A stretch of DNA of 64,000 nucleotides from assembly GCA_025526935.1 (NCBI GenBank), contig JAHLKD010000083.1, positions 124,001 through 188,000 of the forward strand, written 5' to 3'. This DNA is from Cladochytrium replicatum. Its lineage: Eukaryota; Chytridiomycota; Chytridiomycetes; Cladochytriales; Cladochytriaceae. How positions within the stretch are numbered: the first letter of the stretch is position 1; every line of letters starts with the position of its first letter. The translations under genes were made by a program, and so were the position numbers. The notes beneath the pieces are model-generated. The model was not told the DNA's origin, made no database searches, and saw only the letters and a program-made list of their open reading frames with translations. Shown here in pieces: positions 1 to 64,000 of this stretch.

Positions 1-813
1 CAAGCACCACCCAGCTGAACAAGCGCGCGCGCGATCGTCTCGCCTCACAAACCACACGTAAAGCCATCTTCGACAAACTACTCTCCTTTGAAGAAGTGAT
101 TCGCCTTGAGCAGGCGGCACGGAAAGAACCAATTCGACCTTCCGAACAGCCTCGACCCACTATAGCGCCGAACGAAGGTGGATCGTTGACCGACGTAGAT
201 TTATCTCAGACCGAAGATGAGACTGAGGAGAACTGGCTGAATCCAAGAAAGATGAAAGTTAAGCCGGAACTTAACTTGTTCGGAAGGTGCTGGATAAGGC
301 TGGCCCGGATGGTGACTGAATCGACAAAGGTGTATCTGCGAGATCCCGATATGAGTTCGGGCGATATTCTTTTGGAAGCAGATGAGACGGAGCTGATGCG
401 AAAGTCGATTTTCTCGCAGAAGATTGTTCAGACGTGCGTTTTGGCAAGTGATAATTTGCAATGCACTGATTTACTGTTTGACATTTATAGAGTGAATAAT
501 ATGCGACGGGAGTATGGAATCGTAACGCCACTAAGTGACGACATCATCGGACTCGTTCGAACGCTGTCACTTTCGGAGAACACCGCCGTGTGGCCAGCTG
601 TTGAAGACTGGACTGTCGCGGTGGTTTATGTAAAGACGTAAGTTTCGATTTCACGTTCGTTGAACTTTTTTTACCTCTCTATGAAGTCTCTCCAAGCGTT
701 TGCCTGGCCTCGCGAAGGAAACAGAGGTCCCTGAACTTTGGATCTCTATGCTTGAGCGTGCAGATGGAATCACCGTCGATCACCTATCTGCTTTTTGCGG
801 GCTGTTCGCATAA
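1..813 (+). CDS. 5'-partial gene, possible RPAP2/Rtr1-type RNA polymerase II CTD phosphatase C-terminus
   Basis: The frame is open from the window edge, so the start is missing. Exon 1 runs to 637, a 49-nt GT-AG intron spans 638-686, and the last exon 687-813 ends in TAA. The protein is highly charged at first (RARDRLASQTTRKAIFDKL) and acidic in the middle. It ends in a helical domain containing LNLFGRCWIRLARMVTEST and, across the splice, LSKRLPGLAKE and WISMLERADG. The spacing and the pattern of a W/R-rich helix followed by LPGL resemble the C-terminal domain of RPAP2/Rtr1 proteins. The diagnostic zinc-binding Cys region would lie upstream of the window, so the family call is weak. The splice and the protein-coding nature are well supported: both exons are open, in phase and of similar composition. 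Confidence 0.6.
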
Positions 814-1241
814 TTTCCATTGTGTGTACTAAAGTCATGTCAAAAACAGTGAATAAAACTCTGACGATTCCCATCGAATTCTCTCTCTATTCTACTCTAA
901 ATGCAAAAGGCTCAATTGATGTTTTCTTTTGAGCTGGCTATTTCTTTTGGTCGTTGCCTTCGTTTGCCTCCCCCCATGCCTGAACCACTCAGAATGAAAA
1001 TGGTTTCGGCCAAAGTGGTACGGTGGGATAGCAAGGTGCAGCCAGGGGAACAGAATGATGACGAAATTGATTGGGAGAGAAAGACCTTGGTGATTTGCGA
1101 CAAAACGCTTTGCTCGTCCGCGGAGAGAAGGGGGTCGGAGGTAGATTTGGTCTTCAAGGAGACCAGTTGGGGTATTTGTTCCTGCCATGTTGAAGTACAT
1201 TGCTTTGACACGTCTCCGGACGAGGAATTGCACGATTAAGG
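814..1241. other. Intergenic gap, no supported gene
   Basis: This gap of about 430 bp separates the end of the first gene from the isomerase relic. Overlapping open frames exist on both strands around 892-1314, but none carries a recognisable domain. They mirror one another and run into the relic. I see no gene here. Confidence 0.5.
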
Positions 1242-2195
1242 ATGGTAGCGACGAAGCTCGAGCGCCAGTTCTATCTGGTTCGTCTTGGCCGCGCTGAATC
1301 TGCAGGTCGTCCATCGTTAACTTGTTACTTATAGGCGGTGATTTGATTCGAGCTCATTGCTGCCTTGGAGGAAGCTGAGTCCCGCATGCCTTCCGGCCTG
1401 CCGGCAACCAACGGTGCGCGTAAAGTGCAAGGTCTGCCGCCCGTGACTCCCATTCGGTGGGCTAGAGAAATCGGTTGATTGATAAACACTGAATGTTCGC
1501 AGGAATCATCGTTCGCTCTGGTTTGGCCCGTCCAGTTTTCACTGCTGGAAATGACATCACCGAGCTATTCGAGTTCCAGAAGGTAGGTTGAAAGAATCAG
1601 CTGTAAAGACGACACTGCAATAAATATCTTAGTATACCGTAAAGATACATCCAATTCCAGAACATCCAGAATGTGTTCTTGGGACGATTGATGATGTCTC
1701 GTGTCCTGCTGGAGATGCGCTGTTGCGATGTGTTGTGATCAGCGCATTATCACATCGGACATCACCATTGGTTGAAAGTATGGAATCTACTGCCAGTTTA
1801 TTTCATAACCTCACTCTTTGATTCAAGTGAAGTGGCCCTTGGCATCCCGGTTCCTTATCCATGGTTGATACTGCTTGAAAGGTTGCTGGTGGAACGAAGG
1901 CCGCCGAGATGACAATCCAGGCAAAAAATGCTCAACGCAAAGTAAGCACTTGTGTATGGTCTGGTTGAAGCCGTGGTCGACAGCCCAGAAACCCTCATTG
2001 AGAGGGCAACTGAAGTGACGGACCGGATGCTTCGCTTCCCAGATGAAGGACATCATGCAACAAAGGCGATCTTGTCCGAGATGACAATCGGCAGGGCACC
2101 GATCGATGTTGAAACGGTGAACATTTTTGAACACTCCAGAAGTCATCCCATCTCTTGGGGTGTCTTGAAACGTCTGCCATCGTCCCAGATGCAAA
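1242..2195 (+). pseudogene. Decayed enoyl-CoA hydratase/isomerase (delta3,delta2-enoyl-CoA isomerase type)
   Basis: Crotonase-fold pieces appear in the right order but in different frames. They are an N-terminal KLERQFYLVRLG at 1242, then ELIAALEEAESRM (about 1350), ARPVFTAGNDITELFEFQ (about 1525), AVAMCCDQRIITSDITIG (about 1720), EVALGIPVPYPWL (about 1829) and VYGLVEAVVDSPE (about 1953). The living enzyme shifts double bonds during beta-oxidation of unsaturated fatty acids. Here the stretch between LGRLMMS and the oxyanion-hole CPAG is missing about a dozen residues. CPAG is followed by a one-base shift, a TGA (1773-1775) replaces a Leu codon, and two more shifts lie near 1900 and 1945. Introns at about 1582-1660 and 1778-1827 still look spliceable. 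The internal deletion argues for a true pseudogene rather than read errors. Confidence 0.75.
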
Positions 2196-2229
2196 GCTTA
2201 TGTGCAACATTTCTGTGTGATCTGGAGAT

Positions 2230-5000
2230 ATGTCTTGTTTTTCCACAAATGTGGGGTCGTCACGTGAACTACGCGCTCCTTCCGTCGCAAATTTTACTCT
2301 TTCCGACCACCCAGAAATGCTGTCGAATCCCCCCCCCGAGCCCGGATTTACGGCTCTCCATCAATCAGCTGCAGCGAGCACATTCAACGCAGCTGCAACT
2401 GCAATCATGCGTACTGGCTCTCAGATCAACCCATTCTCTCGCGCCCGCCTGTCTAAACTCAGACAATCGATTGCGGATCCGAACGGTTTGCCAATGATGC
2501 ACTCTCCATCGTCAGCATCCCTGCCCCATCAGCAGTCGTCTCCACCGCCCATGAGTGCACACCCAATGCATTCCCCTTCACAATCGGACACATGCTATGA
2601 GGACGATTCGTCTTACGACATCCAGCAAACGGTCCAAACAATCGGAACGATTCGATCGATCAAGTCCACCAAGTCTTCGTGGAATCGTGCAAGCTTGCCA
2701 CCATCCTGGAATGCCGATGGAACGCCAGCCAGTCCTAACGCCGATGACATCGATGTGCAAGGAGGAAGTGTGCTTGACGAAGAAGAATTTGGCGACCCAG
2801 CTTTGCGCAGCCCAACGTCCGCCGACGACGAACGTCTCATTCGAACTCTCTCTGATTATGAGGTACAAATGTGTTCTTTTTCTTCTTTATCGTTTGTGAC
2901 ATTTGTTGATAGGGAGGTTTTTCACTCCTTCTTGAGCGCGCAAAAGAAAGTATGGTTAGTTGCAAAGAGGCTGTTCTCTTCCTCAAGAAGCGAGCTCAAA
3001 TCGAAGAAGAATACGCCAAGTCCATGATGAAACTCGCACAATCATTCTCACAAGTCAGGCCCGAAGCCAAAGCTGGGTGCGTTTATCTCTTATACGGATA
3101 CCCATTGATATCATTATTGATCGTGCGTACATTAGCTCGTTCGGCGCATCTTGGACGAGCGTGTGTCAAATGCACGAGAAGATCGGCGAATACCGTCTTA
3201 AACTCTCTGAGCAAGTGTCGGACGTCGCAGACAACCTTTCAAACATCCATAAGAACACCGAGAGAAGTCGAAAGCAGCTGAAGGAAGCCGGAGCGAAGAG
3301 TTGGAAGCTTGTTCAGGATTCTGAAGCTGCTCTCGAAAAGGTACACAGCCTTTGGAGCCTTCCTTCTTGCGAGGGAGCTTATGAGACTTTCGTATGTTAG
3401 ACAAAGACACGTTACGAACAAGCATCGGAGGAATGGGAAAAGGCTATTCTTAGTCGCGATATGGCCGCTACGGGTGAATACACGACAGCATCTCAAAGCG
3501 AGCCACAGAACCTCGGGACGCTGGGTCGCCGCACACTTGCAAAGGTCCGCTCCGCACAACTCCCCCACGTCGACTGGAATATGTTCAAGCATGGTGCACC
3601 GAGCCCGCAAAAGGTTAGAATCCAGAACATGTTCCTGTGTCGTGATGCTGATTCATCGCATCATTAGCTTCAAAAACTGGAAGACGACGCGCGAGCAAAG
3701 GCGTTCACGGCTAACGAGAACTACAAGGCACAGCTCCAAAAGACCAACTGTGTGCGGACTGACTACTTCCATATTCACCTGCCAAGATATCTGAGGGTTC
3801 GTCGATAATAATTACGTTCTCTCTCCTGCCATGTTCATGTTTCATCTTCTTGTAGATGTTGAAGGAAACCAACGACGAGTGCGACCAAGGGATCCAAACA
3901 CAGCTCAACCGCTTCGCGCAACAAATGGAAACTGCAATGATGAGTGAAGCGACCACGATCAGCCCACTGGATCAAGCAACGCCAGGCATCTTGGGGATCA
4001 TTAACCTCATCAACAACCGTGATGACTTTGATGGGTTTGTCAAGTCTTACTTGCAAAACTCGAAGCAACATCAGAAGGGTGATCTCGCCTACCAGCAATA
4101 CACAATGGTGGGTTCATTGACTCGAAGTCCGCATATATATAACATGCTCCTTGCCACATATGTAGGCGATTCCAGTGCCAACCAACGGTCCCCAAAACTT
4201 TGTGTTTGGAGTTGATCTCGCAGAGCAGCTTGAGCGTGACAACTTGACTGTTCCGCTCGTCGTGAGCAAGTGCATCGAGGTGATCGAGAGGAACAATGGC
4301 ATGCGCACGGTTGGGTTGTACCGAGTGTCGGGACAAACTTCTGTGGTCCAGCAGATTCGCGCAAGCTTCAATAAGAGTAATTATTTTACAAACTTCCCCA
4401 CCCCATTATTTCTGATTGATGTGAACTTTCTCTCATTTTCAGATGCCGAAGCTACGAACGTCGAGCAACTCATGGGCGGAGAAGTCAACAATGTAACGAG
4501 CGCACTTAAACTGTTCTTCCGGGAGTTGCCGGATCCTCTGATTCCTCGTGCAAACTACCACCAGTTTGTGCAGGCAGCCCGTAAGTCTCGGATTAGAATC
4601 TACGTTTTCGCGGAGATCTGATATACTTCACAGAACATAGAGACCCGAACGCACGGCTAGTCGCGATCCATGAACTCATCAACTCGCTTTCAGACTACAG
4701 CTATGCAACCCTCCAAGCGTTAATGTTGCACTTGTGGAAGTACGTCTCTTTTCTACCACAAGACCAACTTCATGAAGTTAATCATCTTGCTTTCGCAGGG
4801 TTCAGAGCCACGAATTCGAAACCAAGATGAATGCCCAAAATCTCTCCATCATCTGGGGCCCAACACTGCTCGATGCACCGAAAACGGAAATGATATCCAT
4901 GGCGACCATGCCCGGATCCGTAGGCGCAGAAGAGATCAAGCACCAGAGCATGGTTATTGAAACGATTCTCTCGAATTTCGAGCACATTTTTGAAGTGTGA
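2230..5000 (+). CDS. F-BAR domain RhoGAP (Rgd1-like)
   Basis: Ten exons are joined by nine GT-AG introns: 2863-2912, 3078-3135, 3341-3400, 3614-3667, 3797-3855, 4108-4165, 4377-4442, 4581-4633 and 4740-4798. The frame is kept throughout and ends in TGA. After a Ser/Pro-rich N-terminus of about 210 residues comes an FCH/F-BAR region (SCKEAVLFLKKRAQIEEEYA, then a long coiled coil), which should bind and bend the plasma membrane. The C-terminal RhoGAP domain carries the arginine finger in VGLYRVSGQ and the LFFRELPDPLIP segment. It would accelerate GTP hydrolysis on Rho-family GTPases in polarity and cell-wall signalling, as yeast Rgd1 does. A later in-frame ATG near 2318 is an alternative start. 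Nothing in the gene looks broken. Confidence 0.9.
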
Positions 5001-5249
5001 TACGCTTTTTATTCCCACGTTCACTTTTCTCTGATTTCCATTTTTGGTTGTGTACATTTTTTATTTTCATTCCATCAATTACATAAAAGATTTCAAGTCC
5101 TTCTTCATGCTCGCAAAGTCAGACGATGGTTTGTCAAAGTATAAAAACAGTCCTGGCTGCCTCAAACAGAACTGGGAAGCAACTCGTTCGACCCGGGTTT
5201 CTCATCGATCATCATCTCAAATCTTCTGTCTAGCTGCAATTCAGCCGTA

Positions 5250-5740
5250 CTGATCCCGGTGATTCCAGGGAAAGGAAGGGAGGGGAAGAGGAATCAATTC
5301 AATTTCCAGTTGAAGATGACGACCCTAAAGGTGAATGGTTCACTTGGACTAACTTTGGAGGTTTTCGTGACAATGATTGATTGTCCCTCAACATGACTGA
5401 AGATGACACATTCGAGCAGATCGACCCTCACGAAGCTGTTATTTCAAGCTCGAACTCTGCAAATCAACATTAAATGCAGGGTGCCCGCCTCGACGCTCTT
5501 GCGCGAGCAAAATGCCCTGGAAGAGTCCCGCGCCAAAGCAAGGCGCATACTGTTCCTGTACTTCAGGAACTCCAGGAGTCAAGCGCAGCACTCTTGGAAG
5601 AATCTTCGTGTACGGATCTTGAGCTGATGCAGATATGCGAATCCGCGCCATACGACAGATCCATCCGTGTCGTTTGGAAATGGTGGCTGAGGAATGGGAG
5701 CAGATCAGAAACGGGAGACAGTTGATGCGGAGCGGAGGGT
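5250..5740 (+). other. Possible coding relic, unidentified
   Basis: Protein-like stretches follow one another in the plus direction between stops. One holds DDDPKGEWFTWTNFGGF (about 5310-5370), one EDDTFEQIDPHEAV (about 5400-5440), and an acidic helical stretch with LQELQESSAALLEE follows (about 5565). Acidic, aromatic-rich composition is unlike random antisense, but TGA and TAA codons interrupt it and no obvious introns rescue the frame. I do not recognise the family. It could be 3' exons of a small gene or a decayed one. The 250 bp before it hold nothing I can name. Confidence 0.25.
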
Positions 5741-5806
5741 TGAGAATATGGGAGTACATGTGTGGGTTGTTTGGGGCACAGGAGGGATGCCATAGGATCC
5801 TCCCGC

Positions 5807-6110
5807 CTAGTACGTAGCCTGGAGGTTCGAATTAGAATGTATTACAATGAAGACCAATGCAGTACCAACAGCAGCGAACATGACCGCCAGAATCTGAATG
5901 GGAACGTGACATGGAGATTTGGCTGCCGCGGCGCTGATGCCCAGCGGCATGAGGAAAACGGAAGCAATAGCAATGATGATGAAAAAGACTTGCAAAACCA
6001 GACCACCGCCGAACAGGGTCAGTGCACCCGTCCCATGTGGAGTACATCAGCAGCTGTGTGTCCTTCGTGTGGTGCCAGAGAAAGTGATCGGGGCGTTGTG
6101 TGATATGTGA
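5807..6110 (-). other. Hydrophobic exon-like ORF, two predicted membrane helices, unidentified
   Basis: Read on the minus strand, an open stretch ending in TAG encodes GGLVLQVFFIIIAIASVF followed by a second hydrophobic run, ILAVMFAAVGTALVFIVI. This would be a two-helix membrane hairpin. There is no convincing ATG, and any upstream exon is unclear; a proline-free stretch at about 6110-6250 might belong. It lies directly downstream of the zinc-finger gene on the same strand, so it could also be fortuitous sequence in that gene's 3' region. Confidence 0.25.
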
Positions 6111-6281
6111 AACAATGGATCAACGTTCTGAATCCCCTCCAGTGAGACAAACCGAGTTTGCTTTTCAACTTTATTCGATGATGAGAGAGGTATACCGTAT
6201 TCTCTGGAGTCAAATGGGAAGAAATGAACAATGCAAAAAATCAAAACAATCATTCAAATCAATCAAAAACAATTATTCAAA

Positions 6282-7907
6282 TTAATCAGATACGTCTCCA
6301 TCCATGTGTCTTCTCGTGTGTCTCTTCAAGGCATCCATCCTCGAGAACCTCTTGTCGCACAAATCGCACCCGAAAGGCTTCACCTGAGTGTGCAGCGAGC
6401 GGTGGTGACGCTTGAGATCGTGCGAACGTCTGAACGCGGCCTCGCACATGTTGCACTGGTACGCCCTCTCCGTAGCGTGGGAACGCAAGTGTGATTTGAG
6501 GTTGAACTTTTGCTGGAATACCTTGTTGCATTCGGGGAATGGGCATGGAAAAGATGTAGCGGTGGATTTTGTATTTCGCACATTGGCTTGAGGCTGAGGA
6601 ACGGAAGTGGGCACTACCGATTTCGACAAGTACGCGCCGGAGTGGTATGGCGATTTGCTGATCGGCATTTTTCCCGGAGGAGCCACCTGCGTTAGTGGGA
6701 CTTGAGGACGTGACGAATATGCGAGCGTTTGCGTGGGTTGGTACATTGAGCTGTCCGAGGCGGCCATTTGATATTCAACCTGAGTGGGCATAGGGCTCAA
6801 GCGAAGGTCCTGCGGAGAAGTTCGGTACGAGGTCGGCATGAACAGAGTGTGATTCTGAGGCATGGAAAAAAACGCGTTTGAATCAAAGCTTGAATCGAGT
6901 GGAGGCAAGCTGGATTGCATGGATGGAAAAAAAGGCTGCATGTATGTGACGGGAGCATACGAGTCGTTGTTGGAGCTTGGTTGATGTGCGGTGGTGAAGA
7001 TTTGCTGTCGATAGAAATAATCGAGCTCTTGTGCTCCACTTGATTGAGGAGGTGTTATGAGAGCCGATGGAACTTGATCATAGTCTGTAATTAGTTGCAT
7101 AGAACCAATGAGCCCAATATCGAAAACCGTAGAGTTTGGAACACCTCCGCCTTGGAATGGGTTGTTGCTCGACTGGAAAGAAATCTCGCTCGAAGGAGAC
7201 ACCTTCAAGCTCTCTCCAAATGAAGAAGCCGTACCCATTCCTACGAGATAGTCATCAAGGTCAAGGTCTGGGCACTCGTTTCTGAGATCCAAAGGTGTTG
7301 GGACGAGCACTGGTGACGACGGAGCTGTGCATGGAGTTTGAACACCGAATATGTCACCTTCAAGTAGCTGCTGGATGGCATCCTCTGTATTTCCTCGCAG
7401 AAGGCTCGCTGCATCTTCACCACCTCCCAAAACCCATTCGCCAAGATTTGCTGCTGAAACCTGCCTGCTGATCTCGGGACTGACATGTGCTGAAACGGCC
7501 GCGCTAGCCGGAGGTGAAGGAAGCGACGTTGCAGAGGAAGCAGTAGTAATTGCGGTTGGACTTGCTGCTTCATGAGCTACGCGCTCGAATGTGTCCGACG
7601 ACATCATCGAGAGCTTTGATTTCACAGTATCCAGAGATGGCCTGGAGAATTCCGTTGACTGGCTGTGCATGATTTGCGACGCATCCATCCCAGGGAGAAA
7701 AAATTCCTCGTTCTCACCAAGGAAGCCATCGTTCTGTGGTTCTTTTTGCGCAGTCGTTTGAAGCAGGTGGTATGCAACGGAGTCAATGTCGGCAAGCTGG
7801 TAGTCAACAACCGCGAAATCGTTCTCGGGGCCAGAGAGTGGCGTCAGGGGATGGCTGCTTACAAGGCTGCTCATGGGCATTGCGGCGACGGTGTAGAGAG
7901 TAGCCAT
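6282..7907 (-). CDS. C2H2 zinc-finger transcription factor, three C-terminal fingers
   Basis: This is a single-exon gene of 541 residues. The first 440 are disordered and rich in Ser, Pro, Thr and Gln, as in an activation domain. Three C2H2 fingers occupy about residues 455-537. Finger 1 is CPFPECNKVF with a four-residue Cys spacer, finger 2 is CNMCEAAF ending in HHRSLH, and finger 3 is CDLCDKRFSRMDALKRH. The fingers are separated by TERAYQC- and TQVKPFGC-type linkers, and the protein stops ten residues after the last His. This architecture recalls Crz1/Msn2-like fungal regulators, but the DNA-contact residues do not let me choose among them. The start is the first ATG of the long frame, with no upstream in-frame extension of note. 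Confidence 0.9.
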   Translation of the reverse strand: MATLYTVAAMPMSSLVSSHPLTPLSGPENDFAVVDYQLADIDSVAYHLLQTTAQKEPQNDGFLGENEEFFLPGMDASQIMHSQSTEFSRPSLDTVKSKLSMMSSDTFERVAHEAASPTAITTASSATSLPSPPASAAVSAHVSPEISRQVSAANLGEWVLGGGEDAASLLRGNTEDAIQQLLEGDIFGVQTPCTAPSSPVLVPTPLDLRNECPDLDLDDYLVGMGTASSFGESLKVSPSSEISFQSSNNPFQGGGVPNSTVFDIGLIGSMQLITDYDQVPSALITPPQSSGAQELDYFYRQQIFTTAHQPSSNNDSYAPVTYMQPFFPSMQSSLPPLDSSFDSNAFFSMPQNHTLFMPTSYRTSPQDLRLSPMPTQVEYQMAASDSSMYQPTQTLAYSSRPQVPLTQVAPPGKMPISKSPYHSGAYLSKSVVPTSVPQPQANVRNTKSTATSFPCPFPECNKVFQQKFNLKSHLRSHATERAYQCNMCEAAFRRSHDLKRHHRSLHTQVKPFGCDLCDKRFSRMDALKRHTRRHMDGDVSD

Positions 7908-8814
7908 TTACTGAGGCGTTAGAGGAAGAACCTCAGTACCGAAGGAAGGAAAACAGGGGCGAAGGAGGTGAATCGTGCGATGATATGGCTTTTTGAATGG
8001 ACTCTCTTCGCGATCAGTTGGTCAAATGTGATTGGGATCAGAGGTTCAATTAGCGAGAAATAAATCTGGATCATGCTCCAATTTTAACCACTCTATATTC
8101 CACACATGGAAGTGGCCGTGTAGATGATACATTTTTAATCGATTGGCCGGAGAGTTGTGGAAAGGTGACTGGTGAAACTAGATGTTGATGTACCATTTCC
8201 ATTTCCAGATTAATCCAAATGGTTGCTTGGGTGCTGTTGGGGCGGAGAAAACAATCCGATATGTGTCGGGTTTCATATTCCTTATTTTTGGAGTGTTTCA
8301 TATGTCCGAAGCATATGAAACCTATGAGTACTCTTGCTTGTTAACCTGAATATGGAATTAGTTTGTTTGAACCTAAACCCCCACCAATGAAGTGGCCGGA
8401 CGAATTTGTATTGATACCCAATATTATTGTATAATGCACAAGAAGTTGCTCAACACAACCACCTTTTTTTTGTTGCATTTTTTTCTTCATAGTTAGCAAA
8501 GTCTTCCAAAGGCTTCAATTTCGGACAGCTCTTGGCCCGAACTTTCGAGTCACCCTGTATGTATTCTAACATCGGTTAGTTTAACTTATCTGGATATCGA
8601 GTAAGGATAAACATGTATCAGCCTTTTTCCAATCTCTCTGAATCAGAAATCTAAAAGCTAAAATGGTGACTTCAGGTCAAGTTCGCATTTTCTTTTTGTT
8701 GCCCTACAAATTTGTCAACCACAAACTGCAAGACACTTAACATTTTTTCCTTTCCCGCGAAAATTCGACATTAGATGTGGGAGTGGACGAGTGATAGTGA
8801 TGGGCCACCTGGAG
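7908..8814. other. Intergenic, upstream of the zinc-finger gene
   Basis: These 900 bp hold the presumed promoter of the minus-strand zinc-finger gene, then AT-rich sequence. I find no coding signal, RNA gene or repeat in it. Confidence 0.5.
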
Positions 8815-9059
8815 AGCGGGCTGTGCAGTGCAAGTGGGTCCTGAGGAGAAAGGTTCATGCGCACAGGCGACACGACCGGTTTAAGGCTCGACTTGTCGCC
8901 TAAGGATTCTCGCAGCGCGCGCAGGACTTTGATGAAATGTTTGCACCAGTGCTTGACTTCGTCACTCTCAGACTGATTTGCGCGCTAGCCGCAACCTTCA
9001 GATGGAAACTAAAGAAGGGGGATGTACGGACAGCTTACCTCAACACGCGCTACTCAAAC
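8815..9059 (+). mobile_element. Ty1/copia retrotransposon reverse-transcriptase fragment
   Basis: The plus strand reads as the start of a copia RT domain: CKWVLRRK, then FKARLVA, a TAA, GFSQRAQDFDEMFAPVLDF and KGDVRTAYLN. These match the conserved CKWV...KARLVAKG...ETFAPV...DVKTAFLN series. The internal stop and the lack of any flanking gag, integrase or LTR show a dead fragment. Its last 133 bp form one arm of an inverted repeat with the next fragment. Confidence 0.8.
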
Positions 9060-9305
9060 TCCCGATTCCACTCCATCGCCGACTGACGCAGACCGTAGAG
9101 AGCCCTTAAAACCAAGCAGACCTTGCCCGTTCCGTTGCCTTCGACCTCCGGCGGAATTTCCATTTACACCTTGTGTTTGAGTAGTGCGTTGAGGTAAGCT
9201 GTCCGTACATCCCCCTTCTTTAGTTTCCATCTGAAGGTTGCGGCTAGCGCGCAAATCAGTCTGAGAGTGACGAAGTCAAGCACTGGTGCAAACGTTTCAT
9301 CAAAG
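8927..9305. repeat. Inverted repeat, arms 8927-9059 and 9175-9305
   Basis: The two arms of about 131-133 bp are reverse complements with only a few differences: one C/T near the outer end and a short change near the inner end. The spacer is about 115 bp. The arms are the shared part of two copia RT fragments, and a transcript would fold into a near-perfect hairpin. Confidence 0.9.
9060..9305 (-). mobile_element. Second Ty1/copia reverse-transcriptase fragment, inverted
   Basis: The minus strand reads DETFAPVLDF, KGDVRTAYLNALLKH, a TAA in place of the usual Tyr, then PPEVEGNGTGKVCLVLRALY and GLRQSAMEWNREF. This is the same RT domain as the neighbouring plus-strand fragment but reaching further downstream (the LKKALYGLKQSPRAW block). 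Coding sequence ends abruptly on both sides. It is the continuation that the plus-strand copy lacks, so the two pieces probably derive from the same or very similar elements. Confidence 0.8.
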
Positions 9306-9499
9306 ACCACCAACGTTAATTTGTTTGGTTCGTACGCTTTCGCAGACTCTTCGCAGTCATTCTACACCGCTTCCATTCGGAGCCCTAAATCATCGTTCAA
9401 TTTCAGCACGCGGTCTTCTCGGTATCGGCAATATTTTCGCCATCTCTTTCCGGCTCACCTATAAAATCCACGCGAGTGTGAACGGCGGGTCGCCGAGTT

Positions 9500-10525
9500 C
9501 AGAAGTGGCTCATCGATTAGTTGCTCCGCGCGCAGATTCGATTCTTCGAAACCACCCGCATTGGATAGATCATGAACCGAGTCACCAAGGATACTATGAG
9601 TGCAGATTTGACGGTCAGCATGATGGTCGGGAAAGCGATCCGATTCTGTACTGTCTGTTCGTGTTAAATCATGGTGTCGTTGTTTGTTCCCGGAGGATCA
9701 CTATTGTAATTTTCCCTAGATCCAAACCTACTTATTTTGATTAATCTGTAACAGCATACATGTATTACAAGACCAGATCATACCATATCAGCACTGCTCG
9801 TACCGTTAGGCGAATCGACTCCGTGACTCGTAGCCCGCTATTTTCATTATTCACCGAGAATCTCAAGTACGTTCTTGCAAACTTACGAGCCCTGCCAATG
9901 ACTGACTGTTTGTCACCATTAGCGGAGTCGTCACAGTGAGAGCCAACTCTGCCGACGTTCGATTCACGTCAGAGCTAAACAGCGCCAGCTACAACATGGC
10001 TGCTGCCCAGTAATGGCTCTCGACTCAAATCCAGTTTACATCTCAACTTGTTTTGCTTGCAACCGGGATTACTGCAAACCTCTCCGCCGTGTCGCTCAAC
10101 AACAGTTTGGGATAGTTCGTCCTAATGTTACCATGATTGAGAGTGGATTCAACTCGGTGGAGCGTAAGAGGGAGCACTTGGCGATCGAACAGGAAAAGCC
10201 GGATATTATAGATGCTCGCTAAGTGCTGTACAAGACAACTTCTCCCGACGGGCAGAAACAGCACCTTTGTCTCGTGAGGGAGTTGATGCGACAGTCCAAG
10301 GTGATCATTTTGGACGAGGCGACCGCATCGGTCGATCAATAGACGCATGCCAGAATTCAGCAGACCATACAGACAGAGATGGCTGGTGCAACTGTACTGA
10401 CGATTGCGCATCGGTTGAAAACGATTGCTACTTGCTGTGATGGACAGCCGTGGGATTGTATTTGCACATCCACATGAATCGATGACCAAGGAGAACAGTA
10501 TCTTCCGCTCCTGGTGAATTCGATG
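9500..10525 (+). pseudogene. ABCC-type (multidrug-resistance) ABC transporter relic
   Basis: Fragments of the second half of an ABC-C exporter lie in order on the plus strand. Transmembrane-domain motifs RFFETTRIG, then TAG, then IMNRVTKDT come at about 9540-9590. AYMYYKTRS and RRIDSVTRSPLFSLF follow at about 9755-9840, and GVVTVRANSADVRFTSELN at about 9925. The nucleotide-binding domain retains [13 protein letters not shown], then TAG, then THARIQQTI and TVLTIAHRLKTI (10290-10430), and the tail has HPHESMTKENSIFRS. Frames change repeatedly and several stops are present, so no transporter can be made. The N-terminal half and Walker A are not visible. The copia debris immediately upstream may mark the break. 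Confidence 0.85.
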
Positions 10526-10726
10526 CTGCTCGCACTCGCTCGTGCTTCAAAAAAGGAGCGTGATTGTTTTCTCATGGCCCTCAAATATCGGCGGCAAATT
10601 AAATATGTAGACCTCACCTACGCCAAACAAGCTTGCAAAGATCACGGCATCTTATTGCCTTTACAAAGGCATGTTCAAAATTCCAAAATTTCACAATAAA
10701 ACATCATCCACATTTCAGCATTTTTT

Positions 10727-12707
10727 TCAATAAGTACTTGTGTGAGGAGTCCACACAACAAACTCTCCCGTCTGTGGATGAACATAAATGATGTCGAGCA
10801 TTTCAGTATCTTGCGCCGACAACTGCATCCTTTCCAATTCGCTCAGCTGGATGGGCACATATCCAACGGCTCCTGCTGCACCCTCGACGTACGATTTTAA
10901 ACTGGCCTCCCACCAACCCTGGAACTCCTCGCTAGTGGAAGCCCGCAACGTTGTCGAACCGGAGTCGTCGTCGGTGGAACTGAGGAAGTCTGATCGCAGC
11001 TGCGCTTTCACACGCTCAAGCTCTGCTCTCTTTGTACGTGCGGTCCGGATAGCATCGTACAACGACACTCCGCAAGCCAGAAATACCCCTCCTCCAGAAA
11101 GTCCAATGATCGCGCTCGACACGGCCATTATGATCTCTGGTTGAACGAGCGTTTCGCCAAAATGTGCGCCAGGTTGCATGCCGCCTACGTGCCCCCCAGG
11201 ATCCACGTATGCATTGGACGGGTGGCTGTCAAGACCTCCTTGGAGCGAATGGCCCTCCGTCCCACCTACATTTTGCACAACCTGGCCACCGTGACCGTCT
11301 ATTCCGTACGAATTCGGTGGCTGACCGAACTGTCCATGCGAACCGTGACCATCCAAGCCCGTGGACGGCGTTTGAAGTGATTGCCCCCCTCCATTGTATC
11401 CAGAATCGGGGAGGTGTTGGGGTTGCCCAGGACCCGCGTGCTGCCCTGAACCTGGTGCTTTGTATTCATGACCAACGTTGCGAGGGTTCCCGTGCTGAGT
11501 ATACTCGGAGTGCGTAGGAGCGGGTTGATAGTTTCCTTTGGGAGGACGGCCAGACCTGGGGTTTCGACGTTGGCCTGCCCCCTTTTTAAATAGAATGTAT
11601 GCAGGATAAGCTAACAGGAGTGGAACGAATAGGGCACTGATTGCAATTCCTGCTACGACACCTCCACTGAGTCCACCACCATCGGTAGAATCTGCTTTGG
11701 AGAGGATTGTGATGGTGGGAGACGAAGAGGGGGACGTAGTTTCCGTTCCACCACCGGGCCCAACAATAACAAATGCCTGAGAAGCTACAAAAATATGGAA
11801 GATGGGATGGCTGGTTCAATGGAAATTTGAGTCTCAGCATTTACCTGAGCGTTGTGGTTGTGAAGGTGAAGGAGACGCGGGAGGCGAAGGCGAGGGAGAT
11901 GGTGAAGGGGAGGGAGGAGGTGACGGTGATGGAGATGGAGAAGGTGAAGGCGAGCGAGTGCGTGGAGACAAGGGTGAGGTCGAAGACCGTGATGGTGATG
12001 GAGAAGGAGAAGGAGATGGCGATCGCGATGGTGAAGGCGAGGGTGATGGCGAAGCTGACGGTGAACGAGAAGTGGAAGGTAAAGGTGAAGATGACGGAGA
12101 TGGAGATGGCGAGCGGGAAGATGGAGAAGCGGTCGGTGAAGGTGAAGATGACGGAGATGGAGATGGCGAGCGCGAAGATGACGAAGGAGACGGAGAAGGG
12201 GACGGAGAAGGGGAAGGACTCGGGGGTGGAGACGGTGAAGGCGAAGGAGTAGGCTACGGAATATTTGCAATCAATTGATCGACAGGACACAGAATCAATG
12301 GCACTTACCCTTCCAAGACAAGTGATTGCGGTATGCAGAAAATCCAAAGAACTAGTAGTACAAGGTCCACACACCTCTCTCCCTAAACATCCATCGTCGC
12401 TGCACAAAAACCATGATATAAATAAGCACGATGGTTGCATCTATCGTAACAGAAAATCGTACCACAGATAGGTTGAGAATGTGACAACAGCTTCGATGAC
12501 AAATTCTTCATGGGTGTATGTGTCGCATGTAATCGAAGCCTGTCGTCTTTCAAGCTTGGGGCCGGCTTGGATTGGGATATTATTGCCCGAGGTCCAGGTC
12601 TTACTATGTTCATAGGTCCACAGAAAGATGTAGAGTAGAAACATAAGCAATGCCGCACCGAACACAGAAAGGCCTCCATCGTATCGCTCCTTTCTGTTCA
12701 TCGTCAA
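10727..12707 (-). CDS. Ser/Pro-rich single-pass membrane protein with novel C-terminal domain (copy A)
   Basis: Four exons, 12707-12463, 12399-12309, 12253-11845 and 11784-10727, join in phase to give 600 residues. Order: a hydrophobic signal or anchor (GAALLMFLLYIFLW), a short Cys-containing segment (DDGCLGREVCGPC), about 135 residues of almost pure Ser/Pro with Arg, a TM helix (VVAGIAISALFVPLLLAY) and a basic Gly/Gln/His-rich linker. Then come a second hydrophobic Gly-rich stretch (IIMAVSSAIIG, GGGVFLACGVSLYDAIRTAR) and a conserved domain with FQGWWEASLKSYVEG and PQTGEFVVW near the end. The layout suggests a cell-surface sensor or wall-anchored protein with a rigid extended stalk. I do not recognise the C-terminal domain. 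Copy B, divergent at 13.06 kb, has the same order and intron positions. Confidence 0.85.
11850..12253. repeat. Purine-rich imperfect minisatellite encoding the Ser/Pro stalk
   Basis: The plus strand is a run of GGAGATGGNGANGG-like hexamer and nonamer units, almost wholly purine. On the coding (minus) strand it gives alternating SP dipeptides broken by SR and SSSR. At least one block, GAAGATGACGGAGATGGAGA, recurs with its flanks at about 12085 and 12145. Such arrays are prone to length change, so stalk length may vary between strains. Confidence 0.85.
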
Positions 12708-13060
12708 AAGCTTCCTTTAGGCCACAACTCGTCCGAAATAATTCCAATAATTCACAATAATTCGGGTGTCTCTCATCACAGCCTCGGCATTGAAAAGTGA
12801 AAATTTGCAATGGCACTGCAGAAAAGGGGAAAAAAGGTACTTCAGGAGCTGATCAGCTGCGAATCATCGTCGTGCTGGTGCTGGGTGTTTCTGTGGTTTA
12901 ATGACGGTCGCATTTCGAACGTTTTAATTTGTTCGGTCCGCCATATCGTCGATTTTTCTCGCCCCAAGTGGCCTGACTGAGACTCTGAAGAATATTTGTC
13001 TGGAGACACAAACTCGTCTTTCCTTCTATTTCCCCTTTCATCACGCATTTCCGACCGAGG
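12708..13060. promoter_or_regulatory. Shared upstream region of the divergent membrane-protein pair
   Basis: About 350 bp separate the two divergently transcribed paralogues. The region should carry both promoters. I see no clear TATA box or repeat, and the start codon of copy B is not obvious within it. Confidence 0.4.
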
Positions 13061-14731
13061 AATGACGGAGGAGTTTTGGTTTTCAGCGCAGCTTTCCTTT
13101 CGCTGCTGATATATTTCGTGTCCTGGAACGGTCCACGATCTGGCCTCACAGCCGGGAAGGAGCTGACAAAGCGACAGGACCCTGGCTTGAGCTGTCAAAC
13201 CTACACCTACACGTTGTCGCAAGGCGCCTCCATCGTCACTGTTTCGAACATCCAATGGTTTGTGACTATGATCACAGATTGAGCACACCAGTATCTTGAT
13301 ACTTCATTGAAATTAGCTCTGACGGTTGCATTGGTCGGGAGAGCTGTGCTTCATGCCTTACTACAACTCGTGCCTCCACACTGACAATCACAAATTGTAG
13401 AGGGGTATGATATACCAATACAGATCACCTTGTTCCTACTAAATCCACTTCCAGAGTACTACCACAACAACTACAACAACAACCACAAGAACTTCGCCTT
13501 CTCCTTCGCCCAGTAGATCGCCATCACCATCACCTCGGTCTCCTTCTCCGGAACCATCTCCATCTCCATCACCAAGTCCCTCTCCATCCCCGTCAGCTTC
13601 CTCATCAGAACTTCCAACCACCTCAACAAGTGGCATCCCATCGCCCGTCTCTAGTCAGCAAGGTACGTGTGGAATAAATCACAAAATATGAGGGTTGAAA
13701 GCCGTCCAGCCGCTCTGGCTGCGAGCTCTACAGGTCCGTCAGGCTCACCTTCACCGGGAGTAGCCTCCAACTCCAACACCGGCAATAGTGAAGGTGGACT
13801 CAACGGAGGTGCTATAGCTGGCATTGCGGTCGCTGCTCTCGTGCTCTTACTTGCATTCCCCGGTTATGTATTGTACAGAAAAGTAGCCGGAAAGGGAAGC
13901 AAAAAAGGTCGTAGTCGTGGAAAAGGCCAGCAAAATCAGCATCCGCGCAGTGTTGGCGCAGATCCGCAAGCAGGACAGTCTGACGGGCTCCTGGGTCAGC
14001 ACTCGCCCAACAAGTTTCCTCAACCAGATCCACAACTCACCCAGCAGCTCCAGAATCAACAGTTGCAATATCCCTCTCCTGGTCAATATTCTCAGGGTCC
14101 TTACCCCGCTCAGGGATTCCAACCTGCACCTGGAGTTAGTGGTGACGGTGCTGTCTACCACCACATCATGAATCCAACCAATGCTTATCAAGTCCAGGGG
14201 TTCCAAGGAACACCAGGCGTCGTTGGGCACGATGCAGCAGCATACCATCACATTGCGAACGCGAACAACGCTTACATTGGTTCAGAATTCGGAGCACCTG
14301 CTGCTGCAGCTTCTGCAACAGCAGTCGTTCCGCCGGAGATTGTCATGGCCGTGTCGAGCGCATTGATCGGTGCTTCAGGCGGCGGATTCTTTATTGCGTG
14401 CGGTGCGTCGCTTTTGGAGGCCATACGAAATGCGCGGAGCAAGCGAATTGAAGTTGAGCAGTTAAAGTCGAAGCTCAGAGTTGAGTTTTTGAGTAGTGTG
14501 GACAATCAGAGTGGGGTTCGAGCATCTAGCGAAGCAGAATTCCAGTCGTGGTGGGATGCGAGTGTAAGGTCTTACGTCGGAGGCACGGCCAATTCGATGG
14601 GATACGTTCCCCTTCAGCTTTCTGAAAATGAGAAGCTGCAGCTGTCTTCGGACCTCGCGCTCGTTGACTTTGTTTACGTGCAACCACAGAGTGGAGAGTT
14701 TTTGGTGTGGAGTCCAATTGCTAGTGCCTAA
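13061..14731 (+). CDS. Ser/Pro-rich single-pass membrane protein with novel C-terminal domain (copy B)
   Basis: Exons end at 13257, then 13317-13404, 13455-13662 and 13734-14731; phases match across all three introns. The order equals copy A: signal-like hydrophobic segment (VFSAAFLSLLIYFVSW), Cys segment (SDGCIGRESCASC), a Thr run then a Ser/Pro stalk shorter than in copy A, TM helix (AIAGIAVAALVLLLAF), Gln/Pro/Tyr-rich linker, EIVMAVSSALIG, FFIACGASLLEAIRNAR, FQSWWDASVRSYVGG and PQSGEFLVWSP. The first exon is open upstream without an in-frame ATG close to the signal segment. The true start may lie in an earlier exon or be lost; I give the first residue aligning with copy A. Function unknown; probably at the cell surface, like its partner. 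Confidence 0.8.
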
Positions 14732-14984
14732 TATGTTAATTTTTTGTGTATGCCATCATTATCTCATTATTCTTTTTCTTTCATTCATTGATTAATTTGT
14801 GTTTGAAGCTGACGGTAACGAAAATGGCTAATAAACGCATTGAGAAACGGATCAACAACATACTGGGGATCACTATTATACATCTAAACATACATGACAA
14901 TACATCGAAGGTCGGAAGATCCAACCTCGCCTGGACGTGACTTGATACCAAACCCAAATTTTCATTAGATAAACAATTATCCGA

Positions 14985-15190
14985 GCCCTGCTGCTGATGA
15001 AAGCGAGTTCGAAAGTTGGTGGGATGCAAGTGTAAAGTCGTATGTTGGAGGAACGGCGGTGTCAATTGGTTACAAGGCACTTCAGCTGTCGGAATACGAG
15101 AGGAAGCAGTGGTCGTCGAAGGATGCAGCTCTCATTGATTTTATATTTGTGCACCCCGAAACGGGAGATTTGGTGTGGTGCCCAGTGTGA
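14985..15190 (+). pseudogene. Truncated third copy of the membrane-protein C-terminal domain
   Basis: An open stretch ending in TGA encodes ESEFESWWDASVKSYVGG, then VSIGYKALQLSEYERKQWS, then IDFIFVHPETGDLVW. This is the last 65 residues of the domain in copies A and B. Nothing upstream corresponds to the TM or stalk. It lies about 250 bp downstream of copy B in the same orientation, as expected for a tandem duplicate that was truncated. Confidence 0.85.
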
Positions 15191-15441
15191 ATTTGTTGAT
15201 TTTAAGCTTTTCACTTGCAGGTTGGCTGTTGTTGTTTTCTACTTGCGCTATGAAAGCATGATTTTGGGTTATTGGTGTTATGGCGGAGTTTGGTGCAATC
15301 AGCATTATCAGCCAGAAGTTACCCTCATTCTCAGTTAACAGAAAAGTAATCCATAAAAGAAGTTCAGCCTCATGCGCTTGTATTTGGTTTGTTTGAACAA
15401 GAAACACAGGTTAAAGGAAGGGATTCCAAAGCGGGTGAAAA

Positions 15442-16919
15442 CTACAGTTTCGCCTTGGGCATCTGCGAATCATCAGCGACCTGGACCATCATCTTGCCAA
15501 TGTTCTTTCCGTCAAAGAGAGCAAGCAGTGCCTCTGGAGCGTTCGGCAGTCCCTTGACAACGGTCTCCTTTCCCTCGATCTTACCCTCGACCACCCACTG
15601 AGAAAGCTTTGCATATGCCTCGGGATAACGTTTCTGGAAGTGAATGGCAACAGTCAGCTTGGTGACACTTTTTTTTTCGGGGAGCGGTCAATAGTGAACC
15701 TGGTAGTCAAACACAATGAATCCCTCCATGCGCCCTCGCTGGGTGATCAAGTTGATGTAGCTTGCAGGTCCTACTGGTGGGGTCGACGAGCCGGGTGCAG
15801 AGTTGTACTGCGAAATGGCACCACAAAGTACGACGCGGCCGTAGGTTGCGATGCGACGAAGACATTCCTCAAGGATCGGACCACCAGTGTTGTCAAAGTA
15901 CACTATATTAAAATTTAGGCATTTCTGTGAATGTGGATGGATCAACGCACAGTCAATGAACTTCGGAGTGTACTCCTTCAGCTTCTGACGCCAGTCCGGA
16001 CTCTTGTAGTTGATCGCCTTGTCAAAACCCAGTTCGTCCACAAGGATCTTGCACTTGTCGTCTGAGCCGGCGATTCCGATGACCGTTACGTTCTTGGCAA
16101 GGCACTTTGCAATCTGGCCAGCCATCATGCCGGTAGCACCAGCTGCCCCTGAGACAACTTTCATGAAGAATTTCAGTTCAAGAACAGTAAGGAAAGGAAG
16201 AGCCGTTTTCGCCCACCGATAACGTCGCCGTCCTTGGGGCGTCCGACGTCGAGGATGCCGAAGTAGGCGGTGAGAGCGGTCATTCCAAGCGATCCCATCG
16301 CATCTTCGATGCGCAACTTGGGGTGAGGCAGCCTGAGGACACTGATTCCCTTTCCATCCGGGCTAAGAAAATACTCCTGCGATAAAACTCAGAAAAATTG
16401 TCCAGAAACAGAAACAAGAATTTGAGCTGACCTGCCAGCAGAACATGCCCTCCACAAGATCCCCAACTTTGAATTTGGGCTAAATTATTGGGATATGAGA
16501 AGGCTGATAGAAAATCGATATCAGAAGCTCACATTTTTGGAAGCAACAACTCGACCGATTCCACCTCCCCTCATCACATCGCCGATTTCTGAAGGCGGAT
16601 AATTAAACCGTTTAAAGTTCGCAAACAACTTTGGAGGCACACATACTGATGGGAGCAATATAGGATCGGGCATCGTTCATCCAGCCTTTTGAAACATTTC
16701 CGTCAGTCCAATGCGACGTCACTAGCGAACTCTGGTGCGTGCATTACCCCTCATTGCCGGATCCAAACTCAACAACAGATTCTGCACAAGAATGCCACCG
16801 TTCGGTACATCCTTTTCGGTGTCGATAGTCGTGCGGCTGGCCTTGAAAGTTTTCTCAATCTCAATGTGCCCAGCAGGACGCTGAACGAAGAGGATTTGGT
16901 TGTTTGTGACGGTCGGCAT
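15442..16919 (-). CDS. NADP-dependent MDR oxidoreductase (alkenal/prostaglandin reductase-like)
   Basis: Seven or eight exons read through without a break from MPTVTNNQILFVQRP to a TAG after SQMPKAKL, about 350 residues. The cofactor-binding segment VVSGAAGATGMMAGQIAK is the glycine loop typical of the zinc-independent medium-chain dehydrogenase/reductase group (PTGR1, plant double-bond reductases, yeast YML131W). LLSLDPAMRG near residue 55 and the YFDNTGG and PPVGPASYINL segments are also diagnostic. These enzymes reduce the C=C bond of alpha,beta-unsaturated aldehydes and ketones with NADPH and help detoxify lipid-peroxidation products in the cytosol. No zinc-binding Cys cluster is present, in line with the family. 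Confidence 0.9.
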
Positions 16920-17152
16920 TTTGTTGGTTGGCGGAATTGGGCGTCACGCGAGTATTTTGGATTTGTGGTGCAGAAATTTTTTTAAGCGTTTGTGGGGTTG
17001 CTATTTCATTGATTCTGTTTTCAAGGAGACTCATTGGCAATACCGCAGTACCGTTGAGCGTTCATTGAATGTTAACAGCTCACAAGCTCATACAAAAACA
17101 TATGACGTCAGTTCTCTGAATCCGGGCAAAAATCCGACCGAACGAGCAACTC

Positions 17153-17985
17153 CTAGATTTTAGAGGCACCCAAAACCAGATCATCAAGTGCAGCCTGCAT
17201 CGTGGCATTGGTCTCCTTGATGAGGTTGGAGATTTGCTTGAACTGAGGATCAGCGGCGTCGACAAGAAGCTGGAACAAAAGAGACTCGGAAGTGGTAACG
17301 ATCGCTCCTGCATGTCGCAAGCGCTACAGATTTAAGGGGGGAAATCGGGTTCAATAATGGTACTGTTGCAGCTCTTGGTCCTTTTCAAAACATACATCAA
17401 GCGCAATAGGAACTTCTCCGCGGAGGACACGCCATCAGCAAGAACGACAACCGAGTAGCCCTTCTCAAGGAGCTCCAGAGTTGTTTGGGTTACGCAAACG
17501 TGAGACTGGTCGGTAATGATTTAGACACGTTGTTACATCACACAAGGGGTTGGTCACAAACCTCGATCCCGAAAATCACCACGGACTTTGCGCCGATTTC
17601 CTTGACCTTGGCCTCCACTTCAGGAGTGAGCATGGAGAACTTGGTCTTCGGAACGACCAACGCAGCTTGAGCCACGTTCAACTCGCTCACGGTAGCACCG
17701 AGCGCTAGATATGACTAGTTAATCAAAAGCAAAGTGCCGGTAATGTAACATACCTTTCGGGTTCTGCTCCGTCACGATGATGGGGATGTTAAGAATGGAC
17801 GCCGCAGCTGTCTGTTCAGAAATAAGGTAAAGAAAGCTCCTTTGGAGTGAATGAACAACGCACCATCTTCTTTGCGGTGTTAATGATGTGGTCATACTGA
17901 AAGGAAAGATGGCCGACCTGAAGCGTTCCTGGATGTCGCATAGGAAGAAAGTCGTGGTCGAGCGGTTGATCCCGAGAGTAGCCAT
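17153..17985 (-). CDS. Isochorismatase-like hydrolase (ISOC1/2 group), apparent frameshift in exon 1
   Basis: Exons give the full isochorismatase fold. The Asp lies in [10 protein letters not shown], the Lys in VVPKTKFSM and the Cys in IFGIESHVCVTQ, so the Asp-Lys-Cys triad of the superfamily is complete. The protein ends VLGASKI and TAG. Near 17898 the frame breaks: QERFRSAIF must join [11 protein letters not shown], which needs one more T in the TTTCC run. This is a single-base homopolymer contraction of the kind seen elsewhere in the window. Substrate unknown; ISOC proteins are cytosolic or mitochondrial. The gene is divergent from MON2 with only 130 bp between starts, so they probably share a promoter. 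Confidence 0.8.
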
Positions 17986-18115
17986 GTTGATGATCCTTGT
18001 TGGAAGGGCCGTGATCTCAAGCACACAGTTGGCCCCCAAAGACGAGCAACTCGAAAGAGAGTGGAAGAGAGTCGTGCGGGTTGGCGGAATTCGGGCAATT
18101 ATCTGGATATGTCGC
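17986..18115. promoter_or_regulatory. Short divergent promoter region (isochorismatase-like / MON2)
   Basis: The 130 bp between two divergent start codons must serve both genes. No further element is recognisable. Confidence 0.35.
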
Positions 18116-21100
18116 ATGTCGCTCTGCACGTTTCTGCAGAATGAGCTGCTCAACCTATCCAACGAAGCTCGCAGAAAAAATCCCGAGATCAAAGAGGTGT
18201 GTTGGAACAGAACAATCGGACCAGCATTCCGTCCCATGAATGAACCTAATTGTTCTCAATAAACTGCATGCAGGCTGCTGAACAGCTCCTTTATACCCTG
18301 AGAGCGCTGAGCGAACGATCGTCCTCGGCAACTCCTCTGCAAAGTGTTCCTGGAGTTAACGATCCTATAGCCATTGGTAGGAAATTGTGCATCATGTGCA
18401 CATGAGAAGCTCATTAAACTCATGCATGTATTTACGAAACAGAACTGGCCAAGAACGAAGATGTTTCTAGACCTTTCACCCTTGCATGCGAGACGAAGAA
18501 GGTGACAATTGCGATGGCATGCATTCAGCGACTGATCAACCATCGGGCCGTATCTCCGGTTTGTGTGGCCTAAGAATCATGCGGATAGGAGGTCTAATAG
18601 CTCACCGACCAGGTTACCATTCCCATTGTCTTGCGGACGATGTCCGACCTGACACACAGTGGGACCGAAATCCAATTGAAAATATTGCAAACGATGCTTC
18701 CGCTAATGACGTACTACGAGACGTTGCATGGAGAGGTGCTGAGCGAGGTGAGATCTTTGTTTGGCTCCAATTTGAACGGAAATTGATCGTTTTCAGATTC
18801 TATTCCTCTGCTTCAAACTGCAAGATCCCAACAATTCCATCGTAAATAATATAGCCTCTGCTACTCTGAGACAAGTGGTTATACTGGTATTCGACAAAAT
18901 GGCCCACGAGCGGGAATCGACAAACGGCGGTAAGAGATCTGTGTCAGACATATGTGTCCCCCTAAACTTCCAAAGGTTCTAGACGAAACAATCACAGATC
19001 AGGCTGGTTCGGGACGCTGTGCCAAAGATGCATTTTTGCTCTTTCAGGTACTTGCTCCACATGTACGACCCACTGTTCTCATCACCTTTTCAAAAGGATT
19101 TATGGGCAGCAATAGGAGGAGAACCACCACAGTTTTTGAAGATTGCAAGTTTTCCCAAAGGGTTTGGATTAGAATTGACTGAATCAATTTTATTGAACCA
19201 CCATGCACTGATAAAAATGGTATGTATATACCCATAGCTTTTCTCTGTCATCAATCTTGATATCTGCCCTCCCTATCAGGACAAGAACTTGATATCGGTG
19301 TTGAAAGAGAAAGCTTGTCCACTAATAATCAAAACCTTCTCAGACAGGAATGATTTCCCTATTACCATCCGCCTGATGAGGGTAATCCAGATTATGATCA
19401 AATATTTCCAGAGCGAGCTGGTAAGTCCTTGTGCTCGAAAATCTTGATCTTGCTGAGATCTCTATAGATTATGGAATGTGAGATCTTCTTATCAATGTTT
19501 GTCAAGTTGGTGGAAACCTCAATGACGGTAACTTTCTGGCATTGAGAGGAATGATCGGTCTTCAAATCATTTTGCGCGGACGTGCAACTCATCCGGTTGG
19601 TGAACACGTACGGAGCTATCACGAACCTCACTGAATTGCATCAAGTAACATTTACAAATCTTATGATATAAATAATCACTCAACCAAAACGTTGCTGGAG
19701 ATGATTCAGTGTATCGGAAAATAATCGTGTCCGAACGACCCATCTCCACGCACTCTCCGTCTATTCTTGGTTCTTCTGGAAGTCCAGAGCAGACACACAT
19801 GGGAGATGGATTTGTGTTGAGCACCTCATCATCATCTATGAAGGTTGCGTGGTGCGTGTGGAATCTTTATGGTGATACTCTCATAATGCCAACTTAGCTT
19901 GGATCAACTCGATAAGGGCGAACCTCCTCAGATTCCAGAAATGTACATCCTTCATATCGCTGTACAGTCATTGATCTTGTTTGTCGATGGTCAATTCTAG
20001 TCATCTTACCAGCATTTCAACCGGATTTGAAGAACAGCACAAGCTCTCTGTCTCAATCAGACATCGATCTGTGCAGGTCAATGGTGGACTCTGTTTGGAA
20101 CAGCATTCTTCCGTCGTTCTCGTATCTCGTTACAGCATCTGTCGATGACGATATATTTGTAAACGTGGTGAAGTCTTTCCAAAACTTCACCACTATGCTT
20201 GGCTTACATCGACTAAATACTCAACGAGACGCTTTTCTGAGTGCCTTCTGTAAAGTGTGCACTCCGGCCGGAAGCGGACATGATAGCGGGAAAGACGTAC
20301 TGTCCAGCACCGGATCCGGATACGGAGGATCATCGACCAGTACTCCAAGCAGAACAAGCAGGCGATCACTGGTGCGCTTGGGGGAGGCGGTGGGTCTGCG
20401 GTGTCATTGTTTGGAACCTCGGCTCCCGGACTGGTTCTCACTGAGCGTAAACGCAACTGTCATCCGTGCGTTGCTATCATTCGCGCAAACATGCACTCGT
20501 GTCCTTGAGGATAAAGCGTGGTATCTCATACTGGATATACCTCAGGCCGCTGAAATGCTGGTTACGACTGGCAAGATGGGAAAGAAAGAAAACAGTGCGA
20601 TTTCGTTGATCAGAGAGGAGGGAGCGCTCAGCCAACCCAAAGCTTCGAATGCCAGACTATCAACTGCCCTGGGTGGTTTAGTACCGCCAAACATTGCCCA
20701 CGGTCCATCCACAGCAACACTGCTCGAAAACCAGTTTGCGTCAACGCTCACGCTCGTTCGAAAGCTTTATGACTCTACAAAGGGGATGGACGACTCAAGC
20801 ATCTCCGAGTTTGTTCGAGGGTTGAGTCGTATTGCGCGTGACACTGTGAACGGAGTGCCACAGCTCAACTCTGTGACTGTTGCTGCAGCTGCAGCGCAAA
20901 AGATAGCATGAAGGTAGCTGACGAAAAGTCGATAGCGGTTGCACGGCTTCATGATGTCGCAATATTGAACGTGGCTCGAATTATTGGGCCGCATTCTGCG
21001 ATAAGTATATTGGGTTCTGCTGTAGATCGGTATCTTGTTTGGGACACCGTCGTGGGCTCGCTCATCGAAATGGCGCACCCGCCTACAGTCAGCGTGTCGA

Positions 21101-24100
21101 TACGTAACCAGGTGCTGTGGACATTCAGCGAGATACTCGCGGTTGCAATTCAGACTCCTTCGATTGCGAACGATCGTGAAGCAGAGATGAAGATTTTAGA
21201 ACCGCTGAAGAGAATTTTGTTAGTTAGTGATGCTGGCGTGTTACTTGGACCTCCGGCTTCTGAGGGGTCATTGCTCCTACAAGCACCAAGCAGCACTCCA
21301 ACGGCTGCAGAAAAGGCGAACAAAGGGGGATGGTTCGTGGACGTTCAACGAACAGGGTTGGACAAGATACTTCAGTCGAGTGGACAACAGATGTCGAGTG
21401 GATGGGAAGTAGTTTTCGATATCGTCAAAAGCGTAGTTGTTTCCATTGTCAAATCTCGGAAGAACTCGTACGGCGACCCTGAATCGGTTTCGACACCCGA
21501 TCCTGGCGTTTCCATTGCAGCAGGGGCTGTTTCGAAAGCGGCGCAATTCATTCGAATTGCGTTAAGATCTGGGGAGCTTATTATAACGGACTTTCTTTCT
21601 CAGATACAGGCTCCTGTGCTCAGACAGTGCATCGAGACCGTCGGATTTTTCGGATCGCAGACTGAAGATTTGAATGTATCTCTCGCATCGGTGAATCTGC
21701 TGTGGTCAATTGCCGATTTCGTCTTGAAAAGCTCGGGACAAGTGGTTGATGGCTCAGACTCTGCGGAGAAGATCAAACCAGCGAGCTCAATTGGAAGTGG
21801 GATGTACATCTTTGGAACATTATCGCAGCGTTGCTCCGATCCACGCTCAGAAGTCCGCAATTCTGCCAATCAGACCCTTTTCAGAACTATTGGAATTAAT
21901 GGCAAACTGCTCACTCTTGAAGCTTGGGACGAGTTTATCTGGAACATCCTCTTCCCGCTACTCGAACGTGTAAAGGTTGCAAATGAACGTACTGAGCAGG
22001 CGGCGAAACTGCAACAGCAGATGTTGACACCTGGTTCTCCCGCAGCAGCCGTTGTGGCAGCGAGCCCCCAGCGGAAGTCAAGTGTGTCTTCCGCACCGCC
22101 AAAGGTGGTTGTGCATCACTCTCGAAACACTCCCGCTAAGCAGTGGGATGAAACCAAAGTGATAACATTGGCTGGATTTTCAAAATGTTTGGTGGATTTC
22201 TTGCCAACGCTGATCAAGCTGAACGACCGATTTGAGCGTGCGTGGAGTTTGTTCTTGGAGTACGTTAAGGAATGGTGCCTTTCTGGAAGTCCAGAAGTGT
22301 CTAACGCGGCGATCAAAGCCCTTCGGGTGCTCGTTAAGACCGAAATGGTTGAGGCAGTCTCACAAGAAGGAGCAAGTTCTATTTCTGCAACTGAATCAGT
22401 AGAATATAGTCAGACCCGAAAGGAAGAGCCACCTTCGAGCATGATTGAGCTTTGGAAATTGGTGTAGGATGTTTGGGAGGCGATTGGAATGGGCATTATC
22501 AACAATGCAGAGGAATATGCTGATTCCGGCTCTCCACGGAGACGAAGTTTTGATGTATCAGCTGAAGTTTCACGAAGTACAGTGGGAGATGATGATGATG
22601 CTCCGTTCTCGAGTTCCACACTCCCAGGAGCTTCAAGTCCACTGGACATTCTGCTCCCGGATCGAGTTCTGCATGGGACATTTACTCAGGAGACGCTAAA
22701 TCTATATGTTGGAACGTTTGGTGAAATCTATGATGTGGTCAAAGACAGTTTCGGTGTGTACGAGTTGAGGCGATTGCTCTGTATTCTCTCCCATGTTCTT
22801 ACTTACCATACAACGGCACCAACAACTCAGGGAGCAGGACCAAATGCAGCGAGGATCGCAAGAGCTGCTGCCGATTTCATGATGAACGACGTGGAAACCC
22901 TAACGCCGCTGCAGCAGAGTGTTCTTGACATTGTGTCTGGAGTTGCCCGGCCCAGTATCCTCGACGCTGCCGAAGGTGGGCAGGGATCTTCCGATTTTGA
23001 GGAGCGAGTAGGATCGCTGCTCGTAATTTTGTCGTTCATGGCCAAATTAGCATACATTCGAACCGCATACTATCGACCTGTGCTTTCATTACAACCAAAC
23101 GGCGAAAAGGGGTTCACATAAAGAGCATGCAGACCAAAAAGTCCTTCATCGACAGTCATCAAAATTTGCAGACCATTTATTCTGCACAAGTGTTCGAGCA
23201 ATGCATCGGGGCCCTCGGTGTTGCAATGCAGGCTCGCCATGCTGGCCCGTCGGGTGGAGCAAGAGAAATGGTTCCTCTCTGGAAGCAAGGAGCACAGATA
23301 TGGCTCGACGTAAATGTTACGGGTCTTAGCGCGTCAGAACAGTTTGTTGCTGGTGAGTACATCCGTTGTTCGTCATTCATGTTACTTACTTATATTGTTC
23401 ACATCAGCCCTCCCTCAATCCGTCATCGATAAAATATACACGACGCTAGTTGAAACATTCGACAGGTTCATGACAACGGCAGTGTATGTTGCAAAATCTA
23501 ATTTGAATGTCTATTGACTTTTCAAGAACTTCAGTCAAGCCCCGAGTTCAATGTCTTCGGAGGATATCTTAGCCGACGCAGAATTTGACCTCTCCTTCCT
23601 CCAATCAGTTGAGAAGGATATTGCTCCCACTTTGGGTAAATCTCATGTCAGCGACGCAGTGATACAAAAGTTTGTCGACGTTATCCGAACTGCCACCAAG
23701 GTGCATTGCCCGCGTACCACGAATGGTTCTGCTAATCTGGCGCCACCACCTATGGGCAAGCAGCTCAGTACAATCGCTGCGGACGAAAAAAGTGCATACA
23801 CACAACTCCCGATTCCGTAGAACCAGTTTCCAAGATTCGCGGGGATGCAAAGGAAGAAGTATCTTCCCCAAGCTCTACAGAGCCCGTGACATCATCTATG
23901 GAGGACCTGGCCCACGCACAGCAGCTTGGGATTGCCGCCGATGTTGTGCCGGTTCCGAAATACAAACTTGCGGAGGCTTGCATCGATTTCCTTTTCCACC
24001 TATGCGCTGATAATCCGGCTGGTATGATATCGGTTTTTGGCAATCGTTACTATGAATGACACTGTCGGAATTGATAGATCGAAGCGAATGCAGCAGTCGG

Positions 24101-24485
24101 ATACCAGAGATTGTTGCTCCCGTGCTTCTGGACCGCTCGTCTCAAGTGCTGCGATTATACATCGCGGAGCCTCCTTTGTTTGGGAAACATCCAATGCCAA
24201 GGCATGTATACTTTGTCTCGATAACTAGTTCAGCAGCATTTATACCTCTAAAGAGTTCGAAACGAGGAGATTCTTTCCATCCTTACTCGGCTCTCAACAC
24301 TCGACATGCGGAACGACATATTGTCCAGATCAATTTGCAAGGATAATACCCGTAGGTTGCACTTTTTCACTTTGCACGCAGCTTACCTATCGGTCGCAGA
24401 TCCCATTCGTTCGCATGTGCATTCAGGGAGAGCGTCCCACCTATTTTATCTGTATCCCGTTGTCTGTGACAGTTTGGTGTTGTAG
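18116..24485 (+). pseudogene. MON2: MON2 homologue (Golgi/endosome trafficking scaffold), multiply interrupted
   Basis: The N-terminus MSLCTFLQNELLNLSNEARR starts a DCB-type alpha-helical repeat protein of large-GEF style. VTIPIVLRTMSDL, FLLFQDLWAAIGGEPPQFLK and FGLELTESILLNH follow, and the C-terminus has FYLYPVVCDSLVL: the MON2 series. The family works with Dop1 and a flippase in endosome-to-Golgi transport. Early introns (e.g. 18197-18273) are clean. Breaks: two TGA near 19535-19547, shifts near 19990-20040, a shift in AAAA at about 20900, TAG in place of Trp at 22465, a shift in GGGG at about 23110 and one in AAAAAA at about 23785. Inserting one base in each of the last three runs restores continuity. 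So either a decaying gene or a gene with homopolymer errors plus a few nonsense changes. One late intron (24202-24253) is GC-AG. Confidence 0.8.
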
Positions 24486-24643
24486 CTCGACACAGGACAG
24501 ACGACGACCGTCTTGTTAGTAGCCTGCAGATGTGCCTTCGATGGATTGGGTTGGAACTGGGGGTCGAAACATGAAATCAAATTCCCATAGTTTTTGATCT
24601 GGATTGAATCAATATAACTCGACTAACACAGATAATAATGTAT

Positions 24644-26786
24644 TCAAAATTGAGGAAAATCGTCATGCAATGGGCCTAGACTTGCTGCTTCTTTTTCAAG
24701 ACGTTGCAAGGTTACCCAAAACCCAATGTTGGGAGATATGTTTGCCCTCCTCTGACGAACATAATTTGTTGCACCATTCAGCGTCATTCTCCCGTGAACA
24801 ATCAAAAAGCCAATCACAACGGTTGCCGATCTAGATTTGCCTGCTCGGCAATGTACTAGCAACTTGTTCTGAGAGGATTCCCCGCGTGCTTTTGCTGTGA
24901 AAATGAGCCTTAGTCCATCTGATGCGGACACTTTTCGGCAACATATTCATACCTATGAAACTGATAGCGTTCTTCACAGCGTGGTCCACATCTTGATCTG
25001 CCCGATCTTCAAGCATAAACTGGACACATTTCTGTTGACCGCCCTTCAACAGATTATTCGAACAAACCTCGACGGCCATATTGACGACATGTGTGATTCC
25101 AAGTGCCTTTAGTTGCTCGACTGCATCATCTGCCAACGGTACCTCTTCTGAACCCAAGTACAAGAACGGATCGACAATGAGCGATACAGGTGGCACATTG
25201 ACAGGTGATCCAGTCGGAGAATCAGAATCCGTATGTTTCTGCTCGTCATGGTGGGTAGCAGTGTCTCCAAGCCTTCCCTCGACAGGGCGACTTCTCAACT
25301 CTCCAAAATGTGATCGGCTCGGTGTCACCAGGTCCCGAATAGGTGCACCTACTGTCCGATTGCGCTTCAATCGATCCGGAATTTGTGTTGCAGCTGCAGT
25401 GTTGATCGAGAATCCCGCCTTTCGCGGCTGCGGAGTCGCAACACGAGGGACTCCGCTTGCTCCTCCCGCACTGCTACCAGGGCTTTCACGAGCGTCCACT
25501 TCCGAAAAGCTGGTTAGTACCGTGCTTCTGAGGTGGGACGGATCAATGGATGGGTTGAGACGTGGGGCGACTCTGAGAGTTTCACCGCCGCCTCCGTTTC
25601 CTGACGAAACAGTGATGTAGTGATCCGCCCCACCAAGCTGTTGAAATCCCTTGAACCCACAGTCGAGAAACCCCACGATAGAGTTTGGAAGCGACCATAG
25701 CAGCTCCGCAAGTGCACCGCGTTCATCCAAATGGTTATGGTGAGAATGACCACCGGATGACAACGCGTCGTCCGACCCGCCTGGTGGTCCACGCAACTTT
25801 GTAATCTCACCCACGTCCTCAATCAATCCGTTTGCGTAGTTTCGCGCCAGCGGTTCCTGTGTGCCCCCGGTATCGTCATAAATTATAACGTATCCATCGT
25901 TTGAAGCTGAGTTTGCTTGGGCGGATCGTTTACTTATGCTGGTCTGGCGCAAACTTTGCACGGTCTTGTGAACTTTCAGATCGTGAACCCACTCATGGTA
26001 TCTGTTTTTGCTCTCCAAGTCGGCCAAAAACGAATCAACGGGTATTTTGGAGGCTAATCCTTTGCGGATGCGCTTCTGAATGATTGCTGGAAGTTGTACG
26101 CAGACGGAGCCGGATATTCTGGCTCGATCCGATGCGCCATCGCGAAGGTCAACGACGAGCACTGGAGGAGCGTTATGTTTTGCCATGATTCGTTGCTGCA
26201 GCAATGAGAGCAGTGTCGAAGCTTCTATTGTCGTGACTTTCAAAGGAGCGGGGTTTTGTTTTCGAGGATGAGCCTCATGTGTTTGACCGTCAGCTGTTGG
26301 TTTGGGGTCTATCAATGTCGGCGCGCTGCTTTTCTCTGCGTTTGTGGTGGACAGCTGCTCGTGACTATGAGCCAAAGGGTACTGCCTGCCCAAATCTATC
26401 TTTGCGCTCCCAATGCTCCCTGTTCTATCTCCGGCGTTGGTCAAAAGGGAGTCATGACTAAATGATACTGGATTGGAGCGAGAGCTGCCATCATTCCTAG
26501 CCAATCTCTCCGAGTTTGCCACGATGTACTCGTTGCTGTTTGTTGTCGACAGCTGTCTGGTACGACTAACTGGGATGAGCTCGGAGCTGTTTGCCGACGC
26601 TTTGCGAGAACGGCTGATGCCATCAGTCTTCGGCAAAGGTATTACGGTTCGGGGAAGAAAGCTTTTCAATTGGTTTGGCTGAGATTCTTTCAAAGACGAG
26701 CCCCCATCTTCAAATGTCCCGGATGCCGACTTCTTCAGACCGCTAACTGTGGGGACAGGAGAGGCACTAGTCGTTGGTTCTCTCAT
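24644..26786 (-). CDS. MAP-kinase phosphatase: rhodanese-like plus dual-specificity phosphatase domains
   Basis: Two exons, with an intron at 24895-24952. After 200 disordered residues comes a rhodanese/CH2-like domain (VLVVDLRDG, then SIVGFLDCGFKGFQQL), which in this family docks MAP kinases and is not catalytic. The C-terminal DSP domain holds LYLGSEEVP, LGITHVVNMAVE, the general-acid loop LEDRADQDV and the active site VHCRAGKSRSATV (HCxxGxxRS complete). This arrangement is that of metazoan MKPs and yeast Msg5/Sdp1-type enzymes, which dephosphorylate the Thr and Tyr of active MAP kinases. Length about 690 residues. The splice keeps frame (SFI to AKARGESSQN). It converges with MON2, about 160 bp away. 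Confidence 0.9.
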
Positions 26787-27223
26787 GTTTGTGGATAAAG
26801 GGTAGGTATATTTTTGTGGTTCTAGATATTAATTCGCCTGATTGGTCCAAAAAGTTACACATTCCATCGTCGGAACAACGTTGAAGGGGAGTATCTGAAG
26901 ACGAATATCCTCACAGAGCTGCCCGAACTGTAACCAAACAGCAGAGTATCGGTTTCCCTCAAAACTAAATGCAACTACATTGAGCCAACCGCGGATCCAT
27001 CCGCAGCGTCGAGTACTGAGACGAAGGGGCCATAGTAGCACAAATCGGTGCTGCAAGAAACGCCAAAGTCGCAGAACCCGATGGAAGGGATTCGACCGTT
27101 CAAATCCAACCATTTGACATAGGGATTTGTAAAGCGCTCAGATCATCGGAAAGCAGCTAGAATTTTCTAAGTGAGCGTCGGCACTGACATTCGAAAGGTC
27201 TAGATCACTTTTACCTTCTTCAA
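26787..27223. other. Intergenic, no supported gene
   Basis: About 440 bp between the phosphatase start and the small gene upstream of it. A 94-residue minus-strand frame (26829-27113) has no family signature and looks like random sequence. Confidence 0.4.
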
Positions 27224-27660
27224 CTATGTCTCGGGTTTGTGTTGTTGATTCGCCTCTTCAAGCGACATTAGAAGACGCCTTTTATGCTCTTTGAGCTCCG
27301 CCAATCGTTTCAGAGCAGCCGCAGTTTCTTTGTCATTGTTTCCGTCTTGAACGCCTTGCGTCCATTCCTTAATCAGAAAGTATGCTGAAACCGGCTGAAT
27401 CTACCTTGACTATTCCCTTGACCATTCGAGACCGTTTTTTCGGAACTGCTCGAGACACCATTCAATGCTGTAGAATTCGCAGAGCTGGGACTTAAAATGT
27501 CTTCCGAGTCGCCAGATGCCAGAGTTGGAGTCGATGTTGACGAGGACGGTGCACCGAGAGTCTCATCGACCAGAGGGTGGGCTCTTTTTCTTCTTATGAT
27601 GGCCAGACGTACCGCTGGGTGCACCGCCGGAGCTTCGTACAAAATCTTCTTGCGGGCCAT
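27224..27660 (-). CDS. Small two-exon protein with C-terminal coiled coil, unidentified
   Basis: Exons 27660-27405 and 27354-27224 join in phase (a 50-nt GT-AG intron) to 128 residues. The N-terminus MARKKILYEAPAVHPAVRLA is basic, the middle is Ser/Thr-rich and disordered, and the C-terminus KETAAALKRLAELKEHKRRL is a strong charged coiled coil. The clean splice and the biased composition support a real gene. I do not recognise the family; it could be a subunit that assembles through its coiled coil. Confidence 0.65.
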
Positions 27661-28034
27661 TGGGGGTCACTGCCACAAGAGAATTCATTTTTAAAAAGAA
27701 AATAGGATCTTACAAAGAGAAAGACCCGATGATTCTAGTATTGATGTGATTCTTTATGCCATTGCGAAGTGCGCTGGAAGACATGGATAATCGGATCGTT
27801 ACTTCTTCTTGAGTTTAATGTTACAGAGCAAGATATTTGATTGAATATTTCGATAGAAAGATATAAAACCCAGCGAATTCAATATCACAAAAAATGGGGT
27901 GGAGCACCCCATCTGTTTCATACCCACACGAGTGCAGCAAGAAAAGCTGAGGAACAGCTGTTTACAAAGAGTGGGCATCCAAAACGCAGACATGTGGCTA
28001 CTGCATATATTGCATGGCTGACTTGTTGGTCTTT
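27661..28034. other. Intergenic, nothing seen
   Basis: About 370 bp of AT-rich sequence between the small gene and the end of the permease gene. No coding or structural signal found. Confidence 0.5.
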
Positions 28035-29872
28035 TTAAGTAGCGTACTTGAAGTTACGCTCTTGCTCGCTAATCACTTCACCCTTTGCCTCACGTTCGGC
28101 GATCGAGCGAGCATGCTTCTTGTTCAAGTTCACAATGTAGAAGCGGGCGGCAAGGGTCAAGAAAATGCAGAACACCGAAATTCCAACGAGAGTGTACTAC
28201 AGTTGCCGAATGGAGTTAGAGATCGAAGGATAAATTGATAGAGCTATGGGACACTTACATGGCCAATCGGGTACCAGGGTCTGTCTTCCGTGCGGTAGAT
28301 CTGCCCAGCCGCAATGCCGCCAAGGTTTCCAAGACCAAGCATAATACCCAAACCGAGTGACCTTTCGGTGTGTGAGGGAAGGTTGTTTGAGAGCAGCGCA
28401 ATCGAGATTCTAACGGGACACAATAAGAACTTCACATTTAGATCCAGTTCCTCAAACTTACGGGATAGCTCCGTTGGTACCGATCGACGTCAAGAACATC
28501 ATCGCATAAGATGCAGCGCCGTTTCGGGAAAGTCCGAGACCCAAGAATCCAGCGACATTGAGCAAAATGCACGCCGCCATGAACAGGGTTCGCTCCTTGT
28601 ACTTGTCGGAAAGGTAGGAGATACCTAGAAGGAATAAAGGACCGGTAATCTGAGGTGGTACGATAAACAGGTTGGCTTGAACACCAGCGAATCCGAGAGC
28701 TTGGAGAATCGTTGGCGCGAAGAAGGTGAGACTGTATCCGGGCGAAGTGTAGCAGAAGAACAGCACTGCGCAGATCCACACAAGCGGGTTTGTGAGTGTC
28801 GGGAGGATCTTGGTCTTGTCGAAGGCGCGCTCGCCAGCGGTTGCGTGGTCGAGTTTCAGTCGGTTGGCGGCGATTTCGCGCTCTCGATCTGTCAAGCCTT
28901 TGGCAGTTGCAGGAGCGTCTGGAAGGAAGAAGTACACGAGAATACCGACAACGATGGTTGGCAATCCTTCGATGAGGAAAATCCACTTCCAGGCATGGAG
29001 GCCGCCGGCACCGCTCATTTGCGAAATGCCGTACGCAAGGACACCGCTGAAAGCGGACGCCATCCCTGCTCCACCGAAAAACATCGCAACACGGAATGCA
29101 AGCTCCGTTCGTTTGCTTAAAAATAGAGGTCATGTTACGATATGCTTTACGTTGTGGATCCATCCGTAAACTCACTAGAAGAACGACAGGTAGTAGGAAA
29201 CACCTGGGAAGAGACCGGCCTCTGCGGCTCCGAGAAGGAGACGGAGTGCAACAACGCCGGCGAAGTTGTTAGTCCCAGCAAAAGCAGCAGAGAACACTCC
29301 CCAAGTGATCATGATACGGCTGAGCCAAACGCTTGGGCGAACCGCTGTCATGACGAGGTTGGACACCGGCTCTCCAATAACATAGGTGATAAAGAACACT
29401 GAAATAGAAACTCAATCTTTTTGATTTCCAGAAAGAACATCGTGTGGAACTTACAAGACACAGCAGTATTGAACATGTTGCCAGACATGCCTGTGTCTCT
29501 CTCCATCTGTCCAACACCAGCCTTTGCGTCGAAATCTGTACCAAGATGAGAAAGTAAGTCCTCGCTTACACTAGCAACTTTGTGCCACATACCGAGAACT
29601 CGAGCGTTGGAAATGTTGACTCGATTCAAGAAAGAAAACTAGTAACATCTCATTTTAGATCTACAACAATCCGATTGGTTTTCCTAACATACCAGGTACA
29701 TGAGCGCCGCCCATGGTACGATCATTTTATCCAGCTTGCGCACAATATCCCTTTCCTCCTCATCGGTCCAGTTTTTCACCACCCCCTCTTCCGCAGATTC
29801 GACCGACAGAGCAACCTCATCCTTGAGTGGTTGCGAATCCTTGACAACGTCTTTCGCATCGGGTTCGGCCAT
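28035..29872 (-). CDS. MFS transporter, anion:cation symporter (allantoate-permease-like) family
   Basis: Seven or eight short-intron exons encode about 500 residues, starting MAEPDAKDVVKDSQPL and ending RNFKYAT, TAA. FLNRVNISNAR corresponds to the LDRVNIGNAR block at the end of TM1 in ACS-family permeases (Dal5, Tna1, Vht1). FFITYVIGEPVSNLV, LLLGAAEAGLFPGVSYYLS, WKWIFLIEGLPTIVVGILVY and SLGLGIMLGLGNLGGIAAGQ are further family blocks of the twelve-helix fold. Members import organic anions such as allantoate, nicotinate or biotin with protons at the plasma membrane; the sequence does not settle the substrate. All splices I traced keep frame. Confidence 0.9.
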
Positions 29873-32404
29873 GACTCTCTGAGCAGATCTCTGTAGGTGT
29901 TTTACAAGTGTCTCTCGTGGAGAGGGAACCTATGAAAATGTGATGGAGGTGATCCTTTCCCCTTTTATAATGCAGTTTTATGAGCTGTGGGTCAAAATTT
30001 CGTTTGACCGAATAATTTGGCTGTTCATCACCTGTGAGTTACGCGCCTATGAAAATAGGAAGTCCATCGATATGTGGTCGTGGGTCCCAAGAATCAGCTG
30101 GTGGCCAAAGTCCGATGCAGGGCAATCCATAACGTCACTTCGGACGAGTCTCATGCTGTAACCGAGGGCATGCCGGGCCAGTGTATTGGGTCAAGGTTGC
30201 AACAGCGTGACCCACTCACTACCCCCTTACACCTGACCGAGTTGTGAAACGGGAAGATATGGGTCCTCATCTCATGCCAAAACTCCAATGTCGTGATTTG
30301 TGATTTGTCGAGGTTTTTTGGGTTCTTTGTGTGCCCGAAAAGGAAAGACAAAAAACTTTCCTAGCCACGTGTCACGCAAAACTTTGATGGGAACGAGTCA
30401 TGTGATGGACGGGCTGGGAATCCGAGACCGCGAATTGGAAGGAAGGGGCAAAGGGATTTGGGACGACCAGGCATTAGACATTGTAGTGGAGATTTGCATT
30501 TGTCGTATGTGTACGTGAAAGAGTCGATTATATTCGACTGGAGAGCCTGGCGGACGTGATGAGCACATTCATCCTGCGATTTTAACCACGAAGGTCGAAT
30601 TTTGAGTAAGTTTCTGTCAAGACAAAGTCGCACTGGAACGTTGGTTATCAGGACTATGTATCGTCTTCTCAATTGGGAAGTTCTGATTGACAATGGCGTT
30701 GCCGACCTATCCGTACAAATGAATGACCATTTAATAATTGTACGAATTTGCTATTATTGAAAGTCCGTTTTGTACTTTTGCCAACATGGAGATTATTCCA
30801 TGTCCGTTCATGATAGTAGCGTGCCTATTTTGCGATAATCCGTCGTCCGTTCGATCAGTGACAAGCACATCATCGGATCACGGGCTGTGATGTACGTTGG
30901 ATGTCCAGTCAACTACAATCACACTGATGTTGCAGCATAAGCACTCAGAAGCCTGAGGTGAAACGTTGCTGTTCAAATTACGAAATCATCTAGCTGAAAC
31001 ATGATTACTCTGTTAAGCTCTCCCTGTCATAAACCGGAAACGATTCAAAACATCGCTAAGAAGGCAATATCCTCTCTCCCACGTACCGATCTGTCTCCAA
31101 CAACAACGTCATCACCAATAGATCCTTTGCACCTCAGGGGCCAAGACGCCCCTGGTTGGCCACGTCCAGACGGATACGTTTGCGCAGTACGGTGCCCCAT
31201 TGCACTAGAATCCTTAACCTACTCAGCACATCTGTGATCTCCCTTTCGCTCATCACCAAGACCGAACAGCGGCCCATCACTGACGCATGCCGCCGCCCGC
31301 GTTTTCTGCCCAGAGGTCCTCACACGAGGAGGGTGCTTGTGAACAACATGAACGGGATTGCGGCCGGATGCGCCGTGGGGCGAGGGATTGAGCGATCGTC
31401 GGTGTTGGAGTTTGGAGCAGGAGCTTCGAGTCATGAAGAATACGGGTTTCCTCGTACTTATTTGTTGGTAGCTGGCGTCTTCGGTGGCACAAGGAGCTGC
31501 TAAGTCAGCCTGAGTTTCTGCGGTTTTCTGGATCACTGATGGCTGAGGAAGTGCTTAATAAAGGTTCTTAACTTGGAGACACGACAGCTTCTCCTGCCTG
31601 TGAGATTACGAGTGCCGGTGCTTGATAAACCTGATGGTTGATTAAATGGATTGTTTCCGTCTCCTAGTCGTCACTGCTTACTACACTCCATAACCACCGC
31701 CCGGAAGGCCCAACAATCAACATGTATGTTTTACTTGTGACAACAACATACAACACACGACCTTCACAAGCAAACGGAAGAAACTTATATTATTTACGTA
31801 AGAAACAACCAGCCACTACGAAATGGTCGGCAAAAGAAGAGGGGAAAAAACCTTTCGCCATATTCTTGAATACAACGGCTCTCCAATCTCATCTTCTAAC
31901 CAATGCCCGCTTGCTCAAAGAAATTGTGGTGTATGTGCTAAAATCATAAAAAAGGCGATAAAACGAAAAACATCCCAAAAAAGTATAGAAGCACGGGTCG
32001 GCTTGGTGGAGGATTTTGTGCTTGAGCATCGTGTGTGTATGTGTGTGTGTGTGGGTGTGTGGTGTAAACCAAGGGATTCAGCTGTGCAACAGTAGTATTT
32101 GAACAAAACGATATGTGCAAGCTTTGGACATGAGAGTTGGTGTGTGCATGAAATGAAACAAAGCAGGAAAAAAAACTGTGCCGTCTCTATGCACTGTTTC
32201 GCTCTTGGAGGTGTATTGTGTTGCTGGAGATTGATGTTGGGGGTGGGAGGTCAGGAAAACAGGGATTGTGAGAGGGTGTTGCGGACCAAAAACTAAAATA
32301 AACGGTAAAAACGGAAATAGAAGAGTCGCACAAAGAATGAAAGGTTGCGTGGAAGTTTCCTAAATTGTGGCGCTCCCCTTCTTTCCACGAAATGAGGTGT
32401 TCCC
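29873..32404. other. 2.5-kb intergenic region without a supported gene; short TG microsatellite
   Basis: Several short frames occur (for example 31001-31237 and 31156-31503 on the plus strand), but they have no recognisable domain, no introns that extend them and no codon bias I can see. A degenerate TG tract sits at about 32028-32063. The last 700 bp probably include the 3' untranslated region of the NIPA gene. Confidence 0.45.
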
Positions 32405-34834
32405 TTACTCCTCATCGACGTCCACCGGCAACCCGCTCGTCATCAATCCCCAGCTCGCCCGAATATTCCTTGCGCTCCCCGTACTATCCCTCTTGCTCAA
32501 TGCCGGGCTGTTCGGCGCAAACGGCGAGGGCAGCATAGTCGTCGGCGTGAGCAAGACGGGCGTAGGCAAGAACGGCGGCTGTTGCGACACGATCCTGACG
32601 CCGTCCATCGAATGCCGTCTCTGCAGCTCCGACATCGCCGCCGGGTCCTCGATAAGGATCATCCCGTCGTGCTCGCTCGGATGCGCGACGCTGGCGGTCT
32701 GCAGGACCGGACGGGCGGATCTTGTGCGCACGTGCGGGTGCTCGAAGCGCGGGGGGGTGGTGTTGGCGTGGTGGAGGTGCGAGCCTGCGGGCGGGGCTGC
32801 GTCAGCAATGATGGGGACGTTGTCGTCGTCGTGGGGTCGGCCGCCGAGGATGAGGCGGCGGGAGGGGTGGCGTGGGGGGTCGGAGAGGAGGTCGGAGGCG
32901 TCGGGGTAGTCTGGGGACGCGAGCTCGTCGGAGGAGGTGGAGCGCACCGAGGGGGGTCGCGAGGTGCGGATGGAGGCGGAGGATGTGGGGTTGAGGGGGG
33001 AGGGGATGTGAGGGGCCAGGGAGACGCCTGGGGCGAGATTGGAGCGCTGGGAGTTAGTGCGCGAGCGGTTGTAGAAGGATGGGTCTGTTGGTTGGGGCGT
33101 GGAGTTGGAGACGTAGATGGGGTAGGATTGGGAAGGTATGGGCTGGTTGGGTTGGTACAGATAGTGAGAAGGTGGGTAGCCTCCGCTTCGACCACTGACA
33201 GAGTGGGGGCGGGACTTCGACCCATCGGTCCAGCTGTCATCTTTGATTGGGCCTTCCACGACGCCGCCACCGTAAACGAATTCGTGCTCAATGGCGCCGC
33301 CGGCGTTGACGACAGTCATGCTTGGTTGGCTCATGTTGAGCGGCACAGGGGTGCTTACGAGCGATCCACGGTGCTCAGCGAGCGCAAGGGCTGCAGCCTT
33401 TGCACGCTTGGAGAGCTTCAGCGAGTACTGGAAAAGGAGTAGAACACCTGCTACAATGACAGTGAAGCCGAGGATGGTCGTGATCATGGCGCGCACGTCC
33501 TCAAACGAGTATTCACGGAACAGCACTGCTGAAGTGATCAAGGTCATGGTTGTGAAGCACACGTAATAGATTGGAGTGACCACGGCGGTGGAGAAGAGAT
33601 TGAGGGCCTTGTTCAGGTAGTGGATTTGAACCACACCGCAGACAATCACAAAGACGAGCATGATGTAGAGCGGCCATTGTCCCATTTGCGAATTTTCGGG
33701 GTGGGAAACACTGTACACAATCGCCGAGCCCACCCCTAAGATTGATAGTTTAAAAATATTGGAAGCACTGAAGTGAGCTCGATCATACCCTGCATTGATA
33801 CGACAAGGTAGGACCCGACCGTGGAGCAAATAGTAATATCGACAAGCGGCCATTTATGTCCATACTTGGGATCCATGATGGCCATGAGCACGACGAGGAA
33901 GGCAATCATAATCCCCGAATAAGTCAAGAACACCGGATTAATGATGTTCTTGACAAACTCCGGGATAGTGTTACTGTGGCTGCTTTCGGGGCTGAAAAGG
34001 ACGATGATAATCGACCCAATAACGCACTGCAGGCATCCGATTTTGGCGGAAAACGAGAGTCGCTCCTTGAGGAAAATCGACGACAGCACAGCACTATCGC
34101 AAAGAGGAATTTAGAACACAGTCCAAAGATGACCCACATCCATAAATTCCTTATCGACATTCAAGGCGACCTCACACACTTTCGCCATCCGACAGACACT
34201 TTGTCGACATTCAAATGCGCGTCACACCCGTCCTATCATCTCCATTCATCCACAGGCAAATTTAGAACCCCGTCGCCAGATAATCCACATCCATAAATTC
34301 CCTTATCGGCATTCAAGACGACCCACACACATTCGCCATCCGACAGACACTTTATCGACATTCCATTTCGCCTCACACCCGTCTTATCATCTCTCCATTC
34401 ATCCACCGGCAAATTTTGTTTTCCTCAGCACACACCTAATGACAACGGACATGGCGCCGAGGGGAGTAACCAGGCTTGCGGGCGAGAAAGCATACGCGGC
34501 CACGTTGAAAACCTCACCTAAGGAAACGTCCAACAAGTAGTCATCAATATTTCGAGGGAATGCAATTTGGAATACTGCGCATGACGCACGCCCCCACACA
34601 CATAAAACAGACAAGATACGTACCACCAAGCATGAGAATCATTCCGACCCACCACATGGGGCTCTTGAGATAAGCGTGACCAGAGCCGGGTGTTTCTTTC
34701 ATTGTGTCGAGCAAGCCCTTCTTTTTGAGCACGAACGAAGCACCGATGAAGAGCGACGACGACACAGCGAGCGAGATACCGACGACCTTGTGCCATCCTG
34801 GGGCGTCGTCGGACGCAGCGATTCCTCCGGCCAT
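32405..34834 (-). CDS. NIPA-type magnesium transporter
   Basis: Exon 1 (from 34834) encodes [20 protein letters not shown] and [16 protein letters not shown], the start of the DMT-like NIPA fold. The next exon gives [19 protein letters not shown]. After an unusually long intron (34094-34435) come [13 protein letters not shown] and [15 protein letters not shown], and then [14 protein letters not shown] and [15 protein letters not shown]. The C-terminal 290 residues are disordered (Ser/Pro/Arg). NIPA proteins move Mg2+ at the plasma membrane or endosomes through nine helices. All splices keep frame. High GC and strong plus-strand shadow frames in the tail reflect the low-complexity C-terminus. 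Confidence 0.9.
34110..34413. repeat. Tandem duplication of a 151-bp unit inside a NIPA intron
   Basis: Copy 1 is 34110-34260 and copy 2 is 34261-34413. Both start TTTAGAAC, contain CCACATCCATAAATTCC, CGCCATCCGACAGACACTTT and ATCCACNGGCAAA, and differ at roughly one site in ten. Together they fill nearly all of the 342-bp intron 34094-34435, where neighbouring introns are 50-100 bp. Confidence 0.9.
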
Positions 34835-35634
34835 TTGATTTTGAAAGATTCGATTGAAGAAGTCCAGGATTCAATTTATTTTAGAATGTCGACATATATT
34901 GAGCACAGCCACTGCATGGGCCACGCCACACACACAGAATGGGGTGATTAAAATCTATGTGTCTATATTTGAATGACCCATCTGAAGCTCATGAACTATT
35001 GTGATACATATACAATAATGAGAAGGTTCGATTTGGTGACATTAGTAACCAATTGCTTCTGGGCGAAACTAACAAAGAATAGCAGAAAAATTAAAAGCTC
35101 ATTGCCGTCGTAGCCACATCACGAACAAAATCAAATCTCGCGTTTCACAGAATCCATATTTGGCATCTACCTCTGCATAAGCTCATCAACCTTCCCTTTT
35201 GTCCCATACCACCACACACCTCACACCTCTCGTCTGGCGCAGGGCCCCATAAGCCCCTCAAACGACTCAAAGACCAGGCTTCCTTCCATCCTCGCCGTCC
35301 TGGCTCACCAAAGCCTCGTCATACCTGCCAACAGGGTGCCCGACGTACCTCAGCCCGGGTCTGTGCTGGATCGTCCAAAAAACCTCACAGTTTCGTACGC
35401 GTGCAGTTTCGGTCTGCCACGAGTCAAACTGTTCATTTGATTTGTCAATTTCATTTGCACTCATTTGTGCGAGTCAAATCGAGGGTAGCTCCCTCATTTG
35501 AGCAAGTAGGGGCTCCAAGTTGTCAAATACGAATGGTAGCTACCTACTTGGCAAATAAACCACAAGGCTTGGGCAAATATTTGTCAAATATTGAGTGTGG
35601 TCATATGTTCCCCCATCCAACATTAATACTCTAC
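34835..35634. other. Intergenic, nothing seen
   Basis: 800 bp upstream of the NIPA gene, containing its presumed promoter. No gene, RNA or clear repeat found. Confidence 0.45.
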
Positions 35635-36050
35635 CCTAGTGACGAACAGAACTTTAGCTGTAGTGTGGAACAGAAGTTGGACCTTAGTGACAAAGAGAGC
35701 TTGTAACATAGTGACAAACACAACTTGAACCTGTTGAACAGAACTTGTAGCATATGTGAGGGGCCACGACTGTGTTCATCACTGGGCAAAACATTAGAGC
35801 GTTTGTCTTATGACGAACAGAACTTGGACTATAGTGACAAACAGACCTTGAAACATAGTGGTGAACAGAACTTGTAGCATGTGCAATAGCTGTGTTTATC
35901 ACAGGATGAAATATCAGAGCTTTTGTCTAATGACAAACACATATTGCACTATGGTGGCAAACAGAACTTGTAGCATGATGGCTGTGTTCATCACTGGATG
36001 AAAGATCGGAGCATTTGTCGAGTGACAACAGAACTCGAACCATAGCTTGT
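35635..36050. repeat. Degenerate satellite-like array
   Basis: Short units close to TAGTGACAAACAGAACTTG recur about a dozen times. They are nested in a longer period of about 120-130 bp marked by GTGTTCATCACTGG, ATGAAANATC and GAGCNTTTGTC. Copies differ by substitutions and small indels, so the array is old. It has no coding potential. Confidence 0.8.
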
Positions 36051-37000
36051 AATGATGTTTAGTGTGTCTAGGGTCCCTGTACATCTGTGGCGCAGCACAT
36101 ATTATAAATCTGCTTCCTAACCCTCTAATAAAAACCTTCTCATTCTTATTTCCTTTCAACTGGTCCCAGTGGAATTCTACGTTCCACGCGATTGATGGTG
36201 TGTTGAGGTACCACCAATCGCTTGAAAACAACGGTTAAGTGGTATGCAGATGAAAACCCACGCATCTACAGTGACAACCAGACTGATTCCACGGCCACTG
36301 TGAACGGGCTTGATGCACTCATTTGGGTGGAACAAGAGGAAAAGCAGCACACAAGGTAACATGTATCATGATAGAAAATCCATCCACTTGATGTTCATTG
36401 TTTATTTAAATTTGATAAGGTGGGTACTTGGTCGGGCGAACCTGAGCAGTTCCTGTCAAGTCTGACTGCCAACGAGAAAATGAACCCTCTCGAGTGGTGG
36501 AAAATGTACGCCCTCGACTGCCTGTTGGCTCGATTTGACTCGTGGCAGACCCTGATAGAGCAGAGTACACCGAGCCGGTATCAGGAGCACGTTTGTAACT
36601 CTTCCGAAACATCTCATCGAGCAGCAGTCGCAACAGCGTTGCAAGTGCCAAATCAACACCGGCAGAAACCTTCCTTTCACTGTAGCGCTTGTTTCTGGTA
36701 TTCCTGAATAGTCCATTGCCATCTGGCTCAGGGCTGGAAATTCACGCTTCCAACAGACTTCCATCAGTTCATAATAGTGATCAGCTCCCTAATCGGAATC
36801 AATACCGCGGAGTACTTGATCGCCAAGATAGCAATCCAGTTCATATTTCTCCTTGGGAATCTCTTCTTGCCAGTTGATAAGGATCGGCAGGTTTCAGGTC
36901 TTTTGGGTCGGGTTCAGGTCCCCCTACAAAATGTAAGCGATCTGATGGCTTGGTTTCAGGAAACTTTGTCGGTCCAGATCAGGTATCGGGTCTGAAGCAA
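36051..37000. other. Intergenic, no supported gene
   Basis: Short frames on both strands around 36406-36995 have no recognisable domain. This may be decayed element sequence, given the copia relic that follows, but I cannot show it. Confidence 0.4.
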
Positions 37001-37014
37001 AACCCGCTAGGTAA

Positions 37015-37300
37015 ACAATCTATCATACCAAACTTTTTCAGAAGTTTTGGTACATAAGTTCTTTGATATAATAATATGCCATTAGGAACAAGAGTAATTT
37101 CTAATCCAAGACAGAATGATGTTTTTCATAAGCCTGTCATTTCAAATTCTGCAGTTAATAATTTCTTGTCTCTAATAGCTTTAGTAGTTCTGATTAGTTT
37201 AAATCATCAACATAAATTGCAATGATAGCATATTCTTTTGCAACAACTTTGAAAAATAAACATGGATGGATTTGTCAGGGGGAGCAAATTCTGTCTGCCA
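37015..37300 (-). mobile_element. AT-rich Ty1/copia reverse-transcriptase fragment
   Basis: On the minus strand AIIAIYVDDLN (the YVDD catalytic box) is followed, after a stop, by EFEMTGL, another stop, then KTSFCLGLEITLVPNGILLY and RTYVPKLLKKFGM. This is the copia block between the active site and the RNase H region. It is far more AT-rich than its surroundings and unlike the copia pieces at 8.8-9.3 kb, which cover an earlier part of the RT, so it derives from a different element. Confidence 0.8.
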
Positions 37301-37330
37301 AGTATCCTTATCTTGCAGCTATCGGATCAC

Positions 37331-37870
37331 TTATGAGTTGGATTTTGCGCAGTTACTTTTTCTGATGTAGCATCCATCCAATGATCCACCACATTTCTGA
37401 TATTCCATGGTCTGACACCTTTTCACATTACCACTCCACTGCTTTTGTGTCCAGCGCAGCTGTTCCATTGACGACAAGCAGTACTGGTCGGGGCTGAGGT
37501 CCTCCCCGATACCAATCTCGTGCCGATTCGAGTTGCCGAGAGAATGATCTTGAGGAAACAAAACAGGCTTTAAGTGGGGCTCTCCGTGTTTATCATTGAA
37601 TTGGACTTCAATGGCGAGCAAAAAAAGAAAAGAACAGGATGGATGAATTACTTGGAATGAAAAGAGTGGAGTAACTTTGAGGAACGGAAAGGATACCATC
37701 ACACACAACAATCGGAAATTCTCCGGACCGGAACAGAGAGGAAACCAAAGAATGCAAACTTCAAGTGCAAAAGATACCATAATAACCCCAGGCTGTTGAT
37801 GCCCTTTCAGACTATAATTCAGAAAAATAAGAAACTGCTTTCTCGCTAACATAAATAATAATGGCAACAC
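37331..37870 (-). CDS. Hypothetical ORF, doubtful
   Basis: This uninterrupted minus-strand frame of 179 residues has no known domain. It lies directly downstream of the bHLH gene and just past the copia relic. Hydrophobic runs occur early, and the C-terminus is rich in Cys, Gln and Ser. It may be chance sequence in the bHLH 3' region. Confidence 0.2.
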   Translation of the reverse strand: MLPLLFMLARKQFLIFLNYSLKGHQQPGVIMVSFALEVCILWFPLCSGPENFRLLCVMVSFPFLKVTPLFSFQVIHPSCSFLFLLAIEVQFNDKHGEPHLKPVLFPQDHSLGNSNRHEIGIGEDLSPDQYCLSSMEQLRWTQKQWSGNVKRCQTMEYQKCGGSLDGCYIRKSNCAKSNS

Positions 37871-37881
37871 TAATTACGCTG

Positions 37882-39450
37882 TCAACCATCTATCACCATG
37901 CCTGTGCTACCGCTGCTGCTGGTGCTGCTACTGTTACTGCTCTCACTAACAACGCTGGCTGCCCCAACGCTTCCTGGCCTAAGCATCTGCAGCCTCTGCC
38001 TGAGCTCGTCCACGGTCCTCTCACGCTCCCTCTCACGCTCCTGCAGCTCCGTAATGAAATAAAGCACACGCACAAGTATGTCCACTCTGTTCAGTGTGGC
38101 TGCCGACGATGCAACATCGGCTGGCAGTCCCTCCCCACTCTCACTCACTAGTTGTTGTTGCTGCTGCTGCTGCTGTTGTAGTTGTTGTTCCTCGACCATC
38201 GCCTCCGCAACACCATCCTCCTTCAAATTCGCACCATTTCGAACTGCAGATAGAAACGGACGTTTCGAGATACTCATGGCCGTCTTGACCCCTCTCGCCC
38301 CCGTCGCCCTCCTCCCACCACCCGCTACAACCGCAATCTCATCCTCTTCCCTCCCCCTCCGTTTCCCAGCCGCAGCCGCCGTCGCCGCATCCACGATCGC
38401 GCGCGTTGCCTCCATCGCAAACTGCAAGCTGCGGACATTGTGGTCCCTCCGCACGACCCAGCCGGGCCGGAGGTACTCGGGCGGAAGCGAGTGCACGAGC
38501 GAATCGAACGCGTCGCGGAGCTGCTCGCGTCGTTTCTGCTCGACCCTCTTGTGGAACGCGCTGCGCACGCCGAGGGTGCCCGCAGCAGCCGAGGTGCCCT
38601 CTCCCCCGCCATTCGTACCCGCGCCGCCTTTGCGTCGGCCACGGCCAGCCGAGGGCTCGATTTCTTCTTCTTCATCATCGTCTTCGAATTCTTCGTCGTC
38701 GCGTCTGGACGCTGCGCGGCGTCGGGCGGGTGTTTTGCGACGAGCTGCGGGATCCGCCACGGGAGACGGGGCGGACGCGGAGATACCGAGCGGGGACGAC
38801 ACGACGGGTAAGGTAGTGCGACCGCGAGATTTTTCGCCCGCCAGGATCCGCGCGGGAGTCATCACGTTCACGGACTGCAAGTTCCCAGTGCTCGTGCTCC
38901 TCCGATCCTCACCCTGCGCGTGCATACTCGTCGGAACCATCGAGGGCGACGGCAGCATCTGCATGGCCCTCCAGATGTCTTCGGACGACGCTGCGGCGCT
39001 CGGGAGCGGGTACGGCGACGGGCTGGGAACATTAAAAAGCGACGGGTCCAACTCGCCGCTCGGGAAGTACGATGATGGGATAGTGTCGGTTGTGCTTGAT
39101 GGGGTGAGCGACGGCGAGTTTGTAGTGGGTGCGGGGAAGAGTTGTTGCGGGGATGCGGGGGTGCCCTGGAGGATGCCGGAGGCCGCGGCGGCTGCGGCCA
39201 TGGCTGCGGATGTGAAGTCGGGGTATGGGGACGTGGGCCATGGGGTGTATTGGTATGGTTGTGGAGGAGCGTCGAGTGAGGTGGGAGAGTGCACGAAGCC
39301 CGGGAGCGAAGAGTACCATGAAGATGCTGGTGCGTTTGGGTGGGATTGGAGTGTCGGGTGGAGAGGAGATGGGGGTAGAGGTGGCGGGAAGGGAGCGGAG
39401 GGCAGTGACTCCATGGGAGGCGGGTCAGTCGAGGAGTTCTGGTGGTGCAT
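37882..39450 (-). CDS. bHLH transcription factor
   Basis: This is a single-exon gene of 522 residues. The first 270 are Pro/Ser-rich and disordered, followed by an acidic run (FEDDDEEEEIE) and a Gly/Arg patch. The basic region HKRVEQKRREQLRDAFDSL carries the E-box signature of His, Glu and Arg. Helix 1 leads through an LPPEYLRPGW loop to a second helix (NVRSLQFAMEATRAIVDA). A polyglutamine stretch (LQQQQ..., about residues 425-436) follows, and the C-terminal helix ELQERERERERTVDELRQRL probably forms a dimerising coiled coil. It would bind CANNTG sites as a dimer. Target genes cannot be inferred. The GC-rich codon use produces a long antisense frame that I do not count. Confidence 0.85.
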   Translation of the reverse strand: MHHQNSSTDPPPMESLPSAPFPPPLPPSPLHPTLQSHPNAPASSWYSSLPGFVHSPTSLDAPPQPYQYTPWPTSPYPDFTSAAMAAAAAASGILQGTPASPQQLFPAPTTNSPSLTPSSTTDTIPSSYFPSGELDPSLFNVPSPSPYPLPSAAASSEDIWRAMQMLPSPSMVPTSMHAQGEDRRSTSTGNLQSVNVMTPARILAGEKSRGRTTLPVVSSPLGISASAPSPVADPAARRKTPARRRAASRRDDEEFEDDDEEEEIEPSAGRGRRKGGAGTNGGGEGTSAAAGTLGVRSAFHKRVEQKRREQLRDAFDSLVHSLPPEYLRPGWVVRRDHNVRSLQFAMEATRAIVDAATAAAAGKRRGREEDEIAVVAGGGRRATGARGVKTAMSISKRPFLSAVRNGANLKEDGVAEAMVEEQQLQQQQQQQQQLVSESGEGLPADVASSAATLNRVDILVRVLYFITELQERERERERTVDELRQRLQMLRPGSVGAASVVSESSNSSSTSSSGSTGMVIDG

Positions 39451-39764
39451 TATTATAGCGAGAGGGTTTTCTTTCTCATGCGAGGCAGGGCTTCTATGCC
39501 CATGGGGGTTCAGCGTTGGGAGGGACGTGCCCGAAATATTTCACAGCGGCAGAATTTGCACAAGAATTCGCATCCACATTCTTCACATGGGAGACAGTAC
39601 GATCAAGCTGGAGCACGGACTGGATCATATTGAAATACTTGCAAGGTGGTGTGTGGTGGACTCGTCCATCCTGAATCGCATCCGCAAATTTGCTACGCTG
39701 GAAATAGAAAATAAATATTCTGGTGATTGGTGATGATGTCAGATCAGATTAGATCGGGTGTATT

Positions 39765-40786
39765 TAATTGGAATACATTCCATACACCAAATTTGTGGGT
39801 ATTGTTGGCCAAATGTCTACCGAAGAAATGAAAATGCTAAGAATCAGTCCCAACTTCACCACGATTCCATCATCACGCAAACTCACCAATGGTCCTCAGA
39901 TACCAATCCTCATTCGAAAAGAAATCCACCACATAAATCATGCAAAATTCACTAAGACCATCGAATTCATCACCCTCCCAAGAATCCTCGCATGTGCCGC
40001 CGCAAACGACAAATTAATTGGCGTCCACGGAATCCCCGGCCTTTGTTGTGGAACAGCTTGAAATCCCACAGCTTGCCGAGACGGGGGTTAAACTCGATCC
40101 CGAAGAAGAGGTTGTACGCTGCCGAGATGGAGAACTTGCGGTCCGCAGGGGAAGAGGTACGCTTTGGCGTTTGTGAAGAAGGTGAGGGAGTAGCCGTAGC
40201 AGTTGGCGGCGACGAGGAACCCGGGCCAGTGGTCGTAGATCAGGGTTAAGGGGTACAGGTTCAGGAAGAAGTCGGAGTCCAGGATATACAGATAGTTGGT
40301 GATTACCCAGACCCGGAGACAGTTAACCTGCACGAAAACGCATCAAATCAAAGACAAGCATTAAAAAATTGTAGAAACGTACGATGAATGAGAGTCAGCC
40401 CCGCCGGCGTAGTCTGGCCGTATCCGGTCTTGGCGGGAACAAAAGCGTAGCAGAGTGCTTGGAACAGCAACCACCAGAAGTACAAAGCGAATCGCCACAC
40501 ACGTAGTGTCTCTTTTTTTTGTACCTTTTGTCGGAATTGGGGAAACCTCCTCCCAAAAGCTTTGCGGACCATCGAAGGCCGGTCCGAGGATCCTGCACTC
40601 GTCGTACGTGCACGAGCTCCAAAAGTACAGTACCAACATCGGAAAGAACGCCATGATGATCATACTCTATGACAGACGACAGGGGTACGTCTAAACTGAA
40701 ATCAGAACTTGGCCGATGCACACACTTGGGAAGGATTTGCTCACCGCGAGTGCGACGCCATGTCTGACCCGACTGAGCAACGACAT
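39765..40786 (-). pseudogene. 7-dehydrocholesterol reductase (DHCR7)-like gene, broken and 3'-truncated
   Basis: From MSLLSRVRHGVALA the minus strand gives FFPMLVLYFWSSC, YAFVPAKTGYGQTTPAG, VNCLRVWVITNYLYI, LIYDHWPGFLVAANCYGY, then in other frames YNLFFGIEFNPRLGKLWDF, PGIPWTPINLSFAAAHAR, NSMVLVNFA and IYVVDFFSNEDWYLRTI. This is the sterol delta7-reductase order; such multi-pass ER enzymes reduce the C7-C8 double bond. The breaks include an A run (8 for 7), a C run (4 for 3), an A run (3 for 4), a shift before MIIMAFF and one after VNFA. Those could be read errors, but the last 150 or so residues of the family are absent before the bHLH gene begins, so the locus is at least truncated. Confidence 0.8.
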
Positions 40787-42030
40787 CCTCGCCCTTCTTA
40801 GTGTTGGTGGGTTGTAGCTGCTTCTTTTATATGCCCTTGCGTTGCTTGAGGTCCTGGTCACGGCCATGGCAGATTAAAAAGCTCCCGTGTGTTGAACGCA
40901 GCGGATGTGAATAAAACATCTGTACAGGGTGCTCGAAGTTTCCAAAGTGCTCCCCTCTGGAGGAATGGCTAAGAACTGAGACTATCGTATCAATTATCAC
41001 AGAATATTATCATCAACATAACACAGCGTAAACGCTGCAGTGTTAAGTCAGAACAGAAATAAGAAAAGAAAAATAATTCCCGAGACGACTCACAAGCACT
41101 AAAACACCGACCACCATGTCCTCAAAACGACTCCACAGAAGGCAGATAAATCTGGGCTCTTTCACTGGCTACAGAGTTCAATTCAAGAAAAAGTTAATCA
41201 TAAAAATCAAGTAGAAAAACAGTTTAGCAAACAAAAGCAAACCCAAATTAAGGACAATACAAATTCCCATAGCACACAAACACAGAGTGGAAGGAAAAAA
41301 AGATAAAGATTCAAAACCAACAGAGTTTACAAAGTGTCTGACGTATTTCTTGAGCAGAGGAAAGAAGAGTGGTGTGCTTTAATTTCTCGTTTATGGAGGG
41401 GGGAAAGGAATATCAACATAATTCTCAAGGCGGAGAATATAAAAAGAGAAGCTGTGTGGTAAAAAGTGTGGGTGTGTGTGTGCGAGGAGAGAGAAAAAAG
41501 ATAAACACTCTAGAGACAAGCTGGCTCAACGATTCGGGTGATTCAAGATGAAAGTACCACTTCGTGTGATCTGAGAAGTTAGGAGCTGGTGGAAATTGGA
41601 CGCATTTAACCACAGAAACCCAAGATGGTTCGCAAAAGCATCTGTCGAACTCTTACCACGTGTGTGTAAAAAAGTGTGAAACGGGAATGTGTTTATCAGT
41701 AAGGGACTGCATATTTTGCTTGTAGTCTTCCCTACGAAATAGCTAAACCAAACGAGAAGGGAGAGAGGAAATGGGAGTGTGAGAGTTGAGAGTGTGTATG
41801 GTTGCCGAGTGTGTGTGGTTGCCCTGCAACCGGGGGTCCAGTGAGAGAAACAAAGTGGGGAATAAAATTAAAAAGAACTCGAATAAACAGGCAAGTAAAA
41901 AACTAAAACTGAAACACACCTCAAAAAGTTCAAAAGAGAAATCCATACAAATTAGTTCCACAAAGTAAGCCCGTAATCCGCCGTAAAATCAACCTAATCG
42001 CGCGAGAGAAGTGAGTTGCAGTTATTCCTC
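40787..42030. other. Intergenic, no supported gene
   Basis: About 1.2 kb of AT- and purine-rich sequence between two minus-strand genes. The part next to 42030 probably holds the 3' untranslated region of the BTG/Tob gene. No coding signal. Confidence 0.5.
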
Positions 42031-42633
42031 CTAATTTGCAAGGATGGGCTGTGTCGATGGATCGTAATACATCTGGTATGGAGCCTGATTCGGTGGCGAA
42101 GCGGGTAACCGCGGCGGGGAAACAGAGGGCGAGTTTGCAGCAGCGCCAAAGTATGACGCCATTTCCGACGACTGGCTGTTCGGCGTTGCAGGGAGCACAG
42201 AGCGCACGATAGGGGTGTTTCCAAATGAAACGTCGGGGTTGGACTGTGGCGGACTCGGAGGCAAGGAAATCTGAACCCTTCCGTTCGTTTTGTCTTCATA
42301 GATCGTGTGGACGTATCCAAAGTCACCGACCCGATAGGCCACAGACATGGGGTCGGTCCATACGACAAGGTCAGGCGGGAAATATGACGACGCGTCCTCG
42401 ATTCCTGCGTCTCGGGCTGCTGCAGCAACGATGGGGTCGAGCTTTCCGGGAAAGAAGCAGAGTGCTCTGTACGCATTGCCTTTGGATGGTGCGGAAGGTT
42501 CCCAGTGGTTCTGGAAGCGGTGGTGAAGGCGCAGACGCAACGAGTCCCGGAAGGACTGTGTTTGATCTGGCGCAAGGCGATTCGAAAATGGTTTCGAAAG
42601 GAATTCTACCGCGGCTGCAATTTCGAGCAGCAT
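42031..42633 (-). CDS. BTG/Tob family anti-proliferative protein
   Basis: From the internal ATG at 42633 the protein starts MLLEIAAAVEFLSKPF, the normal start of the APRO domain. RLRLHHRFQNHWEPSAPSKG, AYRALCFFPGKLDPIV and LPPDLVVWTDPMSVAYRVG-type segments (here FPPDLVVWTDPMSVAYRVGD) are boxes A and B of BTG/Tob. The domain fills residues 1-120; the remaining 80 are Pro/Ser/Gln-rich. In animals the domain binds the Caf1/CCR4-NOT deadenylase and couples mRNA decay to growth arrest. A longer frame begins at 42711, but the 26 extra residues do not belong to the family. The gene is uninterrupted. Confidence 0.9.
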   Translation of the reverse strand: MLLEIAAAVEFLSKPFSNRLAPDQTQSFRDSLRLRLHHRFQNHWEPSAPSKGNAYRALCFFPGKLDPIVAAAARDAGIEDASSYFPPDLVVWTDPMSVAYRVGDFGYVHTIYEDKTNGRVQISLPPSPPQSNPDVSFGNTPIVRSVLPATPNSQSSEMASYFGAAANSPSVSPPRLPASPPNQAPYQMYYDPSTQPILAN

Positions 42634-43206
42634 TGTTCGGAAAGTAATGTGTTTAAAGCGAAATGGGGTGCTGAGAGAGAGTTTGCGCTGGTCTGCATGC
42701 AAAGAGGTCAAAAGAGAAGACTAAAGCTGTCAGCGCGTAAATTAGGAGTCTTAGGGATCTTTGAAGGGATGAACCAGATATGGCGCGGCTAAGGAGGGAG
42801 AGGATGATGGCAGGGCAGGGGTATTGATAGCACAGGCATGCATTCAAGCACACAGGACCAGCGAAGTGCAGTCACATTCACGAAACAGTGGCACGTTGAC
42901 AACTTACCAGGGATCAATCTGTAACGACACAACTCTTGAAGCAATGGGTTGCGAGCGAAAGAATCGACGGGTGTGGAAACGGCAAGTAATGCAAAGCAAT
43001 GTAGTCCAGACTCAGAGTGTTCTCCACCTCGGCTGTCCGTCGATGGTTTTGAGCCGTCGGGTGGCTGTGGGAATTGAGTGGTCACATGAGGTGTACAGAG
43101 CACGAAGAAACGCCACACAACTGTGGCAAATGGTATCAGCCACAGAATTGTGGCAACCCTATGAAGTGAGGATTGATACATTAACTAGTAAACTTCTACA
43201 CTATTA

Positions 43207-43450
43207 ATGCCAGTGAGAATAGTTTGGCCGACTTCTGGCTTATTGCAAACTTGAATTTCCCCTGAATTCAATTATGAGGCCGCTAATCCATTGCATTTGA
43301 TTTGGTTGCTAAAATTTCAGTTTGACCGTTCACGGATAGTATCATCTAAATTTCTTGCTGAGAATGAAGCCGGGTTCGCTATCTATATAATAAAGTAAAA
43401 CAAAGGATTCTTTTGCAAAACAGGACTTCATTTAGGTTTCACAGTCGTGG
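43207..43450 (+). repeat. Dispersed direct repeat, copy 1
   Basis: Shares with 48669-48885 the segments TTGGCCGACTTCT, TCTTATTGCAAA-like text, CTGAATTCAATTATGAGG, AACAAAGGATTC and the pair TTTGCAAA/CATTTAGG. Copy 1 contains about 80 bp in the middle that copy 2 lacks. No coding frame. It lies 1.2 kb upstream of the intact seven-helix gene. Confidence 0.8.
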
Positions 43451-44633
43451 AGTGACATTGTGATAGAGAACTATCAGCACTGCGCAGAGTCTTATGAAGA
43501 CTTTCTCCGGCGGTTGAGCTGCTCAGGGATATCGCAAAGCTTGCCGATTGGATCCATTCAGGCCTGATCCAACAATGATCTGCTTGGCATTATGGTTTTG
43601 TTGGTTACAAAAACAAACCAATCCAAAATGGCTCAGTTGATTGATGAATCTGCCATAACGGCTGGAAAATACTTGGCTATGGTTCCACGGAAACACCATC
43701 TCGACACAACTAGTCTTATCAAATGCTTCCAATATGGAAGATGCAGAATTGGTAGACCTCCCATTAACGTATCCGGTCCCTGGCCTCTCTTGGAGCGTTT
43801 CGACCAAGTGTGGGGTGTTAACAAGTTACGTGTCTTCACATTGCCGGTGCTGATCCTTGTCTTGAACAGCAAATTACGCTTGCTCTTCTTCAACACCACC
43901 TCCTGTGGATATCCGACACAGACCTCATACCTGCACAGAGCAAATGGCTGTTTGTACTCCTCCTTAGTCGACCTTTTAGAAGTAGACGCAGTATAGCTAC
44001 TTCGGAGGCTAGCAAGAAAACTTGTTCGGCTTGGGCAGAACATCGCACGTAAGACGTGGAGGAAGAATCAAGCGTTCAATCAAATTAAGTGCAATCGATC
44101 CACCAATCATTGGAATCATTACTGCCCTCACATCATTGCACAAGGGTTTGGGGAAAAAGACACGAATGAAAGCTCAAGAGTGAATTTGGGGCCACGAAAA
44201 GGGAAGGAGAGACAGGGTTTAATAATTTGCGGAAAGCTGCGGAGCTGACCTATGGATGAACCGAACAGGAGGCCTATGAAGTTGGATCCTGGTGCTCACC
44301 GGGACGCCACCGAAAACAATGTGCATAACGGATGTGAAGATGGGAAGTCCAGCAACGCCATTTTACTGATTGGTTGCCTCAAACATCTCATTGCACTGCT
44401 TTTCCAAGTCGCTTACAATTAAAATTTTGGGGAAAGTTAGTGTGGCTATGGAGACCCCTGCAGACTTGGTGGATCAGATCAGATCATGATCCATACAAAA
44501 GCAGAAGACTTTATAAAAAATATCCCAAGTGTAAATTTTTATTTGCTTTCTTTCAATATGGGCATTATTTTGTAGAGCCACTACCACAAAACACACCACA
44601 GTCCAGACACCAGGGGGGAGGGGACCGCTGGAT
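43451..44633. other. Intergenic, upstream of the receptor-like gene
   Basis: Contains a pair of overlapping antisense frames (43592-43996 plus, 43633-44043 minus) with no recognisable domain. I support no gene here. Confidence 0.4.
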
Positions 44634-46561
44634 ATGTCGGACCCGCCGGACGATTCAATCGTTGGCTACACGCCAGAACAATTTGAAAGTGGAATCAACT
44701 TGATCTGCTACCTGTATGTCTTCCGTCACCTCGGAGAAGCTTAATTCTGACTTTTCAACGTTGACCACAGTGCGTTTGTCACAATCCCACTGAATATGAT
44801 TGGGAATCTGTATGTTTTTACTAGAGTTCTCTCAGCGACATTGCGGAGCAGGCCGCGGGTTGTTCCTCAGAGTCTGAGACTGCCATTCTGTATGTTACGG
44901 AAAAACAACATCGAGTTTCACTAATTCTCATTTACGAAACCAGACATCGTGTTCCTCGACCTCCTGTGCTCTGTCGCATACGGTACTGAAATGACACACT
45001 TGTACATCGCTCGCCGTCAGTATGAACAGCCTTATTCCTCAGTCTTCGGGGGCATCATCAACGTATGTCTGGGATGCAAGTCTGTACAGCTTTGGTTGCT
45101 CACTAACCCTCAAACTCCAAGTTTGTCATTGTGAGCAACTTCATTCTGATATCGAACGCTGCATTCTACAGTTGGACTAGGGTCGTCCGCAAACTCCCGA
45201 CGGACCACGGTCCCTATGACGTAAAGCTCGTGGGACCGGCCATTGTGGTACCTATAATTGTCAATATTGTTTTTGCTGTTACCGGATCCTTTGGTCAAAA
45301 CAACTACATGTGAGTGCCATGGATGTACTTAAAATTTCCACACACCAACGCACTCGTTTTTCAGCTGCTGGCTCCGAAAGTCTGCGTATCCTGCGGCTAT
45401 TTTCACTGTCGCATGGTTGGTACTTCCACATATCTGCCTGACGCTTGGGAACTGATTTGTGTATTTTTAAAGTATCGTTCTCAGTACGGTCGCCCTCTGG
45501 TACTTTTACATCAGCATCATGGTCGAAGTGTTCAAAGTGTCACGCGGGGCGTTCCTCAACACGATCGTCTCGTACCGCCCCACTAAACCGCCGCAAGTTT
45601 CAGACCTCGACCAACCCAACTCGAACAATGCGCGATCCGGCGGAAGCACCCAGTTGAGTTTGAGAGAGCGGCAGATCATTGCAAAAATTTGCATGTATTG
45701 TCTTGCGTGCATCATTCAGGTATGTCCATTCCTCAGTTTGCCGCAGAAGCCTAAAAAGGTTTTCTTCACATCCTCGAACAGTACATGCCTGGCATTCCAT
45801 GTAAGCAACATGAACCTGAAATAATTCGCAAAAGAACCTCATGTGTTTGATAGTTGCAACTTCGTTTTTGTTCCCATATCAACCATATGTACTTTACGTC
45901 ATGGCCGTCGTGTCCATCAACCTTGGAGGCGTTATCAACGCAACCGCACTGATTCTCAACGAGGGACTCGGCAAGATTGCGGCCTCGAACAATGAGGAAA
46001 CAACGGGTATCCGAGACCCCTCTGCCGAAGGAAACAGTGGAGGCAACCGTGGCTTGAGATCGGACACGACCGCGGGCTCAAACAGCTGGCAAGTGCCGTC
46101 GTTCAACGGCGTGATTGCTAACCCACAGCTCTCCCAAAAAGAAAGCAATGGCTCGGTATGAGACAATCCTGCGGTCCTGTATTTCAATCTGAATATTCCT
46201 GTAGTACGCACTTTATGCTCCGAGAGCCTCTCAAGATAGGCCGCAGTACCACGGAGGTCACCAAAACGTTTACAGTGACCCGACACTGACCCAGGCGGCG
46301 GACCAATCCTTCAACCGAGTTTGGGACGTTTCGCCGGGACCCTCGCCATTCCTCACGGGAACTCAGACTTCATTCCAATCAAACATGTACCCCCCGGCAC
46401 CTCCAGCTCCAGAGCAGCAACAGCAGTTCCAAGCACAAGCTTCGCGACAAGCGTCTCAGTCAAGCATGTACAGCAACCCCGCGACGGTGGTTGACTACAA
46501 CGCATACGCTGAGGCGTACCGGAGCACCGCGCGATTGCAGCAATCGCAACCTCGCTACTGA
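44634..46561 (+). CDS. Seven-transmembrane receptor-like protein
   Basis: About nine exons join by short GT-AG introns from MSDPPDDSIVGYTPEQF to TGA at 46559-46561. Seven hydrophobic helices follow in order: AFVTIPLNMIGNLYVF, YIVFLDLLCSVAYGTEM, NFVIVSNFILISNAAF, AIVVPIIVNIVFAVTG, AAIFTVACIVLSTVALWYF, IIAKICMYCLACIIQYMPGI and VLYVMAVVSINLGGVINATA. A basic loop (VEVFKVSRGAFLN) and a Ser/Gln-rich linker separate TM5 and TM6, and a Gln/Pro/Tyr-rich tail of about 180 residues follows TM7. Topology and the C...YMPG pattern in TM6 fit a G-protein-coupled receptor, but I cannot assign a family or ligand. A decayed paralogue lies 0.5 kb downstream. Confidence 0.75.
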
Positions 46562-47070
46562 AAGCATTGAATGTGATAAGCGGACCCAATGCCAATTAGA
46601 AGATCAATATTTGCTTTCGAGTCTTTTACGGATTGTTGCTGTTGTTCCCAAGTTGGTGGCATTCCATCTCTGACGCCTACTTTTTTTCCAAGTTATGCCA
46701 TGCTATGGAGGAATAAGGTTCTTGTTTTATTTTGGATTAGTTCGCCCAGAAATCGTGTCATCTGTAGCGATGTCATCAGATGGTGTGGTTTCCAGGCCAT
46801 ATACCCCTAGCTTTCTTGTGTCGTAGTTTAGTCTGATACGTTTTCCTCCTCTGTGTAGCAATTGAGTGTTTTTGCCTTTTCTCATCCTGAACAAGTGATT
46901 TTGGTGTTGTGTATCAGTTAACTCGTTTGTTCGGGCCTCGAATGGTCGATATCGTTCAAAGAAGGAGTTTAGGCATGAAACTCTCAACTTCATAATTTTA
47001 TCGTAGTTCTATTATTTCGTACGAACAAAAAGGTGTGTGTTATCTGTTTGTCTGAACTGAGAACTATCAG
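46562..47070. other. Spacer between the receptor gene and its relic
   Basis: 500 bp with no coding signal; it should hold the 3' end of one copy and the former promoter of the other. Confidence 0.45.
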
Positions 47071-47074
47071 GAGT

Positions 47075-47219
47075 GCAAGTGGATGCCGTTGTGGGCTTCA
47101 CTCCCGATGAGTTGAAGAGCGGAATCAACTCAATCTGTGAGTTGATTGCATGCGCGATGCGACAGCTGTTCTCTGTGTCTCGCATTGGGATACAGCGCAA
47201 TGGCAGTTATTCGTCTGAA

Positions 47220-47267
<48 letters not shown>

Positions 47268-48660
47268 CGGACTCCTTAGAGTGCTCTCGAAAACCTTCAG
47301 GAGCAGACCACGGGGTTGTTCCAGTCAGTTTGAGATTACCCATTCTGAAAGAAAAGAATATTGAGAAATCTTACACGGCCTCGTGCTCCATTTAAACATT
47401 GTGTTCCTTGATCTTGTGTGCTCTTTCTCGTGTTTAACTGAAATGGTGCACTTGTTCATTGCTCCTCTACAGCCCGAGCTGCCTTATTCGGCTATTTTTG
47501 TATTTTTGGTGGATTGATCGCAGTCCGTGCAGCTTCCTCTCGTAAATTCAACTCTTGCACCATGCCCGAGAAACGGTTGACAAAGGCCCTTATGACGCAA
47601 AGCTTATTGGACCAGCTATTCTCGTGCATATGGTGATTGCAGCAGTGTTCGGCCGGACTTGGAGCAAACAACTACGTGTGCGTGAACAGTGCTATTGAGC
47701 ACCAGGAATCTTGATCAAAAAATCACGCACCTTAGTTGCTGGATTCAAAAGTCGGCATATGGGTCCACCCTCTTCCTCGTAGTTGGGTGGGTTCTTTCTC
47801 AACAACACCAAAATGCTTCTTTGGCGATGTATTAGATGTTCAGTACTCTGTCTCAAGTATGATCGCTCTCTGTGCACATCATAGTTGAAAAGAAAATCAT
47901 TGCAAAGATTTGTATGTAAATGCTCGCTTGCTTCTTGCAGGTATTCATCCAGCTAAAAGCAACTTCTCGGGTTTTTCTTTAATCTTGGATAGTAATTGCC
48001 AGGAATTCCATGTGAGCAACTGTTGTGTTCACAAGCACCTAAAGCACTACCAACGATGGTGCTGTGGTTTCCATCAACCTTGGGGGCATCGTGAATGCAA
48101 CGGCGCTGACTTTCAGCAAGGGACTCGGGACGATAGCCAGATCCCAAGATCGGTCATACTTCTGGTGAAGTAAAGGCACGTCGTTTCGGATCCGATATTC
48201 GGATATTCAGTGGGAGGAACGAGCAGCTGGGGAAGAGTCCCTTCACTTAAGGGCATTCTTGCGAACCCACAGTCCCCGCAGAACGATTTCAGATTCTTGT
48301 TAGGCCCATACAAGTATCCCAGTCCTTGCTATGACTTAACGATCCGTACTTTAGCCCGCGACGCGATCAAAGGACAAGCCGGCCACATCGTAGGTCCATG
48401 CCTGTACATATCTTCTATTTCGATAGCATCTGGGAATCAACCCTGGCCGCTCGCCGTATCCCACGGATACCAGAGCGGCAGTTTCATCGAGTGTGTATCC
48501 CCCCCATTTAAAACTCGCAAGAACAGACTGTAACTAGACAACCATCGCGCCCAAGCAGCCAGTACAGTAGTAGCAATCCAGCCACGGTGGTCGATGTGGC
48601 AGCAAACTATGTAATCGGGGTATATACGAACATTGCGAGATATAAGCAGAGTCCGAATGA
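47075..48660 (+). pseudogene. Decayed paralogue of the seven-transmembrane gene
   Basis: Colinear remnants follow the intact gene: VVGFTPDELKSGINSICEL (N-terminus), RVLSKTFRSRPRG (end of TM1 region), TEMVHLFIA (TM2), NAT/LTFSKGLGT-like text (TM7, about 48100), SWGRVPSLKGILANPQS (tail, about 48220) and SSSNPATVVDVAANY (C-terminus, about 48555). Stops and shifts separate every block, and a 43-nt poly-G tract sits in the TM1 exon. It reads in the same direction as the intact copy, as expected for a tandem duplicate. Confidence 0.8.
47224..47266 (+). repeat. Poly-G tract, 43 nt
   Basis: An uninterrupted run of 43 G lies within the former TM1 exon of the receptor relic, at the point matching NMIGN in the intact gene (relic text LNIG before, VGLLRVLS after). 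It could form G-quadruplex structures. Runs this long are unstable and often mis-sequenced, so the length is uncertain. Confidence 0.9.
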
Positions 48661-48668
48661 AAACCTTT

Positions 48669-48885
48669 GAGAACTACCAGTGAGACTAGCTTGGCCGACT
48701 TCTGTCTTATTGCAAAACTTTCTTTTCTCTGAATTCAATTATGAGGTCTCCAATCCATAGCATTTAATTTGGTTTGTTGCTACCTCCGACTTGAATTTCA
48801 GTTTTACCATAAAGTTAAACAAAGGATTCATTTGCAAACCAGGACTTTCATTTAGGTCTCACAGTCTCTTGTCATTCCATAAGCA
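48669..48885 (+). repeat. Dispersed direct repeat, copy 2
   Basis: Matches 43207-43450 in the same orientation, with an internal gap of about 80 bp and scattered differences. It begins within a few bases of the C-terminal end of the receptor relic. Confidence 0.8.
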
Positions 48886-48960
48886 ACTTGATCTGATAAC
48901 AATTAAAGTGGGAGTTTTGTCGACACAAAAAATAGAGGCGACATGTCATAGATCTCGGTT

Positions 48961-49594
48961 TTACAGCTTAGCAGGCACCATCTCGGACACCCTCTTCAAG
49001 TTCCACTCAGTCCACAGCTTCGCGACCAGCACACCGTCCGCCTCTCTTTTGATCTCGGTTACTGATACACACTTTCCATCCTTCTCATTCTCTTTGATCT
49101 TCAAATCTGAATTCTCGATGCTGCAAGTTGCTGTTACAGCTCCTCGTGCCTTTGCATAGTACTCGATCGTCATTCTGTTTGGAATGCCGCGAATAGGTCG
49201 TGGAGATTCGTCGAGCAAAGACAAGACTGCGAGGCCCTGCATGCCTTCGGCTACATAATTCACCGTTCAGTTACAACTGGCTAAACATTGAATCGAGATC
49301 TCCCACCAAAGTTGTATAGGGCCGCCGCATGAATGCTTTGGAACGGGTTTCGGAGGTACAAGCTCTCGACAAGCCGTGCTTGGCAATATCCTGGGGCAAG
49401 TTTGAGAACCCTAAATGGGATCGAGCCTGGTTGAAATTGAACTAAGTTGTACATGCATCTGTTATTAATCCTAAACAGTCATGCGCACCTGTATACGGCG
49501 AAGTGTATGTTATTAGCCACGAGAAGATGAAGCGGCCCACCCATCCGTAGTGGGAGAGCAACTTCCAGATCGGTATTGTATTCAGGATGGCCAT
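48961..49594 (-). CDS. DUF4442 hotdog-fold (thioesterase-like) protein
   Basis: Three exons: 49594-49489, one starting at 49426, and a last one ending in TAA at 48961. The N-terminus MAILNTIPIWKLLSHYGW is followed by FSWLITYTSPYTG joined to SIPFRVLKLAPGYCQARL, then RNPFQSIHAAALYNFG and, after the next splice, AEGMQGLAVLSLLDE, RGIPNRMTIEYYAKARG and TCSIENSDL. The N-x-x-x-S-I-H-A-x-A-L-x-N segment is the hallmark helix of DUF4442, a hotdog-fold group related to PaaI thioesterases. Substrate unknown, presumably an acyl-CoA. Frame is kept at both splices. About 185 residues. Confidence 0.8.
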
Positions 49595-49768
49595 GGGAAA
49601 GATTGCATTTGTGGTGTGAAGGGCTGTTTGTTGATTTTTTTTAAAGAAATATTTGGTTCTCAAAAACATCTTAGTTCGAGAAAAAATGAGCAAAGAAAAC
49701 GTCTTGTAAAGATCACAATCGCTAAAATAAATATTTTTGGCCATTCCAGCCAGCCAACAAAATCTCGC

Positions 49769-51711
49769 TTAAACCATCTCTATGTTGTCTTTGGCCCTCT
49801 CGTGGGGAAGATCCACATCGGGCTGAACGATTTCTATCGTATCAGAAAAACATATTGCTTAAAACAAACTGACTTACCGGGATGAGAACTGAGGAGATAG
49901 GGTGGATCACCCTGTTAATAAAAGGGACATGCAATGATCAGGTTTTTGCTTGTCCATTTCTGAACAACTCACCCGTTCTCCGCCAATATGTCGGGGATCT
50001 ACAAATGGGCAGAATCACATTAGCAAAGTTAATTGAGAAAGCTCTTTTCATCAAATCCTAACCGTGATACGCGACTCTCCGTCATTAATAGAGAACACCC
50101 AGTTCTTCGGCTCACACCCCTCGTGCTTCCCCTCGCCCAACCCCTTGCGTGCAGCGCACCGACCAGTATTCCCCCCCCTACGATGACGTCTTTTGCGGTC
50201 CTTGTGAGCTTTTCCGTCCTCCCTGTCGTGAGCGCAAACGCAGAGCTCCTCTTTCTTCAACAGCGTCTTGAAGCACCGCTCATTCTCCTCCATGAGCTTC
50301 TCAGAATAGGCGATAGTGTCATCCACGACGATCTAATAATGGAGATGAGTGAATAAATTCAGAAATATTTTGAAGGACGTACATGGTACTTGAGGATCTT
50401 TTTGAGATCCTTCTCGCCGTGTGGAGAAAAGAGGTGCTGAATGTTCTGGATTCCAAGGTTCATCCACCCGTTGTTATCTGGTGCAAAGATAGTAATGGCC
50501 TTCTCGCGTTCGATTTCATCAAGGAGCTTGGTCTTGCCCGCTGCGACAAGAGTGGTGGAGAACTTAAACGCCATCATGGCCATCATGTCCGTCGCGTCCA
50601 ACTGTAAGCATAAAGCCGTCAGTAAATAGTGACATTGCCCCGGAATGGCCCACCGGAAGGGATAGCACGCGACTGATGGCGAGAATGCGACCGTTTTTAG
50701 GACGAAGTTTGATGTTCTCTTCAACACGTGAGTGGAAGTTCTTGAAGTTTGAAATGCGTCAGCGAAGTAAAGAATTGCATTTGCTTCATCGCTCACCAAG
50801 TAATATTCGTCGTTAAACTCCATGACTCGAACGCGCTGACGCTTTCCGTCCAACTCATCGAGCTTCAGCTTGGTACGGAGCAGCTTCCCCTCGTAAAGAT
50901 CCTTTCTGTGAACATTGTCTTCAACCACGTGGTACTCAAGGAGCTCTTGCATTTCGTGCTTGTCCTCGTCACGGTCTTTGCGGCGTCGGGGGTCGTTCAA
51001 TTTGTCATCGTCGTCAGCATCGTCGTCCAAACGGGGGTGGCGCTTGCGACCCTTGCGGCGACCTTCGGAGTTCATATCGTCGTCTTCGTCGTTCAGACGA
51101 GGACAGCGCTTGCGATCCTTGCGGCGCCCTTCCGTGTCGAAGGATTCCGAATCCGCAAATTCTTCTTCTTGCGAGCTCCGGTGCCGGCGACGACGGCGAG
51201 ACTCGCGAATGGATTCGAGGGCTTGGTCAAGGCGCTCGAACGCCTGAAGAGAGAAAGAGAAGATGGTTATATGGTTATCGTTGTGAAACATAATGATGTA
51301 CCTCATCTGTACATGAAGCAGATCAAACATATAAAGATCAGTTTGAAATGATGATTGAGAGAAACAGAAGAAAACAAACCGGTCGGGGCCAGAAGGGTCA
51401 CTTCATCGCGCTCCAGTTCATTCCGAAGCGTATCCCCGTGCTTACAACAACGACAAACATATCAGCACAGGCTCAAAAGAGAGCTGGGTGCAACAAACCT
51501 TCTCAAGAAAGCGCACAAGTTTGCTGAAACGTTTTTCGTTCTGCAAGCACTCGATTATGGTCGAGCACTCCTTTCCCTCGTTCGCAACGACATCGTACTG
51601 AGCCGGATTGATCGCCGGCTGAAAAACAAGGTCGAAGGCTGCTGAAATGGGTGTCGCAGCGACAAGGGAGCCGGAAAGCGCAAGAGCAACAGCAAGGGAA
51701 GAGATTCTCAT
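49769..51711 (-). CDS. Secreted protein with two fasciclin (FAS1) domains
   Basis: A signal peptide (MRISSLAVALALSGSLVAAT) opens the gene. FAS1 domain 1 begins CSTIIECLQNEKRFSKLVRF, with the T-V-x-AP block VTLLAPT and AFERLDQALESI. A 75-residue insert of alternating basic and acidic repeats then precedes LLEYHVVEDNVHRKDLYEG. Domain 2 begins around FSTTLVAAGKTKLLDEIERE, has AITIFAPDNNGW and KKILKYHVVV-type text, and closes with IPDILAENGVIHPISSVLIP. The last exon ends DNIEMV, TAA. FAS1 proteins act in extracellular adhesion. At the junction near 51245-51378 the phases do not match by one base as I read it, so a boundary or a base is wrong there. No GPI signal was seen. Confidence 0.8.
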
Positions 51712-52113
51712 GTTTTTCAAGAGTAGATAAGCAAACCAAGTGCCACTGCAGGGATGTCTGTGCTCTGGAAGTATCAGAGGGCAGCCAATGGAGTATTTAT
51801 ATCGAGATGGCGTGGGAAGCTGGTTGGGGTCGTGAGAGATCATCGGCCCGCTGGTGACGCTGGCACCACCAACAAATGATCAAGTGACAACGCAGATGAC
51901 ACATTTGAGGCAGTAGATTTGATCCGCTGGCCCATGCAGATCATGGAAATCAGCGAGTGCAGTGAGCCCTCAACATCATGATACTTGATTTATATTTAGG
52001 AAGCGGTTTGCTCACTGTTTATTTCTGCTGTCTACTGCCTGTATACTTCACGGCTCTATCACTACCGCTCGTTTACGAACTTAATAGTGCTGCTCCAAAA
52101 AAATACAACTTCT
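51712..52113. other. Intergenic, fasciclin promoter region
   Basis: 400 bp between the fasciclin start and the helicase end. No gene or repeat found. Confidence 0.4.
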
Positions 52114-55100
52114 TCAAGTTCCATCATTGAGAATGAGAGTCATAATAACACGAACGACAGGACTTGATTCTAAGACATCCAAGCTCGGATCTGCGATCTT
52201 GCTTTCGAGAACCTCGTCAAGAAGCCTTCGTAATCCGTTCATCAGAATTGCGATGCGGGGGAATGTTTGGAACTTGCAAAAATCGTCCATGAGAAGAAGC
52301 ATGTTCTCCATGTCCACCTTTCATTAAAAAGAATTAAGACCCACTTCGTTCTCGCAAATGTGAAACAAACAAACCTGGAATGAACCTCCAAAGAGCAAAA
52401 GTGGATAGGCCGAAACTGTTGTCAAGTCCCTCACAAACGTTTTGCTGGTAACCACGACTTGGTGGTACATCCCAAACTCGGCCACTTCACCTCCGACACC
52501 ACCGCCACCGGCGCTTGCACCACCACTTGCACCCTCACCGCCGTCTTTGGGGAACCGCGGAACCCCAAAGTTGACGCTACTTGGGTGAACAAAAACGCGT
52601 CCAACGGGTTTACGGGCGAACAACTTCACTTGACGAGCGTCGGTCGCTTCCTTTTCAACAGTCCCGTGAGCAGTCTGTTCAAATTTTGCGGCTGGGTGTG
52701 CGATTCGAACAACGTTTGGGTAGAGTCCGGCCACAAGCACGGCTTTGAGTACTTTGATCTGGGAAGACGAGAACTGAGCACGAACTTTGCCCGGCGAGCC
52801 TTCCGATTCAGATTTTGTGACAAATCCGATATCACTGCCAAGAACTATCAGTCCGAACTGCCCAAATTCACAAACGATCCATACGTACACCAGAATTTGC
52901 CGGTACTGATCTCGAAGGTCAGCTATGCTGGTCAATGTTACGCTCGACAAGAAGTTCTTTTCGCAGAACTCTCGTTCCTCGGCATATAGCGCAGCACGCG
53001 ATAACTTCCCATCACTACCCAGTTGATTCCATTCCTCAAAGGCACGGGCATCTGTCAGCAAGTCGCTGTATCCCGTCGAAAATGCCTTTCGAGCTGCGGC
53101 CGCTTCGTCGCGCTTGTCTAATGGTGAGACAAACGGTGATTTGTTACTGAGAATTGCAGCGATGGTAAGAATCGGATCGAGACAGTTGAAAATAGAGCCA
53201 TATCTGGAAAGAATTAGTTATCGAATACTGTAAGTTGAACAGAACTCACATAAGCATTTTTGCTATTCTGAGATCAGCTGGGATAGTTGCCATATGTCGC
53301 CCAAGTGCGGTCAACTCTCCCGTATCTCTATCCAACGCATTCAGCTCTCTCAAGGTTGACACAGCTCGCTCTATGTTTGCCAACGAAGGCGGATCGATCG
53401 CCTGTATATCTATGTCAGCAAGAATTGAATGGAGCTTCTATCCCATACCTCGCGGAGGAAACGGGTCACATCTGACACCCCCATTGCCTTTATCTGCAAA
53501 CACAGCTGCTCCAAAGGCATCCGCAGCATCTCTGGCTTTTCGTGTGCCGGCATCTTACTTGCTTCAATGCGTTTCGTGTACAGCCGATAACATACACCAG
53601 GTTTGACACGGCCCGCACGTCCCCTTCTCTGCTTGCACGACGCACGCGATGCCCACACCTCCGTCAGGTTTAGCATGTACCCATCGAACTGCATCTGCTT
53701 AACCCGTCCACTGTCGATCACGTACACCACATCGTCGATCGTGATCGAAGTTTCCGCGACGTTTGTAGACACTACGATCTTGCGCACACCTTTTGGCATC
53801 CTTCGGAACACACGAGATTGCTCCTTTGGAGTCAAGTTTGCGTGGAGCGGGAAAATCTCGAAACGCCCGTAGCGAGAAGTTAGATCGCGGGAGAGTTGGT
53901 CGACGCAGCGTTTGATCTCCATTACGCCCGGTAAGAAGATCAAAATTGCACCGAGGCGATCATCTTCGAGATCCGTCGCGACTTCACAGATGTGCTTTGC
54001 GGTCGCGGCGATCAAATCATAGTCTATTTGGCCGGCCGTTATCTCTGCTGCTCGAATACTATCCACCTGCGCGTCGTCCAGACCCATGTCGGAAGCGAGT
54101 TGCGAAACATAGCTCTTAGCGGATTCATCCTTCTCCTCTTCCTCCAAAGCCTTCTTTCGACCTCCTTTCATTCGGAAGGGCATAATATAACCAGTTTCTT
54201 TGATGATAGACTCCAAATATATGTCCTTCACTGGGTGTGTGAACCCGGGTATCTCAAGCACCGGAGCACCTCTAAAGTAAATCGAAAAAGTTTCGCTGTT
54301 GATCGTGGCCGACATGAGAATAACCTTAAGATCCTTGCGCTGCTCCAGTCTTCTTAGGATGATCAGGAGGAAGTCACTGTCCACTTTGTAAAGCCATTTA
54401 GTACTTAATTTTCATGAGATGGACGGTTATACCTCCTCGCTCGTGCACTTCATCAATGATGACACAAGAAACGTCGGACAACAACGTGTCGGTTTGAATC
54501 ATCCGGAGCAAGATACCCGTGGTACAGAACATCAGCCGGGTGTTCTTCGACCGCACGGTCTCTCCTCGAATGGCGTAACCGATCGACGCTCCAACCTTCT
54601 CACACCTTTCTGCGGCGACACGTTCCGCTAGAGCCATTGCCGAAATCCTCCTTGGCTGCGTGCAGATAATGTTCGCCTGTTCACCGCGACCGGTTTCAAT
54701 CAGGTGGTCAAGAATAAATTGCCCAGTCTGAGTCGACTTCCCGCTATTCAATCAAAGCCTTGTGTCAGATTCGATTCCAGTGAGGATCCCATATCCCTGT
54801 GATTACCATCCAGTTTCACCACAAACAATTAGAACTTGGTTTGATTCTAAGGCCTAGATACCGAAAATGAACACATACCCCAGTGTCGACAAAAGGATAC
54901 ATACTGAAATAATCTCCTCACGGAAATTGTAAGAGGGTAGTTTCTTGCGGCCTTCGAGCATGTATTGGTATTCCTTCGTTTGCTTCTTCCTATTGAACTC
55001 ATCCAACACTCTAATGGACTCTGGCGTGTTCGCTACCCCTTCGAACGACCGTAGCTGACGATCAGGAACATATTTGCCTCCTCCTTGACCCTTCTTCCCG

Positions 55101-56817
55101 CTTTGAGAAGAGGACGTCTGAACAGGAGCGGCGTCTTCGTGTGCGGTCATGCTAGCATTGAGACTCATCAGTGGCGGCGGGTTCTCTACAATCCCCCGCA
55201 TGTTATCTTCCAGCCACGACGTCACCGCAAAGATCATCGGCGTCCCCAGCAGATTCAACGCCTCCATCCCTGCTGCCTTCATCAAACTTAATCTTATGTA
55301 GCTCGGAAGGGAGTCGTTTCTGACAACAAGAGCTGGGAGCTCGTAGGGGTACTTTGAGTGCTCAGGAAACTGGATATCCAAGCTGGTGGATCCTGACACA
55401 ACTCCAGTCAACGACGGCATTTCTACGACTACTTTGCGCTTGTCGTCTGAGATGATGACGTTGGTGTCGTAGATTGCAACGAGGGCTTCCAGCTCCTCTT
55501 CGCGAACCTGGGCGATTTCGTCGGCGTCTGCGGTTAAACTATCATCCTCGGAAGACGACGCATCGCGCACGAGCTGTTGGAACAGATGGGCGAGCGCATC
55601 GACTTCGTTGCATTGGCAGTCGTAGAAGATCTTGTTCACTGCGGATCTGGGGAAGCCGCAGCTGATTAGACGCTTGATGGCGTACTCGTTCGCGAGGGAC
55701 GCGGTGTCGTGCTGTGATGTGACCATGTAGCGTGCCGCTGCAAGGGTTGGGACGAAGTGCTCCGGCAGATCTATTGTGTAGAGATAAACGAATGCAACAG
55801 CCTTGAATCTACAACCATACGTACCATCTTCGGGGACATGGATCCCTAACCAATGGAGACACTCTGTCTGTGTCCCGCAATACTGAAGCGCTTCCAAAAT
55901 GTGAGCTCGTCTGAATCCCATTTTGATCAGATCCTTCTCAATCTTATCTTTATTCTCTGATCTCGCTTCGCTCTGATCCAACTAATCAGTCCAAACACAC
56001 CGACAATGCGAATCACAAACCTGCACGACAGCATTCATCGGCCTCTTCAAAGTCTTGATCAGATCCTCCACAACCTGCCGGTTCTCAGGGGACATATGCA
56101 CGTGCGGAAACTCCAGCTGGGGCGACACCTCCTCCTCTGCTCTTTTCTGCTCAATCTCCTGCAACCTTCTTTTTTCCTTCATAGTCTTCGGGTCCATCAG
56201 GAACGGATCGGGCACGTAGTCAAACTCCACGCTATCACCACCAGCGGTTTTCTTAGCCTCGAGTTCCATCCAGTAGGTGCGGAAGACGTGCGGGAGGAGA
56301 TTGTGGAGTTTAAGATGCGAGCAGACGCGGTGGAGCGCGTAGACGGCCGCATAATGCTTTGCGTGGAGGTCCGAGGGCCAACCCGTTACACCGTCGGCGC
56401 CGAAAGTGACCCGCATGGTTTCTGACGGGGATTTGGGGTTGGGGCGACTCAAGACGACGACGTATTTGTGCATGCCGGGAGGTGCTCGCACCTAGAAACG
56501 ATGCATGATCTCTGATTTGAGCACAGGCAAACTGAACGAAGATTTCTACAAACATGTTGGTAGTTTGGCTTGTGCCAGCTCATGCGCTGGCAATGCTCAT
56601 GCAAAAGACTGACGGGAGTCTTTCCAGTCCAATTGCCGAAAAGCTGATTGTGCTCCGCTTTCGTGTCCTCCTTCGCGGATGCATTTGGGCCAGAGGCAGA
56701 CTTTTCTTTCTCGGCGATAGATTTCTCTTTCAGCGCCTTCTTGATTGCAGACTTGGATTGGGGCTCGTCGTCGACCGGCGCTGGTGCCGCCGGTTTGGAC
56801 GATTTCTTCGGGGGCAT
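52114..56817 (-). CDS. DExH-box RNA helicase, DHX57/DHX29-like, with UBA and RWD domains
   Basis: Starts MPPKKSSKPAAPAPVDDEP with a Lys/Glu-rich region, then a dsRBD-like segment (PVSLLHEHCQRMSWHKPNY), a UBA domain (IEKDLIKMGFRRAHILEALQ, then TQTECLHWLGIHVP) and an RWD domain (EELEALVAIYDTNVII). The helicase core has motif I GETGCGKST (assembled across an intron), II IIDEVHER, III MSATIN and VI QRRGRAGR. HA2 and OB-fold regions follow, and it stops at 52114. DEVH in place of DEAH is normal for DHX29/DHX36/DHX57 types. UBA plus RWD before the core is the DHX57 and yeast YLR419W layout, linked to ribosome-associated RNA remodelling. About 1,400 residues; all splices I traced keep frame. Confidence 0.9.
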
Positions 56818-56937
56818 CTGCGACTGTGGGACAGCGGACTGTCATATTTTCATATATTTTATAAAAAAAGAAGAGAACAAAAAAGACTCTAGGAAGAAAC
56901 AATAAGATATCGAGAGATTCCAATAGGTCAACGCAGG

Positions 56938-59241
56938 AAATGGTGGTAGGCCGGGTTTTCTGTCTAATTTGGGAGTCAGTTTGCATTCATAGTGCCACAA
57001 ATCTTTGGATGAATTCACCTCGTCAAAGTATTGCAAGCCCATGTCATCCATATATTTCTTGAACCGATCGTTTTCTTTCGCTGGCATCTGAAGTCCCGCG
57101 AGTACACGCCCTACGTCCGAGCCGTGGTTGCGGTAGTGCAACAACGTCAAGTTCCTATCAACCAATAACCCCATATCAGCACCTCAAATGCCCAACACAC
57201 CTGAGTCCCAATCTCACCATTTTCCTGGTGCATCTAGCACTCCCAAGAACTTTCTCAGCGCACCGGGACGTTCCGGGAACGTGAACCGGATCAAAATCTC
57301 GTCCTCGTCTCCTCCGGATTTGGTCGGCCACGGCCTCCTCCCCCCCATCAGATACCGCCCGTGCGTCTTCGCCATCTCGTTGCCGGTGAGATCGATCGTC
57401 TCCATTCCGTTTGCGTTGAGCGTCGCGATGACAGACTCGATCTCCCCTGGCCCGTTGGAGACTTCGAAGGCCATAAATGCGTGGGCGGTGTCGGGGTTGC
57501 TGTAGCGGTAGGAGAACTCAGTGACGAAGCGAGGGTAGATCATGTTGTAGAGCGAGGAGAAGCTGATTCGTTGATGGATTGAGCATGTTGTCTGAGACGA
57601 TATGTGACTAATTTTTACCTTCCAGGTCGCTCGGGGATTTTCGAAGAGATAAGAGCTTCCCTTCCTTCTCCGATGCGAGATCGCTCGGCAACGAAACGAA
57701 GTCGGTCAAAGTTCATGTTGGCACCTTGACAAACGATAAGTGAAGTCGAGCAGATCACGGTGATAAGGTTAAATGCACTTACCACTGACAATTGCAACAA
57801 AGACGCCATCTTTCATTCCTGGGTTTTGTCCAATGAATTTCTTCACACCAGCGACTGCCAGTGCACCAGATGGCTCGGGAATCGACCGCGTATCGTCGAA
57901 CACGTCCTTGATTGCAGAGCACACCTCGTCCGTCGATACAAGAATCATATCTGACACACAACAAAAATATTCAACTTTTACCAAATGAAACCATTTTCGC
58001 TCGCGGACTTACCATCGACATACATCTGAGCCAATCGGAATGTTTCCTCACCAACAAGCTTCATAGATGTACCATCCGAGAACAGACCGGCATCCTTGAG
58101 CTCCACTCGCTCCCCTTTAAGGAGCGACTGGTACATCGCATCCGAGTCTGCTGTGTTGACTCCGATAATGCGAACTTCCGGTCGGATGCGCTTGACATAC
58201 CTAAGAAAGCATCAGATAACGTTCGAGATACTCTGTACTGTTGCTTACGCTCCGATCCCGGCAAGCAGACCTCCGCCACCACAGCACACGAAGATGGCGT
58301 CCAAACGATCCTGCTTAAGTTGACGGAGGATCTCCACTCCAACTGTCCCTTGTCCCGCGATAATGTACGGGTCTGGAAATTGGCAAATTAGGTCAAAGTC
58401 AACGTCCCCATTCTCATGAGCTCACCATCGAAAGGTGGGACAAATGTAAGCTTTTGCTCCTCTGCGATACGATTGACATATTGTTTTGCTTCGTCGAAGC
58501 TGTCTCCGTACAGAATGACGTTCGCACCCATCCTCTTCACGCTCTCAACTTTAATTTCTGGGGCGAAATTCGGCATGACGATCGTGGCCTGGAATGAGAT
58601 CACTCAATCTTCCGAACACTCCATTTTGACATCACAATACCTTGATGTTGAGTTTCTGTGCAGCAAGCGCGACACCTTGCGCATGGTTCCCCGCACTCAC
58701 GCAACAGATTCCGCGGGCACGTTCCTCTGGTGTGAGCTGGAACATCCTGTTATACGATCCCCGAATCTTGAACGAGAAAATGGGCTGCAAATCCTCCCTC
58801 TGCACCGAAAGAGTCACAAAAATTCAACGATCTCAACTTCTCAAGCCCCACCTTCAAGTAAATCTTGTTTCCCGTCTTCACCGAAAGCTTCGGTGCATGA
58901 GTCAGCGGCGACTCAATGGCAACGTCGTAAACCCGGGCGTTCAGAATAAGTTTCAAATAGTCGATGTCCTTGTGCTTCACTCCGTCTGCGTAATGAGTTG
59001 GCGTAGGCGGACGTTGCGGGCGTGGGATACTCGACGGCGGGAAGACGAAGGGCGGCGCGGAGCTCATGGGTGTGAAGTACTGCCCGCGGGTGAGAGAACG
59101 GTAGAGCGGGTTGTTGATGAACGCGGGGACGGGGGGGTATTCGGGTCCATGACTCTGGGTGGACTCGGATTCGTCTTTCGAATGGGTATTGACAGGGGCG
59201 GGGTGGGTCCCGTTGCCGGAGTGCTTATGGTCTGGGTCCAT
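56938..59241 (-). CDS. ILV1: Biosynthetic threonine dehydratase (threonine deaminase)
   Basis: The PLP lysine lies in [16 protein letters not shown], reached across an intron from [20 protein letters not shown] and the phosphate-cup glycines in [12 protein letters not shown] are intact, and [13 protein letters not shown] is the fold-type II tail. Two C-terminal ACT regulatory modules follow (VTEFSYRYS, then ALRKFLGVL and [20 protein letters not shown]). A short last exon gives [11 protein letters not shown] and TGA, the usual end of fungal Ilv1. The enzyme turns threonine into 2-oxobutyrate, the first committed step to isoleucine, normally in mitochondria with isoleucine feedback. The first 100 residues are Pro/Ser/His-rich without a clear presequence. 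It lies 120 bp upstream of the helicase on the same strand. Confidence 0.92.
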
Positions 59242-60073
59242 TGGATCGGTAAGTGGTAGATCGGGCAGTTCCGACGCACAGTACGGGCAGTGATCTCCTA
59301 TTCCCGAGTGCTATCTGCAGTGATAAATTTAAATAAATGGACTAACTGTGCTTTTGGAGTGCTACGGAACAACCCGCACACTCGGAAGGTGGAAGAGCGT
59401 GTGGTGGGCAGACTTGCACGGGGACGGTGACAACTGGCGTTGCTTTGGGGAAAGCTAATAATAATACCCCCACTTGTTGACTGGAATTATGGTTTCAACG
59501 ATTCTGGTCTGAATTACCAAGAACCGTGGTCGAATGTTCATGAGTTTACCGAGCGGTTATTCTCTCGTTTGTTATTGAGATTGTATACACCACCCAATAA
59601 TAAGAATATTGGCTTTTTCTAATACTCAACGTTGCAGGTGTACCGGACATACTTTGCGAGGGACAGTTTCCCGCCCGAACGTGCATTGAAGTGACATTAA
59701 TACATCATTCGCCCATTACGATTTTTGGTACACGACGTTCCAAACGGTTCTATCGAATCGCTTGTGGTCAGTCAACTCAAACACGGGGATACGGAAACAA
59801 CACGGAGTTCAACGATCCAGCTTCGTAGATCCTTCAGTAGAGCTCTTCACAGTATCATGAGGATCAAACCCGATTAGTGATGCGGTCCTGCGGCGTTGTT
59901 CTCCACCTTGTTCGATCGCCACCATCATAATCTCACCAAATCAGGATGGCATCATGTTGATCCATAGTAGTCGATTGTGAACACAGCAGGGTGAGGTACT
60001 GTCTCCTCACCTCTACCATTTTTATTTTGTCCAAACAAATGTAAACAAAAGAGAGTACACAGAAACGGAACGC
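59242..60073. other. Intergenic, nothing seen
   Basis: About 830 bp between the ILV1 start and the RACK1 end, including the ILV1 promoter. No coding or RNA signal recognised. Confidence 0.45.
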
Positions 60074-61812
60074 TTATGCACGGGTGACCTGCCACACCAA
60101 GATCCTGCCGTCCGAGTAACCAGCGAATAACGTTTGTCCGTCCGCAGACCAGGCGAGCGAGAGGCACTGCGGAGGGCTGCTCTTCTTCTTGTTGGCGTCC
60201 TAGAAAAAACAACACCAAGATTTATCAGCACCTTCGCAGATCATTACAATGAAATCAAAATTACGGGGTAGTCGGGTTTGGGCTCGTCAACAACGGCCTT
60301 GCTCTCCAAGTCCCAGATCTTGATGCCGGAGCCGGTGGCGGCGCAGAGCCAGTATCGGTTGGGAGAGAATGTGAGCGCGTGGATGACGTCGTCCGCCTCG
60401 AGGGAGTCGAGGTGGCGACCTTCGTTGAGATCCCAGAGCATGGCGATGCCCTCCTTGCCGCCGGAGGCGCAGAGAGATCCGTCGGGGGAAACGGTGACGG
60501 TATTGATGTAGCCGGTGTGGCCGTAGTGGTTAGTCTTTAACTTGACCTTAGACAAGTCCCAGACCTGGAAATTTTCAAAGTTAGGGCGAGATACGGAGGG
60601 AAGTGAGAAACGAAGAGGGGATGTAACGGTGGTGGTATCAGAGATCTTGGTGGTTAGATTTGTCTCATTGGGTTGGATTTGACCAAACCTCCGAAGTAGC
60701 AAATATAACAGATTACATCACATACCACCTCCGCCGAATCAACACAAAACTCACCTTGACAAGCTTGTCCCAGCCAGCGGAGACAATAACGGGGTTGAGG
60801 GGGTTGGGAGAGAAGCGGACGCACGACACCCACTCGGAGTGACCCTCCTCAGTCATGGTGTACTTGCATTCACCCAAAGTGTTCCACAGCTTAATCTGTC
60901 TGTCGCGAGACCCGGACACAATCTGACGGTTGTCAGGGGAGAAGGAGACCGAGAGAACGTCGTTGGTGTGGCCGACGAAGCGGCGGGTGGTGAGACCGGT
61001 GTTCAAGTCCCAGAGACGGAGGGTCTTGTCTGTAAAATTCACCCCGAGTTAAGCACTGCTGGTTGTGAGACTTTCAGGGCACAAAACGTACCCCACGAGG
61101 CAGAAAGGGCGAACTGGCCGTCGGACGAGATGGCGATGTCCTGGACGAAGTGGTTGTGGCCAGTAAGAGCGCGGCGAGGGACACCGTAGGTGACCTCGTC
61201 GCGAGTCAAGTGCCAGACAATTATGGTCTTGTCTGTAGTCGTCGAAAGTCAATTGTCAGACCGAGTTCAATCAAATCAACCGAATGCAAAGTCTAACATT
61301 CCAAATTGAAGTGTCGGCTTAAATCTTCCCAGCTGTTGAACCGAGCTTCTTCATGCAAATCTATCATCGGGCATATCCATCTCATCCAGGCAATCATCCA
61401 TCCGGCCATCCATCCATCCATCCATCCGAGCATCCATCCATCAATCGAACCACCATCGCTCGAGCCGCCATCCCTCAGACTCTTTCCCAGCCGCTTGTGG
61501 CCCTCAGTACGCGTCCCACTTTCCAGATCACCAGTTGTGATGCCCACACCCCAAGATGCGAAACCCAATTTTGGACGAGACCACCTACCGCGCGAAGCAG
61601 ACAAGATCATGTCGGGAGCCTCATTGCTGGTAGCAATAGCAGTGACCCAGCCAGAGTGGCCTAAGAAAAGGAGAAACAGAAAATACTGAGTTAGCTAGGT
61701 GACCACATTCCATCCCATTGTGTTCGCTTGAGCATGCCCAGCAAACGGGTTGCCTCTGGCCCCTGCACAACCTACCGATGAGCGTTCCGCGCAAGACGAG
61801 CGTTTCCGACAT
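60074..61812 (-). CDS. RACK1: RACK1 (Asc1/Cpc2), ribosome-bound seven-blade WD40 protein
   Basis: Six exons, 61812-61776, 61660-61589, 61232-61092, 61029-60755, 60564-60265 and 60199-60074, join in phase to 316 residues, the normal RACK1 length. Seven WD repeats are seen, including [47 protein letters not shown] and [10 protein letters not shown]. The N-terminus [19 protein letters not shown] is that of RACK1. The protein sits on the head of the 40S subunit and links translation to kinase signalling. Intron 2 (61233-61588, 356 bp) is long and carries an ATCC tract. Intron 4 (60565-60754) carries a U24 snoRNA. The start is 72 bp from the divergent LACTB2-like gene. Confidence 0.95.
60634..60726 (-). 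ncRNA. snR24: Box C/D snoRNA U24 (snR24 homologue) in RACK1 intron 4
   Basis: On the coding strand the intron holds, in order, box C TGATGTA (60721-60715), TGATGTAAT, the guide TTTGCTACTTC, then AATGAGACA, the guide CACCAAGATCTCTGAT and box D CTGA (60641-60638). A terminal stem GGTA/TACC closes the 93-nt element. From memory, the yeast U24 gene in the ASC1 intron has the same box C text and both guides. Those guides direct 2'-O-methylation of three neighbouring cytidines in the large-subunit rRNA. Position within the host intron leaves room for exonucleolytic release on both sides. Confidence 0.9.
61385..61445. repeat. ATCC microsatellite in RACK1 intron 2
   Basis: The plus strand reads repeated CATC units (CATCCATCCATC and variants) over about 60 bp inside intron 2 of RACK1. 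It partly explains why that intron is much longer than its neighbours. Confidence 0.85.
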
Positions 61813-61884
61813 GTATTTCTTGAGAGAGTCCCACTGCTTCCCAAAATGGCTGTGTAAATTCCGGTCTAATCCGTGTGGCTTGCA

Positions 61885-62953
61885 ATGACCTCCACGTCCG
61901 CCGTCATTCGGTTGGCCACCAAACTGACCTCCCGCGTCGTGTGCGTGAGATCTCCTTCTGCTGGCCCTTTCTCGCGCTCATCTGCTAACACGTACTTGCT
62001 GGGAACGGGCTCGAAGCGTTGGCTGATCGACACCGGAACAGCTCACAGTGACCACCTCACCGCATTGGTATGGACTTCCAACCTTGCACTATTTGATCCT
62101 GTTCTCATCAATGTCTTAGACAGAAGAGCTCTCGTCGTCTCGAAGCAAGATTACCCACATATTTCTCACCCATGAGCACGGAAACCACTCAAACGGCCTC
62201 GGTCATATCCTTTCCACATCCCTGATTTCACCCGACGTCGTCATCTCCTCCATGCTTCCTCGATCAGCTCTTGCCGGAGCAACGTTAAGAAGAGAATCCT
62301 TCCCGTCGCCCATATCCTCGCGCCAGCTTCGTGACGGCGAGGTCCTGAAACTGGAAGACGATCGCGGGCAAAATTCCACAACCCTGAAAGTGATCGCCGC
62401 ACCAGGCCATACCGCCACAAGCGCGGCTTTCTACATCCCTGAAGAAGACTCGCTGTTTACCGGTGACGCTGTTTCGTCATCACCGCTTGTCAACGACACA
62501 GCTTTAACTGCTCGGCCGGCTCACACCGCCGTTGAAGATGTGGAAGCGTACTCTTACACATTGTCAAAACTTCGCAACATTATGCCAAAGCTTATCTTCC
62601 CCGGCCACGGCGAACTCATCACCAACGGTTTCAAGCACATTGACGAGGCTATAGATGCGATCCGAGATCTTGATCGACGGGTTCTCGCGATACTATTGGA
62701 ACGAAAAGGTTGTAGTGGCGAAGTCATTGCGAAAGAGATTGCAAAGCAGTGCAAAGCGGACCAGAATGAAGAATTGATTTTGCAAGGAACGGTGAGGCAG
62801 GTGCTGCTCGGGCTTGAGCGAAGGAAATTGGTGAAAAGAAAGGAGGTCGTAAAGGATCCGTATGCAGTGTCCGGTGGGCTGGATCCCACAAGGATCAAAG
62901 GTCCGGGAGGTTTGACCATGGATCAGATCTTCTCCAAAATCCAAGGTAATTGA
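61885..62953 (+). CDS. LACTB2-like metallo-beta-lactamase-fold hydrolase, altered metal motif
   Basis: Exons 61885-62067 and 62120-62953 join in phase to about 338 residues. NTYLLGTGSKRWLIDTG is the first strand pair of the LACTB2 group. VIAAPGHTATSAAFYI and DSLFTGDAV supply the later His and Asp ligands, and LIFPGHGELI the last His. The C-terminal helical domain (LDRRVLAILLERKGCSG and on) is the winged-helix-like tail of LACTB2, a mitochondrial single-strand RNA endonuclease in animals. The central motif reads LTHEHGNHSNG. The usual HxHxDH Asp is Asn here, which should weaken the second metal site. An N-terminal stretch rich in Arg, Ser and Thr could be a mitochondrial presequence. No frame break. 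Confidence 0.85.
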
Positions 62954-63251
62954 AGTTTTGTTTCGTATAATTTTTTCGGTCTGATTGCTTTTAAAGACTC
63001 GCGCCGTGCTGATTGGAACAGTGCGGCTGAACGAAAAGGAGGACCTCAGCTATCCGACGCTATTAACTTGAGAAGACAGCAGCATCCCGTCCACCTGAAA
63101 ATTCCCTGCAGCTTAGATGTAGCTTGGGAAACTCTTTGAAATGAATTCCTGATCATTCCCAGTCATAGAAAACATTCTGTTTCAGTTTCAAAGATTGGAA
63201 AACTTATATTTCCACGCCACTTCTGCGCGATTTGTGCCTCCTGGAACCCAA

Positions 63252-64000
63252 ATGCTCCTCCACGCTGTTCTCGTCCTGATCTTTTCCGCCGCCTTGGCTT
63301 CCGCTCAAGATTGTCTCCAAAACCCCTGGGCACCCGAATGCTCGTCCTACCATCTCCCAGACTCCCTCATCGACCGCGACCTCGCCTCCCTCTGCACCCA
63401 TATGAGCTTCATGCCCGGCTGCTCCCTCCGCACTCTCTGCAACTCCGACGCCCAGCTCCGGAAGAAAACCCTCTGCGCACCCATGTCGCTCCTCGCCGAC
63501 GTCTGCGCTCACGATATGCCCGGCATGCGTGGGTGTGCGGATTATGTTGCGGTGTGCGGACCGCGTAACTCGACCGTGAAAGATTGCGCAACGGTAAACA
63601 ACGACTTCGTGATTTTCTGGGAAATGGGGTTACTGAATTGAGGTTTGCACGGACAGCACGCGGCGATCGAGAAGCTTCCGACGACTAAGGAGGTCAATGA
63701 GGCTGTGAGGAGAATCTGCACCTCGCACGCCATGGACGAGTGCGTCAAGTGTACGTTCAGGACCCCAACTGCATTCGCGGACTGCGACTTACTTTCCGTG
63801 TACTCCGAGGTGTGTCCGTGTGTGGCTTCACTTGCCCTCTATTAACGCTCCTTCTGTCTCAATAGTTATGCCTGTCAATGCCTGACATGGAAGAATGCAA
63901 CCCCTGGAAGTCGCTCTGCCAAGCCAACCCCTCCCTCTCCGCATACTGTCACCCAGACCTCCCCCCTCCCGTCATGAAGGTATAATATACCCCTCCCCAC
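63252..64000 (+). CDS. 3'-partial secreted Cys/Met-rich protein, unidentified
   Basis: A signal peptide (MLLHAVLVLIFSAALASAQ) is followed by a Cys-rich ectodomain that runs off the window. Exon 1 ends near 63591, a second exon starts near 63658 (HAAIEKLPTTKEV), a third near 63868, and the next donor is at 63980. Similar modules recur: LCTHMSFMPGC, VCAHDMPGMRGC, ICTSHAMDECVKC and LCLSMPDMEEC, each with Cys at the ends and His or Met inside. This pattern suits metal, perhaps copper, binding. It could be the ectodomain of a membrane transporter or an independent secreted protein; the missing 3' exons would decide. An upstream in-frame start (63195) would add 19 residues before the signal. Confidence 0.6.

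Follow-up and report, generated by a model that had tools for sequence, protein, structure and literature searches.

A U24 snoRNA in an intron of RACK1 in Cladochytrium replicatum, and the likely age of the pairing

Has an intron of the RACK1 gene carried the small nucleolar RNA U24 since early in the history of fungi? A locus of Cladochytrium replicatum raises this question, as a first-pass annotation of the DNA had placed a U24 snoRNA in a RACK1 intron there, had pointed to the same host in yeast (ASC1), and had suggested that the pairing would be ancestral in fungi. It had also named what would speak against it, namely guides that are not complementary to the 25S rRNA of the host, or a U24 gene elsewhere in the genome together with a silent copy here. 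We analysed a window of 64,000 nucleotides (the whole stretch of contig JAHLKD010000083.1 under study) together with the rest of the assembly, and coordinates refer to the window unless another sequence is named.

The host gene was spliced and translated from the following features:

60074..61812, minus strand: RACK1 gene, six exons (61812-61776, 61660-61589, 61232-61092, 61029-60755, 60564-60265, 60199-60074), 316 amino acids
60565..60754, minus strand: RACK1 intron 4, host of U24, 190 nt, GT...AG, phase 0, between ...DKLVK and VWDL...

Intron 4, one of the five introns of this copy, is bounded on the minus strand by the last base of exon 4 (60755) and the first base of exon 5 (60564), which places it to the base where the host intron had been claimed. 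The identity of the gene was equally borne out: a phmmer search with the spliced protein gave RACK1 proteins as its top-scoring PDB matches (best 547 bits), with three entries named G-beta-like or Gib2 at 534.7-537.9 bits, and a few other WD40 proteins (for example 2ymu, 7bid and 7bie) among the 55 PDB sequences listed.

The snoRNA and its parts, 5' to 3' on the minus strand except for the terminal stem, which is given last, were assigned as follows:

60634..60726, minus strand: U24 (SNORD24) box C/D snoRNA as delimited by Rfam, 93 nt, 28 nt from the 5' splice site and 69 nt from the 3' splice site
60715..60721, minus strand: box C, GTGATGT (Rfam consensus AUGAUGU)
60695..60706, minus strand: D' guide, ATATTTGCTACT, 12 Watson-Crick pairs with AGTAGCAAATAT of the LSU rRNA-derived copy
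60690..60693, minus strand: putative D' box, CGGA (a degenerate CUGA), assigned from the sequence and the guide pairing
60661..60667, minus strand: putative C' box, TGAGACA, after a 15-base insert relative to the Rfam model
60642..60654, minus strand: D guide, ACCACCAAGATCT, 13 Watson-Crick pairs with AGATCTTGGTGGT
60638..60641, minus strand: box D, CTGA
60723..60729, minus strand: 5' arm of the terminal stem, GGTGGTA, pairing with TACCACC at 60631-60637 (4 bp in the Rfam stem, longer in the fold)

The order claimed for U24, with box C, both guides, box D and a closing stem, is thus as had been described, and a C'-like box is also in place between the guides. The covariance check suggested at the time agrees with this: Rfam RF00069 (SNORD24) matched 60634-60726 on the minus strand with 51.1 bits (gathering cut-off 41 bits) over model positions 1-76 of 76, with an E-value of 5.6e-6 for the whole window, and was the sole Rfam family to reach its gathering threshold in the 64 kb. 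This full-length match over a curated cut-off is the likeness to the known family; the chytrid sequence differs from the model by the 15-base insert between the guides, which is part of an internal hairpin, and by a 2-base insert near the 5' end. The two-guide pattern occurred once in the window and in 0/100 shuffles.

Elsewhere in the RACK1 gene, an Rfam search at a loose threshold found no further snoRNA and gave just two lncRNA-family matches far under the cut-off. Intron 2 (61233-61588), in which the Rfam search found no RNA family, has its first ~75 bases and last 20 bases well conserved between the two RACK1 copies of the genome (described below), with GGAT/GATG-type repeats between them.

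We searched the 50.5-Mb assembly with the SNORD24 family model and, with 59 of 13,515 first-look candidates scored, obtained five matches at E ≤ 10, two of which were over the cut-off and lay in intron 4 of a RACK1 gene; the window copy again scored 51.1 bits, and the one other than the window copy (C109:96106-96198, 50.7 bits) is in the same intron of a duplicate RACK1 gene, which is all that these scored candidates yielded of a U24 gene elsewhere. In the same search, 11 of 14 prokaryote controls gave matches at E ≤ 10 and 0/14 were over the cut-off. The third match (L003 on C166, 28.6 bits) was under the cut-off, and as its DNA reads by eye as a lipase-like GHSLGG stretch we took it as a chance match; the remaining two were lower still (L004, 23.4 bits; L005, 23.2 bits). 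A chance resemblance to U24 in the window is refuted for practical purposes by the low E-value over the window, the empty shuffles and the presence of another copy in the corresponding intron of the RACK1 paralogue.

A protein search of the genome with RACK1 gave 45 matches, of which 8 make up two full RACK1 genes (window and C109), both bearing U24, and the other 37 fall in less closely related stretches, at 29-44% identity. Contigs C61, C63, C80 and C38 hold many long open frames with RACK1-like stretches at 34-44% identity, as would be seen if a family of large WD40 proteins had expanded.

We also scanned sequences from outside this genome. The U24 pattern was found in six stretches of prokaryote contigs, five of which had no Rfam match and were read as bacterial sequence, while the sixth (L040, 6158-6224) scored as SNORD24 at 41.1 bits, against the cut-off of 41. 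None of the six, L040 included, had a RACK1 match at E 1e-3 beside it. The contig of L040 is filed under a Verrucomicrobiaceae metagenome bin, and its SNORD24 match suggests that it is a eukaryotic contig inside that bin. Viral contigs gave 0 matches to the U24 pattern and three stretches matching a peptide pattern, none of which was confirmed as a RACK1 relative, and plasmids gave no match to a 300-base RACK1 exon query.

We then asked what the guides would pair with. Searching the genome for the 24-base double target AGATCTTGGTGGTNGTAGCAAATA with up to 2 mismatches allowed, we found it at two places without mismatch, with N = A at both, and its reversed control nowhere. In one of these (L034) it falls inside a stretch that Rfam matches to LSU rRNA with 1601.5 bits; the other (L033) shares 165 nt with L034 at 97.6% identity and has no Rfam match at the gathering threshold. 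The LSU match of L034 is partial and in two pieces, covering model positions 24-2341 of 3401, and we therefore regard L033 and L034 as, probably, rDNA-derived fragments. The LSU rRNA-derived pieces span 4326-4490 of L033 and 3538-6110 of L034 and are on two contigs.

Against this LSU rRNA-derived copy, an rDNA-derived fragment in our reading, both guides are perfectly complementary, with 13 consecutive Watson-Crick pairs for the D guide and 12 for the D' guide in both snoRNA copies and at both target places, which is the pairing that the first-pass annotation had said should be sought. These are the two longest Watson-Crick runs, with one further run of 10 in L034. When G-U pairs were allowed, longer chance pairings of up to 16 appeared elsewhere in the two 10-kb loci, and therefore only the Watson-Crick runs are telling.

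In box C/D snoRNAs the base of the target that pairs with the fifth base upstream of box D or D' is the one methylated. Here the fifth base upstream of the box D CTGA pairs with a C (the equivalent of yeast C1437); for the D' guide, if CGGA is its box, the corresponding base pairs with an A 12 nt downstream of that C (the equivalent of yeast 25S 1449). By sequence, the targets of the chytrid guides would thus fit yeast sites 1437 and 1449. The yeast U24 sites are printed as C1437, C1449 and C1450 in the accessible parts of PMC2749941 and PMC4848094, and a comparative table gives Cm1435 and Am1447, apparently in another numbering.

The second RACK1 gene allowed a comparison between paralogues. 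The C109 and window copies have their five intron positions in common and encode an identical protein (317/317 codons, stop included), and their coding DNA agrees at 899/951 positions (dN 0, dS 0.28). For this comparison the boundaries of U24 were those of the Rfam match and not those of conservation, and splice-site bases and gapped positions were set aside in the introns. The two snoRNAs agree at 91/93 positions, with the two differences (positions 13 and 70) both outside the guides and assigned boxes, whereas the intron-4 flanks of U24 agree at 47/83 aligned positions (Fisher test versus the snoRNA, 3.6e-12) and the other four introns at 310/498 (8.9e-15). The outer pairs of the terminal stem are interrupted in the paralogue. 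At fourfold sites 40/167 differ, and at such a rate the probability of two or fewer differences in 93 is 4e-9. Divided by side, the 5' flank agrees at 18/22 positions (P 0.012 versus the snoRNA) and the 3' flank at 29/61 (6e-14); as the 5' flank is itself fairly conserved, most of the contrast between snoRNA and flanks comes from the 3' flank. Judged from these alignments, U24 is under selection, because it has stayed nearly identical between copies whose intron flanks have diverged so far, with a dS of 0.28.

The surroundings of the two genes are also related: over 19095-61676 the window is largely collinear, reversed, with about 155982-95167 of C109 (20/23 blastn rows in order at 68-88% identity, C109:36001-156000 having been compared), which we read as a large duplicated block, arising by whole-genome duplication, hybridisation or very divergent haplotypes. 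Within it, the frames at 53413-54751 match C109 at about 66.6-68.3 kb at just 29-40% identity and out of order, and are possibly a repeated element.

Two readings would take the intronic segment as something other than a working guide. The first holds that it is a relic of U24, no longer expressed, with another gene having taken over its function. We consider this very improbable, as it would have to account for two snoRNA copies that are nearly identical while their intron flanks agree at barely more than half of their positions and for two perfectly complementary guides, and no third U24 over the cut-off was found among the scored candidates of the genome to which the function could have passed. 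In the second, the segment would have been kept for splicing or for an RNA structure of the RACK1 intron rather than for guiding methylation. This reading could draw on the shortness of the intron, on a near-constant distance to the 3' splice site and on the conservation of the 5' flank; conservation drops sharply in the 3' flank, however, and the segment matches U24 in boxes C and D as well as in both guides, so that we give this reading just as slight a chance. We are highly confident, on the strength of the model match, the guide pairing and the conservation, that the segment at 60634-60726 on the minus strand is U24 (SNORD24, snR24 of yeast) and works as a methylation guide.

As such a guide it would be made in the following way. 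U24 would be transcribed as part of the RACK1 pre-mRNA, intron 4 would be spliced out and debranched, exonucleases would trim the debranched intron down to the C/D core, and the resulting RNP would direct 2'-O-methylation of 25S rRNA, the D guide at the equivalent of yeast C1437 and the D' guide at that of 1449, two sites that lie 12 nt from each other. From the end of U24 to the 3' splice site there are 69 nt in the window copy and 68 nt in the C109 copy, a spacing that is near constant despite the changed sequence in between, and a branch-point-like CTAAC lies 15 nt (window) and 19 nt (C109) before the 3' splice site. Such spacing is typical of splicing-dependent C/D snoRNAs. For fungi, a route of this kind is supported by Fusarium, in which U24 drops and intronic-snoRNA lariats increase when the debranching enzyme is lost, according to the accessible part of PMC9606315.

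How old, then, is the pairing? We searched the genome for two families that bear on its place among fungi. The chitin synthase N-terminal family PF08407, which we take to be a fungal family, gave 7 matches over the cut-off and none in the 14 prokaryote controls, and the intraflagellar transport protein IFT57 gave five matches along C97 and a sixth, weaker one on C29 (3/14 controls had matches, none over the cut-off). Together these matches indicate a flagellated (zoosporic), and hence early-diverging, fungus.

We then compared the intron position with that of yeast ASC1, using a yeast Asc1 protein sequence that agrees letter for letter with PDB 3frx and presumed yeast exon coordinates (exon lengths sum to the expected 960 nt). 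If these coordinates hold, the U24-bearing intron follows residue 175 in the chytrid and residue 179 in yeast, in the same alignment column (180) and in the same phase (0). Because of this apparently shared residue and phase, common descent of one U24-bearing intron of fungal RACK1 is the best reading of a comparison between this genome and yeast, and we hold it to be likely.

A less probable course of events, which we regard as unlikely and yet the best of the alternatives, is that U24 entered RACK1 independently in the yeast line and in the chytrid, with its function unchanged. Hosts of U24 do vary, being RPL5 in sponges, RPL7A in human, PF13_0165 in Plasmodium and, for Neurospora crassa, listed as 'IR' (all as given in the accessible parts of the sources), and RACK1-type genes host other snoRNAs, such as PFS2 of P. 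falciparum, whose host intron belongs to a gene called 'guanine nucleotide binding protein', for which the authors cite an Asc1p/RACK1 paper. Against an independent arrival, the intron has the position and phase of the yeast intron (by the presumed yeast coordinates) and is one of five in the chytrid gene, and yeast SNR24 primers in the accessible part of PMC4848094 contain the D' stretch TTGCTACTTC and the D stretch CACCAAGATCTCTGA without any change.

The suggestion that the RACK1-U24 pairing is ancestral in fungi is therefore supported without being proven: it gains from the flagellated-fungus genome and from the intron position matching yeast in the presumed coordinates, and it loses from the N. 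crassa 'IR' entry and from the other hosts elsewhere. We also counted against it a study of the introns that eight intron-poor fungi have retained: it draws attention to the snoRNA-bearing introns of RPL7 and NOG2, and in its accessible text (PMC8476143) U24, ASC1 and RACK1 are absent.

On the reading by common descent, a single U24-bearing intron would probably have kept its position in RACK1 at least since flagellated fungi and yeast last had an ancestor in common, tying the output of a 40S protein to a 60S methylation guide, and the unit would have been kept twice after a large duplication, with the protein unchanged and the guide nearly so. SnoRNAs are known to move between host genes. If the reading is right, an intron, a snoRNA and a host gene that remained together from zoosporic fungi to yeast would provide a useful counter-example to that mobility, and would help to explain the retention of the ASC1 intron in intron-poor yeast. 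It would also call for caution with deletions of fungal RACK1, which can remove a 60S biogenesis factor along with the gene, as in yeast (accessible part of PMC2749941).

U24 and its intronic hosting by RACK1 are of a well-known kind, and the value of the present case lies in the apparent match to the yeast intron position and in the paralogue test. In the literature that we searched, which does not include 'The fungal snoRNAome', we found no published statement of the U24 host across fungi. That survey reportedly covers many fungal genomes and may already contain the relation between RACK1 and U24, for which reason we claim no priority.

Among known systems, human SNORD24 (RPL7A intron 2) and sponge SNORD24 (RPL5 intron 3) are likewise intronic box C/D snoRNAs, in ribosomal-protein genes, and differ from the chytrid in the host gene; the human host is thus a ribosomal-protein gene, as the first-pass annotation had stated, and one guide site of sponge SNORD24 is not conserved in 3/4 sponges (as far as the accessible parts of these sources go). 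Pleurotus SNORD24 is intronic in gene g3964, in the accessible text on that species. N. crassa CD50/CD51 and S. pombe U24/U24b have equivalent rRNA targets, but there each of the two guide functions has a snoRNA of its own; for N. crassa the listing gives 'IR', apparently meaning intergenic, for CD50 (U24) and intron for CD51 (U24b). The closest system is S. cerevisiae snR24, which is stated to sit in the ASC1 intron in the accessible parts of PMC2749941 and PMC4848094, in agreement with the yeast host named at the outset. The chytrid differs from it in the D' box (CGGA, against CAGA in the yeast snR24 primer), in the five introns of its RACK1 gene and in having two RACK1-U24 loci, and resembles it in the RACK1 host gene family, in the two target regions and in the D' and D stretches identical to the yeast primers, which suggests a RACK1-U24 partnership that is very old and otherwise ordinary.
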